This document shows, piece by piece, positions 1 to 64,000 of a stretch of 64,000 nucleotides of DNA. The notes under the pieces are model-generated. The model saw only the letters and a list, made by a program, of their open reading frames with translations. It made no database searches and was not told the origin of the DNA. Origin of the DNA: Malachius bipustulatus. Lineage: Eukaryota; Arthropoda; Insecta; Coleoptera; Melyridae. Each line of letters begins with the position of its first letter. The stretch's first letter is position 1. The translations under genes were made by a program, and so were the position numbers. The DNA is taken from assembly GCA_910589415.1 (NCBI GenBank), contig OU342637.1:39524162-39588161 (forward strand). The letters run 5' to 3'.

Positions 1-1628
1 CTTCGATTTTAATTAAGTTTTTTCGTGTGCAAAAACTCGTTTTTTTTTTAACCTTTAGATTTTGACGTTTCAAAAGGACAGTTCGATTTGGTTTTTAGAA
101 AATATTTCAGCGGGGTGTAGTGACCGCGAGTCTTTTCGTTACGTTAAAAATACAAAATGGCCGCCATCTGGATTCTTCGAAACGGAAAAAATTATTTCCT
201 TTGGTGGCGTTCACGAAATTTCCGCATACGTAATATGACATTACGTTCTTTACTCTATTTTTCACGGTGAATTTTTCAAATTTTGAAAATAATTATCAGT
301 CCAAATTATTAGTGAAAGACTAATTGTACATCGTAATTAATTGTAAAAACAATTATTTACAAAATGCATAAGAAAAAACAGAAATTAATGCATTTCCCGA
401 ACAGGAACCGCGCATTCATTATGGTTACCGATTTATACCTACCGGACCATTATAATTATTATACTAGCGGGGGAACGAAGCGACCGAGCCAGCGTCCGGC
501 AGGTCAAGACTCGAGCCGCGGCCGGTGAATCGCGGGGAACTCATTATTGAAAATTTCTAAAAATGGTCACATCTTGGTTATTAAATGACCAATTTGGATA
601 ATTTTTTTAAAATTATTTGCGTTAATTAGTTGTCGTTGCGACTGTCTTTCTAATTTTCCCAATCGTGCATAAAGAAGAAGACAAAAAAAAATAAATAAGG
701 ACTGATTTATCGATTTTTTAATAAAAATAAAAGTGTAAGCTAATTTTCGAGCAGCGAGGAAAATTTTTATTTTTCGTTTAAAGTATCAACATAATCGAGA
801 TGAATTGAAGCCAAAACTTCAAATTTAGTGTTGGAGAAAATTTTTTTTACATAGGTTGAAGCTTGTCGTCGATGGAGGAAGATATATTTGAAAAACGCCT
901 GAACCGGTTCAATGACCTGCCGAAGTTTTTCCGAATTTTGACAGTTTTCCAACGGTTAAGGAAAAAAACTATATATATCTTTTTTGTAGATAAAGGACGT
1001 CTCTATCATAGAGCTTTGTTATTTTTTCGATCGGTCGACAATATTTCGAAAAAAATTCGAAAGCATGCGTTAAAGAGTAGCATTTTGACAATTGGTTTTT
1101 TAAAGAAACGATTCCCGCTCAAAAACCGGGAATTTTTCGGGAAAATGTTTCGTATAATAAAATAGCATTTGAAAAACTATTCAAAAAAGGTTGGAATCGA
1201 TTTTTCTCTAGGATGCACCGTTTTCGAATAAAAAATTTTTTTGTGATTTTTTGAAAAAATGACAGACTTTTTTGTTTTTTCGAATAAGTCGGTTTTGGCG
1301 ACATTTCACGTAAAAATCATAATTATCTTTTTTGTAGGCAACGAACGACTCTATCTTAACGTTTTGTTGTTTTTTCGATTGGTAGAATAAATTTTGAAAA
1401 TAATTCGAAAATATGCAAAAATAGTATGTTCCATTTTTTGAGGGCCGATTACCGCTCACCTAATCATTTTTTCGAAAAACGATCTTTACAAAGTTTGTAT
1501 GTCCATTCTTTCCCTAAGTAACTGTAGTAGCAGAATCTCTCCGCAATGTACCGTTACCGAGAAAAAGTCCTATATGTGGGACGTTGCAAAAAAAAGTACG
1601 GCCCTGAACGGAGGTCTTAAAATTCTCG

Positions 1629-1892
1629 GATCCGGCCCATTTTCAATAGGTCGTATTTGGGGCTCCCGAGCTTCGTCCCTACCAAGTTTCATCCCGATCG
1701 GTGCAACTTTCGGACACTTAGAGTGTTTCCTAGGCCGTTCCCGAAAAAAAACGAAATTCCCGAAAAAAAGACTCTTTCCGATAACGGATCCCGCTCATTT
1801 TCAATAGGCATCGTGGGACCGTGCGCGTCTACAATCGAGCCAAATTTCAACTTTCTACGACGAAAACTGGGGCCTCTAGGGTGTTTCCTAGC
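1629..1892. repeat. Diverged tandem duplication, about 157-bp period
   Basis: Two imperfect copies start at 1629 and 1786. Both contain CATTTTCAATAGG near the start and AGTGTTTCCTAG or GGTGTTTCCTAG near the end. The separation is 157 bp. The copies differ by many substitutions, so the duplication is old. Confidence 0.6.
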
Positions 1893-1948
1893 AAAACGCA
1901 CAGACAGACCGGACGACAGACATTTTTCGGGCACAGGGGCGCGTATAG

Positions 1949-1982
1949 TTCCGAGACGGACGGCTACGCCGGTCTCGGAACA
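1949..1982. other. 34-bp hairpin at an element boundary
   Basis: GTTCCGAGAC at the left pairs with GTCTCGGAAC at the right, with a second inner pairing around a short loop. It lies exactly at the junction with the gypsy-derived frame, so it may mark the terminus of the left-hand element. Terminal hairpins occur in several transposon classes; no class is assigned. Confidence 0.5.
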
Positions 1983-2935
1983 ACAAGAGCAGAAATTTTC
2001 TCAGGATCTGTTCTCAGACCTTTGTCGTCAACGACAAAGCCTAGAAAATTCAAAGATGGTCGTCAAAAGAAACATTTTTTGAAGTTCACTGTCAGATTAG
2101 CATTCTTGAGTCTCTCACGGACATCACGCAATACACGGAGATGAGTTGAAAAATCTCCCGTGGCAATGATGATATCATCAAGGTAATAAAAAACATAGGG
2201 CTCCAGTTCAGGACCCAAAACACCGTCCAGGAGTCGGCACATAGCACTAGAACTATTATTCAGGCCGAAAGGGAGACGTTTATAACAAAAAAGGCCCTTG
2301 CCACGAACGGCGAACGCGGTCTTAAGTTTGGACTCATCGTCAAGAGGAATTTGAAGAAAGGCAGACTTAAGGTCTATTGAAGAGAGATATTTAGAGTCTC
2401 GGATCTTCATCAAGATGGAGTCAATTAACGGTGCAGGATAAGATTCGGGAACCGTAACAGAATTTAACTTCCGCCCATCAAAACAAACGCGGTATGACTC
2501 ATCCTTCTTTTTGACAAGCCATAAGGGACTGCACCAGGGAGAAGAACATTTTTCAATGATCCCTAACTTGAGCATCTCATCGACTTGCTCGTCGAGAGCC
2601 TGCTGCATGGCATGAGACAAAGGATACTGCCTCTGCCTGATGGGGGTTGCATCACCGGTGTCAATGTGATGTGTATACAAATGGGTACACCCTATCCTAT
2701 CCTCAGGACCTATCTCTTTAAACAGGTCAACGACCTGGTTAAGTTGCCTAACTTCACTCTCGTCTAACCTTTCTAATCCCTGAATAGCGTTAATAGCGCA
2801 GGAGGACATTATAGATTGATATTTAAAATTGGGAAAATCTACTTTTAATTTAAATTTAAGAATAAAATCCATTCCCAGAACTAATTTATGGGCAATGGTG
2901 GGAACAACTAAAACCTTAAACTCCTCGATGACAAT
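1983..2935 (-). pseudogene. pol: Gypsy reverse transcriptase, truncated, with internal stop
   Basis: This frame continues the protease after a frameshift. It carries the protease C-terminal motif (VLGMDF near 2877), then reverse-transcriptase blocks: LIDSILMKI, SSIDLKSAFLQIPL, RLPFGL and the catalytic YYLDD box near 2190. The frame meets a TGA near 2061, but similarity to the thumb region (GFVVDD) continues in frame beyond it. It is lost at about 1983, at the hairpin boundary. RNase H and integrase, which normally follow in Ty3/gypsy elements, are missing. The part is non-functional as it stands. Assignment to gypsy-type rather than BEL/Pao rests on the reverse-transcriptase blocks and the gag zinc knuckles. 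Confidence 0.85.
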
Positions 2936-3455
2936 CCTCGAAAATTAAAGGGAGCATAACATACCCCAAGGTGTCCTGCACTTGACCATCTGCTGTGGTC
3001 AAATTTAACATAACATCATATGAAAGGGTTAAATTAAGCTTTCTTAAAAGGTACAAACCTGCAGACCCTATTATGGTGACATTGCTACCACTGTCTAATA
3101 AAGCAGAAACATTCTCGCCAGCGACACAGATGTTAAGGTATGGACGATTGTCGCTGTCGAGCTGTAAGAGAAGGGGCTCAACTGCCACTTTAGGCACAAC
3201 GCTTGATTGAACGGAAGGTGAAACCTGAGCTAAGGGAGTTGGTGTGTGGACAAACGTTTTAATGCGCTGGAGCCAGTGGAGCCAGTCTCCAGAATCCCTA
3301 TGATAAATTATTTGGGGCCGTTTTTTGGAGGTTGTCCTGCTGTGGACTTTCCTTTGCTCGTTCCAGCCTGACTTTGGCCTTGGGAGGTTCCAGGAGCTGA
3401 AGCTGTTGTGGACCTGGCCTCCAGCCGATTGGCGTTTTTTGTGCACGATGGGCAT
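2916..3455 (-). pseudogene. pol: Gypsy aspartic protease region
   Basis: The catalytic loop is LLDSGSNVTIIG at about residues 115-126 of a 179-codon open stretch, the D-S-G signature of retroviral-type aspartic proteases that cut the Gag-Pol polyprotein. The frame overlaps the end of gag by 148 nt in a different frame, as expected if Pol is made by ribosomal frameshifting. A one-base frame change near 2935-2942 separates the protease from its own C-terminal motif and from the reverse transcriptase. It is part of the same minus-strand element as gag. Confidence 0.8.
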
Positions 3456-4756
3456 CGTGGTTTAACCACACCCTCTCGTCCACATCCGTAGCAATACGGA
3501 GATGGTCGGGAGCGACACTGCCGAGAAGTGTGACCTTCCCGGTTACAGTTCTGGCAGATAACAGGGGCAGTGGTAGCACTGACATTGAGACTTCGGAACG
3601 ACTGGGTGATTTGGTATGAGTCCTCCAATCGTCGACAGGCACTTGACAATTGTTCAAATGAAAAAAAATCATGTAGGGCCAGTGACCTTACATAATGGGG
3701 TAGTAGGTTCCTACGTACGATGTTCACCTGTTCCTTCTCTGAGAGAGAAGAGTTGAGCAGACGATGGAACTCTGCCTGCATGAGGAAGAGAAAGTTGGTA
3801 ACAGATTCTCCCCTGCCCTGCTTACGTCTCCTGATCTCGTCCAGTAAGTTCTGGTCGTGATCGGTGCGCATGAAAGCTCCTTTGAGCTGATAGACCAGAT
3901 CATCCCAGTCATAAAAATTGTTGGCACGGTGACCATTGTACCACCATGTCCTCGCCACACCTTCAAAAAGATCACCTGCAGCAGCAAAGAGATCTGCTTC
4001 GTTGCAACCACGAGATGGCATCAACGATTCCACCTTTTCGAGGAACTCCATAAGAGAGCCCTCGCCTGAAAATTTTTTAATGCCCCATTTAAATACGGGG
4101 ACCTTTTTTGCATGCTCAGCGCTCTGGGTTGACCAGGATGTATTCTGAGCACGGGGAACCGGTGGAGATGGTTGCTGTGAGGTGATAGGTGCATTGATGG
4201 ATTGCACCACAGAAGTGACTGGGAATGACGGTAGCTGCAAAGGGGATGATGCCAGGGTGTTCGGCATAAAGGACACGGTCGCTGTTGTTCGCGGTGGAGA
4301 AGGGGGAGTCGGTGAGGCCGACGATGGATCTGGGGGCAGTTGAATCCTGTCCAACAGATCCGACTCCAGGATGATTAGAGCAACCTCTAGAGCCTCAAGT
4401 TTCTTACGTTCTTCCTCGGTGTTCGGAATCATTCGCCGAAGACGACCACTCATGTGTGACAGCCGTGAATTAACACGACGCTGTTCGGTGGAGCCGAGAG
4501 ATACTGAAGAGGTGTTAACCAACTCTCTCACCTTGGTGATTGAGGCGAGCAATGCAGCTTCATCCTCATCAAAAGTAAAAGGGGATTGAGATGCTTGGGG
4601 ATCAGAAAAACTACGGTCATTTGCCTCCTGGGCAAATAAACCCCGCAGATACCTACGCTTTTCCTCAACAGTGGCGGGCACCGTGAGACCACGAATTAGT
4701 ATTTCATAGTTAAGCTCCTCCGAAAGCAAATCTACCACATTGATTTTGTGAGACAT
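3308..4756 (-). CDS. gag: Gypsy-type Gag, 482 aa, open frame intact
   Basis: Gag would form the capsid and bind the RNA of a Ty3/gypsy-type element. The N-terminal 150 residues are helical and charged. A Pro/Ser/Thr-rich linker follows (about 155-215). The capsid-like core (about 220-390) has the motif FSGEGSLMEFLEKVE and a conserved tryptophan pair. A classical zinc knuckle, CQNCNREGHTSRQC (C-X2-C-X4-H-X4-C), comes next, then a second Cys-rich stretch, CYGCGREGVVKPRCPSC, that lacks the histidine. The C-terminus is Ser/Thr/Gly-rich. The start is the first ATG, facing a long noncoding leader. It overlaps the protease frame. The frame is open although the downstream pol is broken, so the damage may be fairly recent. 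Confidence 0.85.
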   Translation of the reverse strand: MSHKINVVDLLSEELNYEILIRGLTVPATVEEKRRYLRGLFAQEANDRSFSDPQASQSPFTFDEDEAALLASITKVRELVNTSSVSLGSTEQRRVNSRLSHMSGRLRRMIPNTEEERKKLEALEVALIILESDLLDRIQLPPDPSSASPTPPSPPRTTATVSFMPNTLASSPLQLPSFPVTSVVQSINAPITSQQPSPPVPRAQNTSWSTQSAEHAKKVPVFKWGIKKFSGEGSLMEFLEKVESLMPSRGCNEADLFAAAGDLFEGVARTWWYNGHRANNFYDWDDLVYQLKGAFMRTDHDQNLLDEIRRRKQGRGESVTNFLFLMQAEFHRLLNSSLSEKEQVNIVRRNLLPHYVRSLALHDFFSFEQLSSACRRLEDSYQITQSFRSLNVSATTAPVICQNCNREGHTSRQCRSRPSPYCYGCGREGVVKPRCPSCTKNANRLEARSTTASAPGTSQGQSQAGTSKGKSTAGQPPKNGPK

Positions 4757-6494
4757 GATGTTAAAGGTTGGCAGGCACGTAACGTAGAATTCCGAAGTTA
4801 AAATAAAAAAGAGAAAAAGATATAAGGGAGTTCAAATAGTACCTACTTATAAGGACCCCTACCTACAATGTTGAAAACTAATTGGCAATTATAAATTTTA
4901 ATGTTTTTATTAACGCTAATATCAAAAGTTAGCACCTGAGGGATGGAGAACTACTATAATCCCACACTAATAATCAGTAATAGATAATAATTAATAATTG
5001 GTGATAATCAAAAAAATTGAACAATTAATAGGTAATGGTAATAGTAATTGAATTAATCAAGTACCTGCAGAGCAGCAACAAAAGAGAAAAGCACACAGTA
5101 TGGGTGATTGGTTCAAAGATGAAAATTTTAATTTTTAATATATTTAAAAAAAGAAAACAGCAATAATAATAATGAAAGATCTTAAATGCTAAATTACTGT
5201 TCCTTAACGGCGAGGAGCAGAAATCGTTACGCTCAGCAAACTCAGTCACCCAGCTCAGCAAGGCTGTGCCGATCAGTCTCCGTCCACAGGTACGGTGGAT
5301 TTTCCTGTGTGAAAAAAAATTAATTAGTGCGAGTAAAGGCAAGTTGCAAGACCAAGATGACCAATTAGACTACCAGTGACACCAATAATAAATGGAGAAA
5401 AAAATTTTATAAGATAATAATAATAAGAAATAACTAACAAAGATAATGTATAGAAATCTAATTAATAGGCAATAATTATATAATACAAATGTAACAAAAG
5501 CCACAATAATCGGGGCACACTCACACACACTCTCAATCAAAATGACATAAAGTTTCCTCTTGAGAGGAGAAAATGATTCCTGTTAAAGATAATTATGAAA
5601 GTGAGCAATATATACTCATCCACACATAATAAAAATTCAAAATAGATAATCCATAGAAAAGATTCACAAAGTGATAAAGACTCAATCTCACAGACTTGAA
5701 AACAAATAATTTAAAATTTAAATTTTCATAAATAAATAAAAAAATAAAATAAAAATCTTATCATCCCAGATGAATAAAGAACAATTAAATAAATACTCCC
5801 AAGTTAATTAACTATAAATAAATGAAAAAGAAACAAATTTGATCTTTGATAGGTGTATAATAAAATAATTCTAAAAAGTAACAAACACCAAAATATTTCA
5901 AAGTCAAATTGTTTTAATAATAATCATAAATTATTATTTATCATGAATAAATACAGAAATTTTAAATAATTTCACAATAAAATAACTTAAAGGAGTCGAA
6001 ATAATTTTCCAGGATAAAGAATCAAATGCTGCGGACCTGATATGGAGCTTATCACTCATAAAAAAACTACTACCTTCTTTGAAGCTGATAACAGGCCAGT
6101 TCTGCACCATTAAAAATTAAATTTTTTAAATATCCAAATGCAATTAAATATTTATTACACCCACAATAATTATTATAAATTTCATGAAAAATTTGAAAAA
6201 TTTCAATAAAATAAAATTTAGACACATCAAAGAACCGAAATAAATTACAGCGATACCATTTTCCTCATTAAACATCATGCCTGATATTTTCATGAAAAGA
6301 TTAAAATTTTATTGAAAAGATTAATGAAAAAAAAAATGGAAAATTTTACTAGAAAATTGGAAAAATGAAAACTGAAACCACCTGGATACCATCTGTTATT
6401 GCAATACTGTAAAATTGCTGTACCGAACTCTTCAACCTGATCTACCGCTCAAGTGTAGCAATGCCAAACAAAAAAAAATTAAAAAAAATTTAAA
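4757..6494 (-). other. Gypsy leader (5' UTR), no gene
   Basis: AT-rich noncoding DNA between gag and the foldback insertion. Only chance short frames are seen. By position it is the 5' leader of the minus-strand gypsy element; without the insertion the leader would be about 1.8-3 kb. Confidence 0.5.
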
Positions 6495-7691
6495 TACAGG
6501 GTGTCCCAATATTCCATGGACATGGAGCAACCACAGATTACTGAGGTAAAAAAAAGTCGCTCGAACCAAACTTATCTCTATACCAAAGTGCTTCGTTTGT
6601 CCGTTAGAGGGCTTCAAAGTCTTTTGAAAATTTTAGTTTTTTTGAAATAGCTCAAAGTCGGCTCATTTCAATTCGATGAAATTTGGTAGGTAAATTTCTT
6701 ATTAAAAGTACTAACTTCTGATGTACATGATGATTTGATGAAAACCCGGGAAGGGGTGAAACTACCCCTACCCTCCACTAAAATCGATCGTAATTGTTGA
6801 TAGGGTAGCAGGAACGCTGTTCATGTTTTTTTGTTTGAAAGATACATCGTTTTAGCCCATTTTTGGTCTCCTACAAAAATCTGTATCTTTCCGAGGTGCT
6901 ATGTGATAAAATAAATTAGTCGATGATAACTAAATTTTTATTTCATTCTTTTAAATTTGAAATCAAATTTTCAATATTGTCAGGTGATTATTTTATCTAA
7001 TCTCATAAAAGATGCTCGATGTGGGCGCCGGTTTGGACCCTAGAAAGTTCCATCCTGCGCAAAAAAATGATTTTAACTTTTCTTGGAACCTCGTCGTTTT
7101 GCAAACTGTTTACTGCGTTTGAAAAAAACCGTTTGCAAACACCTTAAAAAAAACCGAACCATAATAAACATCTTTTATGAGATTAGATCAAAATAATCAC
7201 CTGACAATTGAAAATTTGATTTCAAATTAAAAGAATGAAATAAAATTTTGGTTAGGTATCATCGACTAATTTATTTTATCACATAGCACCTCGGAAAGAT
7301 ACAGATTTTTGTAGGAGACCAAAAATGGGCTAAAACGATGTATCTTTCAAACAAAAAAAACATGAACAGCGTTCCTGCTATCCTATCAACAATTACGATC
7401 GATTTTAGTGGAGGGTAGGGGTAGTTTCACCCCTTCCTGGGTTTTCGTCAAATTATCATGTACATCAGAAGTTAGTACTTTTAATAAGAAATTTACCTAC
7501 CAAATTTCATCGAATTGGAATGAGCCGACTTTGAGCTATTTCAAAAAAACTAAAAATTTCAAAAGACTTTGAAGCCCTCTAACGGACAAACGAAGCACTT
7601 TGGTATAGAGATAAGTTTGGTCCGAGCGACTTTTTTTTACCTCAGTAATCTGTGGTTGCTCCATGTCCATGGAATATTGGGACACCCTGTA
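6495..7691. mobile_element. 1.2-kb foldback transposon with about 520-bp terminal inverted repeats
   Basis: The left end TACAGGGTGTCCCAATATTC is matched by the inverted right end GAATATTGGGACACCCTGTA. The arms pair almost perfectly for about 520 bp each (6495-7012 with 7165-7691), around a centre of about 150 bp with no coding capacity. The ends carry TA, consistent with TA target duplication by a Tc1/mariner-type transposase. It is non-autonomous. Its end motif resembles the autonomous DDxD element at 11568-13783. It lies inside the gypsy leader, so it is younger than the gypsy insertion. Confidence 0.85.
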
Positions 7692-7742
7692 GAGCAATAA
7701 TTATCATGACTTTGAAAGTTTCAGGGTCTTCAAATTACGAGG

Positions 7743-7764
7743 GCCCCGCGTTGGCGCGCCAATT
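7743..7764 (-). promoter_or_regulatory. Possible gypsy primer-binding site
   Basis: On the minus strand the stretch reads TTGGCGCGCCAACGCGGGGC. This resembles the TGGCGC-type sites that follow the 5' LTR in many insect gypsy elements. It lies between the probable LTR and the long leader. It is a rare GC-rich island in AT-rich DNA. The pairing tRNA was not identified. Confidence 0.4.
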
Positions 7765-8770
7765 TATAACCTTCCGTTCCACCCCGAGCAATTTTCGGGG
7801 AGGTTAGGAATGCTATTTAGCAGCCAGCTAGCTCAAAATGAAAATTTAACTATTGTTATGGCAATGCACACAAATGAACAACGTCACAGGCAGAAGAAAA
7901 TTCACAAGCAAATTTTAACAGTTTTTATTAAAGTAGTAAATATAAATAGACAGTAAAATAGATAATAACCAATAGATTAAATATCACAAAAGTACATCAA
8001 TTAAATGAAATTAATTTTAAGTATCACAAAAAAGAACAATTGCAATATTGGTGAACTACAAACGGTATCACAGGTAGGTACATAGTTAACAATAAAATAT
8101 AATATCAAATTCACAGAAATTACGAAATGATTATGAAAATGAAATAGGTGATAATTAAATGAGAAGGATAAAATAGCAACGCACCAAAAAGATTATATTG
8201 AAACCCACACGATGACGTGTGGGGGCGATATTAATAATAGAAAAAAAAATTGCTTTATTGAGTGATGAAAAATTATAAACTGCGAAAATTATGACATAAT
8301 GAGGCACTAGAGCCCTGGAGGTGAAATTGAAAAGCAATGTTTTGAAGAATGAAAATAGCAACCAGGCTAGGTATGCCAGTGAAGAACTGAACCACTTATC
8401 TTTGTAAAGCAGGTGGTGATGGTGCCTGCCTCAAAAGTGTTCAACACGACTTCCCGGGGATGTGCCATGGATAGTGAAAGCGCTGCATGGTGATAGTGCT
8501 GATCATGCCGTGGGCACATGGCACCGTGCTGCCTGGGAAGTCTTCTGGTGCTGGTGCTGGTACTGATGTTGGTGCTGATACCGTTGCTAGCTAGCCGGTC
8601 GTCATCGGTCTGTCATTGGTCCTGATGGCTCTTCTTGGTGTTTTAAAAGGCAGCCATGGAGAAAGGGGCGAACTCCCTACAGCAGATCAGAAGATTTCAG
8701 ACTCAGCATAATAATGATCGGCGCGAATCCTCGAGAGTAATGAGAACGTGTTGAACTTAAATAGCTAACC
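7765..8770 (-). repeat. Probable gypsy 5' LTR (single copy seen)
   Basis: On the minus strand there is a TATA-like CTATTTAAG at about 8756-8764, an AATAAA signal near 7927, and then the PBS-like site. This order (U3 promoter, R, poly(A) signal, U5, PBS) is that of an LTR. The stretch also holds GGTGCTG-rich low-complexity sequence at about 8550-8580. There is no second LTR in the window, so the ends cannot be proven. Confidence 0.35.
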
Positions 8771-9323
8771 CTTCACGTGATAAAAATTGAGGTTAATAAA
8801 AAGTAACCTCCAAAACTCTCGAGAACTCACCGTCAATAATAAAATATAAAGCAATATAAAATAATAGCAACAACGATAATATTAACAGTAATAAAGAATT
8901 AATGAAATTAATTTAGAAAAATGAAATGAGATCGGCGATCTTGACTCGCCACCTAACCTTCACATGGTATTGCAAAATAAAAAGCAATATTACAGAGAAT
9001 GCTCCACACTTACCTACTGAGTGGGTGAAGGGCTGCTTTCTAGCTGCGAGACATTATGTTTGAAAAACAATTAAATTGAACAGGTGTTTGTTCTAAAATA
9101 TTTAACAGGAATCAACCACTCATTACTGTGTTGTACCTTATATTAATTATTCCCCTCCCTGCAGGTACCACGAAATGAAGCGAAGCGCGACTCGGGAAGT
9201 ACGAACGGTAGTGTCGCCACTGAGCGGTGTAAACGCAACCTATGAAGGCAATGTATAGTGTGCTCCAGAAATATACAGTTCTTCCTACAGGGAAAATAAA
9301 CAAAATTTTTATTTATTTAATAA
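8771..9323. other. No gene seen
   Basis: AT-rich sequence between the probable LTR and the truncated transposase. It may include U3 sequence of the gypsy LTR or flanking remnants. A short GC-richer patch lies at 9150-9260 and has no recognisable domain. Confidence 0.3.
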
Positions 9324-9959
9324 TTAATGTAACGGTATCAAAAGAACCGTTACAGCTGCATCTTTAATTCTTTCAAGTAACTGCTGATGGGTAGCGATTT
9401 CAACATGGTAGACCAGCTGCTTCATGTGTCCCCATAAATAAAAATCCAGAGGATTCAGATCGGGAGAACGAGGTGGCCATGATATTGGACCTCCTTGACC
9501 TATCCATTTATTCGGGAAATGTTCATTTAGCCAAGCAGCAACTTGTCTTCCTCTATGTGGTGGTGCACCGTCATGCTGATACCACATATTTTGAATAATA
9601 TTGAGTTGCACGTCATCAATAAACTCTGAAAGGTCGTGTTCTAAGAAATGTCTATAAAGATCTGCATTTAAACGATCATTTAGAACATGCACAGGTAATA
9701 AATTATTGTTGAAAATGCCACCACAAACGTTGACACTGAATCGTTGCTGAAATCGTCTTGGTCTAATTGCAAGTGGATTTTGCAACGCCCATACATGTTC
9801 ATTATGATTATTATTTATGCCATCCCTAGTAAAGCACGCTTCATCAGACCACATGACGAGCGAAATGAATCTATCATTTTGTGCTTGTTGCTGAAGTAAC
9901 CAGCGACAAAATCCTAATCGCTGTGGGCCATCTCCAGCATGCAAGTGTCTTAGTGACAT
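9324..9959 (-). pseudogene. DDxD (DD41D) Tc1/mariner-superfamily transposase, truncated at N-terminus
   Basis: This is the catalytic core of a cut-and-paste transposase of the IS630-Tc1-mariner superfamily, 211 codons. The catalytic acidic residues are seen in SDEACF, QHDGAPPH and NPLDFYLWG. The third is Asp, and 41 residues lie between the second and third, a spacing described for rosa-like DD41D elements. The N-terminal helix-turn-helix DNA-binding domain, present in the related protein at 12182-13282, is missing. The C-terminus ends abruptly. No flanking terminal repeats were recognised. It is a relic, related to but not the same as the intact copy 2-3 kb away. Confidence 0.8.
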
Positions 9960-10376
9960 AGCGACTTAGTGTCACTTCCTGGTTGACTGAAAAAATTACG
10001 ATTCTCTAAATGCTTGTATTATTTCAATTTTGTATTATTTTTGCCATCTGCATTAAAAGGTATTTAAAATCTGTTTCAGTCTACCTATGCCTTTCATTAC
10101 TCTGCATACAAATATTCGCCATAATACACTTATAAAAATAGACAGGTCACAGCATTTAGTAACGCAACAATCCCCTTCCAATGTAAAAGAAAGGTTTCGA
10201 AAGGTAAAAGAAAGACGATAGTTAATAAGTTGTTAATATCAATGATATTTATCGTATTACAAAATCACAATATTTAAACGTTGATAATAATTAAGCCGTA
10301 TATCATTTTAATTGTTCTATCTAATAATCATGTATAATAATGTTCTAGGCCACCACCAGCTAGAGGCAGGGAATTA
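9960..10376. other. No gene seen; flank of pogo insertion
   Basis: AT-rich, without a recognisable feature. It ends in TA directly before the pogo terminus. Confidence 0.4.
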
Positions 10377-10631
10377 GGGTAAACAGCACAGTAGTTGGCA
10401 CCCTACTAGTTATTGGCACTAGTTCAAAACATTGGAATTAATAAGAAACGGGATGCATTGGAACTTATTTATTTTTATAAAATACAAAGTTGGTAACGTG
10501 CTACAAAAGACCTTGGCGTTTTTATGTGTATACCTACGTTGCCTGCACTGTTTGTCAGATTAGTTCGTTTATGACGCTTGCTCAGATTGACTGTGATTTG
10601 CGATTTGCTTCTTACAATATGCTAAGAACTG
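10377..10631 (+). other. Pogo 5' terminal region and probable noncoding first exon
   Basis: A good splice donor (ACTG followed by GTGAGT) is at 10631-10637. A good acceptor with a pyrimidine tract (CCCCTTACAG) ends at 15635, 12 bases before the transposase ATG. The interval would be a 5'-UTR intron of the pogo gene. The LINE nested in it would not interrupt coding. The transcription start is not defined. Confidence 0.45.
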
Positions 10632-11074
10632 GTGAGTACAATTTGCACGTTTTTACCTTAATATCGAATTAAATTATAAGCGGCTTATATTGTTAACTAT
10701 TTTGAATGTTTATATATTTTAAATCTTCAATTTTTTATTAAATATTATTTAGTCTATTAAAAATACCAAGGGTGTCAATTACTGCACTATTTTTGGGTTA
10801 GGATTTAGTTATTAACATGGGTGCCAATAACTATACATTTCTTGCAAGTAACAAAATGAAGTCAATGACCATTGTTTATTGTTTGTTTATTGTTTATTGC
10901 AATTAATGCATTCACAACAATATAATTTTAACAAGTATTATTTATTTCCCAGCTTAACAAAGTTTGTGTTTGGGAAATGTCTTAATTTATTCTATATTAT
11001 TTTGTGGTGACAATTTCTGACTTTATTTTGATGTGAGGAAGAGAGTCGAGCCACTGACAGTTCATCACACATGT

Positions 11075-11566
11075 TTATAACTGTTGAAATGTATTATTTA
11101 ATTTAGTGTAATTGGCGAATATATATCCAAGTATACTTTTTTTGTATTTTATTTTATTTTTTATGATTTTAATTTCAAGCTGCAGTGAGTTGAACAATTT
11201 CGGTCCGTAATATATCATAAATCTTTGACATCCAGACCTACGGAGGAATGGAGCTCTCGGGTAGTCGGCAAATCTTGTGTCTATGTTATGCGTATTAGTT
11301 TGCGATTCAATGTTTTCTCTTTCATACATCCAAATCAAGCATCTATAACTGTATAACTGTCTAACATTTAATATATTCGTTTCTTCATATAATTGTTGGG
11401 TGGAGTGTAGGTGATTTTTATTGAATAGTATTTTTAATAATGTGTTTTGTATGACCTTCAATGTTTTAATATTTTCCTCGTACAGTCCACCCCAGATTAG
11501 AATACCGTACCTCATTATAGACCCCGCCAAAGCCATGTACACCATGCCTCTCAGCTGATAAAATAT
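11075..11566 (-). pseudogene. LINE ORF2 C-terminal part (after the transposon insertion)
   Basis: About 160 codons continuing the reverse-transcriptase thumb and C-terminal domain, including GSIMRYGILIWGG, VIQNTLLKIL and ADYPRAPFLRRSG, typical of the tail of jockey/CR1-like LINE proteins. The upstream part of the same frame is at 13787-15347; the two were separated by the DDxD transposon. The stop is at 11075, followed by the 3' UTR. Confidence 0.8.
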
Positions 11567-11567
11567 A

Positions 11568-13783
11568 TACAGGGTGTCTCTAAAAGGTACCACCAACGTT
11601 CTACCACAGATTCCCGAGGAAAAAATATGCCGATTTAACCGAACTTATCCATGTCCAAAGTTGTACCCTTTTCAAGATACGGCCCTTAAAAGGGGGTCAA
11701 CTAAATACTCATTTTCCAGAATAAGTCAAAAATGGTTTAAACGAGAAACTTCAAAATTTCACCACCTACTACTATTGTTAAGACCAATAAACTGACGTAG
11801 TCTTACAAACATTGACGTACAGGATGTTCCTATTTTTGATGTCGCGTCTCACGTTTGACCCCAGAACTTTTTTATCCGCACGCCACTGATTAATTTTGTA
11901 TTTTTTATCTAAAGGTTGAACTTTTTGCGCCCTTATAAAAATTTTGTATCTTGCATGGTTTCCCCGTCATTAATTTTCAATGATACACCCACAATGCTGA
12001 AAACGTATTTGAAAAATGTAATTTTTACTTAACATTAAGTAACATTAAATAAATAATAACACATGCAGAACGTTAACATAAGCTCTCTGGATTAAATGTG
12101 TTTAGAAATACCCAGAACAAGCAAATAATTTTATTTCAGAAAGACGACATTGTTCATACCTATTAATAACATTAGTTGTGTTCACGTACTTTCAACAGAT
12201 GACCAAAATTCAAAATGACCACCATTCATCCGTATGCATAAATCTATGCGGCGTAAAAAATTGAAATGCACCCTTTGTATCATTTCCACATCATTTCGGA
12301 GAATCACTACTGCGTCTTGAATTCGTCTCCACAGATCCTGTTCTTGATTTACGGGTGTTGAATACACCATTGTTTTTAATGTTCCCCAAAGAAAATAATC
12401 CAAGGGGGTTAAGTCAGGGGAGCGTGGTGGCCAGTTAACAGGAGCATCGTTTCCTCTACCAATCCATTTATTTGCATAATGCTCATGTAAATGATTCCTA
12501 ACTGCCAAAGTGAAGTGTGGGGGTGCACCATCATGCATGAACCACATATTTCGGCGAAGCTCTATAGGTATATCATCGAACAGATCGGATAAAGTATTTC
12601 GAAGGTGGTCTAAGTAATGATCACCATTTAATCTGTTTGGCAGTAGAACGGGACCAACAATAAAATTATCAATGATACCTGCCCACACATTTACTCTAAA
12701 TTCATGCTGGTGATGCGTTGTTTTAGTTGCGTGTGGATTTTCATCCCCATAAACATGTTCATTGTGAAGGTTTGTCATGCCTCTTCTAGTGAAACAAGCT
12801 TCGTCTGTAAACAGAATTTGTTTATGAAAGTTAATATTTTGAACTCGTTCTTGTCTAATAAATCGGCAAAAACCTAAACGCAAGTCTGCATCTAAAGGTA
12901 GGAGATCTTGTACTAATTGAAGATGGTATGGATGTAAAAGTTGTTCTTTTAACACTCTATGAACAACATCTTTACATACTCCTACTGCTCTGCCCAATCG
13001 TCTCGTGCTCGTTGTCGGATCTTCGTCAACTCTGATCAGAATTGCTGCTTCAACATTAGGAGTTCTTGTTGTACGTTGTCGCCCATAATTAGCTGTAACA
13101 GCAACAAACCTTCCAGTTTCGCGAAGGCGCCTTTCAACTGCGGCAAAAGTCTGACGATGTGGTACACGACGGTCAGGAAATTTTTCAGAGTACAACCTAA
13201 CGCATTCGTGTCCATTTCCTTCACAATATCCATATACTAAGAGCATGTCGGTATACTCTTCGTTGGAGTATTGCATAGCCATAATTACAACAAGCAATAA
13301 ATTAATTAGTTACTCTAAGCACATTTTTCAAATACGTTTTCAGCATTGTGGGTGTATCATTGAAAATTACTGACGGGGAAACCATGCAAGATACAAAATT
13401 TTTATAAGGGCGCAAAAAGTTCAGTAATACTTCAACCTTAAGATAAAAAATACAAAATTAATCAGTGGCGTGCGGATAAAAAAGTTATGGGGTCAAACGT
13501 GAGACGCGACATCAAAAATAGGAACACCCTGTACGTCAATGTTTGTAAGACTACTTCAGTTTATTGGTCTTAACAATAGTAGTAGGTGGTGAAATTTTGA
13601 AGTTTCTCGTTTAAACCATTTTTGACTTATTCTGGAAAATGAGTATTTAGTTGACCCCCTTTTAAGGGCTGTATCTTGAAAAGGGTACAACTTTGGACAT
13701 GGATAAGTTCGGTTAAATCGGCATATTTTTTCCTCGGGAATCTGTGGTAGAACGTTGGTGGTACCTTTTAGAGACATCCTGTA
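11568..13783 (-). mobile_element. Complete DDxD mariner-related transposon with about 460-bp inverted ends
   Basis: The left end TACAGGGTGTCTCTAAAAGG is matched by the inverted right end CCTTTTAGAGACATCCTGTA. The arms (about 11568-12021 and 13320-13783) pair along their length, and a complete transposase gene lies between them on the minus strand. TA is present at both edges. It split a LINE reading frame cleanly, which fixes the insertion boundaries. The open transposase frame suggests a young copy. Its long arms resemble those of the gene-less foldback elements in this window. Confidence 0.85.
12182..13282 (-). CDS. DDxD transposase, 366 aa, intact
   Basis: This transposase would excise and reinsert the surrounding element. 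I take the ATG at 13282. Residues about 1-60 form an insect-transposase N-terminal helix-turn-helix region (motifs EEYTDMLLVYG, CVRLYSEKFPDRR, RQTFAAVERRL) of the kind called DUF4817 in some insect proteins. A second DNA-binding helix region follows (about 75-115, STRRLGRAVGV). The catalytic residues are Asp160 (FTDEACF), Asp251 (MHDGAPPH) and Asp295 (TPLDYFLWG). The last spacing is 43 residues, longer than classic mariner DD34D, because of a small insertion before NWPPRSPDL. There are no internal stops. The gene is flanked by the element's long inverted repeats. The closest relative in the window is the truncated copy at 9324-9959. The family name is less certain than the superfamily. Confidence 0.85.
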   Translation of the reverse strand: MAMQYSNEEYTDMLLVYGYCEGNGHECVRLYSEKFPDRRVPHRQTFAAVERRLRETGRFVAVTANYGRQRTTRTPNVEAAILIRVDEDPTTSTRRLGRAVGVCKDVVHRVLKEQLLHPYHLQLVQDLLPLDADLRLGFCRFIRQERVQNINFHKQILFTDEACFTRRGMTNLHNEHVYGDENPHATKTTHHQHEFRVNVWAGIIDNFIVGPVLLPNRLNGDHYLDHLRNTLSDLFDDIPIELRRNMWFMHDGAPPHFTLAVRNHLHEHYANKWIGRGNDAPVNWPPRSPDLTPLDYFLWGTLKTMVYSTPVNQEQDLWRRIQDAVVILRNDVEMIQRVHFNFLRRIDLCIRMNGGHFEFWSSVEST

Positions 13784-13786
13784 TAT

Positions 13787-15347
13787 TAGTTTCCTAAGTT
13801 TCTTTACGATGAAGTCGATGTGTTCTTTCCACTTTAAGTTTTGATCTACATGTACTCCTAAATACTTGACTGTGTTCGTTCTTTGTATAGTAATACAGCC
13901 ACATCCAGTTACTCGAGAGCAGGCATCATGGTGGACAGGAATATGATCTTTTACTGGTTGATCTTGTTTTGTCAAAGAAAACGTAATAAATTTCGTTTTG
14001 CTTATATTTAAGCTTAACAAATTATTACTCAGCCAATTTTTAACTTTTATCATTTCATTCTGTACCTTATCATACAGGAGATTCCAGGTGTCACCCTGGA
14101 ATATTATTGCTGTGTCATCAGCATACGAAACGATCTGTCCATTTATATTTTTTGAATCTGTGAACCTGTTTATGTACAGTATGAACAACAACGGACCCAA
14201 TATTGTTCCCTGCGGTATGCCCGTTTTTATATGCCTCTGTTCACTCTCTATTCCATTCAGTCTGACACACTGTTTCCTGTCCCTCAAATAATCTGGGAAT
14301 ATATCCAACGCTATCCCTCGATCTCCAAACTCGATAACACCCCAAGCAATTTCTTATGATTAACCGTGTCAAAAGCCCTGGCGAGGTCCGAAAATCTCAC
14401 TAGGCACTTTTTATTATTATTCATGCTGTCTATGATGTTTTCTATTAAATGAGTGATTGCGTGTTCGGTATTTAAATTCTTCCTAAAGCCAAATTGCCTG
14501 GAAGATATGACTTTATTAGCTTCCAAAAAATTCATTAACCTATCTTTCAGACACTTCTTAAATATTTTAGCAAAAACATTTAATAGCGAAATTGGTCTAT
14601 AGTTTGTCACTTTGCTTTTTTCTCCCGCTTTGTATATGGGGCATACCACAGACTCTTTCCATTTTGTGGGAATTTCCCCTGAGGTGATAGTTAGGTTTAT
14701 TATGTACCTCAACGGTACTATTATTTGTTTATGAATATTTTTTGTTAATTTGACTGTAATGCAATCAGCTCCCGGTGCAGAATCGTTTTTTAACTGATTT
14801 ATATATACATAATCAATTCATTTTCTGTGACTGGGTTAATAAAGAACGATGTCTCGTTCACCGTATTTATGATGTCGTCTTTCAAGTTCGTTTGATTATT
14901 TTTAATTTCATTTGACATTTTTTCTCCAATGCTTACAAAAAATTGGTTAAATTCATTGGCTTTGTCTTCAGTGTTTGTTTTTATGACACTGTCTTTTCTA
15001 ATTATGTTGGTGTTGTGTTTACTATTTTGTGTTATTGGTGTATTTGTACTCTCTTTTATTGTTTTCCAAATTTTTCTGTAGTTATTTTTTGCCTGTCCAA
15101 TTATTTGTTCGTAGTACTTGTCTCTTGTGTTTTTTATGATCGAGTTTAATCTGTTTCTGTATTTTTTGTAATTATAAATGGCCTCAGGTGCACAATTATA
15201 ATTTAGCTGTCTTTTTAACTTGTCCCTATTTCTTATTGATGTTAATATTCCGTTTGTCATCCATTGTTTAATTTTTTTATTTTTACTATTTATATTTTTT
15301 AGGTATGTGTTGTTCTCTACGTTTGTTTGAATTATTCTCAGGAACAT
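13787..15347 (-). pseudogene. LINE ORF2 N-terminal and RT part, frameshifted
   Basis: The frames run downstream from 15347. The linker before the reverse transcriptase (WMTNGILTSIRNRDKL, NRLNSIIKNTRDKYY) comes first. Then come fingers (KWKESVVCPIYKAGEKS, NYRPISLLNVFAKIFKK), palm motif A (FSDLARAFDTVNH), the GIPQGTILGPLLFILYIN block and the catalytic YADD at about 14120. Frame breaks occur near 14790 and 14310. The frame stops at the DDxD transposon at 13783 and resumes on its far side. Residues upstream, including the endonuclease, are missing. Not functional. Confidence 0.85.
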
Positions 15348-15647
15348 ATCATAAGCCTCCTAAGATTTGTCAAATTAAGATTATTTTTAATATCAAGATT
15401 ATAGTTTAAACATTAGGCTTCAAGTTTTTATTTCCTGTAAATGGGTACACATGTACGTAAATAGTTGTTGGCACCCTGCCAATGACTGTATTCTAGGGTT
15501 TGCCAATAACTACAATAACAGTTTATTTTTTATTTTTCTGTTTTTTGTTTAGATTTTATATTATGAGTTTATAATTTTCTGTTCATTTTTTAGATTATTT
15601 ATAACAAATTGACTGTCATTTTTAACCCCTTACAGGTATCTTATAAA

Positions 15648-16932
15648 ATGGTGAAAGTTGAAGATGGTAAGACTTACAAAAAAAATATAACGAAAACGAC
15701 ATTCAAAAAGCTCTGAAAGCTATTTCAGAGGATGGAATGTCCAAAAAAAAAACTGCATCAAGAAAATATTGGATCCCTAGGGCCACGCTTCAATTTCGTT
15801 TAAGCGATAAGTTTCACAAAACGGGTCATGGCCCTAGTCCTACCCTTAGCATAGCAGAAGAGGATTTATTGGTTATGTGGATAGAGGCAAACTACAAAAA
15901 GGGTTTCCCACGTCGTATGGAGTATCACCCGGACAACGTTGATATAAAGCATTCCTAAAGCGACATCCCAACTTATCTCAGAGGACGGCCGAAGCTGTTA
16001 TACCTGCTAGTAGCAGAGTAAGTACTGATGTACGAACGTGGTTTGCTGGAATTGAATCATATCTAGAGGAAAAAAAACTTACGTCACATTGTACAAGATC
16101 CATCTAGAATTTACAATGGAGACGAGACAAACTTTTTACTTTGTCCCAAAAATACAAAAGTCTTAGCACCGCGGGGTTCCAAGAATGTTTATGAAGTTGA
16201 CCATGGGCAAGCCAAAACTTCACTCACTGTAATGTTCACTTTTTCAGCAAGTGGGATGGTCACCCCGCCAATGGTTATATACCCATATAAGCGGCTTCCG
16301 GTTGATATCATTAACTCGGCACCAAAGCAATGGGGTATCGGAAAAAATAATAACGTTTGGATGACCCGCGAAAATTTTTATGAATACATCAGCAAAGTCT
16401 TGTACCCTTTTTTTAAAAAAAAAAAACGTGCAATTCCCTATAATATTGTTCGTCGACGGACACAGCACACACCTGAATAAACTAAGCGAGTTGTGTACCA
16501 AATTAAAAATAATTTTAGTATCTCTTTCTTTACCCAAACATGACTAGGGTGTTACAACAGCATACGTTTCGGTCTTCAAACCAATGAAAGTTGGATGGAA
16601 ACGAGCCGTATTAGCTTGGCGAAGGGATCATCCAAATGAAAATCTTACAAAGGAAGTCTTTGCACCAATTTTGCAAACGGTTGTAGATAACTGCATAAAA
16701 CCCCATACGATTATTCATGGATTTCGCGCTACGGGTTTATATCCGTGGGACCCAAATGCCATCGACTTGTGCTTGGGTAAGACCCTTAAGTCCAAACAAA
16801 AAGCAGACAAAGTTGATAAAAAAAATCTATATCATACGAACAATTTGAAAACATAGTCGGAGAAGATACAATTATTGAAAGCTTCAATTTAGGCGAGGAG
16901 TGCTGCAACAATAAGCCTAGGGAATATGTATT
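15648..16932 (+). pseudogene. Pogo-type transposase, N-terminal and DDE part, frameshifted
   Basis: An N-terminal Psq/CENP-B-type helix-turn-helix (NITKTTFKK, then the TASRKYWIPRATLQFRLSDK region) is followed by the CENP-B-like second binding region (RTAEAVIPASSRV). The DDE_1 catalytic core has NGDETNFLLCPK (first Asp), SLTVMFTFSASG and LFVDGHSTHLN (second Asp). At the place of the third catalytic Asp, before SVFKPMKVGWKRAV, the sequence reads Tyr. Frame breaks lie near 15710, 15950, 16070, 16450 and 16550. Coding continues as ENIVGEDTIIESFNLGEECC up to the 6.9-kb insertion and resumes at 23802. Inactive. Confidence 0.85.
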
Positions 16933-18995
16933 CATTGTTGTATAAAATATGGCAGACATTTGTGTGTGAATCCTGTAACGGTGCTTACCTGGGTCCCTGC
17001 AGATTGTGTTAAATATCCCTGTGATTCCCTGATTTCTGTAGTCGGTCTCATAGTCCGGAACGATGGAAAATTTTGTATGGGAGGAGATACGATACCAATG
17101 AGACAAAATTGTTTTCCTTAGCCCTCATTTATTTGAATTGTTACATTGTCTAGCAAGGTGTTGGCCATATTATCTGTTTTATACATTTTACATCCAGTTG
17201 GTATTACTTACAATTCGCCTTAATGCTATTTAAATTCAATAGAAGAGAAGCCTTCACCTTGTAGAATCGTTTCTGGGCTTAATTATTTATTACAAAACAT
17301 TTTAACTAAGAGAATTCGTTCATATACGAATCTTTTGTTTGAGTTTACCTATTCCCTGTTTGTACCTTTGTTACCTAGAGAACTCATTTATCTAAGTTTC
17401 TGCCTTAATATGGCGATAACTTAGTTTTATGACTTTAGTATCATGTGTATCTATTTTGTTGACCAAGTCCTTGATTTAAAATAAAATTATTCACTCTCTC
17501 AAATTATGAATTTAATTTAACTGCAATTTATTTATTAATAATCATATATCAGTTTGTTTCAGATGTTTAAAACTTTGTGTACGCTCCTTGTATAAATATT
17601 AACTAGATGGTTTGATTTATTCTCTTGAATCTATTCATTCCAAGAATGCCTTTGTTTGTAGCTAAAATGCTTTTGTTTTCATGATTTTATTAGACAGAAT
17701 CCCAGTCTTGTTTCGATTTGGCTTAACGAAACAGTAGGTAAATTATAAATAAAAAGATAGCTTGTATTGGAGCGAAATGAAGATCTCAGTTTTTTATTAT
17801 AATTCAAATAAATTTCCTTCCGTCGATATTTCGTCAGTCTAGTTATTTATACATCCAAGAATGTAGACGCTATTGTATTATATTATTATAGTTCAATAAA
17901 CATTCCAGAGGAATTAATGCATCCTTTTTCAGGGCTGCGGCGTATTACGCACTTGTGAAATCATTCAATAAGATTCATAAATCGTCTAAAATAATATAAC
18001 ACACAAAATATCTCTATCTATGCCTCGAGAATTGGATTGTTTTATTATTGAAGGACCGGAATTTTTACAACCAACAATAGTTATTCATCTAGTCTTTATG
18101 AAATTATATTTTAACACCATTAAATAATTTCTGGGTCTACACTATTTTACAGCAACTAACAGTTTCATTTATTTAAAATCTGGTTCGATTGGAATTTATG
18201 TTTTAATTTATTAGCTTATTATTTAATTATTGTCAGCTCATATTATTCGATTAGACTGAATTATAATTTCTTTAATAATTATTCAGTTTTAACTTTGATT
18301 GTTTATCAGAAATTTACAATTTGCTATTCTTTCAGAAATGTACAAATTTTCCTGTCAACTGTGATTTGCTAAATCTTATATGAAATTTTCAATGAGTTCT
18401 CGCGGTACTTTAGGCTTTACTTATAAAAATAATTCATCTGAATCTTCAGGTTGGTTCGATTTATCCCTTGATCTGGAGACCCTTGTGGTATTATGGCCTT
18501 TACCATTTCTCCTCAGTTTCTAAGGAAATACGAAATTAGACAGTACCTAAATCTTTATATGCAAGTGCTTATTATACACTTAATTAAAGAACAATAATTT
18601 TCGGCTTCAACTTGTTACTTTAAAGTCTCTCAATTTAAAATATTTTGTCTATTTCTGTTTATCTCTGGTTGTTTAGAAATTTTATAAAAGTTTCGTTTCG
18701 TTGTACACATTCTGAAATAGATAAGCTTGCTTATTTGATTTATGAACATTTATGTTGATGACTGCATAAGAGATTTGATTGTTACTGATTTAATAACTTT
18801 ATGGCTCATTTCTTAGTAAATGGCTTTCGGATTAATTTTGTATTTAGTCATATTCATTTTCACACTTTAGGCTCATCTCGTTTATTTTGGTTGAATTCAT
18901 TAATTTATTTTATTTGATTGTTTTATTATAGTTTGTCAAATTTCCTGACATAATAAGTGTTGCCAGTTTGGGCAAATCTAATAACATGTCACAAT

Positions 18996-19290
18996 ACGCT
19001 CGCCGGCGTTTATAGGTCAATATCAAATACGCTCACCGGCGTTATTTGGTCAATAAGTTATTTATATATTGGTTGTCAATTTTGACTAAACTTTTATTTG
19101 TTTATAAGATATTGCCAGTTTCGGCTAATGTTGGTCTGTTTAGCTTTTATCACCTTTGGACTTGTTTCATTTTTGTTTATGCCAGTTTTTTACTGATGTC
19201 ACCTTTGGACAAATGTAATGTTTGTTTATAATATGTGGCCATTTTGGCTTGTGTCACCTTTGGACAAGTTTTGTTATCATATAGGTTGGC
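18996..19290. repeat. Degenerate minisatellite, left part
   Basis: Repeated words GTCACCTTTGGACAAG, TTATAATATGT and TTGCCAGTTT/TTGCCATTTT recur about every 60 bp, with CGCTCGCCGGCG-like words at the start (about 18999, 19029). The array is cut by the foldback at 19311-20395 and resumes to its right. Confidence 0.55.
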
Positions 19291-19310
19291 CATAGTATAC
19301 TCAAATTCAT

Positions 19311-20395
19311 CGAATAAAAATAAAAATCTAGGTCATATGAGTATAATTTATTGAAAAAAGAGCTTGCCAACCGGTTTCGGGGGTTAGCCCATCATCAGGA
19401 CAATTGTCAGTTATTGGCAATTCCAGAAATTTACAGGTGTTAACATTGCTTACAAATGTGATATATGAAGATGAAAGCTCTATTATAAGAATCAACAACA
19501 ATTGTACAAAAATTTCAGTGAATTATGTTAATCACATCGATGTTAAATATAATTTAAACCTTTTCGAAGTGAAAAGGGTTGAGATTGTTTTACCTATTGA
19601 AGATAGGATTTGATATTACATATTAATTCGACATTTTTAATAGAGCAAGTTAAACTGGACCGAACCGTGAGGCGGGACGACCAGGAAAATGATCATTCCT
19701 GAAATGATTTTGAAAATCATTTTCCTGGTCGTCCCGCCTCACGGTTCGGTCCAGTTTAACTTGCTCTATTAAAAATGTCGAATTAATATGTAATATCAAA
19801 TCCTATCTTCAATAGGTAAAACAATCTCAACCCTTTTCACTTCGAAAAGGTTTAAATTATATTTAACATCGATGTGATTAACATAATTCACTGAAATTTT
19901 TGTACAATTGTTGTTGATTCTTATAATAGAGCTTTCATCTTCATATATCACATTTGTAAGCAATGTAGGCGGGACGACCAGGAAAATGATCATTCCTGAA
20001 ATGATTTTGAAAATCATTTTCCTGGTCGTCCCGCCTCACGGTTCGGTCCAGTTTAACTTGCTCTATTAAAAATGTCGAATTAATATGTAATATCAAATCC
20101 TATCTTCAATAGGTAAAACAATCTCAACCCTTTTCACTTCGAAAAGGTTTAAATTATATTTAACATCGATGTGATTAACATAATTCACTGAAATTTTTGT
20201 ACAATTGTTGTTGATTCTTATAATAGAGCTTTCATCTTCATATATCACATTTGTAAGCAATGTTAACACCTGTAAATTTCTGGAATTGCCAATAACTGAC
20301 AATTGTCCTGATGATGGGCTAATCCCCGAAACCGGTTGACAAGCTCTTTTTTCAATAAATTATACTCATATGACCTAGATTTTTATTTTTATTCG
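19311..20395. repeat. Foldback unit with duplicated inner arm and two central palindromes
   Basis: The outer arms (about 19311-19675 and 20030-20395) are inverted copies. A third, partial arm lies at about 19731-19966. Two copies of a perfect-looking palindrome containing GGAAAATGATCATTCC and its complement are at 19679-19730 and 19976-20027. Thus the same 200-bp stretch occurs once forward and twice inverted; open frames in all three are copies of one another and not evidence of a gene. The outer ends carry ATTTTTATTTTTATTCG-type sequence. The element split a minisatellite. Confidence 0.8.
20308..20340 (+). other. Hammerhead-like ribozyme motif (tentative)
   Basis: CTGATGA is followed by a short GGG/CCC-capable stem, then GAAAC and the palindrome ACCGGT. 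This is the order of the conserved hammerhead core (CUGAUGA, helix II, GAAA, helix III). Helix III would be only three pairs, as in dimer-type hammerheads of retroelements. One core-adjacent pair is a U-C mismatch and helix I was not proven. The same motif is inverted at 19374-19398. Confidence 0.3.
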
Positions 20396-20520
20396 AAGTT
20401 TTGTTATTATTTATAATATGTTGCCATTTTAGGCTTGTGTCACCTTTGGACAAGTTTTATTATTATTTATAATATGTTGCCATTTTAGGCTTGTGTCACC
20501 TTTGGACAAGTTTTGAGACT
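20396..20520. repeat. Minisatellite, right part: 62-bp tandem unit
   Basis: Two adjacent near-identical copies contain TATAATATGTTGCCATTTTA and GTCACCTTTGGACAAGTTTT, continuing the array at 18996-19290 across the foldback insertion. CGGCGGTAT-containing repeats near 20820 and 20925 are a further, different pair. Confidence 0.65.
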
Positions 20521-23500
20521 GCCTTAAATATTTGTGATTTTGATTCTTTTTACTTGTATTTAAATTTGTCAACGCCGAGTTTTCCCTTCTCTCTTTTGAT
20601 ATATTAATGGGTTACTGTTTTATTTACCAAGTTATAGATACGCACAACGGCGTAGTTTCCAAAATTAGACCAATTCAGACAATTTTCAACCAATTCAAAC
20701 AACACATCGCTCGTCAGCGGCATCGCTTTGCGGCATCGTTCGTCAACGGAATATTATTTATTACAATTTTTTATATATGGTTGCTCCCCACGAGAGCACA
20801 GCAACTTAGACCTTCGCTCGCCGGCGGTATTTTATTTATTTGCATATCAATTATTTATTTATTTGTTTGTTTTTTTTTTATATATTGTTACTCCCCCACG
20901 AAGGCACAGTAACACTTCGCTAGCCGGCGGTATACCTAAATTATGTTGGAGCTTGATGACGATTTAATCTAGGAAAACACTAGGATATAGGTTACTCGGA
21001 AGAAAGACTCGAATTCCACACGCTGAAGGAGCCTAGAGTCCAACAACGGAAAGACGAGAGCACGCTAAAAAGTTTCTACGCACTTCAAAGCGTGTTACTT
21101 TCTTACTAGAAGATTTTAGTGATTCTGAACTGAGTTTATGACGTTGCCTTTCTGAAACCTGCCAGATCCACGATGCTCAGTCCTGCCACCGACATTGTTT
21201 TTCTACGGAGAGCACGACTCCCTCTACACGCCTAGAGAGCCGTAGAGCTAGTCTAAGCGGACAAGAGCTATCCTAAAGCAATAGCGTCTAGGGCTATGCT
21301 AAGGTACCGGCCTCTATCCAAGAAAAAGTTTTTCAGAACAGAGCTCCATGAACTGTCAGCTAGCAAAAATGACAAGGTCGGGAATTATCATATTTGTCCT
21401 AATTTCTCTGAGAGCAGAAAAGTTGAAATTGTCATATTGGAAGTGGCAAGTCAAGAGTGACTCTTCCTATTGTTGAAAGAACAGTTCAGAATGTTTTGGA
21501 AGTATTTTAGAAGTTCAAGGAAAGCAATTTATTTCACTGATCATCCTTTTGGACTTAGAAAAGTATATTTTGACTTTCTATTTCTTTATTAAGTTTTTCT
21601 TTCTTGTCAAATGACGAATAATTAGTAGATCTGTATTAGATCTGCATTAGGAATTATAATAGAAGTTGTTAGATGCTTATTTTAAAGCTCATTTGAAACT
21701 GAGAAAGTTGACATGAGTAATGACGTCATTGTGCCCTGAGGCAAACGTCTCTATGATTTATGCTGGTTGGGTATCAATACATGATAAACCATTTTCGACT
21801 AATTTTACGTCGTAATCGAGATTATCGATCCTTCTGTGTTTTCCTTGTCGTCTGTGATGAAATAATTTGGTAAAAAAAACGTTTGTTAAATAATTGTGGT
21901 TTTGATGATCTTTTAATTTACCTATTTCAAGAAATAAGGCCTTTCACCCAATCACTAGGTTTCCTGCATTATGCTTACGGCATTTGCGACAAACTATCCA
22001 AGTCAATCAGAGGCTCATTGTTTTCAACAAATCTGACTGTACAACCTTCAAAATTGCAGATGACCAAAAATAACCCATTAATATCATTTTCTAACATTTC
22101 GAGAACGTATATTTTTCATATATGGACAGGTGTTTTACATTCACTGCCACACAGTCACACTTCACCTACCTATTCTTATCTTAACTAACTTTTCTAATTT
22201 ATGCTTATGGTTTTCCAATCATTGGCTTTTTTATACACTCGCTCTTCACAAATCACTTTGCGAAAAGCCCCTGGCGTCATATACAAATACACATACGTTC
22301 ATAGGAGTTTTGTCTTTAGTGATGATGATTGCTGATCAATCAAGCCAAACTTCCAGTCGCGATTTCTATGAGAGAAAAATCACATATCTGACTTTTATAT
22401 TGGGAAAACTAGGTCGTTGTAATTATTTTGTAAAGATAGAGATGCAGGCATAGCATACAGGCCCCACCCTGTACCCATGTGCATTCTATTATCATAATGT
22501 TTATTCATAAAAGCTTAAAGCTTATTTCATTTTAATGCATACTTAAATGTCATGTAGACAAATTTCAAATAAGACACTTTATTAGTCATTTAATTGTTAT
22601 TTGATAATCAAAAGAATTTTAATTAAGTTTGTCTTTTCAATAGACAGAGTTTGTAATAAAATTTATAAGTAACAATTTTATGCAGCACCAAATGAGTAAT
22701 AAGTTTAGTCAATGTATTTGTTTGCAAGCCTCTCTCCTTCAGAATATAATTTTGAAGTGATATTTTCTAATTGCATAATTATTTACACAATTATACTTAG
22801 TCATAATAATAGATCACCTTTCCAATCCATAAATCCACACAACATTTAAAATCATATCTTTTATAGTAATAAAATAAAATCAACAATTCAAATTATTCAC
22901 AAAGCAAATAATAATTTTGTGGTAACTTTTCTTCCAACTGTCATTTATTTCATGTTATATGCTATTTTAGGAAAATTCTATTTATTAGTAATTGCATTAG
23001 TAATTAATATTCAAATTTTGGATATTACAATCCTTTCAATAAATTAAATAGTTTGATTCGTTTTCCAATTTGGACTGTAGTTGGAAAATAAAGTTCTCCC
23101 TTAAATTGAAAAGATCTGACCTTTTGTAATCCCGCGTTGTCCTTCACAGGTACCTAGTTTGGCTTTTATACTACAGACTTTCTTCAAATTCTTCCCACAT
23201 CAACATGGAGACTTATCATAACTTTCGCCACTGACTCTAGATATAATAACCCAAAAAATTACCGTATTTTGATATGACACAAGTTTTGGATACTTTCATT
23301 TAATTATGGTATCTTATTATTGTAATCGCTTATAAGTATTTCATTATATTTCAGCAATTAATTATAGACCAGCAGGTCTAGCTTATTTCACCGCCTAATA
23401 CCAAGTGTTCTCTCGTTGCGCCTCCTCTTCCAGACATCTACCTCGTCCATTTCCCGGAACTTATATCCCCACTTTTCTTAATTTTGTATACGTCGTGAAT

Positions 23501-23801
23501 AAGTTTGTTCTGATACAGCTGCTTCCATCTAGTTGTAAAATCTTTCCCTACTATATTTTAATACAGCAATCATTTCTTCACACAAGAATTCTATACCATC
23601 GGTAGCGGTTACTATCAGACTACAGGCTTCTTTTACCGTCGTCTGTAGCTCGCGTATCAGGGGAATCCCCGGACGACCAGTCAGACCTGAAATATAGATT
23701 CCTTGCTGGTAGATCCGATCCACCGACTCGCACCATCATTTACGCTCGGTCGTATTCCTAGTGATCCTATAAGTCTACACTTGTTTAGGTATTTATGTAT
23801 T

Positions 23802-25075
23802 TCAACACTCGACTCATATTATCATGGACTTCGAAGAGAAGGAAATGATAAAAAAAAAATTTCTGCACAGACTAGGGGTCGGTATGTTTCAATCCCAAGA
23901 CCAATATAATGATAGCCCGAGGGCCGTCTCGAATGTGAATTTTGATTTAGAGAATGCAGAAATAGTGATTGAAGATGAGAGCCTAAGCTTTGAAACACAA
24001 ATTGGAGATCAAACAGACGCTACGTCAAATAATATTGGATATCTGACAATAGAATCAAGTGACATACTTTTACTTCCAGATAAAGCAAACCCTGAAGACA
24101 CATTTCTACCTGTAGAAGAATTAATATCTGTAAACGAAACAATACCTGCTGATGAAACAATATTTGGAGACCAAGGAATACCTGCAGATGAAAAAATACC
24201 TGCAGACGAAGCAATTCTCGCAGACGAAATATTACTAGCAGACATAGCAATACCAGTACATGAAGCAATAACTGCGAACGAAGAAATACCTGCGGACGAA
24301 GCAATACCTGTAGGTCACTGCGCTATAGAAGTGGAAAATCCTGAATGCCAGACCACAAATAAAGTATCTGTGTCAAATGATGATTTGACAAATGGTGATT
24401 TGACCTCAAACGAATACAAAAGCTCTGACTTATTTGATTTTTTGACTTGGCCACAAACGCTCGAAAGAAAAGGAAAACATATCTGAAAAACTACCGTTTG
24501 TGCTTACTTCATCGGGTTGGAAAAAAATTTATGAAGAGAAAGAAAATAAGAAGAAGTTGCTTGAAATAGAAAAGGAAACGAGGAAACAAAAACGAATACA
24601 GAACAAAGAAAAAGCAAATAAAGTAAACAAAAAAATAAGTAATTTGAAAAGAAAATCTTCCATCGCCAATAAGAACGTTTTAAAAAAACCTAAAGTTACT
24701 CAAAATAAAACAAACCAAACGGTTTCTAAAGACAAAAAAAGAGGTAACGATCAACGTGTGGACGCTGAGAACTCCTTTCTTCAGACACAAGAGAAAATAC
24801 CAGTTTCTGAGCCTGAAGTCGCAGTTTGTTCCAAGAAAGCTAGATACGTGAGAAATTTATATCTTGAAACCCTGAATTATTCTTTAGCAAATTTCGAGAA
24901 AAATCGAAAGGTGAACTCAGGATTATGCTACATTTGTGCAGGTTGTTTTTCTGTTGCAATAACTGGAATTAATTGCAGCATGTGTGTTAGAACATATCAT
25001 ATTAGCTGTATACAAAAGAAATTTTCCAGCCTCAACTGCAGACACATTTACATGCAAAGCTTGTTTGAAGGCTAG
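23802..25075 (+). pseudogene. Pogo-type transposase C-terminal part with repeat and Cys-rich tail
   Basis: It continues the transposase after the 6.9-kb insertion. The first stretch (MDFEEKEMIKKKFLHRLG) leads into an acidic region. There, at about 24139-24315, a six-residue motif of the type IPADEA is repeated about ten times. Next comes the conserved tail of insect pogo/jerky-like proteins (FDFLTWPQT, LPFVLTSSGWKKIYEEKE), a long Lys-rich basic stretch (nuclear-localising in character), and a Cys/His region (GLCYICAGC, GINCSMCVRTYHISC) like the first part of a PHD finger. A frameshift in an A-run at about 24475 separates the two blocks. The stop at 25075 is followed by the pogo 3' end. Confidence 0.75.
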
Positions 25076-25336
25076 GTAATGTCAATAACTGTAGTTCTAA
25101 TGGTGCCAATGACTAAGTAAACTGTGCCAATTACTATATTTTTTGAACATGAGGAGATTTGTATTTTTTCTCGGAGTATAAAATAAGTTTCAGTAAATGT
25201 TGCTTGTGTTAGTAAACAAACTGTACTTAATTCACCTGATGCATAATTAAAAATGTTATTTCATTCTGTCAATTGATTATAATCCCAAAATATTCTCGAC
25301 ACTAACCTTAAAGTGCCAATACTGCGGTGTCTACCC

Positions 25337-26287
25337 TAATTATTGTAGGCTAAATATTGACATATCCATACAGTAGATATAACTGTTGCCGGATGCAATA
25401 AATCTATCTATCTATCTATCTACCCGACCTTGATCCTCTCAAAATCCTGAAGTTTGTCAAGGAAACGGACTTGGAGAGGGTGCATCACTAAAGGGATTCC
25501 ACACCAGGCGAAGCACAGTAGAGAGGATACAATAGAGGTCGCAGTAACTTGATCACCCTCAAAGATACAAATACAAAATAAATACAAATCTAATCATCAT
25601 GACGTAACGTCAACTTATGTTGATACGTCTCTGATGACCTGACAACTGAGCTGAGGTGCCTAGCAGCCACAAAGTAAACAAATAAGATATTTTAATTGAT
25701 TTTTAAAGTTGAGTTCAAGAATTAGAAGAACTGTAAAAATTAAACTGACTTTATTTTTATGTAGAGATTCATCAGCTCCGCCAAACGTATATGGGTGACA
25801 CTAAAAAGTATATGTTTGCTGAAACATGATGGGAGTTTTAAATACCCAACACTGAAAATAAAACTCTTAAGCTTTAACTACGGATGCCATCAAAATTGGG
25901 AATTGGTACCACAATACATAACAAAGTCTGAAATACATATATTAACAATATATAACAATATATTAACAATAAGTAACATCCATGTGCTGTTAAACTTGTC
26001 GTTCAATTGAGGGGAGAGCGACCGGTATTATAGTTGAGAGTATTTTGTTGAACTGTGGTAATAAACTATTTTCTATTTATAGAAGAGCTTTTATTAGTTA
26101 ACCATCGTTATTAAAACTTTTTTTGCAATACATGGAAATATAATATGTTGCGTTAAAAGTGCTGTGACCTGTCTAGTTTTTTTCATAATAAATAGTTTCT
26201 ATGCAGTAGCAAATACACTGAACACCTTACTCTATTACATCATTGAATACATGTTATCAAAATGATATCCATTCCATTTGCTTATAG
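25337..26287. other. Intergenic, LINE-tail scrap, no gene
   Basis: Just beyond the pogo end, GATGCAATAA followed by (ATCT)n at 25402-25422 looks like the 3' tail of a non-LTR element. The rest is AT-rich with no recognisable product. Confidence 0.4.
25402..25422. repeat. (ATCT)n microsatellite, about five units
   Basis: A simple run of ATCT directly after AATAA, suggesting a LINE 3' tail. Confidence 0.85.
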
Positions 26288-26445
26288 GTCGATCAGCACG
26301 TGCCATTTCCCTTCGCTCCGAACGGGCTATGAGTAGGGGTTTTCCTTCTCTAGAGCTCGACACAGTCGTTGAGGAGCGTAGTGATCCTGAACCTGAAGCT
26401 ACAGTCATAGAGATGGTTACCCCAGATGAGGAGCCTGTGAGATAG
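26288..26445 (+). CDS. Candidate terminal exon of an unidentified gene
   Basis: A plausible acceptor (CATTTGCTTATAG) precedes 26288. In phase 2, 51 codons stay open to TAG at 26443. They include RAISLRSERAMSRG, FPSLELDTVVEERSDPEPEA and TVIEMVTPDEEPVR. The stretch is GC-richer than its surroundings and ends in an acidic, Pro-containing tail. An AATAAA follows at about 26535. The amino-acid composition is protein-like, but no family was recognised and the upstream exons were not found. It could instead be the tail of a decayed element. Confidence 0.3.
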
Positions 26446-28960
26446 CAACACCCTTCTAGGAGTGTTTGCTCCTCACAAACAGACAGGTAACATAAGAATA
26501 GAGGATCAATGTGTAGTTCTTTATAATAATAATAATAATAAAAGCTCTGCATTTGTAGTGTAAAAAAAAAAAATTCAGGTCACTGGCATCAGAAAAGACC
26601 AGTTAAGATATTATATATAACTTTAAACTTTAGTATGGTATGTGTGGCGTGGGTCTGACTGATATGATATGCTGATGAGTCTATAATAGGAACGAAACGG
26701 TACTGTCCATGTATTCAGTCTCCTACTCGCATGCTGCACGAAAGTTTTCTAATTTGTTCTGTAAAGAACCTTTAGTGGCAAATTTAAATTAAAACCTAAA
26801 TCCCAATAAAACTCATCAAATATTATATTATCTGCCGAATGTAGCAATAACATTGCCGAACACATTAAGTCATATCCCAGTAGGGATAATCACTATGGTC
26901 TGAAAGACCTCTAAGAAAGTCAGAAGATTTAAACTTGAAAAAAAATGTTTTAGATGTTTTTGGAGAAGTACTCAAGTGAAAAGGTACCGTATAAATCATA
27001 CAGGTCAAAATTTACGAAAGAATTCAATATCTCTTTTGGGTATCCCTGAAGAGATACATGCATAACGTGTGAAGAGAAAACAGTTAAATTGAGGGCATTG
27101 CAAACAGAACAGAATAAAACAAAAAAATTAGCAGAAATAAGTAGTATAATGAAAAATATAAAAAGATTAGAAACTGAAATCAAACTAAAGGCTGCTATAA
27201 CAGAAAGAAGCATGCAAAATTGAATGTCGAAAAACGCAATATGTATAGATTTTTCAAAAAATCTTCCATTGCCTAATATATCAACCAATGATGTATATTA
27301 TAAGCGTCAAATATCGTCAAAAAAGGAAGTGATGATGTTTGATCAATGGTACACCATTTTTCATAACAAATTTTTCCCATGACTCTAAGGGAATTAGAGA
27401 TATCTCGCGACTCATGCAGTGACCAGAACAAAAATTTTACTTTTTATCGTCTTCTACAGTGGGTACAAGTTTTCAAAGTAGCAAGAATAAAGCCATCACC
27501 TTTTCAGGTAGTGCACTCGTAAGCAGACAGAAAGATATATCGGAAGTGGACAGGTCATTTGAACGTTATGTATAAGAAATATTCCGTCGTTTGTGCCTAC
27601 TATCTATATCTCTACATATAGACTGAATTAGATTAGATTAGATTTATCGTGAGTGGGCCATTGTGACACCTCCACTGCGACCGAAGGTCTATTGCGACTT
27701 AATAACGTAAAAAGAATTGAAAGTGTTGTTGAAAACACTTTCGCGAAAACACAACGCTGTCTCCGCTTTCTGATTGCTCAGATTACTTGAAAATGCATTA
27801 TAAGATGAGTGAGGTAGTCATCTTAATGGAAAATGAAGTCGGAACAGCGATTTCATTTCAAAACAATCATTGACTTGCTGTCTATATAAATATTTTAAAT
27901 AATATTAATATAGGCGCTTCGTAGATTTGAGCTCGTGAGCTGTGGGTTGCAAACCAAAAGCGTTGTTATCGGCACTTCAATGCTATAACTGCTGTCGTGC
28001 ATGGCGAAAACCTAACTAATCTATTTTCTTGGGAGTTATATTTTGAAGTCATCTTACTCATGTTTTTAATTCGGAATTTGTATTTTTCATTACAAAAATG
28101 TTAATAGTATCAAGTGAAAAGTGAATGACTACCACGCTTACGTAGAGATATGTGCTTCGTGCCACATATTTTTTGTACAATACAGCTTTTTTACTTCCTA
28201 TACGTCTTTTATGGACTTTTACGCACTTTTACGACTTTTATGGTTTATTTAATAGTGGATTAATTCTTTGCTTTATTTGTAGATCACCACTTTGGACAGC
28301 TCTAACTCACGCCCATTCTCTCGCTATGGATCTGGATTTGGAGAGCTGACCCGATCCTATAATACCACAAATAATACCATTGCCGTTCACCAAGGATGTT
28401 GGTTCCTAGCATATAGTTGCAACAAGCACTGACGATGCTGACGCGAGAGGCAGGCATTAATTTCAAACTGATTTGAGGAATTGAAACTTGAATTGCTTTT
28501 GAAAATTGCGTAGGGTCTTTGTAACAATCTTTTCATTACAGGGTGCTTGCTTATTGTCTGGTATGCGCTACTGTAGACAATGTTAAAAAAGATAATAAAT
28601 CTAATTAATTGAATTCCTAGAATTAAATTTGTATTTTATTTTAAGTAATAATCGTTGGAAAATCAAAATCTAGTGGTAGCAAATTTAATTGATTATTAAA
28701 TAATATGAAGCGTAGGGACATTTCAAGGGTTTATTATTCCAGTAAGTATATAAATTGAAATTTCCTGGTTCATATTTTATATTGTTAATCTGCAAAACAA
28801 ACAAAAACTATTGATATAGAAAAAGCGAAATATATTTCCAGTACCATTTTTGAATTTTGATTTACTTAGCTAAGGTTGAAGATGAAGAATTTAACTAGTC
28901 GTCCTTTCTAGCGGAGGGTCCTCAAAAATTTTATGTAAAAGGCAGATAATTTCAACTTTT
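26446..28960. other. No gene recognised
   Basis: AT-rich DNA with short chance frames. (AAT)n at about 26526-26540 and a GATTAGATTAGATT run near 27630 are the only simple repeats seen; the latter may be a LINE tail. A weak acceptor-plus-short-frame at about 28280-28350 is too short to call. Confidence 0.35.
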
Positions 28961-30065
28961 AGGGTAAGATACCCTATAACTGGCATTCGTCCATTCATTG
29001 GCACTATGTATATACATATTTTATGAATGACTAAGGAATACATTTGAATAATAGTTGTTCTACTGATGAAAATTACATCCGGCAGCATCCCGTAACATGA
29101 TTATGTTTAAGCAGATACAAAACTACTTCGAAGAAAAAGTGTTGGCAAATCCTTCTAGGGATATTATTCTCAATGGGGACGTAACGTGTTTTCAATTTTA
29201 TCCTAAGCTTGGAAAAAACACCTCTCGCAAATTTAGGTCAAGCACACATGAACTTAAACAGTTACGTTTTCATTTTCTGCAAGTGGCGAAGTGGTACCAA
29301 CTTTAATTATCTACTCAAATAAAAGGCCTCTAAACCAGTCAATGACAGTGTTCCTGATGACTGGGGCATAGCCCTTAGTGACAATGGCTGGATGAAAATA
29401 GAGATTTTTATAGACTATTGCGAAAAAATATTGAACTTCCCATTATTTTTATTTGTCGATGGAAACTGAACGCTCCTTACCTATGAACTGAGTAAGCTAC
29501 TCGTATGTTCTGAATTGAAAATATTCCTAGTATAATTGTAGGGACTGCAACAGCACTTATTTGAATACTGACAATTTTACATTCAATTTCATAACCAAAT
29601 ATAAGGGAATATCAACAAAGAAAATTAAGACTGACAGCCATGTGCGCAATTTATTTTTTGAAGTACCTGAGACACCTAAGAAAATTAGAGCCGACAATCA
29701 CTTGCCGAATTTATTTTTGGAGCATAGGGAGACAATATCCAAAGACTTGAAGGATAGTTTTGTGAACCAAATTCGTTTTCAAACGAGGGTGAATCGATAT
29801 AAAATAAAATGCATAATTCTGAAAAAAAAAATTGTTCCAAGGGGGCTTTGTTTTTTGTGTGATTTTTATTTTTTTTTCAAATACCGGTATCAAGTGCCAA
29901 AAATGTTTTGGGACATATCTTATTCATTGTTTGAAAAAGCAAGGAATTTACAAAAAAAATCTTATGGAACTAGAATTTTTAAATAATTTGACCAGAAAGT
30001 CAGATAATATGTTAAGTTTTTTGGATTTATATTTAAAATGTTTGATTTTGTTTTACTGTTGATGG
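28961..30065 (+). mobile_element. Second, heavily decayed pogo-type copy
   Basis: The start AGGGTAAGATACCC with nearby TTGGCACTA resembles the pogo end at 10377. Inside, VLANPSRDIILNGDVTCFQF aligns in order with the NGDETNF region of the first copy. Further on, the Cys-rich tail is recognisable (GLCFLCDF, then GIKCQKCFGTYLIHC in another frame). The middle of the catalytic core is deleted, and frames are broken throughout. The right end was not located. It is an older relative of the element 3.6 kb upstream. Confidence 0.6.
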
Positions 30066-30515
30066 AATAAACTTTATTTTGATAACTAAAATTTTTAACT
30101 TACTTATTCGAAATCATTAATGCCCATTAATGGGATGAATCCAATTTATGGAAAAAACATACCAATGATTAAAAATCAGCATCGATCGGTAAATTTTAGG
30201 AATAATATCTATTTGAATTACGATATTTTCTTAACGTTGAGATAAACCAGCCCTAGGTACGTAAAATAATTACAATTTTTTTCTTCTCTCATTCATATCC
30301 ACGGGATAGTCGGCCTGAGTAGGTATAATAGGAAAGGAATCTAGGTCACTCGCCGTCTTTAACACAGGCGGCACGAACGGCAGGCCAAAATATTAACCGA
30401 ACGGAAAGTTCCCACTGCATTATGTTACTTAAAAATCACGCGGGCAGGCCGTGTTAGAAAGCGGCCGGCAGACCGTTCGCGCCCAAAGAAACAATAGAGC
30501 CTGGTCGGAATCTGG

Positions 30516-30524
30516 CTATAAAAG
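30516..30524 (+). promoter_or_regulatory. TATA box CTATAAAAG
   Basis: Good TATA match in a GC-rich context, about 90 bp before the 50-bp tandem repeats. It probably belongs to the LTR-like element. Confidence 0.5.
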
Positions 30525-30606
30525 CACGCATCGGATGAAAAGGGTGGACCAGTCTTGCTTCGACTTCAATCGCTGCTAGGCTGTCCATCTCCTCCTCTAT
30601 CCTGCC

Positions 30607-30838
30607 GGTGGAAACTACTTAGAGAGTATCACACCGATTCTTTTCTATATCTTGACGGTGGAAACTACTTAGAGAGTATCGCGCCGATTCTTTTCTATAT
30701 CCTGACGGTGGAAACTACTTAGAGAATATCGCGCCGATTCTTTTCCGCATCCTGCCGGTGGAAACTACTTAGAGAGTATCGCACCGATTCTTTTCTACAT
30801 CCTGACGGTGGAAACTACTTAGAGAGTATCGCGCCGCT
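30607..30838. repeat. Five tandem copies of a 50-bp unit
   Basis: Units start at 30607, 30657, 30707, 30757 and 30807 (the last partial). Each begins GGTGGAAACTACTTAGAGAG and carries CGCCGATTC or ACCGATTC. They differ at only a few positions, so the array is young or homogenised. It lies between the TATA box and AATAAA, that is in the likely R region. Confidence 0.9.
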
Positions 30839-32282
30839 CCTTCTTTTGATCGCTAAATAAAAGTCGATTGCAGCTTCCTGTTTTCGCCCACGTTGCTAAA
30901 ATTAGAATTTTCTCTTGAAGAACAATGCTAGGATTATTCGAAGTAGCGAGAAATTCATACGCTGACACAACCAGCATTTTCGAATTCACTCCATTCATAG
31001 TATTCAAATTTAGTTTCACTAAGAATCGAGGAGAAATCCTGATTCATAAGGACCATTTCTGTCTCCAGCAAATAACCACGTCCGACCGCAAAAGTAAGAG
31101 CCCCGATTCAAACACCAGCCTCAATCGCCGGCACCATAATAAGAAAGACGGCCCCGATAAATAAACGCCCGACTAATAAACCGACGTTAAAACATAAGGT
31201 GAAGGAATAAATTCCCCGTATAGGAAATCGAGATAGAGCTAGGAGGAAAAGTAGGAAAATGAACCCAGGTCATGAATTAATAACCTGTGAATAAATATAA
31301 AACAGTCCATCATCATAAATAATTCAGTTAGGAAATTAACCACGAACGCAATACACAAAATCATCCGATTTATAAAAGAGTCCGAGTTTATTTAGCACAG
31401 ATGTAGGATCGACCGGATATTAGAAAAGAACCGTCCCTTTAAATTATACGACTTAGAGAGTGAGAGGAATTCCTTCGCTATTGTGTAACACCATGAATGA
31501 AGAAGAGATCATAAACCGACGTCAAAAAATAAGATAAAGAAATAAATTCATGCCCTCTTGCAAACACGTGATCGATCACAATTAAGAACTTTCCTATTGT
31601 CCCATCAAGTAAATCAAGTAGATGAAAAAAGTAATAGTAGTGCCTGATTTGAGTAGTATTATTATTATGTAGTGTAAACAAACCATAAAGGAGCTTTGTA
31701 TTCTGACAGAGCGACGAGACTCGAGTCCGCAATATCTATAAAAGGCCAATAATAGAAGTAGTAAAAAGTAGTAAAATGTCCTGGAAGGTAGACGGCGAAC
31801 CCATGTTGTCAAATCGCCAAAGCAAACTACAAATCAGGAAAGTTCACGAAAATTGCGTGAAAACCAAAGTATGATGCGAAAAGCTCAAACTAACATAAAT
31901 AAAACGATAGAGTGGTCATAGCAGCACTCAGGCTTTTCTTAAAGTGCACATCACAAACAACGATGAATTAACGAGAAACGTAATCACTAAACTGATTTGG
32001 TTATCCCGATTCCTTTTGTTTGGTAATTCTCGATAACACGGCTGGGAGGTGCTGTTGGTCACCTGCTTCAGAAGCTACGCCCGAATATGCTGGTTATACG
32101 AGTAGGTTAGCCCAATTTTCCAACACTCTAATTATTGCGTCTGAGCAATAGTAAAGGAATGGGGTCTGTAATTCGATCAGAGGTGATCATGATTCTGTTA
32201 ATAATGTCGAAAACGCTCGAGAGATCTGTTCAATATTCCAGAATGAAAAATATCCCATTAAAAAGGAATTTTTCACTAACAA

Positions 32283-32512
32283 ACCAAAACTTCTAGTCCA
32301 AGGACTATCACATACCTGAATCTTGCCGGGAGGTAGTAAAACATTACTTGCTAACCAAGCAACGCCCGAGAATACAAGTTCAGAGTAAATCCGAAAAACC
32401 AAAACTTCTAGTCCAAGGACTATCACGTACCTGAATATTGCTGGGACGTAATAAAATATTACTTGCTAACAAAGCTACGCCCGAACAATGCAAATTCAGA
32501 GTACATCTACGA
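32283..32512. repeat. Tandem duplication, 115-bp period
   Basis: Two copies begin ACCAAAACTTCTAGTCCAAG at 32283 and 32398 and continue through TTACTTGCTAAC and CGCCCGA with few changes. Confidence 0.8.
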
Positions 32513-33322
32513 ATAAACAATTAACGTAAACAGGTCTCACCCGAGTTAACCTGAGTTACAAATAAAAGAAGCATATCTTGAGCCAAACCAAAAGCGCTAA
32601 ACGAGCCTAAGTAAGCTACGTTTAAATTAAAAATTAAAAAATTCTAACGTTTAGTACAAGCGGCAACGCCGCACATTGCCTCAAAGAATAAATGAAAGTA
32701 AAAGCGGTTCTCCCAGCTGCCAAAAGGGACCCTTTATATTCGAACTCGAGTATCGTTGACTCAAAACACAATGTTTAAGGAAACGCTTAAACAACAATTT
32801 ATAAAGTAATGGATAAAGGATTGTAACGATGGGGGTAATCCCTGAGTGTGAAAGATAATATGAAATTGATTTCCCCACCCTACAATTAATTTGTTTATTA
32901 TTTTGTAAAAAGAAAACGAAAATCGAAATCAAGAAATTTAGTCAAACGTCAGAACCCAAAATCCTTAACTCCTCCCTTGCTTCCGGCATACCTCAATTAC
33001 GAATCACGAAGCTACGAAACACAACGTTACGTTCTACATCCAAAGCTAGACGATCGAAAGGCCAACTTTTAGCGGAAATGAGCGGGTAGGGGGGCGGGGA
33101 GTTACAACGTTGATAACATTTATTTTGATAACTGAAACTATCAGTTTGCATTTAGACACACTAAATTACGTCCGTATAACAAATCTTTTATGACAATCAT
33201 AAAAAATGTTGGAGTCTATCCTTAAAATGCATTGGGACCCTATTTGGAACCCAATCATTGAATTATTGAATAAATCACAAATCTCTTTTAGTCTGTTCTA
33301 TTCCTTCTCCTCCTAAGTGCCA

Positions 33323-33523
33323 TCGCTATTGAGGCTGGCTTGATATGGCGTATTTATCTCTAGCAAGTGCTTGATGAATGAGGGTGTTCCTTAGCCCATC
33401 GGTGAGTCCAGTCTCCATTATGTACCGCCACCATGATTTCTTTTTTCTGCGCATACTTCGTTTACCGTCTATCTTTCCCTCTATTATTCTAAGTCCTAGT
33501 AGCTCATATTCTTCATGTCGCAT
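33323..33523 (-). pseudogene. C-terminal scrap of an RTE-like LINE protein
   Basis: About 65 codons with YELLGLRIIEGKIDGKR and RKKKSWWRYI followed by ALARDKYA. This order is typical of the C-terminal tail of RTE-type endonuclease/reverse-transcriptase proteins. No reverse-transcriptase core is next to it, so only the 3' end of the element inserted or survived. Confidence 0.6.
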
Positions 33524-33869
33524 ATTATGATATGTCCGAGGTACGCTGTCTTTCTTACTTTAAGGGTGGCATCAGGTACGATCGACTGCGTTCATTTTTG
33601 AACAACACTATTAACTACATAAATTTTGAAGCTATTTTGTATATTTTAGGTTATAATGAATTACAATAATTATATTATTATATGAAGGTATTGGAGTATT
33701 GGGTTTAGGCTCTGTTAGCTCCTGGAAGTTTACAATTCCAGTGAAAGGAATAATAACTGTAAGCAAATGAAAACATAGTTTCATTTTATGGTTTACAGAT
33801 TCAATGGCAGATATAAGGTTTCTTCTAAAGCTTCTCTAAATTACGTTTTCATTTGCTCACACGTTATAA

Positions 33870-35360
33870 TAAGACATTATTTAATCTAATATGCAAACAA
33901 TGATCAATTATTTACCAAAATTTTTACTCCTTTGCAAATCTATTTGTTGTAGTTTTTTTTGCTCTAAGCTTTATGTTTGATGAAGTTAAATTTTCAATTA
34001 TCGTTATTTATTACTATATGTAATGTATAAGATTTTAAGTCACGGTAAAATTAATCCAAAATAGAATTTAAAGATAGTTTTTTACAAAGAAATTATAAAA
34101 AATTTAAAAATCTTGCTATAAATTGTAAATAGATAAAAGCTACATGTTGTGATAATACTTACCTACTGTTACAAATCCTGACACTGATTTGCGTTAGAAA
34201 AAGATTATTGAAACAAATCTCAAAATGCGCGCCTAATTATTATTATTTTTAATGATTTCTTAATGAATTCCTTAAACTTTTATTTGTGGAATCGCAGACT
34301 GGGAAATTCAACTTTTTGTTTGGGATATCAAAAACTTCTAGAATAAATTTGACATCAATTGACAAAAATACATCAACAATAATGCATACAAATAAATTAT
34401 ACATTTTAATGGTCTCAATTTGAAATTGAAAAGTTTTTTTGTTAAGAAAATAATAATACTGTTATAATAGTATTGTATTGTATAGCTTTGTATTGTGCGC
34501 TGTCAATACTACCATTTGTAATCGTTGTTAAGACTTATTGATGACCTTCCAAAATTACGTTTTCATTTGCTCGCACGATGTAATAAGTATAAGACATTTT
34601 GTCTAATATGTAGACAATTATCAAGTGACCAATTTTCACTCCTCTGCAAATCTGTTTATTTGTCGGTGTTTATTTATTTATTTATTTACTGTAAGGTTTA
34701 TATTTAATGTAGGTAAATTTTTTATTATCGTTATTTGTTAATAATATGTAAGATTTTAAATTATAAATTAGGCTAGAACGTACAGTTCGCGGCCACCCAA
34801 ATATGAACGCATTTTTGTTGTCCTTGAAACAGCTAAATTTTATCATAGTAAATCAGACTTTGTTCAGTAGCGTCAATAAATAAAATAATATTAAAGATAT
34901 TGATTGGTTGCTCGGCACTTGGTGAAACATGATAGTAATATAATAAAAAGGTAACTTTATTATAATCAATAATACATTTGAAATCTATCCCTTATGGCGC
35001 TAATGATTTTAGGTTCAAATTACAAATTTAAATTTTGCCGTTCATATTTGGATGTCCGCAACTGTACTCGAAATAGAATTTATATAGATAGTTTTTTACA
35101 ATAAAATTATACTTATAAAAATCCCACTAAGGTTTGTAAATAAATAAAAGCTACATGTTGTGACAATATTTTCCTACTGTTACCAATCCTGATACTGATT
35201 AATTTTAGGAAAATGTTATGGAAAAATAAAACCTAGAACGCGACTAATAACTATTATTAATGAAACTAGCCCTTAAACTTTTGTTTGTGGAGTAGCAGTC
35301 TTGTAAATTCAACTTGTTTGTAAAATTAAAAACGTCTAGGAAAGATTTGACATCAAGGGT
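33870..35360. repeat. Old direct duplication of about 550 bp, second copy enlarged by a MITE
   Basis: Copy 1 is about 33870-34400 and copy 2 about 34590-35350. Shared words in order include TTTTACTCCTTTGCAAATCT versus TTTTCACTCCTCTGCAAATC, AAAGCTACATGTTGTGA, CCTACTGTTAC and ACTTTTATTTGTGGA or ACTTTTGTTTGTGGA. Divergence is high. Copy 2 is longer because of the insertion at 34783-35064. Confidence 0.7.
34783..35064. mobile_element. 282-bp MITE with TA target duplication
   Basis: The left end CAGTTCGCGGCCACCCAAAT and the inverted right end CAGTTGCGGACATCCAAATA match over about 28 bp, with TA on both sides. The matching duplicate at 34020-34080 lacks it, which proves insertion. No coding capacity; probably moved by a Tc1/mariner-type enzyme. 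Confidence 0.8.
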
Positions 35361-37279
35361 ACTCAACTGAATTCAAAAAGAAACTATACATATACAGGAT
35401 GATCAGTAACTCGCGCACTCCGAATACAGGAGATATAGAGCCCATTAAAAATATTCTGCAAAAAAAAAATTTAATCCACGGTTGGTTTTCAAGTTGCAGA
35501 GTTTCCCTCATCCGAGTTTAAAGGTAATTTTTTCAATAACCGTGATAAAAATTATCGAGCAATTCAGGTTACTATAATGTCTGGAACAGATATTGACTAC
35601 TTCAGATAATTATGACTTCAGATAAGTCATCATTTTTTGCCACAAAACCTCTTTACAGAGGAATTGAGAATGTTGGAAATTGATACCATACCTAAATCTG
35701 AACGAAATTTGAAGTTTGGCAACCGCCTAAACTCAACGTAGAATATAAAATATTCAAATGCCTTCGTTGTTATGGAAATAAAAATAATAACAATACCGTC
35801 TAACCCGAACTTATTCACATGTTCAGTGCAGTGTTGCCACGTTTTTTACAAAAATGGTCATATCTTTGGAAGAAAAGAACTTAAAACACTGCAGTAAAAA
35901 AATTTACCATTCTTAATAAGTGAAGTTTACCGCAGCATGCTCTGAAAGCGCGAGTTAGTTGTTATGATTTTAAAATAACTAAAACAAAACTAAAGATAAA
36001 GAAAACTAAAATGAGCTGAAAATAACTTTCGAAACATAAGGTGAATGCTATAGTAGATTTAGAAATATGGAATTAATAGAGAGTTAGGCGAATAAACATA
36101 ATTAGTTTTATGAGCAACCATAATATTGACCGCTTTATCCTTATAGTAACATTTTAAGTTGCGCGCGGTCTGATTAGGAGAATTGATGGTGGTTTTTTAA
36201 AATTGATAAGCGGAATGAACGTCGTCGGTAGGCAATCATTCTGGTATTTTTCCAGTATTAATTATTACTTTCGATTGTTGGCGAAATTAATACTCTCGCA
36301 GTTTAGCGGATTTTATAAGTGATTCTCTAATATTGTGTGGAAATTATCCCTGGTTACATTGTGTAAGGTGCATCGAATGATGGATATATGATTCCCGAGT
36401 TATTGAGGGATTTCTATTAATTTGAAAGCCATCGTCATTCTAGCCTAGTCACAGGGCCTCACATTATATTATGGAGTAAGTTATTTTTATGAGTTTCCTT
36501 GTCTGAAAAATGGAATAGTACCTATAGCGTAATTTTCCAACAATCATCTATGAGATCTTTGGATTGTGTTATGTGTTAGGTGGGAATCTGCTTCAACCTA
36601 GTTCATTTTGTAGGCCTTTATCCTTCCGCTAAAATCCAGTGGAAATCTCGATCATTATTGGAGGAATATTTGGTGATCATTATCTGCCGAAATAGATAGT
36701 GCTGAGATAGAACCAGGTCTAGGAGAACTTACTAGGAGCTCGACCATCCCCAGCTCTTCCCAGAATTTCCCGAATTCTCTTGATTATATCCGTGAACCAC
36801 ATCGGAACTCATCACGACGGAGCCAGATAAGTACCTATCACATAGTTTTGGGTGAAGCCTAGTCTTACATGAATAAAGGTTATTATCATTCAAACAACCG
36901 AAGCTAGGGCAGAGTGAAACAAACCCAGGAGACCAATACTAGCAATAAAACAGGATAATTACTACAAAACAGCAACTTAAAAGTACCTAATGTTCATAGA
37001 AAAATAATTGTTAGTTAAACATCGAACTTTGTTATTATTTGACCCCTGTGTAACTCAATGCGGTTTGCGCAAACACCTTGAGAGCGGGAGTACCTAGGTA
37101 CTTATGTATCTATTGTAATCTGACAGGATCAGGAGAACAACCGCCTTAATTAATTTATTTGTTGAATTTTAGAACCCTTCCTGAGGTGTAAATGCATAAA
37201 TTTCCATAAAGGGGAAATTAGTGTGAAATAAAATTTGATAATTAAAATAAATAAGTAATATACTGATCAGCCTGTATAC
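35361..37279. other. No gene recognised
   Basis: AT-rich DNA. A TACAGGATG word at 35393 resembles the end of the foldback elements, but a convincing partner end was not found. Nothing else supported. Confidence 0.4.
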
Positions 37280-38023
37280 TATACACCGTGTTTTAAATTA
37301 AGTCGGCATTATTGCTAACTTCGTTATTATTTGGGCTAGAAAGTCGGTTAAATCAACAAACTAGTAGTATTTTTTCTCCTGAATAAAATGGCGAAACAGA
37401 AAAACAATTGAACATCGCGTTTTTAAGATATTTAAAAAAATATATTTTTTAATGGAACACCCTGTATATTTTTAGACAGATCGATTGCAATTTTTTTTTA
37501 AGGAAAAAGTCTCTATGCACTATGATCCTAAAATAATAAACTCAATTATTCATCATTCTATTACTCTCAAAGTAGGCTGCGACAATTATTGTAATTTAGT
37601 GTACCCACATAATGTAAGGTAAAAAAATTATATCGTCTTCAATAGTGTATTTTTAATTAAAAATACACTAAAAATAAGAGTGTTTATATTGAAAAGGATT
37701 TAATTTTAAATAAACAAATAACCTCGCAAATAATAGAACTTGTTTGTGTGGTAAAATTTTATTATTTTAGGATCATAGTGCATTGAGTCTTTTTCCTTTA
37801 AAAATTTTTTGCAATCGATCCATCCAAAAATATACAGGTGTGTCCCATTAAAAAATATATATTTTTTTTAAATATCTCGAAAACGCGATGTTCAATTGTT
37901 TTTCTGTTTTCGGCATTTTATTCAGGAGAAAAAATACTACTAGTTTGCTAATTTAACCGATTTTCTAGCTCAAATAATAACTAAGTTAGCAATAGTGTCG
38001 ACTTAATTTAAAACACATATAAT
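37280..38023. mobile_element. Foldback element, about 0.74 kb
   Basis: The left arm (TACACCGTGTTTTAAATTAA onward, to about 37545) is repeated inverted from about 37757 to 38023. Each arm contains an internal ACACCCTGTA-like or TACAGGTGTGTCCC-like end (about 37458 and 37833), so the unit may be two small elements in inverted orientation around another inverted pair. No coding capacity. It abuts the next foldback element. Confidence 0.75.
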
Positions 38024-38024
38024 A

Positions 38025-38988
38025 TACAGGGTGTTACTGAATAGGTGTTACAAACTTAAAGGGCATGTAGGAAATGCAAAAATAGGCAATAAATTTTCTG
38101 TAGACATGGGTCGCTGGAGCTTTAGTTTTCGAGATACAGGGTGTTAAAGTTCTTCCAAAAATTCAATATTTTTTGAATATCTTCAAACTGGCTGATCAGA
38201 ATAACTCGAATTTTTTGACAGCTGTTGTACCAATTGAAGTATGTACATGATTCGATACTCCCATTGAAAAATTATTCAATCCAGAGGCAGAGATCTGGGT
38301 GTGTTATCTTTTTTATTAAAAAATTTCTACGCCACTGACTTTTATGCAAATTTGTTATTTTTGGTAGATAGCTCGTTTTGTTTATAGGAGAAAAGTGATT
38401 CTATGTTTTTGTTGTAGGACGCACTGTTTTCAAGATACTTCGCAATGTAGGAACCCGTATGAGGCAAAATATAAAAATCAATGGTATTGAGATTTTCCAT
38501 ACACTAATCATTTTTATGATCGTTATTGAAGAGTGTTACATTTCAAAAAGTTTGCATGGGTTTCCTACATTGTGAAATATCTTAAAAACAGTGCGTTCTA
38601 CAACAAAAACATAGAATAACTTTTCTCATCCAAACAAAACGAGGTGTCTACCAAAAATAGCAAATTTTCATAAGTGTCAGTGGCGTAGAAATTGTTTAAT
38701 AAAAAAGGTAACAACACACCCAGATCTCTGCCACTGGATTGAATAATTTTTCAATGGGAGTATCAAATCATGTACTTCAATTAGTACAACAGCTGTCAAA
38801 AATTCGAGTTATTCTGATCAGCCAATTTGAAGATATTTAAGAAATATTGAATTTTTCGAAGAACTTTAACACCCTGTATCTCGAAAACTAAAGCTCCAAC
38901 GATCCATGTCTACAGGAAATTTATCGCCTATTTTTGCATTTCCTACATGCCCTTTAAGTTTGTAACACCTATTCAGTAACACCCTGTA
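38025..38988. mobile_element. Foldback element, 0.96 kb, ACAGGGTGT ends
   Basis: The left end TACAGGGTGTTACTGAATAG pairs with the inverted right end CTATTCAGTAACACCCTGTA. The arms pair for over 400 bp around a small centre near 38500. TA is present at both edges. No gene. It belongs to the same end-sequence group as 6495-7691 and 11568-13783, though the arm sequences differ. Confidence 0.85.
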
Positions 38989-39098
38989 TATAATCATATA
39001 ATCATCTTTATTAACGCCATTTAGCACTTTCACAAATGATTACACCAGATAATACTATACAGACAATATCATAGACAATAATACAGATAAAAGAACAA

Positions 39099-40980
39099 TT
39101 ACAAAATATTTTTCCCAATATTTTTCTTTAGTTTATCAACACTAAAGGATAAATCTATATGTTCTCTGTAAGTGTTTACATTTCGACAGCACCTGTCAAC
39201 CGGGGAGTTAACACCATAACATGTTTTGTGTTGATTCACATGCAATATTGTTTGATTGCGAACCGAACGGGAAGGAACATGCAACTGAAATAAACTTAAA
39301 AGTTCCGCACATCTTGTCTCACCCCTCAAGATTTTGTGTGAAAAGCAAATACTAAAATATACATATCTCAACGATATTGACTGAAGTCCAAAATAAACTA
39401 GCTGGTGATCATAAAAATCACTCAGAAATCTCACATTCAATCTGTGGCACAAGTACTTCACAACTTTTCTTTGAACATTCTCAAGTCTCTGAACATGACT
39501 GTGAAAATATGGAAACCATACGACACAACAGTAATCAATAACACTCCTTACAAGAGAGTTATAAAGAGCTATCAATGCTCTTCCATTGGAAAATTTTGTT
39601 GTGGTCCTCTTTATGAACCCTAGCATTTTACTCGACTTAGAGATAACCATGTTTATATGAGCATTAAAATTTAATCGCGAATCCATTACGACTCCCAAAT
39701 CAGTCACAAGATCCAACGTCTTTAGTGCTACGTTGTCAATGAAGTAAGTAACATTTACACTATCGAGTCTCCTAGAAAACCGCATAGAGTTACATTTATT
39801 GACGTTCAGGTCCAAACAGTTCCTTTGACACCAACGAAATATTCTGTCGAGGTCCGATTGCAGTTTGTCAGAATCACTGGAAGATTTCACCTGAATAAAA
39901 ATCTTCATATCATCTGCATAAAGTAAAACTTTTGAATGGTGTATAACATTGACGATATCGTTTATAAAAAGTAGAAACAACAGGGGGCCCAAATGGGACC
40001 CCTGAGGAACTCCCGATGACACACAATAGGGTTCCGAAAAATAACTTCCTACTTTAACAGTTTGTATGCGATTAGCAAGAAAAGAATTTATCCAGGACAG
40101 CATAGGTTCGCCCACACCGTAGGACTTCAATTTCCCTATCAATATTGAGTGGTTAACAGTGTCGAAGGCCTTACTGAAGTCCGTGTAGACAGCATCGACC
40201 TCGAAACCCTGTTCTATTGAATTTATTATAAAATTTGAAAAAATAAATAAGTTGGATGCTGTGGACTTACCTGCCTGAAAACCATGCTGTTCATCTACAA
40301 TGAAGTTCTTGAATATGTATGACAGCTTCTCAGTAACCACTCTATCAAAGAGTTTCGGAATGCAGGACTGTATGCACACAGCTCTATAGTTTTCAATAAG
40401 GGACCTATTACCTTTTTTATAAATAGGTAATGCATAGCTGTTTTTCCAAAGATCGGGGAAAACACCTAAAGAAAGAGATTTGTTAAATATAATAAAAAGC
40501 GGCCAGATCAAAGATGGAGCGCAGCTTTTTATAAATATTGGTGGAATTAAGTCTGGACCCGTACTACCATTAATATCCAGCTTGCTTAAGCATTCAAGAA
40601 TCTCGTCACTTGAAACTGACAGGGCGTCGCAATGAACCGCCGAAAAAGTTCCGGCACAATCGTTATCTCCTAATGCTTCAGAAGACTTGTAAACAGATTC
40701 AAAGAACTTGGCGAAGAGAGACGCAGTACTTCTACCACATTCTGAAATCTGGTCCTTGTATCGTACAGTAGTAGGAAAGTTAAGTGAACAAGATCTCTTT
40801 GAGTTAACATACTTCCAAAAAGGCTTAACATTCTGCAAGAGAGAATCTTCCAAGTTTTTTATATACGCAGCATGGGTGGTTTCAGTTACATTCTTACACA
40901 ATCTCCGGAGATGAACAAAATTTTCATAATCATCATGTTCTCCTGAGATTTTATAATTTCTATGAGCCAAACGTTTCTGT
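39099..40980 (-). pseudogene. Jockey-like LINE ORF2, reverse transcriptase and C-terminus
   Basis: A 620-codon open stretch. The linker (KRLAHRNYKISG) is followed by fingers (LWKNSYALPIYKKGNRS, NYRAVCIQSCIPKLFDRVV), palm motif A (YTDFSKAFDTVNHSI), the SSGVPQGSHLGPLLFLLFIN block, the catalytic LLYADDMKIF, the thumb (LVTDLGVVMDSRLNFNAHI) and the C-terminal VVWFPYFHSHVQRLENVQR region. This is the polymerase of target-primed reverse transcription. The stretch has no stop, but its N-terminal endonuclease lies 3.5 kb away beyond the R2-like insertion, so no working protein is possible from this copy. The upstream frame runs into the junction without an ATG start. Confidence 0.9.
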
Positions 40981-43900
40981 AAAAAAACGTTTAGACTGAT
41001 TTTAATTTTGTCTAAGAATAATAATTATCGAATTTATTAATTTATACTACAAATTTTTTAAGTTTTTTATGTTTTATTGCAATTTTAAGTATTTTTTCAT
41101 GTCTAAGTGATCAAAGTTTTTAGATCTTGAAGATATTTTGTCCATTTTGAACATTTTAGTCCGAGATGACATAAATGTCAACTCATAATGATGATGATAC
41201 AGACGATTTATATGAAGATTATTTACCATTGAAATATCCTTCAGATGGGATTAATAAATCATTTTTGGAAAAAAACTTCACAGTCAATACTCAAGACAAA
41301 CTCGAAGCAGGTACATCCTCCTCAGGAAGAAAGGAACTTTCATTTACATGCAATGACTGCAATAAAATATTTAAAAATGAAAGAGGTTTACAGATTCACA
41401 ACAGTAGTAAGATACATAAGCATAATATATTGAATGAGAATTGCAAAGAAAATAAAATTGAACAGAAACTAACATCAACAAATTCGGATGCATATAACTG
41501 CGAGCACTGTAACAAAAGTTTCGGTTCAAAGCAAGGAGTATCTGTTCATATTGGTCGTGTACACAGCCAAGAAGCAAACTGTAACACAGTTAATAAGATT
41601 ATTAAACATAATAAGTTTCTAAGGTCTGCGACAAAACCGAATGAAGAAAATATTGAAAAATCAGAAAAGAACATAAATAATAATTTATTTGATAAGGAAA
41701 AAGCAGAATGGTTAAGAAAATTTAGAAGTTTTGAAAATGAATCAAGTATCAACTTAACTATATTTGATGAAGCAATAGATGAGTTTCTGAAATTTCTGTA
41801 TAAAGCAAATCAAACACTACCAGGTCCAGTTCATCCAGCAATCAAGAACTATAATCGTAGAAAGAGAAAACAATCTTCTATAAATGCTTCGAAAAATTCA
41901 ACTTCATCAAATCCACAACGTGTTGATAAGAACGTACGTCAGCGACGTCGTGATCAATACAACTACGAACGAGCACAATACTTATATTATAACCAGAGAA
42001 GAAAAGTTGTACGTCAAATTATGACATCAGGTAACGGAAAACAATGCAACATTAACCTGCCAATAATAGAAACTTATTTTCGTAATATATTTGAAAAGCC
42101 CAACAATAAAACAAAAACTGCAAACTACGAAAATATTGAGCAATACACTGATATAATTGTTACAACTGATGATGTTATTAAGGCAACAAAGAATATGAAA
42201 ATAGATACATCTGCTGGTATTGACCGTGTATTGATACGTACAGTTAAAGATTTACATATTAGCGAAATAATAGCATCCATCATAAATGCAATGTTGAACT
42301 CCTCATATGTTCCAAAATCATTTCGTATTGGTCGTACAGTTCTTATTCATAAAGGTGGTCTAGAGAAGGAATTATCAAATTGGCGTCCTATTACGATTTA
42401 TTCAATTATACGTCGAATTATTGAAAGAGTACTTGATAATAAGCTACGATCACAGGTGGACCTCAATAGTAATCAACGAGGATTTATTACAGGACTCGCT
42501 GGATGTCACGTTAATACCAAGATACAGAATGCTTGCTTAATAGATGCCGAAAAATACAAGCGAGATTGCGTTATTGCTTTTCTTGACGTTTCAAAGGCTT
42601 TTGATAATATTGGTCATATACACATAAATAATGCGATGAAGTCTCTTGGAATATCTAGAAACTTAACTAAAGTAATCATGAATCTGTTAACACAGAATGA
42701 AATTATTATTCAGTGTAATAACAAACGCACAAATAAAATCAAAATTAATAAAGGAGTTCCTCAGGGTGGACCGCTTTCTCCAATGTTATTCAATATTGCA
42801 ATAAATTTTATATATAATGAAATCTGTGACCCTAGCTTTGCAAATATCCATGGATATAGATTAGTTGAAGACCTAGACGCTGTATGTTTGACAGGATTTG
42901 CTGATGACCAAGCAATATCCTGTAAAAATGAAGAATCAGCACACTGTGTTATTAAACTGTTGACAGAATTACTAAATGAAATTGGTTTAAATATCAATTC
43001 ATCGAAGAGCTCTGCAATACATCTAAAAAATGGTATATTACACCCAGGAACATTAGACATTAAGGAGAATGAGTCAATTAAATGTATTGATGAAAATTCG
43101 AAGATTAAATATCTGGGATGTACTTTTACGAAGAAAATCGTTTTTGATCCAGATTTAATAAAAGTATTCAATGAAAATTTTGAAAAATTAAACAAAACAC
43201 ACCTATTGAAACCCAACCAAAAATTAAACGTTATTAACCAATATGTATTTCCAATGTTAAGTTATCCATTGCAATGTGCACCATTATCTGAAATTCCAAA
43301 TTATTTAACTGAGAATATAGACATTTTGATAAGAAGAACGGTCAAAGCAATAATTGGACTTCCTGCTTCAACAAATTCAGCAATGCTTTATTCGCCAAGA
43401 AATCTCCGAGGACTTGGTATTCTTAATATTAAATGGGAAACAAAATTACAGCATTTCTCTATTGCTCATAAATTAATGAACTATAACAACGAATTATTTA
43501 GTCGCAGCTTTAACTGCTTAGCTGAGATATCGTCCTGTCGAAAATTTATAAGTGATCTACTAGATAAATCTGATATATCGCAGACGGCTAAAACATCAAA
43601 AATTTTACGTCAAGAACTTAGATTAAATGAATATAGAAAATGGTGTAATATGGCCTTTCAAGGTGTTGGCGTGACTCATTTTCAAACATATAAAAAATTT
43701 AATAACTTCATATATAATAAAAATGCTTTTTCTTCATCGCAATGGACTGCAGCTATTAAACTTAATTGCAATTACGCAAATCTTCGTGGTGTTCCTGGAG
43801 TTACAACAGAATCGGACCTTTGCCGCAAATGCGGTAAGGAGAGAGAAACCCCCAGTCATGTTACCGGTTCCTGTACTTCAAACAACACGAAGATAATAGC

Positions 43901-44474
43901 GAGACATAATAGGCTAAAATTTAAAATTGCAGCTATTCTAAAAGAAAACCATTTTGATTGCTATGATGAAGTATATGCATATGACAGCGACGGCACAAAT
44001 CGTTTCGTGGATATTTTAGCTTTTGATAAGAACTCAAAAAAAGCTTTGATCGTAGACCCTACCATTCGATACGAAACAAATTCCAGTGAACAAGACAAGA
44101 CAGTTCGACAAGAAAAAGAAAATATCTACAGCAAATGTATACCTTATTTTCAAGAAAAATATTTAGATCTTTACGGCGAAAGAGAATGGAGTGTTCGAGG
44201 TTTATGGTTTGGATCTCGTGGCACAATTAATTCCAGTGTTATTAAATTTTTCGAAGACTTCAAATTTGACAAAACTTTACTTGGTCCCATAGCAGAATCC
44301 ATTTACTTAGATACTTTACATATTATTCATACACATATTTATACTTAATGTTACTTTATTTTCTTTACTTAATTTATTGTTACTCGTTAATTACTTTTCT
44401 ACTATTGTTGTATTGATTGTTATGCTGTGTTTTTAGCAACCTGTGATACACAGGCAGCACAACTTTAATTAAAG

Positions 44475-44510
<36 letters not shown>
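40981..44510 (+). mobile_element. R2-like non-LTR retrotransposon, apparently full coding length
   Basis: It interrupts the jockey-like LINE between the codons for a VRLI motif and a KRLAHRNY motif, in the opposite orientation. It has a 5' UTR of about 190 bp, one long ORF, a 3' UTR of about 130 bp and a (TA)n tail at 44477-44512. No ribosomal RNA gene sequence flanks it. An exact target duplication was not resolved. Confidence 0.8.
41175..44348 (+). CDS. R2-like retrotransposon protein, 1057 aa, intact
   Basis: A single-ORF protein that would bind, nick and reverse-transcribe into its target. Two N-terminal C2H2 zinc fingers come first: Cys59-Cys62-His75-His81 and Cys109-Cys112-His125-His130. 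A basic stretch follows (about 229-290). The reverse transcriptase has FLDVSKAFDNIGH (about 469), GVPQGGPLSPMLFN (about 527) and GFADDQA (about 574). Near residue 882 is the C-X2-C-X8-H-X4-C knuckle CRKCGKERETPSHVTGSC, and then a restriction-like endonuclease region (RFVDILAF, ALIVDPTIRYE). The order and the single ORF define the R2 superclade. Two fingers differ from the one-finger and three-finger R2 types. It starts at the first ATG; there are no stops or frameshifts. The insertion outside rDNA suggests a non-site-specific R2 relative. Probably recently active. Confidence 0.92.
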   Translation: MSTHNDDDTDDLYEDYLPLKYPSDGINKSFLEKNFTVNTQDKLEAGTSSSGRKELSFTCNDCNKIFKNERGLQIHNSSKIHKHNILNENCKENKIEQKLTSTNSDAYNCEHCNKSFGSKQGVSVHIGRVHSQEANCNTVNKIIKHNKFLRSATKPNEENIEKSEKNINNNLFDKEKAEWLRKFRSFENESSINLTIFDEAIDEFLKFLYKANQTLPGPVHPAIKNYNRRKRKQSSINASKNSTSSNPQRVDKNVRQRRRDQYNYERAQYLYYNQRRKVVRQIMTSGNGKQCNINLPIIETYFRNIFEKPNNKTKTANYENIEQYTDIIVTTDDVIKATKNMKIDTSAGIDRVLIRTVKDLHISEIIASIINAMLNSSYVPKSFRIGRTVLIHKGGLEKELSNWRPITIYSIIRRIIERVLDNKLRSQVDLNSNQRGFITGLAGCHVNTKIQNACLIDAEKYKRDCVIAFLDVSKAFDNIGHIHINNAMKSLGISRNLTKVIMNLLTQNEIIIQCNNKRTNKIKINKGVPQGGPLSPMLFNIAINFIYNEICDPSFANIHGYRLVEDLDAVCLTGFADDQAISCKNEESAHCVIKLLTELLNEIGLNINSSKSSAIHLKNGILHPGTLDIKENESIKCIDENSKIKYLGCTFTKKIVFDPDLIKVFNENFEKLNKTHLLKPNQKLNVINQYVFPMLSYPLQCAPLSEIPNYLTENIDILIRRTVKAIIGLPASTNSAMLYSPRNLRGLGILNIKWETKLQHFSIAHKLMNYNNELFSRSFNCLAEISSCRKFISDLLDKSDISQTAKTSKILRQELRLNEYRKWCNMAFQGVGVTHFQTYKKFNNFIYNKNAFSSSQWTAAIKLNCNYANLRGVPGVTTESDLCRKCGKERETPSHVTGSCTSNNTKIIARHNRLKFKIAAILKENHFDCYDEVYAYDSDGTNRFVDILAFDKNSKKALIVDPTIRYETNSSEQDKTVRQEKENIYSKCIPYFQEKYLDLYGEREWSVRGLWFGSRGTINSSVIKFFEDFKFDKTLLGPIAESIYLDTLHIIHTHIYT

Positions 44511-44512
<2 letters not shown>
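44477..44512. repeat. (TA)n microsatellite at the R2-like 3' end
   Basis: About 17-18 TA units directly after the 3' UTR of the R2-like element and directly before the LINE sequence resumes. It is either the element's own 3' tail or a product of insertion. Confidence 0.9.
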
Positions 44513-44516
<4 letters not shown>

Positions 44517-45480
44517 GCGAACAATATCTCCGCTAAACCAAGGTGGATAATTTGACTTGAAAACCTCCTTCATCTTCACAAACTCACCGATAACATGATA
44601 AATGACCTCATACAAATAGTTAACACTCACATCAACGTCGCTAATCTGCAATAAATCGTTCCAATTCACACTAAACAAAAATGAGTTAATTTCATCATAA
44701 TTAGCGTTTTTGAAATCACAATAAAATTCCCTATCATTATCTAACTTACAGTAGTAAGGTAAAACTATTTTTAAAGGGGGGGTGATGCCTATCAACACTG
44801 GTCAGTGGTTCAGTCCTAGAAAGAGTTACATCAAGCTTACTGGAGAACACCAAATCCAGTGAAACACCGTTACAATTAACTACATTATTAAACTGATACA
44901 AACCAAGAGATGAAAAATTATCACACACACACATTGACGATCCGTCACTTATGTCTCCAGGATAGAGGCCAGCAGTTTCAGGATCAGACAACCATTTGAT
45001 GTTGGGCAGGTTGTAATCACCCGCAATAATACAGGGTACCTCTGGATTATCCCTGATTATACTCTTAACCGTTCTTACATGTAACAAGTATTTTTCGTAT
45101 GTCGAATCGGGTGGTAAGTACACAGCACCAACTGTTAATAATCCACTATCCAGTTTTAGTTTCACGAAGATTTCTTCATTTGTTTTCTCAAGTATGTTTA
45201 TAACAGAGCAGGGGATGGTTTTCCTTACAGCTATAAAGACACCACCTCCTCTCTGTTTGTTAGATGTAATATTATCGCGATCTTTTCTGAACACTAGATA
45301 ACGGTCATCAATGAATTCTCGTTCATATATTTCATCTGTTAACCATGACTCACTTGCAATTATTACATCATAGTCTTTCACAAGAACTGCATTGTAAAAA
45401 TCCAACAATTTCGTTCTCATTCCTCCAACGTTCTGGTACAGAATTGAAATTCCATCTTTATATGAATTTTGGTCATTATG
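44512..45480 (-). pseudogene. Jockey-like LINE ORF2, endonuclease part
   Basis: An apurinic-type endonuclease domain: ILYQNVGGMRTKL, ASESWLTDEI, GGGVFIAVRK, LTVGAVYLPPDS, CIIAGDYNLPNIKW and NGVSLDLVFSS. These carry the catalytic Asn, Glu and Asp positions expected for LINE endonucleases; the terminal SDH-type box reads SVDRHHPP. A frame change near 44775 follows (LIGITPPLKI), and the linker PPWFSGDIVRLI ends at the R2-like insertion. It continues in 39099-40980. Confidence 0.85.
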
Positions 45481-45489
45481 TATACACCG

Positions 45490-45768
45490 TCAATCCATCT
45501 TTACTGTATTTGGTTTCTTGTTTTTAAAATGAACTAATTTTTTAATCGCTATACTTTTTGGCCAAAAACTAGGATCCAATAATTCATTAACTAAATTTAC
45601 TGGAACTCCAACTTTAAAGCATTTATACGATTTCGATCGCACATCCAGTTCAGAGCAAACCGTGTCTACTCCTGATGGTAATTTAGCCTTTACAAAATCA
45701 ACAATCTGTTCGACTGAGCAGGCTAGGTTCACCTTAGAAACATGTACATACGATTTAGGTATATACAC
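45490..45768 (-). pseudogene. Jockey-like LINE ORF1, C-terminal fragment
   Basis: About 90 codons with SVEQIVDFVKAKLPSG, YKCFKVGVPVNLVNELLDPS and FWPKSIAIKKLVHF. This is the RNA-binding C-terminal type of ORF1 found before ORF2 in related insect LINEs. It lies 10 bp upstream of the ORF2 frame on the same strand. The N-terminal part is missing, so this is probably the 5' truncation point. Confidence 0.65.
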
Positions 45769-45847
45769 GGTGTATATTGTAGTAGGATTCGGTCTAATTC
45801 AAGATAACAATAATTTAGGAACCAATTTTGGCTCAAAATAGTAAATA

Positions 45848-46440
45848 ATAATAATAATAATAAAGACTTTTATTGACCAATTTATTCCCACTATTACAAC
45901 AAAAAACATAAGTACCTAATTTATCATAATTCAGCACTCACATAAAATGGTCAATACACAGGGCAATGTTCAGCTGATTGGACAGTGCATATCCATAGGT
46001 CTGCAACGTACGCTCCCTGCTCTACCACATAAACCCTGTCATAATTCATGAAACAATTAAATGGTAGCGAGATCCTCGCACATGCTCCCCACGAGTATAT
46101 TTTCCTCCCAAAAAAAAAGAGAAAAATAAATAAATAAAAAAAGAAGAAGAAGAAGGAGAAAGAAAATAGAAGAAGATAGTTTGATGTACAGAAAAGAAGG
46201 TGTCATCAGACAGTTCCTAGCCTTGTCTTCACCCTCTATTGCTTGCTAAGTAGTAGCAACTTTTTAAGTTCCCTCTTGAATCTTGAAGTGGGCATATTCC
46301 TCTTTACATTTTCAGAGAGGCCGTTTATCTTCACACACACGTCATAACTGAACGAACGTCTACATGATTCCAGTTTGAATTTTGGTAGTGATAACGTATC
46401 TTTCTGACGCACGTTCACATTATGGACGCCCGTCCATAAA
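45848..46440 (-). mobile_element. 3' fragment of another LINE
   Basis: About 60 codons (46418-46236) read DTLSLPKFKLESCRRSFSYD, VKINGLSENVKRNM and FKRELKKLLL, the typical extreme C-terminus of LINE reverse-transcriptase proteins. A noncoding 3' UTR follows, and a (TTA)n-type tail at 45848-45866 marks the 3' end. It lies in the same orientation as, and just upstream of, the jockey-like LINE. Confidence 0.7.
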
Positions 46441-46538
46441 ATCTTTCAGAAAACATCAAACATTTTGTTATAGGTTGTCAAATAGCTAAAGTAAGTTTTT
46501 TACTTTCAGTCTACCTCTGTTACTTACAGGGTTATTGG

Positions 46539-46945
46539 TAACTGGATACGTTCCTTTGGTGATCTGATAAAACAAGAGGTATAAGAGTTAAAAGTAAATT
46601 AACCCCAACATGCATTATACAAAACTAATTTTTTTTTATAATATTTTTAATTTTTTGCTTTTTAAAATTTTTTAATATTTTGTTTTCCTTTTTTATTTTC
46701 ACCGATCGACTTAATTCCGGATAATTATTTGTTATTACAAACGAGAGACAATACAAGTATTCCAGTAAAAAATACAAAAATTTGAAGCACATTTTTTTTT
46801 AATTACATTTCAAGATTTTTGAATTAGTTTGTTAAGAAAAATTGAAAATCGAAATATCTCAAAATCTATTGAGATTTGTTAGTGCATGTTGGGGTTAATA
46901 TTCTTCTTACCTCTTGTTAAATCACCTAAGGAATGTATCCAGTTA
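46539..46945. mobile_element. Short foldback/MITE, about 0.4 kb
   Basis: The left TAACTGGATACGTTCCTTTG and inverted right TAACTGGATACATTCCTTAG arms pair, as do ATTAACCCCAACATGCA and its complement further in. The centre is AT-rich and noncoding. A TACAGGGTTATTGG word just outside the left arm (46526) hints at the ACAGGG end group. Confidence 0.7.
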
Positions 46946-46997
46946 GTAGCGTGTGTGAGTCAGAAAAAAAAACGAAAATTGTAAATATTTTGAGCCG

Positions 46998-47270
46998 GAA
47001 CAAGATTACTTCCCCCCCCCCCCCCCGTTTTCGAGAATGCTGAACACGATTCCGTTGTCAGAATTTCTCTTTGGGGTTGCGCAACCCCTCAAAACGGCCA
47101 AAAACCACCCCCTAGAGAGATAAACCGCGCTTCAATCCATTTCCCTGCAAAAAAAACCTTCCCCCCGTTTTTGAGGATGCTGAGCACAATGGAGGTGCTG
47201 GACATCGCGTGCGACCCCGACCAACCCCTCCACTGGCCAATAATCACCCCCGAAATGGGTGATTTTTTTT
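46998..47270. repeat. Diverged tandem duplication with a C15 run
   Basis: Copy 1 (about 47008-47140) and copy 2 (about 47155-47270) share CCCCCCGTTTT or CCCCCCGTTTTT, GAGAATGCTGAACAC or GAGGATGCTGAGCAC, CAACCCCTC and AAAACCACCCCC-like or AATCACCCCC-like ends. Copy 1 contains an uninterrupted run of 15 C at 47012-47026. Confidence 0.65.
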
Positions 47271-47286
47271 ATGTATATGTGTAATA

Positions 47287-47759
47287 TACAGGGTGGCCCA
47301 GCGAAAACGTACCAGGCCTAATAATAACTCGAAAACTGAATATTTACGCGAAAAACGCCGGAACAGGTCGATTTTGTTATCGAGGGAATCTTAATTTTTA
47401 ATTTGGTATCCTATCATGTAGCTGAAATTTTTATACCAGGTGATGAAAATAATCAAATTTTTTACCACTCTGTATAAAAATTTCATCCATACAATAGGAT
47501 ACCGCTTGAAAAGTTAAGATAGGGACATGTAAGCCGTTTTTCCATATCTCGAGCCGTTTTCAATATAAGCTGCTTTGAAAATGGAAAATCGCGATTTTCA
47601 TTTGTTTATAACTCATAAATTGCTCATTACAAACTTCAACTTTACAAATCATTGTTTTTGACTTTTCTCAAACAATATGAAAATGTAATAATACAGAGGG
47701 TGTCCTATTTAAAATAACAAAGTTGTATGGCGTACAGCGATATTGGGCCATCCTGTGTA
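47287..47759. mobile_element. Small element with TACAGGGTGGCCCA ends
   Basis: The left TACAGGGTGGCCCA and inverted right TACACAGGATGGCCCA ends are about 470 bp apart. The inside is noncoding and contains another AATACAGAGGGTGTCC word near 47690. The arms are short, unlike the long foldback elements. Confidence 0.45.
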
Positions 47760-48990
47760 TCTGAAAATAATTTTACAAACTGCACTTTACCCTCCCATTT
47801 ACAGCACTTTTTGGTTCATTTCGGTATCTTTAATGGTGTAGGTGCAATCGAGCTTTCCCATATCAATGACTTACCCTGTATATTTATACCTGCATAGAGT
47901 TACTGTTGTTGGGTCATTAAGACATTCCTCCCCCTCTGCTTTTACCTAGGGCAGTTCTTGTATATTCTACACTGCCTGAAAATTCTCTTAAAAAATAAGT
48001 GTCTTTTTATAATACCTACATTTAAGTTGAAAAAAGATGATTTTTTTATAAAAAAAAGTATTTTATAAAAAATTATTAAATATTTTTCTGTAAATTTTTT
48101 CTCACATCTGGACATCTGGAAAATTAATTTATTATAGTATGTTTAACTAGTCTTCAACAAGTAAATTTAAATTGGGAATATTTAAAAAAAAAATGATTAA
48201 TTTTGAAACTCTAATAAAATTACTTTCAAAGTTTTTCATTTTGAGTTCTATCTTTTAAAATTATTTTAATTTGTAGACACGGCTGATTTCTTAAAAATTT
48301 AAATTAGATAAAAATGAGTTACCAGCTAATAATATCCCAAAACATTATAACAATAATTGATTTTCTACATATTACTCATCAAGTATGGATGTTTTGAAAT
48401 ATTATTTAATTATTGTTAATTTTATTGAATTTACGTACATATGTATAGATACTACGTACCTATGTATGAATTTATTACATCTTACATGTAGACAATTACT
48501 AATTTTTATAATTATTATAGAAAAAATCTGAACAGTTTTAAACGACGTTAACTTCTTTCATATTTTTTAGATTTTATATGCTTTTCGGATGTTTTTCTGC
48601 TGTTGATTTCGATTTCTTGATGAATTTTTTCAGCTTCTGATTGAAAAGCTTTATTTCGAAACATTAAAAGACCAATTTTTAAGAAGAAAACGATTCTACT
48701 TTTGCACGTAATTATGTAAGCCTTGCAAAAAGAAAGGCGCATTTTTGGTCTTTGACGGCTATAATAAAAATAATTATTATTATTAGTACCAATTTTGATC
48801 GAATTCCGTATTATAAGAAAAATCAAATCGTGTGGAAATTATGTTTCCCTATACATAGGTACTTAACTTGCACTCTAAATTTTCTCTGTATATATGTTTT
48901 CCTTCTAAATTTAACAAAATCTGCTAATTTTAAAATAAAAAAAATGAAAAAAAACTTTCCTCTCGGCAATAGAATTTCATTTTCAGTTCG
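47760..48990. other. No gene recognised
   Basis: AT-rich DNA. A minus-strand ATG-started frame at 48664-48548 (FRNKAFQSEAEKIHQEIEIN and on) is helical and charged like the small genes to its right. It lacks a TATA box and the 3' stem-loop, so I do not call it. Confidence 0.4.
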
Positions 48991-49008
48991 CACGCTGCGC
49001 GCCACAAA

Positions 49009-49031
49009 AATATATATATATATATATATAC
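49009..49031 (+). promoter_or_regulatory. TATA-type AT run upstream of the first small gene
   Basis: An AAAATATATATATATATATA tract in otherwise GC-richer sequence, about 35-60 bp before a CAGTTCT word (49067-49073) that is shared with the minus-strand gene at 49857-50147 and may be the initiator. The start codon follows 10 bp later. Confidence 0.45.
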
Positions 49032-49082
49032 AGCCGGCCAAATCGGTTTGCTCACCACTCACTCACCAGTTCTCGACAGAAG

Positions 49083-49301
49083 ATGAACACTGAAGATCTC
49101 GCGGAACTTAATACCCTCCGGAAGAACGTGCGAGTTAGAACTCTTCTCGTTCAACTTCAAAGGCTACTCATGGAGAAAGCAGACCTTTTTCAGATAGCAA
49201 GAGGAGGACTACCTCAATATATGAAAGTTATTGAGCGGATAAATTTAATCAACAAACAAATGGACCAGTATGAAGCGGAATTGGACTCGCTTCAAAGTTA
49301 G
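49083..49301 (+). CDS. Small helical protein, 72 aa, histone-type mRNA 3' end
   Basis: No known family recognised. The protein is two amphipathic charged helices (about 4-34 with NTLRKNVRVRTLLVQLQRLL, and 43-70 with VIERINLINKQMDQYEAELD) joined by a short linker with GGLP. It therefore probably forms a helical hairpin or coiled coil. There is no signal peptide or membrane segment. The start is the first ATG after a short leader. The stop is followed 32 nt later by a perfect histone-type stem-loop, with no need for a poly(A) signal. It faces the minus-strand gene at 49857-50147 tail to tail. It is not a histone: basic tails and a histone fold are absent. Cell-cycle-coupled expression is inferred from the 3' end only. 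Confidence 0.75.
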   Translation: MNTEDLAELNTLRKNVRVRTLLVQLQRLLMEKADLFQIARGGLPQYMKVIERINLINKQMDQYEAELDSLQS

Positions 49302-49333
49302 TCAGAGCCCATCTTGACATAAAATAAATATCC

Positions 49334-49349
49334 GGCCCTTTTCAGGGCC
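49334..49349 (+). terminator. Histone-type mRNA 3' stem-loop
   Basis: GGCCCTTTTCAGGGCC: a 6-bp stem with a TTTC loop, identical in form to the replication-dependent histone consensus bound by SLBP. It lies 32 nt after the stop codon. Confidence 0.9.
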
Positions 49350-49367
49350 ATTAATACTTAAAGACTT

Positions 49368-49375
49368 TTGGTTCT
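49368..49375 (+). promoter_or_regulatory. Possible histone downstream element, TTGGTTCT
   Basis: It begins 19 nt after the stem-loop. The same word, or its core TTGGTT, recurs at the same distance after three of the other four stem-loops, with a weaker form after the fifth. An AAAGA run sits just upstream (49360-49364). It may pair with the 5' end of this species' U7 snRNA. Confidence 0.5.
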
Positions 49376-49790
49376 CATAGCGCATTACTTCTTTTTTTAT
49401 TTAAATGATCATTATCTAGATTTTATTATATAAGTAGTTCAGAAGCAAAGGGGCCTTTGAGAAATCGTTGAGAGGACTTTTTAACAGCCAATTTTGTATA
49501 ATATACTTTTACCATACTACCTACGTGGTAATTATTTTTTTACTTTCCATGATACGAAATATAATATAAATTTATGCAATAATTGATAGTGATTGAATCG
49601 GTTTTGTCCTACGGTTAATTATCTATTTAAATAAAAATAAAAAGATGCCATTTAGGTATCAATAAACTAGAAATAGTTTAAGAAAAATAACTATTTGAGT
49701 AAAGTTTAAATTTATTAAACAATCTAAATCTTAATATTTTTCAAAATAATAAAACAACAAAATAGTTGTATAGACAAATCAAGCGTTTCA
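49376..49790. other. Convergent intergenic region, no gene
   Basis: AT-rich spacer between the 3' ends of two tail-to-tail small genes. No feature seen. Confidence 0.5.
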
Positions 49791-49798
49791 AGAACCAA
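49791..49798 (-). promoter_or_regulatory. Possible histone downstream element, TTGGTTCT
   Basis: On the minus strand, 20 nt after the stem-loop, identical over eight bases to the element of the gene at 49083-49301. Confidence 0.5.
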
Positions 49799-49818
49799 TG
49801 TGCTTATTAAAGTTTTTT

Positions 49819-49834
49819 GGCCCTGAAAAGGGCC
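49819..49834 (-). terminator. Histone-type mRNA 3' stem-loop
   Basis: The minus strand reads GGCCCTTTTCAGGGCC, perfect 6-bp stem and TTTC loop, 22 nt after the stop of the 96-codon gene. The A-rich context upstream (AAAATAAAACA) also suits histone 3' ends. Confidence 0.9.
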
Positions 49835-49856
49835 TGTTTTATTTTTGGAGAACATT

Positions 49857-50147
49857 TTATGCCGCTAGCAAATTCTCCAGATAATTGCTGGCTCGTCGTA
49901 GCCTTCTTCTAGAGATACGAATCAGGCGCTCGATTTTCCGTATGTCTTCACTAAGCTTTGAGACATGTGCTCTCATCTCCATTTCTTCAGTATGTTCTCC
50001 ATCAAGAATCTCTAGTAGCACTGAATAGTAAAGTTCGTATGTTAGAGAGTAGAGTCTCAAAAAATTATCGATTTCTTGTGATAGTCGACAAATTCTTAGG
50101 CGGTATTTCCTTATTCTTCTAACTAGACTCGGGCCTTCGCGCTCCAT
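49857..50147 (-). CDS. Small basic helical protein, 96 aa, histone-type mRNA 3' end
   Basis: No known family recognised. The protein is Arg/Leu/Glu-rich. A basic N-terminal helix (LVRRIRKYRLRICRLSQEI) leads to a Tyr-rich hydrophobic segment (LRLYSLTYELYYSVLLEIL), an acidic turn (DGEHTEEMEM) and a long basic helix (SKLSEDIRKIERLIRISRRR). This fits a helical hairpin that could bind nucleic acid or a partner; that is inference. The start is the only ATG near the promoter: a TATA box lies 57-65 bp upstream. The stop is TAA, and a perfect histone-type stem-loop follows after 22 nt. Tail to tail with the 72-codon gene. No intron is needed. A diverged relative of its neighbours in architecture, not obviously in sequence. 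Confidence 0.8.
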   Translation of the reverse strand: MEREGPSLVRRIRKYRLRICRLSQEIDNFLRLYSLTYELYYSVLLEILDGEHTEEMEMRAHVSKLSEDIRKIERLIRISRRRLRRASNYLENLLAA

Positions 50148-50203
50148 GGTGTTCTCGACGTGAAGTTTTTACAAGAACTGTAGATTTTGAGCTGATTCGT
50201 GGA

Positions 50204-50212
50204 CCTTTATAC
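50204..50212 (-). promoter_or_regulatory. TATA box GTATAAAGG
   Basis: Strong TATA box for the 96-codon gene. A CTACAGTTCTTG initiator-like word follows about 30 bp downstream, sharing CAGTTCT with the promoter of the gene at 49083. Confidence 0.75.
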
Positions 50213-51022
50213 ATGCCCTTTTCTCGCGGAGCTGATTATGGATCCCCCGTCTTTAATCCTTATCGGAAAACACTACCAGATTTCAGGTATAGTCAAATAC
50301 TTACTCGTGTTTTATAAATGAAACAAAATAATTTCTTTATTTAATGATAAAAGACATTTATTTTGATACCATCCACTTAAAAAGTTGTTTATTAGAAATA
50401 TTCTCAAAATAATGTTAAAATTACGAATCAGCACTAAAACTGCTTATACAGAGTGCACCATTTCGGTTAAATTAGAGAAAAGATTGCGGCCATCTCGAAT
50501 CCGTCAAGACATACAAGATATTTGTGACCGTTCCTGAAATATCCTGAAAAACTGAAAATTAGAGGTTTCTTATTTTTGCCATATCTTTGTTATTCTTGGA
50601 AATTAATAAATAATTTCCTATAGGCTTACATAAATCGCCAAGAGCTACCCATCTGTCATTACAAAAATTTTCAAGGCTGACTAGATCCAAGAGTTTTCAT
50701 AGTCAACTTTCGTTTTTTTTATGTCGTTCGATATGAAAAAAAATAATGGAAACCCAAAATTAATAAACCTACATTTTTTAAACATTTTTATTGTTCTTTT
50801 TCAAAGAAAACCGTAAAAAAATCGTCGAAATACGACATCTAGATAATTACTTCTAGGTATTAAATGAGATTTCTCAGAGACTGATTTCTGAATACGAAGC
50901 CCTCAGCGCGTGAGACCAAGTTGCACTTATTGTCTGTTCTTTTATAGCTCATTTGATTACTTATAACTACAGACAGTAACACAGTAAGCAGTATTGAGAC
51001 GTAATTTCAATGCATCTACGTT
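50213..51022. other. Spacer; left part of a segmental duplication
   Basis: AT-rich, no gene. From about 50488 it matches the segment beginning at about 53770 (shared word CGAATCCGTC, then GACATACAAGATA, GTGACCGTTCCTGAAATATC). Confidence 0.5.
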
Positions 51023-51028
51023 AACCAA
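51023..51028 (-). promoter_or_regulatory. Possible histone downstream element, TTGGTT core
   Basis: Begins 18 nt after the stem-loop on the minus strand, within ACAATTGGTTAACG. Confidence 0.45.
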
Positions 51029-51045
51029 TTGTCGAAAATATTTTT

Positions 51046-51061
51046 GGCCCTGAAAAGGACC
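51046..51061 (-). terminator. Histone-type 3' stem-loop with one G-U pair
   Basis: The minus strand reads GGTCCTTTTCAGGGCC: six pairs, one of them U-G, loop TTTC. It is 31 nt after the stop of the frameshifted gene. The duplicate at 54219 has the fully Watson-Crick form. Confidence 0.8.
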
Positions 51062-51092
51062 GGTATTTTTCAAGTTTTATGATGAGAAGAAA

Positions 51093-51301
51093 TTAGTATT
51101 CAACGGTCGAGTCCATCCAACTTTGGAGAACTCGCCTCAATTCAATGTTTTTACTCTCCAAGGTTATGTTCAGCATTGCCAGTTTTCTGTAGTCGATCCT
51201 TACACTCGAAGAAGTTCTGTCCTCTTTTCGTCAGTTTCCTCAATCATGGACTCCAGCTCTCCTATTGTTCGGATTACTTTTTGAACCTTAAGCTCTTCCA
51301 T
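51093..51301 (-). pseudogene. Small coiled-coil gene, frameshifted
   Basis: From the ATG at 51301 the frame reads MEELKVQKVIRTIGELESMI and continues charged and helical to EKRTELLRV, where it meets a stop. Shifting by one base recovers a second helical stretch (SVRIDYRKLAMLNI, then SKNIELRRVLQSW) ending at TAA 51093. The total of 209 bp is one base short of a multiple of three, and the duplicate at 54266 shows how the junction reads when in frame (LLRRV). It was therefore a protein of about 70 codons with the same two-helix architecture as its neighbours. A TTTAAAAG TATA-like word lies upstream (near 51380). The 3' stem-loop is preserved. Confidence 0.75.
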
Positions 51302-51790
51302 AATATAACCTCTTCGAACGTGATTGACCACCTTGGCTGGTGTTGAAAAAGTGACGATTATTTCCTGTTTCCAGTCTTTTAAACTTATGCCGTAGCGCCT
51401 AATGGTCCTCCCCTATTTTTAGAATGTTTTAACGCTCCTTGCATCGCTTTGAGCAATGGAATGAAAACAAAGAAATCATTCAAGCTCTGTTTGAGAGAGT
51501 TGCTTTTTAAATTCAAAAACCATAAAAATATTTTTGAATTGTCAGAAAACATTGTCAAGAAGTTAAAGTAAAAATAAAACTTTTATTTGTTTCCAATGAT
51601 TATTCATCTTGGTTTTTCAAAATCTTTTAAATTAGCAGGAATCGTATTTTCAAGGGTTTTAAATATTTTTGTGTTTTTGTATATTTAAACTACAATATTA
51701 GTGATAGATGACTGTAAATTATTGATTCTCTATATAAAAAGATACCAATGAAACACTTATATAGTAATCTAGAATTTTAATTATTTCACG

Positions 51791-52291
51791 TGAATAGAAA
51801 GTTATAATGATTTAAGCGCATTTTATAATAAATATAAGTACCACTACTAAACACGGTTTCGCCAAATTTTTTTTCACAAATTTTGTTTATAGTTGTGAAT
51901 TATTGGATAGAAGTTAAACAAAAAGTGATGGCTGAAAACTTGTCTTTCAACTTAAAGTCCCAGATACCAAAATTGTCAGTACCTATAGTCTCCAATAATA
52001 AATCGTTAATGATAATAATTGTGACGTAAAAGTAATATATTTTAGGAACCTTCTAATGAAAGTAGCATACAAAGATCCGACTTTAAACTATCAATTTTTA
52101 GGTTCGATAATTATTGGGGCTCTAATCAATTTTTTATTGCATAAGCTATAGCAAGTATGTATAATGTATAATATACCAATAATAAAACGGCATTATGCAA
52201 ACAAAATTGGTATCAATTGAAAAAATAAAATTATGTCTAAAAAATCTGTAGATGAACAGAACTTTTCATTGTTCTTCTTTTTAATTGTTAG
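51791..52291. other. Spacer, no gene
   Basis: AT-rich, between the duplication and the next small gene; nothing recognised. Confidence 0.45.
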
Positions 52292-52299
52292 CAAGACCT
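52292..52299 (-). promoter_or_regulatory. Weak downstream-element-like word AGGTCTTG
   Basis: In the minus-strand context ATTAGGTCTTGC, about 24 nt after the stem-loop, it resembles TTGGTTCTTG of the 96-codon gene but is not identical. Confidence 0.3.
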
Positions 52300-52323
52300 A
52301 ATTATATCTGTTATAATTTTGTT

Positions 52324-52339
52324 GGCCCTAAAAAAGGCC
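52324..52339 (-). terminator. Histone-like 3' stem-loop, TTTT loop
   Basis: The minus strand reads GGCCTTTTTTAGGGCC: six pairs including one U-G, loop TTTT instead of TTTC. It is 23 nt after the stop. A variant of the family signal. Confidence 0.75.
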
Positions 52340-52362
52340 GGTTTTTGTATAAAACTTCTAAT

Positions 52363-52617
52363 TTAAGACATGTCCTCTTTTGTCTTCGTGTCATTTTTCA
52401 ATCTCGCCTTAACTTTATTCAACTCGGACAGCTCTTGTTGAAATCGCTCTTTCCCCTTCTTGTGCATTGTCTCGATCATGAAAAGTTTCCAGAGATTAAC
52501 ATCTTTGTCGGAGTTCATCAACGTCGCTTTCTTTTCCAAAGTTGATTCTAAGTTGCGAATACTGAAATTCACGGCGTTGCACGTGGCGAGAGCTCCTCTC
52601 TTCTCTCCGATCTTCAT
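52363..52617 (-). CDS. Small helical protein, 84 aa, histone-like mRNA 3' end
   Basis: No known family recognised. I use the ATG at 52617, the first on the transcript; the frame is open slightly further upstream but without an ATG. The protein is Lys/Glu-rich. An N-terminal segment (MKIGEKRGALATCNAV) is followed by a helix (NFSIRNLESTLEKKATLMN), a linker (DKDVNLWKLFMIE) and a long charged helix (KGKERFQQELSELNKVKARL) with heptad-like Leu spacing, so a coiled coil is likely. It has a textbook TATA box upstream and a histone-like stem-loop 23 nt after the stop. No signal peptide, membrane segment or intron. It sits between the two copies of the segmental duplication but is not part of it. Confidence 0.75.
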   Translation of the reverse strand: MKIGEKRGALATCNAVNFSIRNLESTLEKKATLMNSDKDVNLWKLFMIETMHKKGKERFQQELSELNKVKARLKNDTKTKEDMS

Positions 52618-52698
52618 TGTTTTTATATTCAAAGAAGTACTGCGGTGGTTAACAGATCAGGTATATTGGAGAAGTGATTCGATTTCCCAGTTATGAGC

Positions 52699-52708
52699 CT
52701 TTTATAGC
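52699..52708 (-). promoter_or_regulatory. TATA box CTATAAAAGG
   Basis: Perfect TATA match 82-91 bp upstream of the 84-codon gene. An AATCACTTC initiator-like word lies about 30 bp downstream. Confidence 0.8.
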
Positions 52709-52908
52709 TTACCTAACTAAGAGCTCGTCTTCGTGGGCCCTTCTGGAACTGTGTGTGCAGTTCTTTCTCCAGCGGCTCTCCAAAATCGACTTTGGTGGTT
52801 TACAGCTGACAGATGATCGCGTCGATTGCGACGAAACTTTGCATTTTTGGAAGAGCAATTTCTTGACTGCACGTCGATATCTTTGTGATGTTCCCCCTAC
52901 CTAAGCAG

Positions 52909-53769
52909 CCAAAGTTATAGTAAAATATGTGCGCGCGATACAATTTACCATTCAAAATGTTCACGATTTCCGAGTGTTACCACCCGGCCTTCGGCTAGGT
53001 GGCCCATACTGAAGGGGCCCTGTTGGCGATACAGGCGCAAGACGTTTCATCTTCCGTCCTGCGCCAGGATCGTCAGCATAAATGCATAGATCCGATTTCC
53101 CTGCTCGCGCTCTCTGATTGGCTGACTGCCTTCGCCAATGAGAGAGCGTTGATCATCAACGCCAACCGAGTGTCATTATCGCCGACCAAATACTATATAA
53201 CCGGCCTGCCAAGTAATGCCACACACTCTTTTTCTCCGTCCAGCGGTGGCTTAAGCCGTTCGGACTTCAATTTGCGTTTCTCAGCCGACTCCAGGCTTCT
53301 TATTTCTTACCTTCTTTTCCCCGGGTCTCTCGACTTTACTATCGTCAACTTTCATCATCTTAGCCAACTCCCAGGCCCTCTCTCATTCTCATACTCCTTT
53401 ACCTACATTCCGTCTCAACCTCTCCTCGCCTACACTATAATTTCCTCCCCACAAAACTTTCTCGCTCCTAACCCGAACGTTAATCCCATCTCAGATATTC
53501 CTTTCCTTTCCCGAACAAAAATACAAACGAACAGCTCAGCGTCCTCGAACGCTGGCCCCACAGACTCGGGTCAGTTCGAGGGCAACGTCGCCGACAGCGT
53601 GCCGCCGTAGCGTGTACGCTCCGTGACCACGCCCACTGCCCCGTCGGCCAATCACGGGCCTCCCTGACTGCCGCTTGTTCGTCCGAGCGATCACCAGGAC
53701 CATCAACCAGCCGAGTATCAACGGTTGCCTGGGGATTCCATACGTCGCACTGCCGAGCTTCGACGCTTG
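52909..53769. other. GC-rich island with promoter-like features, no supported gene
   Basis: Much GC-richer than its surroundings and C/T-rich on the plus strand. It contains CCAAT-type words (GATTGGCTG at 53118, GGCCAATCACG near 53647), a TATATAA at 53194-53200 and a long pyrimidine-rich leader-like stretch. The long plus frame at 52999-53610 lacks an ATG start and looks compositional. It ends exactly where segmental copy 2 begins. It may be an LTR of another retroelement or a host promoter; neither is proven. Confidence 0.35.
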
Positions 53770-54193
53770 GCCATATCGAATCCGTCTCGAAGACATACAA
53801 GATAGATGTGACCGTTCCTGAAATATCCTGAAAAAACTGAAAAATCAAGATTTCTTATTTTTGCCAACTTTCGTTTTTCTTATTGCCGCCGTATTATTTT
53901 TTTATGTCGTTCGATATGAAAAAAATTAATAAACTTGAAAAAAAATTCTTAAATTTTTATTCCAAAAGAAAAACCTAAAAAAATTCGTCGAAATACGACA
54001 TCTAGATAATTACATCTAGGTACTAAATGAGATTTCTCAGAGACCGATTTCTGAATACGAAGCCCTCAGCACGTGAGACCAAGTTACACTTATTGTGTGT
54101 TCTTTTATACCTTATTTGATTACCTACTTATTTATAACTACAGACAGTAACTCGGTGAGTAGTATTGAGACGTAATTTCAATGCATCTACGTT

Positions 54194-54199
54194 AACCAA
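54194..54199 (-). promoter_or_regulatory. Possible histone downstream element, TTGGTT core
   Basis: Begins 20 nt after the stem-loop, in AAATTGGTTAACG; conserved with the copy at 51023. Confidence 0.45.
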
Positions 54200-54218
54200 T
54201 TTTGTCGAAAATATTTTT

Positions 54219-54234
54219 GGCCCTGAAAAGGGCC
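54219..54234 (-). terminator. Histone-type mRNA 3' stem-loop
   Basis: The minus strand reads GGCCCTTTTCAGGGCC, perfect form, 31 nt after the stop of the 38-codon gene. Confidence 0.9.
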
Positions 54235-54265
54235 GGTATTTTTCAAGTTTTATGATGAGAAGAAA

Positions 54266-54382
54266 TTAGTATTCAACGGTTACACGACGAAGAAGCTCTG
54301 TCCCCTTTTCGTCAGTTTCCTCAATCATGGACTCCAGCTCTCGTATTGCTCGGATTACTTTTTGAACCTTAAGCTCTTCCAT
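54266..54382 (-). CDS. Shortened small helical protein, 38 aa
   Basis: Duplicate of the gene at 51093-51301. It reads MEELKVQKVIRAIRELESMI at the start and ends LLRRVTVEY. An internal in-frame deletion of about 100 bp has removed the second helix but kept the frame and the original stop. One helix of about 30 charged residues remains. The promoter (TATAAAAG at 54461-54468) and the 3' stem-loop are intact, so the unit could still be transcribed. Whether so short a product works is unknown; it may be a decaying copy. Confidence 0.55.
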   Translation of the reverse strand: MEELKVQKVIRAIRELESMIEETDEKGTELLRRVTVEY

Positions 54383-54460
54383 ATTATAACCTCTTCGAAC
54401 GTGAATGACCACTTTGGCTGCTGGAGGTTGAAAAAGTGGCGATTATTTCCTGTTTCCATT

Positions 54461-54468
54461 CTTTTATA
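54461..54468 (-). promoter_or_regulatory. TATA box TATAAAAG
   Basis: Upstream of the 38-codon gene. The duplicate copy near 51380 has the weaker TTTAAAAG, so this copy has the better box although its gene is shortened. Confidence 0.75.
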
Positions 54469-54963
54469 CTTATGCCATAGCGCCTGATGGTCCTCCCCTA
54501 TTTTTAGAATGTTTTAACTCCTCTTGCAGCGCTTTGAGTAATGGAATAAAAATTAAGAAATCATCCAAGCTCTGTTTGAGAGAGTTGCTTTTCAAATTAA
54601 AAAACCAGAAAAACATTTTTTAATTGTCAGAAAAAGTTGTCAAGAAGTTAAAGTAAAAATCAAACTTTTATTTGTCTTCAATGATTACACATCTAGGTTT
54701 TTCAAAATCTTTTAAATTAGAAGGAATCGTATTTTCAAGGGTTACATTCTATCAAGGGTATATACATTTTTTCTGATTTTGTATATTTACACTACAATAT
54801 TAGTGATAGATGACCGTAAATTATTGATTCTGTATGTAAAAAGATACCATTGAAATATACAGTATATAATTAATAAGTATAAGTATAATAAGTATAAATA
54901 ATATAAGTTTAGAATGTATAGTAATATATAGTATATATTATATAACTATATGTATGTGCAGGC

Positions 54964-55090
54964 ATCAGTTTGGGGACCCGTTCATGTATATTGGCATTAC
55001 TTTGAGGACATTTGTATAGTTTGGGGTCCGACCCCAAAGTTTTCTATCATCTATCCATCAGTTTGGGGACCGGTCCTCAAAGTATCGGAT
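54964..55090. repeat. Cluster of CAGTTTGGGG hairpins
   Basis: CATCAGTTTGGGGAC occurs at 54963 and 55067. TTTGGGGTCCGACCCCAAAG at about 55020 and TTTGGGGACCGGTCCTCAAA at about 55071 are inverted repeats. They sit just before the satellite in AT-rich DNA. Confidence 0.65.
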
Positions 55091-55431
55091 ATATATACAG
55101 TGTGTCTATGTAAATTAAACGCATATGGAAAACTTTTATTATCCATTTTAGGAAAAAAGTTATTCTTCATTAAAAGTTTTGCTTGGTCGGAAACCTAAAA
55201 TGAAAGTAGTCAGACATCAATTTTTTGCAGTGGTATAAGAGGTTTTTCCCAAAAACACGAATTTTGACAAAGAGTAAATTACCTTTGTTTTTGTGAAAAT
55301 CAAAAAATGTTACTAAAAAAAGTTGATCAGCAGTGAAAATTCGTCAAATATGTGTTTTATCAAAGATATATGTTTTATCTGTAGTGCTTTAGTTTTTATG
55401 CTGTTTTTTTGTTAGATACGCAACCGCATAT
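55091..55431. other. Spacer before the satellite, no gene
   Basis: AT-rich; nothing recognised. Confidence 0.45.
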
Positions 55432-56734
55432 TATTGCATGTCGGATAATTTGAGACTTGGGATTAGGTATTTAAAACCGCACTGTTGCCAATTCTGAATT
55501 TTTTTAGGATCGCGTAGAAGATACTGTCCCAGAAAATTATTTCAAAATTGATGCCGATTCAGATTCACGATGCAGCGCAAAGTGGATTTTCGGTTGATTT
55601 GAAGTAATCGAGCAACTCGCGCCATGAAATTAGGTATTTAAGACCGCACTGTTGCCAATTCTGAATTTTTTTACGATCGCGCAGATGATTCTGCCACAGA
55701 AAATTATTTCAAAATTGATGCCGATTGAGATCCACGATGCTGCGCAAAGTGGATTTTCGGTTGATTTGAAGTCATCGAGCAACTCGCGCCATGAAATAAG
55801 GTATTTAAGACCGCACTGTTGCCAATTCTGTTAATGTTTTTGCGATCGCGTCGAAGATCCTGTCACAGAAAATTATTTCGAAATTGATGCTGATTCAGAT
55901 TCACGATGCAACGCAAAATGGATTTTCGGTTGATTTGAAGTAATCGAGCAACTCGCGCCATGAAATTAGGTATTTAAGACCGTACTCTTGCCAATACTGG
56001 AAATATTTTTGCGATCGCGCAGATGATTCTGTCACAGAAAATTATTTCAAAATTGATGCCGATTGAGATCCACGATGCAGCGCAAAGTGGATTTTCGGTT
56101 GATTTGAAGTAATCGAGCAACTCGCGCCATGAAATTAGGTATTTAAGACCGCACTTTGCCAATTCTGTTAATATTTTTGCGATCGCGTCGAAGATCCTGT
56201 CACAGAAAATTATTTCGAAATTGATGCCGATTGAGATCCCCGATGCAGCGCAAAGTGGATTTTCGGTTGATTTGAAGTAATCGAGCAACTCGCGCCATGA
56301 AATTAGGTATTTAAGACCGCACTCTTGCCAATACTGAAAATATTTTTGCGATCGCGCAGATGATTCTGTCACAGAAAATTATTTCAAAATTGATGCCGAT
56401 TGAGATCCACGATGCAGCGCAAAGTGGATTTTCGGTTGATTTGAAGTAATCGAGCAACTCGCGCTATGAAATCAGGTATTTAAGACCGCACTGTTGCCAA
56501 TACTGAAAATATTTTTGCGATCGCGCCGAAGATCCTGTCACAGAAAATTATTTCAAAATTAATGCCGATTCAGATTCACGATGCAGCGCAAAGTGGATTT
56601 TCGGTTGATTTGAAGTCATCGAGCAGCTCGCGCCATGAATTAAGGTATTTAAGACCACACTGTTGCCAATACTGAAAATATTTTTGCGATCGCGCCGAAG
56701 ATCCTGTCACAGAAAATTATTTCAAAATTGATGG

Positions 56735-58290
56735 CGATTCAGATTCACGATGCAGCGCAAAGTGGATTTTCGGTTGATTTGAAGTCACCGAGCAACTCGC
56801 GCCATGAAATTAGGTATTTAAGACCACACTGTTGCCAATTCTGAATTTTTTTACGATCACGCAGATGATTCTGTCACAGAAAATTATTTCAAAATTGATG
56901 CTGATTGAGATCCACGATGCTGCGCAAAGTGGATTTTCGGTTGATTTGAAGTAATCGAGCAACTCGCGCCATGAAATAAGGTATTTAAGACCGCACTGTT
57001 GCCAATACTGAAAATATTTTTGCGATCGCGCCGAAGATCCTGTCACAGAAAATTATTTCAAAATTAATGCCGATTCAAATTCAAGATGCTGCGCAAAGTG
57101 GATTTTCGGTTGATTTGAAGTAATCGAGCAACTCGCGCCATGAAATTAGGTATTTAAGACCGCACTGTTGCCAATTCTGTTAATGTTTTTGCGATCGCGT
57201 AGAAGATCCTGTCACAGAAAATTATTTCAAAATTGATGGCGATTAAGATTCACGATGCAGCGCAAAGTGGATTTTCGGTTGATTTGAAGTCACCGAGCAG
57301 CTCGCGCCATGAAATAAGGTATTTAAGACCGCACTGTTGCCCGTTCTGTTAATATTTTTGCGATCGCGTCGAAGATCCTGTCACAGAAAATTATTTCGAA
57401 ATTGATGCCGATTGAGATCCCCGATGCAGCGCAAAGTGGATTTTCGGTTGATTTGAAGTCACCGAGCAACTCGCGCCATGAAATTAGGTATTTAAGACCA
57501 CACTGTTGCCAATTCTGAATTTTTTTACGATCACGCAGATGATTCTGTCACAGAAAATTATTTCAAAATTGATGCCGACTTAGATCCACGATGCTGCGCA
57601 AAGTGGATTTTCGGTTGATTTGAAGTCATCGAGCAACTCGCGCCATGAAATTAGGTATTTAAGACCACACTGTTGCCAATTCTGAATTTTTTTACGATCA
57701 CGCAGATGATTCTGTCAAGAAAATTATTTCAAAATTGATGCTGATTGAGATCCACGATGCTGCGCAAAGTGGATTTTCGGTTGATTTGAAGTCATCGAGC
57801 AACTCGCGCCATGAAATAAAGTATTTAAGACCACACTGTTGCCAATTCTGAATTTTTTTACGATCACGCAGATGATTCTGTCACAGAAAATTATTTCAAA
57901 ATTGATGCGGATTGAGATCGCGGATGCAGCGCAAAGTGGATTTTCGGTTGATTTGAAGTAATCGAGCAACTCGCGCCATGAAATTAGGTATTTAAGACCG
58001 CACTGTTGCCAATTCTGATTTGTTTTACGATCGCGCAGATGATTCTGTCACAGAAAATTATTGCAAAATTGATGCCGATTGAGATCCATTATGCAGCGCA
58101 AAGTGGATTTTCGGTTGATTTGAAGTAATCGAGCAACTCGCGCCATGAAATCAGGTATTTAAGACCGCACTGTTGCCAATTCTGTTAATATTTTTGCGAT
58201 CGCGTCGAAGATCCTGTCACAAAAAATTATTTCGAAATTGATGCCGATTCAGATTCACGATGCAGCGCAAAGTGGATTTTCGGTTGATTT
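56735..58290. repeat. Nine-monomer satellite block, copy 1
   Basis: Nearly identical to 61772-63327 at an offset of 5037 bp, including a private two-base deletion (TGTCAAGAAAATT near 57715 and 62752). Neighbouring monomers are more diverged, so this is a recent local duplication or gene-conversion event. Confidence 0.85.
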
Positions 58291-58910
58291 GAAGTCATCG
58301 AGCAGCTCGCGCCATGAAATAAGGTATTTAAGACCGCACTGTTGCCAATACTGAAAATATTTTTGCGATCGCGCCGAAGATCCTGTCACAGAAAATTATT
58401 TCAAAATTAATGCCGATTCAGATTCACGATGCAGCGCAAAGTGGATTTTCGGTTGATTTGAAGTAATCGAGCAACTCGCGCCATGAAATTAGGTATTTAA
58501 GACCGCACTGTTGCCAATTCTGTTAATATTTTTGCGATCGCGTCGAAGATCCTGTCACAGAAAATTATTTCAAAATTGATGGCGATTCAGATTCACGATG
58601 CAGCGCAAAGTGGATTTTCGGTTGATTTGAAGTCACCGAGCAACTCGCGCCATGAAATTAGGTATTTAAGACCACACTGTTGCCAATTCTGAATTTTTTT
58701 ACGATCGCGCAGATGATTCTGTCACAGAAAATTATTTAAAAATTGATGCCGATTTAGATCCACGATGCTGCGCAAAGTGGATTTTCGGTTGATTTGAAGT
58801 CATCGAGCAACTCGCGCCATGAAATAATTATTTAAGACCACACTGTTGCCAATTCTGAATTTTTTTACGATCGCGCAGATGATTCTGTCACAGAAAATTA
58901 TTTCAAAATT

Positions 58911-59575
58911 GATGCCGACTTACATCCACGATGCTGCGCAAAGTGGATTTTCGGTTGATTTGAAGTCATAGAGCAACTCGCGCCATGAAATAAGGTATTT
59001 AAGACCGCACTGTTGCCAATACTGAAAATATTTTTGTGATCGCGCCGAAGATCCTGTCACAGATAATTATTTCAAAATTGATGGCGATTTAGATTCACGA
59101 TGCAGCGCAAAGTGGATTTTCGATTAATTTGAAGTCATCGAGCAACTCGCGCCATGAAATAATTATTTAAGACCGCACTGTTGCCAATTCTGAAAATATT
59201 TTTGCGATCGCGCCGAAGATCCTGTCACAGAAAATTATTTCGAAATTGATGGCGATTCAGATTCACGATGCAGCGCAAAGTGGATTTTCGGTTGATTTGC
59301 AGTCACCGAGCAACTCGCGCCATGAAATTAGGTATTTAAGACCGCACTGTTGCCAATTCTGAATTTTTTTACGATCGCGCAGATGATTCTGTCACAGAAA
59401 ATTATTTAAAAATTGATGCCGATTTAGATCCACGATGCTGCGCAAAGTGGATTTTCGGTTGATTTGAAGTCATCGAGCAACTCGCGCCATGAAATAAGGT
59501 ATTTAAGACTGCACTGTTGCCAATTCTGTTAATATTTTTGCGATCGCGCCGAAGATCCTGTCACAGAAAATTATT
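58911..59575. repeat. Satellite sub-block repeated 1847 bp downstream
   Basis: It shares rare variants with about 60758-61422 (GCCGACTTACATCC, AGTCATAGAGC, CACAGATAATTATTTC, GATTTGCAGTCACC). The offset of 1847 bp equals about 11 monomers. Confidence 0.8.
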
Positions 59576-61771
59576 TCGAAATTGATGCCGATTCAGATTC
59601 ACGATGCAGCGCAAAGTGGATTTTCGGTTGATTTGAAGTAATCGAGCAACTCGCGCCATGAAATTAGGTATTTAAGACGCACTGTTGCCAATTCTGTTAA
59701 TATTTTTGCGATCGCGTCGAAGATCCTGTCACAGAAAATTATTTCAAAATTGATGGCGATTCAGATTCACGATGCAGCGCAAAGTGGATTTTCGGTTGAT
59801 TTGAAGTCACCGAGCAACTCGCGCCATGAAATTAGGTATTTAAGACCACACTGTTGCCAATTCTGAATTTTTTTACGATCGCGCAGATGATTCTGTCACG
59901 GAAAATTATTTAAAAATTGATGCCGATTTAGATCCACGATGCTGCGCAAAGTGGATTTTCGGTTGATTTGAAGTCATCGAGCAACTCGCGCCATGAAATA
60001 AGGTATTTAAGACTGCACTGTTGCCAATTCTGTTAATATTTTTGCGATCGCGCCGAAGATCCTGTCACAGAAAATTATTTCGAAATTGATGCCGATTCAG
60101 ATTCACGATGCAGAGCAAAGTGGATTTTCGGTTGATTTGAAGTCATCGAGCAACTCGCGCCATGAAATAATTATTTAAGACCGCACTGTTGCCAATTCTG
60201 AATTTTTTTACGATCGCCCAGATGATTCTGCCACAGAAAATTATTTCAAAATTGATGCCGATTGAGATCCACGATGCTGCGCAAAGTGGATTTTCGGTTG
60301 ATTTGAAGTCATCAAGCAACTCGCGCCATGAAATAAGGTATTTAAGACCGCACTGTTGCCAATACTGAAAATATTTTTGCGATCGCGCCGAAGATCCTGT
60401 AACAGAAAATTATTTCAAAGTTAATGCCGATTCAAATTCACGATGCAGCGCAAAGTGGATTGTCGGTTGATTTGAACCCATCGGATAATTTGAGCCTTGA
60501 GATTAGGTATTTAAGACCGCACTGTTGCCAATTCTGTTAATATTTTTGCGATCACGCCGAAGATCCTGTCACAGAAAATTATTTCGAAATGGATGCCGAT
60601 TCAGATTCACGATGCAGCGCAAAGTGGATTTTCGGTTGATTTGAAGTCATCGAGCAACTCGCGCCATGAAATAATTATTTAAGACCACACTGTTGCCAAT
60701 TCTGAATTTTTTTACGATCGCGCAGATGATTCTGTCACAGAAAATTATTTAAAAATTGATGCCGACTTACATCCACGATGCTGCGCAAAGTGGATTTTCG
60801 GTTGATTTGAAGTCATAGAGCAACTCGCGCCATGAAATAAGGTATTTAAGACCGCACTGTTGCCAATACTGAAAATATTTTTGTGATCGCGCCGAAGATC
60901 CTGTCACAGATAATTATTTCAAAATTGATGGCGATTTAGATTCACGATGCAGCGCAAAGTGGATTTTCGGTTGATTTGAAGTCATCGAGCAACTCGCGCC
61001 ATGAAATAATTATTTAAGACCGCACTGTTGCCAATTCTGAAAATATTTTTGCGATCGCGCCGAAGATCCTGTCACAGAAAATTATTTCGAAATTGATGGC
61101 GATTCAGATTCACGATGCAGCGCAAAGTGGATTTTCGGTTGATTTGCAGTCACCGAGCAACTCGCGCCATGAAATTAGGTATTTAAGACCGCACTGTTGC
61201 CAATTCTGAATTTTTTTACGATCGCGCAGATGATTCTGTCACAGAAAATTATTTAAAAATTGATGCCGATTTAGATCCACGATGCTGCGCAAAGTGGATT
61301 TTCGGTTGATTTGAAGTCATCGAGCAACTCGCGCCATGAAATAAGGTATTTAAGACTGCACTGTTGCCAATTCTGTTAATATTTTTGCGATCGCGCCGAA
61401 GATCCTGTCACAGAAAATCATTTCATAATTGATGGCGATTCAGATTCACGATGCAGCGCAAAGTGGATTTTCGGTTGATTTGAAGTCACCGAGCAACTCG
61501 CGCCATGAAATTAGGTATTTAAGACCACACTGTTGCCAATTCTGAATTTTTTTACGATCGCGCAGATGATTCTGTCACAGAAAATTATTTAAAAATTGAT
61601 GCCGATTTAGATCCACGATGCTGCGCAAAGTGGATTTTCGGTTGATTTGAAGTCATCGAGCAACTCGCGTCATGAAATAAGGTATTTAAGACTGCACTGT
61701 TGCCAATTCTGTTAATATTTTTGCGATCGCGCCGAAGATCCTGTCACAGAAAATTATTTCAAAATTGATGC

Positions 61772-63327
61772 CGATTCAGATTCACGATGCAGCGCAAAGT
61801 GGATTTTCGGTTGATTTGAAGTCACCGAGCAACTCGCGCCATGAAATTAGGTATTTAAGACCACACTGTTGCCAATTCTGAATTTTTTTACGATCACGCA
61901 GATGATTCTGTCACAGAAAATTATTTCAAAATTGATGCTGATTGAGATCCACGATGCTGCGCAAAGTGGATTTTCGGTTGATTTGAAGTAATCGAGCAAC
62001 TCGCGCCATGAAATAAGGTATTTAAGACCGCACTGTTGCCAATACTGAAAATATTTTTGCGATCGCGCCGAAGATCCTGTCACAGAAAATTATTTCAAAA
62101 TTAATGCCGATTCAAATTCAAGATGCTGCGCAAAGTGGATTTTCGGTTGATTTGAAGTAATCGAGCAACTCGCGCCATGAAATTAGGTATTTAAGACCGC
62201 ACTGTTGCCAATTCTGTTAATGTTTTTGCGATCGCGTAGAAGATCCTGTCACAGAAAATTATTTCAAAATTGATGGCGATTAAGATTCACGATGCAGCGC
62301 AAAGTGGATTTTCGGTTGATTTGAAGTCACCGAGCAGCTCGCGCCATGAAATAAGGTATTTAAGACCGCACTGTTGCCCGTTCTGTTAATATTTTTGCGA
62401 TCGCGTCGAAGATCCTGTCACAGAAAATTATTTCGAAATTGATGCCGATTGAGATCCCCGATGCAGCGCAAAGTGGATTTTCGGTTGATTTGAAGTCACC
62501 GAGCAACTCGCGCCATGAAATTAGGTATTTAAGACCACACTGTTGCCAATTCTGAATTTTTTTACGATCACGCAGATGATTCTGTCACAGAAAATTATTT
62601 CAAAATTGATGCCGACTTAGATCCACGATGCTGCGCAAAGTGGATTTTCGGTTGATTTGAAGTCATCGAGCAACTCGCGCCATGAAATTAGGTATTTAAG
62701 ACCACACTGTTGCCAATTCTGAATTTTTTTACGATCACGCAGATGATTCTGTCAAGAAAATTATTTCAAAATTGATGCTGATTGAGATCCACGATGCTGC
62801 GCAAAGTGGATTTTCGGTTGATTTGAAGTCATCGAGCAACTCGCGCCATGAAATAAAGTATTTAAGACCACACTGTTGCCAATTCTGAATTTTTTTACGA
62901 TCACGCAGATGATTCTGTCACAGAAAATTATTTCAAAATTGATGCGGATTGAGATCGCGGATGCAGCGCAAAGTGGATTTTCGGTTGATTTGAAGTAATC
63001 GAGCAACTCGCGCCATGAAATTAGGTATTTAAGACCGCACTGTTGCCAATTCTGATTTGTTTTACGATCGCGCAGATGATTCTGTCACAGAAAATTATTG
63101 CAAAATTGATGCCGATTGAGATCCATTATGCAGCGCAAAGTGGATTTTCGGTTGATTTGAAGTAATCGAGCAACTCGCGCCATGAAATTAGGTATTTAAG
63201 ACCGCACTGTTGCCAATTCTGTTAATATTTTTGCGATCGCGTCGAAGATCCTGTCACAAAAAATTATTTCGAAATTGATGCCGATTCAGATTCACGATGC
63301 AGCGCAAAGTGGATTTTCGGTTGATTT
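61772..63327. repeat. Nine-monomer satellite block, copy 2
   Basis: Partner of 56735-58290. The match ends at the right where one copy reads GATTTGAAGTCATC and the other GATTTTTAAATCATC. Confidence 0.85.
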
Positions 63328-64000
63328 TTAAATCATCGAGCAACTCGCGCCATGAAATAAGGTATTTAAGACCGCACTGTTGCCAATACTGAAAATATTT
63401 TTGCGATCGCGCCGAAGATCCTGTCACAGAAAATTATTTCAAAATTAATGCCGATTCAGATTCACGATGCAGCGCAAAGTGGATTTTAGGTTGATTTGAA
63501 GTCATCGAGCAGCTCGCGCCATGAAATAAGGTATTTAAGACCGCACTGTTGCCAATACTGAAAATATTTTTGCGATCGCGCCGAAGATCCTGTCACAGAA
63601 AATTATTTCAAAATTAATGCCGATTCAGATTCACGATGCAGCGCAAAGTGGATTTTCGGTTGATTTGAAGTAATCGAGCAACTCGCGCCATGAAATCAGG
63701 TATTTAAGACCGCACTATTGCCAATTCTGTTAATATTTTTGCGATCGCGTCGAAGATCCTGTCACAGAAAATTATTTCGAAATTGATGCCGATCCAGATT
63801 CACGATGCAGCGCAAACTGGATTTTCGGTTGATTTTTAAGTCATCGAGCAACTCGCGCCATGAAATAAGGTATTTAAGACCGCACTGTTGCCAATACTGA
63901 AAATATTTTTGCGATCGCGCCGAAGATCCTGTCACAGAAAATTATTTCGAAATTGATGCCGATTCAGATTCACGATGCAGCGCAAAGTGGATTTTCGGTT

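What the first reader, a model, noticed from the sequence alone, without database searches (positions are those of the whole stretch)
49009..54468. Cluster of small non-histone genes whose mRNAs end in histone-type stem-loops
Seen: five units in 5.5 kb, each with a short ATG-started frame (or a broken copy of one) and, 22-32 nt after the stop, a 16-nt stem-loop. Three stem-loops are exactly GGCCCTTTTCAGGGCC and two are one-wobble variants. Known: this 6-bp stem with TTTC loop is the SLBP-binding signal of replication-dependent histone mRNAs, which end without poly(A) in metazoans, and use of it by other protein genes is very rare. Inference: these are S-phase or early-embryo or germline-coupled mRNAs for a small helical protein family, possibly chromatin- or cell-division-related. 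The proteins (72, 96, 84, about 70 and 38 codons) do not look like histones. I know of no described family of this kind.
Basis: partly seen in the sequence, partly recalled or inferred. Interest (0 to 1): 0.95.

Follow-up and report, generated by a model that had tools for sequence, protein, structure and literature searches.

The report
Non-histone gene arrays with histone-type ends
An animal genome carries clusters and long tandem arrays of small genes that are not histones, yet their messages appear to end with the special hairpin thought to be used only by histone genes, which hints at an undescribed second set of proteins made in step with DNA copying.

Summary
In detail: five histone-type stem-loops, the only strict ones in 64 kb, each 22-32 nt after a stop codon; three intact frames (72, 96, 84 codons) and two broken copies. 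The genome strengthens it. The window's genes belong to a block repeated on contig C14. A U2 paralogue (about 44% identical, dN/dS 0.14-0.18 where measurable) forms a tandem array of 39 matches. A 76-codon gene with the same kind of 3' end forms a ~330-kb array on C7: 282 candidates, 150 best scored, all full length and open. The exact stem-loop occurs 305 times, the reversed control 0. The host's histone genes score similarly for the stem-loop, and H4 shares a downstream element with U1 at the same spacing. No protein has a Pfam family above cut-off; two are modelled as helical hairpins; none looks like a histone. Best reading: SLBP/U7-processed, probably non-polyadenylated mRNAs of fast-evolving small proteins, multiplied like histone genes. 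RNA 3' ends, SLBP binding, timing and function are untested. A dispersed, apparently transposase-coding repeat also carries such a stem-loop. Of the papers seen in part, one calls histone mRNA the only such animal mRNA.

The parts
49010..49031 (+). U1: TATA-like alternating run 5' of the gene
   Evidence: sequence
49083..49301 (+). U1 ORF, 72 codons; near-identical open copies in other C14 blocks
   Evidence: two helices predicted, mean pLDDT 80.8
49334..49349 (+). U1 histone-type stem-loop GGCCCTTTTCAGGGCC
   Evidence: 29.1 bits
49360..49375 (+). U1 downstream element AAAGACTTTTGGTTCT; its first 11 nt equal a stretch of the host H4 tail at nearly the same distance from the stem-loop (10 and 11 nt)
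49857..50147 (-). U2 ORF, 96 codons; modelled as a helical hairpin; 54 genome matches
   Evidence: (mean pLDDT 92.3)
49819..49834 (-). U2 histone-type stem-loop GGCCCTTTTCAGGGCC
   Evidence: 31.9 bits
49793..49798 (-). U2 downstream TTGGTT, 20 nt after the stem-loop
50205..50211 (-). U2 TATA box (TATAAAG), initiator-like CAGTT about 31 nt later
51093..51301 (-). U3: degenerate copy, frameshifted (33 codons, then another frame); open copies of 69 codons (L077) and, in a longer frame, 93 codons (L075) exist elsewhere on C14
51046..51061 (-). U3 stem-loop GGTCCTTTTCAGGGCC (one G-T wobble)
   Evidence: 23.5 bits
52363..52617 (-). U4 ORF, 84 codons
52324..52339 (-). U4 stem-loop GGCCTTTTTTAGGGCC (one G-T wobble)
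   Evidence: 24.1 bits
52700..52706 (-). U4 TATA box (TATAAAA), initiator-like CACTT about 31 nt later
54266..54382 (-). U5: duplicate of U3 with part of the frame lost, 38 codons open
54219..54234 (-). U5 stem-loop GGCCCTTTTCAGGGCC
   Evidence: 32.9 bits
54194..54199 (-). U5 downstream TTGGTT, 19 nt after the stem-loop
54462..54468 (-). U5 TATA box (TATAAAA), initiator-like CACTT about 31 nt later

Best explanation
These are compact genes laid out like replication-dependent histone genes at their 3' ends: a 60-100 codon frame, a short 3' UTR, a histone-type stem-loop and a downstream element, mostly behind a TATA box and initiator. The pre-mRNA is most likely bound by SLBP and cut a few nucleotides after the stem-loop by the U7 snRNP machinery, giving non-polyadenylated mRNAs that rise with DNA replication or are stocked for early embryos. 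The proteins are probably small alpha-helical hairpins, several of them strongly basic. They evolve fast and are multiplied in repeated blocks and two long tandem arrays, as histone genes are, which suggests a need for large amounts in short bursts. SHOWN: anatomy, chance levels, copy number, selection on U2 at long range, similarity of 3' ends to the host's histone genes. INFERRED: SLBP/U7 processing, no poly(A), no introns, replication-linked expression, structural or chromatin-related role.
For: Five Histone3 matches and no others in 64 kb up to E = 10; random expectation 0.015-0.024. Exact stem-loop 305 times in 544 Mb, reversed control 0. Frames just upstream. TATA plus initiator pair at U2, U4 and U5, found in 133 of 12,740 random 300-nt stretches. 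TTGGTT at 18, 20 and 19 nt after the stem-loop in U1, U2 and U5: any shared 6-mer this coherent in 0.07% (whole window) to 0.17% (local) of random triples. TTGGTT also lies 24 nt after the stem-loop in 25 of 28 C7 copies read. U1 shares AAAGACTTTTG with host H4 at offset 10 against 11 (a word of 11 or more in 2 of 1000 random sets). Rfam bits: host histones 28.5-35.1 (6 of 7 strict stem-loops listed), small genes outside the window 31.8-37.5. U2 is modelled as a hairpin without an alignment, pLDDT 92.3. dN/dS 0.14, 0.16 and 0.18 for U2 against three U2-like copies. Arrays: 39 U2-like matches, 31 without inner stops; C7 150 of 150 scored copies full length and open.
Against: No RNA data. Window units score below Rfam's cut-off. 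U1 and U2 have AATAAA starting 11 and 9 nt before the stem-loop, so polyadenylation is possible there. In 28 recent C7 copies nonsynonymous to synonymous changes are 15:4, as expected without selection, and 2 of 28 have inner stops. Close U1 and U2 copies give noisy dN/dS from 0.27 to 2.78, and two U2-like copies 0.73. No U7 RNA was found, but the model rang in no control genome either. U4 lacks the exact TTGGTT. Of the 23 GGCCCTTTTCAGGGCCAV places 13 have a frame of 59 codons or more ending within 40 nt; 7 of the other 10 are short or broken copies on C14, and 3 (C2, C4, C13) show no convincing gene. TATA boxes are no histone trait here: only 1 of 4 host core histone upstream stretches has one.
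Confidence: 0.78

Rival explanations
1. Mixed or ordinary 3' ends: the mRNAs are polyadenylated from AATAAA just before the stem-loop, with the TTGGTT element acting as a GU-rich downstream element; the stem-loop is a relic or a switch used in some cells only.
For: AATAAA starts 11 and 9 nt before the stem-loop in U1 and U2, against 12% of local 45-nt stretches holding a poly(A) hexamer; U2 and U4 also have one 103 and 39 nt downstream. Histone genes with both kinds of signal exist, including human H4 with the signal before the stem-loop (PMC9756948, passages seen).
Against: U3, U4 and U5 have no such hexamer in the 45 nt before the stem-loop. Stem-loop and tail are kept while frames decay: one substitution in 118 aligned columns of U3/U5, reached by 62 of 5000 permutations (seven of the 70 substitutions there lie at a poorly aligned deletion edge). 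The U1 element matches the host H4 tail.
Confidence: 0.12
2. Satellite-like or selfish amplification: the arrays and blocks are tandem DNA that happens to hold old genes; the proteins are no longer needed and the stem-loop is carried along.
For: Tandem arrays, a 169-bp satellite beside the window cluster, broken copies U3 and U5, 11 of 54 U2-type matches with inner stops, neutral-looking changes among recent C7 copies.
Against: Purifying selection between U2 and its distant paralogue (0.14-0.18) and between the C14 and C6 copies of that paralogue (0.15). 150 of 150 scored C7 copies open, though the best candidates were the ones scored.
Confidence: 0.1
3. Very diverged histones or histone-fold proteins.
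For: Same kind of 3' end and similar tandem organisation as the host's histone repeat.
Against: No clear similarity to the four core histones: lowest shuffle p 0.010 among 24 comparisons. No Pfam family above cut-off. U2 is modelled as two long helices, not the three-helix histone fold (the fold description of histones is recalled).
Confidence: 0.03
4. The genes were spread by a mobile element that carries a histone-type stem-loop.
For: A dispersed repeat with a transposase-like frame in this genome does carry one.
Against: A 21-nt string of that repeat's tail is absent from the window. The window genes have different tails and their frames show no transposase family. Copies of U2 lie on C14 and C6 in blocks or an array rather than dispersed.
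Confidence: 0.04

Closest known systems
Replication-dependent (canonical) histone genes of metazoans
   Same: 6-bp stem with 4-nt loop shortly after the stop (host core histones 51-65 nt, small genes 22-34 nt), a downstream element 10-25 nt later, tandem organisation; compared directly with the host's own repeat.
   Different: Proteins are not histones; several separate sequence families; TATA boxes in most small genes but in only 1 of 4 host core histone upstream stretches scanned.
C. elegans histone genes with a lineage-specific element after the hairpin
   Same: A short conserved motif (AATCC there, TTGGTT/AAAGACT here) at the position of a putative U7 site (PMC1924863, passages seen).
   Different: Different motif, loop TTTC or TTTT rather than CTTT, and non-histone genes.
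Dispersed repeat of this genome with a stem-loop after a transposase-like frame (called mariner-like by eye)
   Same: Histone-type stem-loop, in 8 of 14 loci 15 nt after the stop codon.
   Different: Dispersed, with a different tail; Pfam names no family for its 113-codon frame in L008.
Poly(A)-minus non-histone mRNAs of human cells (for example znf460, sesn3)
   Same: Non-histone transcripts enriched in poly(A)-minus RNA (PMC3188798, passages seen).
   Different: In the passages seen no histone-type stem-loop is given for them.

Membership tests
Replication-dependent histone gene | Histone 3' stem-loop (Rfam RF00032) | tested here: met
   Window 23.5-32.9 bits, cut-off 34 not reached. Relatives: L081 37.5, L062 34.6, L087 32.6-35.9 (3 of 5 over the cut-off), L077 31.8. 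Host histones 28.5-35.1 (1 of 6 over the cut-off). The stem-loop of the 77-codon gene in L087 was not listed
Replication-dependent histone gene | Downstream element for U7 10-25 nt after the stem-loop | tested here: inconclusive
   Element shared with host H4 and between units; the host U7 RNA was not found, uninformative search
Replication-dependent histone gene | Short open frame ending close before the stem-loop | tested here: met
   3 of 5 units in the window, 13 of 23 places, 8 of 9 close U2 copies on C14 without inner stop, 26 of 28 C7 copies read
Replication-dependent histone gene | Encodes a histone | tested here: not met
Replication-dependent histone gene | mRNA lacks poly(A), binds SLBP, peaks in S phase | not testable with these tools
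   no RNA data available
Mobile element carrying a stem-loop (dispersed repeat of this genome) | Shares that element's 3' tail and transposase-like frame | tested here: not met
   a 21-nt tail string is absent from the window; U1, U2 and U4 match no transposase family
Mobile element carrying a stem-loop (dispersed repeat of this genome) | Terminal repeats and target-site duplication around the unit | not tested

The most novel reading that the evidence does not exclude
Animals can have a second, non-histone class of replication-coupled genes: multi-copy families of small basic and acidic helical-hairpin proteins, made from stem-loop mRNAs in large amounts alongside histones, perhaps as abundant chromatin or spindle components of rapidly dividing embryos or germ cells.
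Probability: 0.45. Interest if true: 0.97.

Novelty: new variant of a known kind. Interest (0 to 1): 0.92.

Why it matters
A 2018 paper states that replication-dependent histone mRNA is the only known animal protein-coding mRNA ending in a stem-loop (PMC6303110, abstract sentence seen), and a 2009 paper that SLBP had never been implicated in directly regulating non-histone genes (PMC2781718, one passage seen). A gene set with hundreds of copies would break that rule. It would also give a natural test of what makes an mRNA replication-coupled, and might point to an unknown abundant chromosomal protein. Poly(A)-selected RNA-seq would be expected to miss such genes.

Tried and rejected

Tested and dropped: that the five window proteins are one sequence family (pairwise shuffles p 0.09 or more except U3/U5; C7 protein against U1 global p 0.012 and U2 local p 0.028, suggestive only). 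That purifying selection can be read from the C7 array: it cannot. That the promoters copy the host's histone promoters: TATA[AT]A was found in 1 of 4 host core histone upstream stretches.

Literature: ten searches showed me, in their listings, no report of non-histone animal genes with histone-type stem-loops. Passages of six papers were seen, no whole paper, and the library is open-access only.
Full report
OBSERVATION. The window holds five strict matches to the histone stem-loop pattern, all between 49334 and 54234 and none elsewhere in 64 kb. The Rfam scan of the whole window lists five Histone3 matches up to E = 10 and they are these five, all in the direction of the frames. Scores are 23.5-32.9 bits, under the curated cut-off of 34, so at 'gathering' 0 of 5 are reported. 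Markov models of the window expect 0.015-0.024 matches. The two stem differences between units each leave a G-T pair, and the loop is TTTC or TTTT.

GENE ANATOMY. Frames of 72 (U1), 96 (U2) and 84 codons (U4) end 32, 22 and 23 nt before their stem-loops. Of 24,960 background positions, 331 have a frame of 72 codons or more ending 10-60 nt upstream. U3 and U5 are a diverged duplicate pair; U3 is frameshifted and U5 has lost part of the frame. U2, U4 and U5 have TATAAAR followed about 31 nt later by an initiator-like CASTT; 3 of the 5 such pairs in the window are theirs, and 133 of 12,740 random 300-nt stretches hold one. U3 has a weaker TATA and U1 an alternating TA run. Codon-position bias of the three frames pooled is reached by 21 of 2000 random draws. 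U2 alone, without an alignment, is modelled as a helical hairpin with mean pLDDT 92.3, and U1 as two helices with 80.8. Introns were not tested for; each frame is simply open.

A SHARED DOWNSTREAM ELEMENT. TTGGTT lies 18, 20 and 19 nt after the stem-loop in U1, U2 and U5, whose tails are otherwise different; in random triples a shared 6-mer so placed occurs in 0.07-0.17%. U4 has TTAGGTC a little later. U3 and U5 keep stop, stem-loop and tail with one substitution in 118 aligned columns, and that one keeps the pair; 62 of 5000 permutations do as well.

WHOLE GENOME. The window lies in a 544-Mb assembly of 52 contigs. The degenerate pattern has 786 matches against 289 for the reversed pattern; of the first 30 places read, all on C1, 14 belong to a dispersed repeat and none to the window's genes. 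The exact GGCCCTTTTCAGGGCC has 305 matches against 0. Of the 100 places listed for it, 98 are on C7 in a tandem array with about 978-bp steps. The copies shown encode a 76-codon protein ending 30 nt before the stem-loop. Of 28 copies read, 26 are open, 25 have TTGGTT 24 nt after the stem-loop, and 26 have a TATA motif within 140 nt of the ATG. A protein search gave 282 candidates, of which 150 were scored; all 150 are full length and open, from 6,069,700 to 6,400,052. The scored ones are the best candidates, so this is not a random sample.

REPEATED BLOCKS AND A SECOND ARRAY. GGCCCTTTTCAGGGCCAV has 23 places, reversed control 0. Three (C2, C4, C13) have no convincing gene. The other 20 are on C14: 23.27 Mb (1), 27.58-27.64 Mb (11) and 39.57-39.67 Mb (8, two of them in the window). 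Of all 23, 13 have a frame of 59 codons or more ending within 40 nt of the stem-loop; the other C14 ones are short or broken. The last two clusters are copies of the window's block with U1, U2 and U3 relatives, plus a further basic protein (U6, 59 codons, pI 11.9); U4 relatives were seen only at 39.67 Mb (L086). A protein search with U2 gave 54 matches: 9 close copies on C14 (one with a stop), 3 diverged copies on C6 (two with stops), one U2-like copy on C6, 2 partial ones on C14, and an array of 39 U2-like matches at C14:23.27-23.33 Mb, 31 of them without inner stops. U2 against U2-like copies gives dN/dS 0.14, 0.16 and 0.18 with saturated dS, and in a fourth comparison dS cannot be computed. 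The C14 and C6 U2-like copies give 0.15, and two C14 array copies 0.73. U2 against the C6 copy at 7.5 Mb, whose end differs, gives 0.38; close copies give noisy values of 0.27-2.78. The C7 array shows no such signal (15:4 against 545:139 possible changes).

THE HOST'S OWN HISTONES. One fetched stretch of the histone repeat on C2 holds H4 (twice), H2B, H2A and H3 frames, each followed by a stem-loop; two more stem-loops there have no frame shown upstream: one lies about 1 kb from an edge with no histone frame seen, the other has the H2A stem-loop and tail and is cut by the edge of the stretch. Rfam scores in that stretch are 28.5-35.1 for 6 of 7 stem-loops, against 34.6 for the C7 array, 32.6-35.9 for the U2-like array, 31.8 for a U3 copy and 37.5 for U6. 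The H4 tail AAAGACTTTTG recurs in U1 at offset 10 against 11, reached by 2 of 1000 random sets; the other small genes share only shorter words with the histone tails. So the small genes and the host's histones share the stem-loop, and at least U1 shares the downstream element.

NOT HISTONES. Lowest shuffle p 0.010 among 24 comparisons with core histones, no core histone match in the window, no Pfam family above cut-off, and the U2 model is a two-helix hairpin.

MECHANISM. Most likely SLBP binds the stem-loop and U7 snRNP the downstream element, and the RNA is cut between them. That step, the absence of poly(A) and the timing are inferred from the signals. U1 and U2 also have AATAAA before the stem-loop, so dual processing as in some human histone genes (PMC9756948, passages) is possible. 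A lineage-specific downstream motif has a precedent in C. elegans histone genes (PMC1924863, passages). The proteins' role is unknown; high copy number and helical hairpins suggest an abundant structural or chromosomal partner, which is a guess.

NOVELTY. One paper calls histone mRNA the only known animal protein-coding mRNA with this end (PMC6303110, abstract sentence); another says SLBP was never implicated in directly regulating other genes (PMC2781718, passage). The listings of ten paper searches showed no counterpart, in an open-access library only. The 3'-end machinery would be a known one, so I rate this a new variant of a known kind; the protein families have no known relatives that I could search for.

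Noticed in passing
L002, L003, L006, L008-L010, L014, L017, L022, L023, L026, L027, L029, L030 (position 1501): A dispersed repeat, by eye a mariner-like DNA transposon, carries a histone-type stem-loop (GGTCCTTTTCAGGACC in 11 of 14), in 8 of these 14 loci 15 nt after the end of a transposase-like frame; 12 of the 14 share an exact tail string and match a reference copy at 84-100% (reference included). Pfam names no family for the 113-codon frame of L008. A replication-coupled transposase mRNA would be new.
   Followed up: partly
window 55462-64000: A 169-bp satellite array of about 51 copies runs from just beside the cluster to the window end.
   Followed up: no
window 50946 and 54109, - strand: A further TATAAARG lies about 100-110 nt downstream of the U3 and U5 stem-loops in the same direction, in both duplicates.
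   Followed up: no
L087:3779-4057: A 77-codon gene (MAEERSKIYN...) with stem-loop GGCCCTTTTAAGGGCC lies just before the U2-like array; no Pfam match.
   Followed up: partly
L064, L065, L066: Single exact stem-loops on C2, C4 and C13 without a convincing frame; L066 has two stem-loops in a row 35 nt apart.
   Followed up: no
window 41175-44348, +: A 1057-codon open frame with reverse transcriptase and C2H2 zinc-finger matches; non-LTR retrotransposon type is my reading.
   Followed up: no
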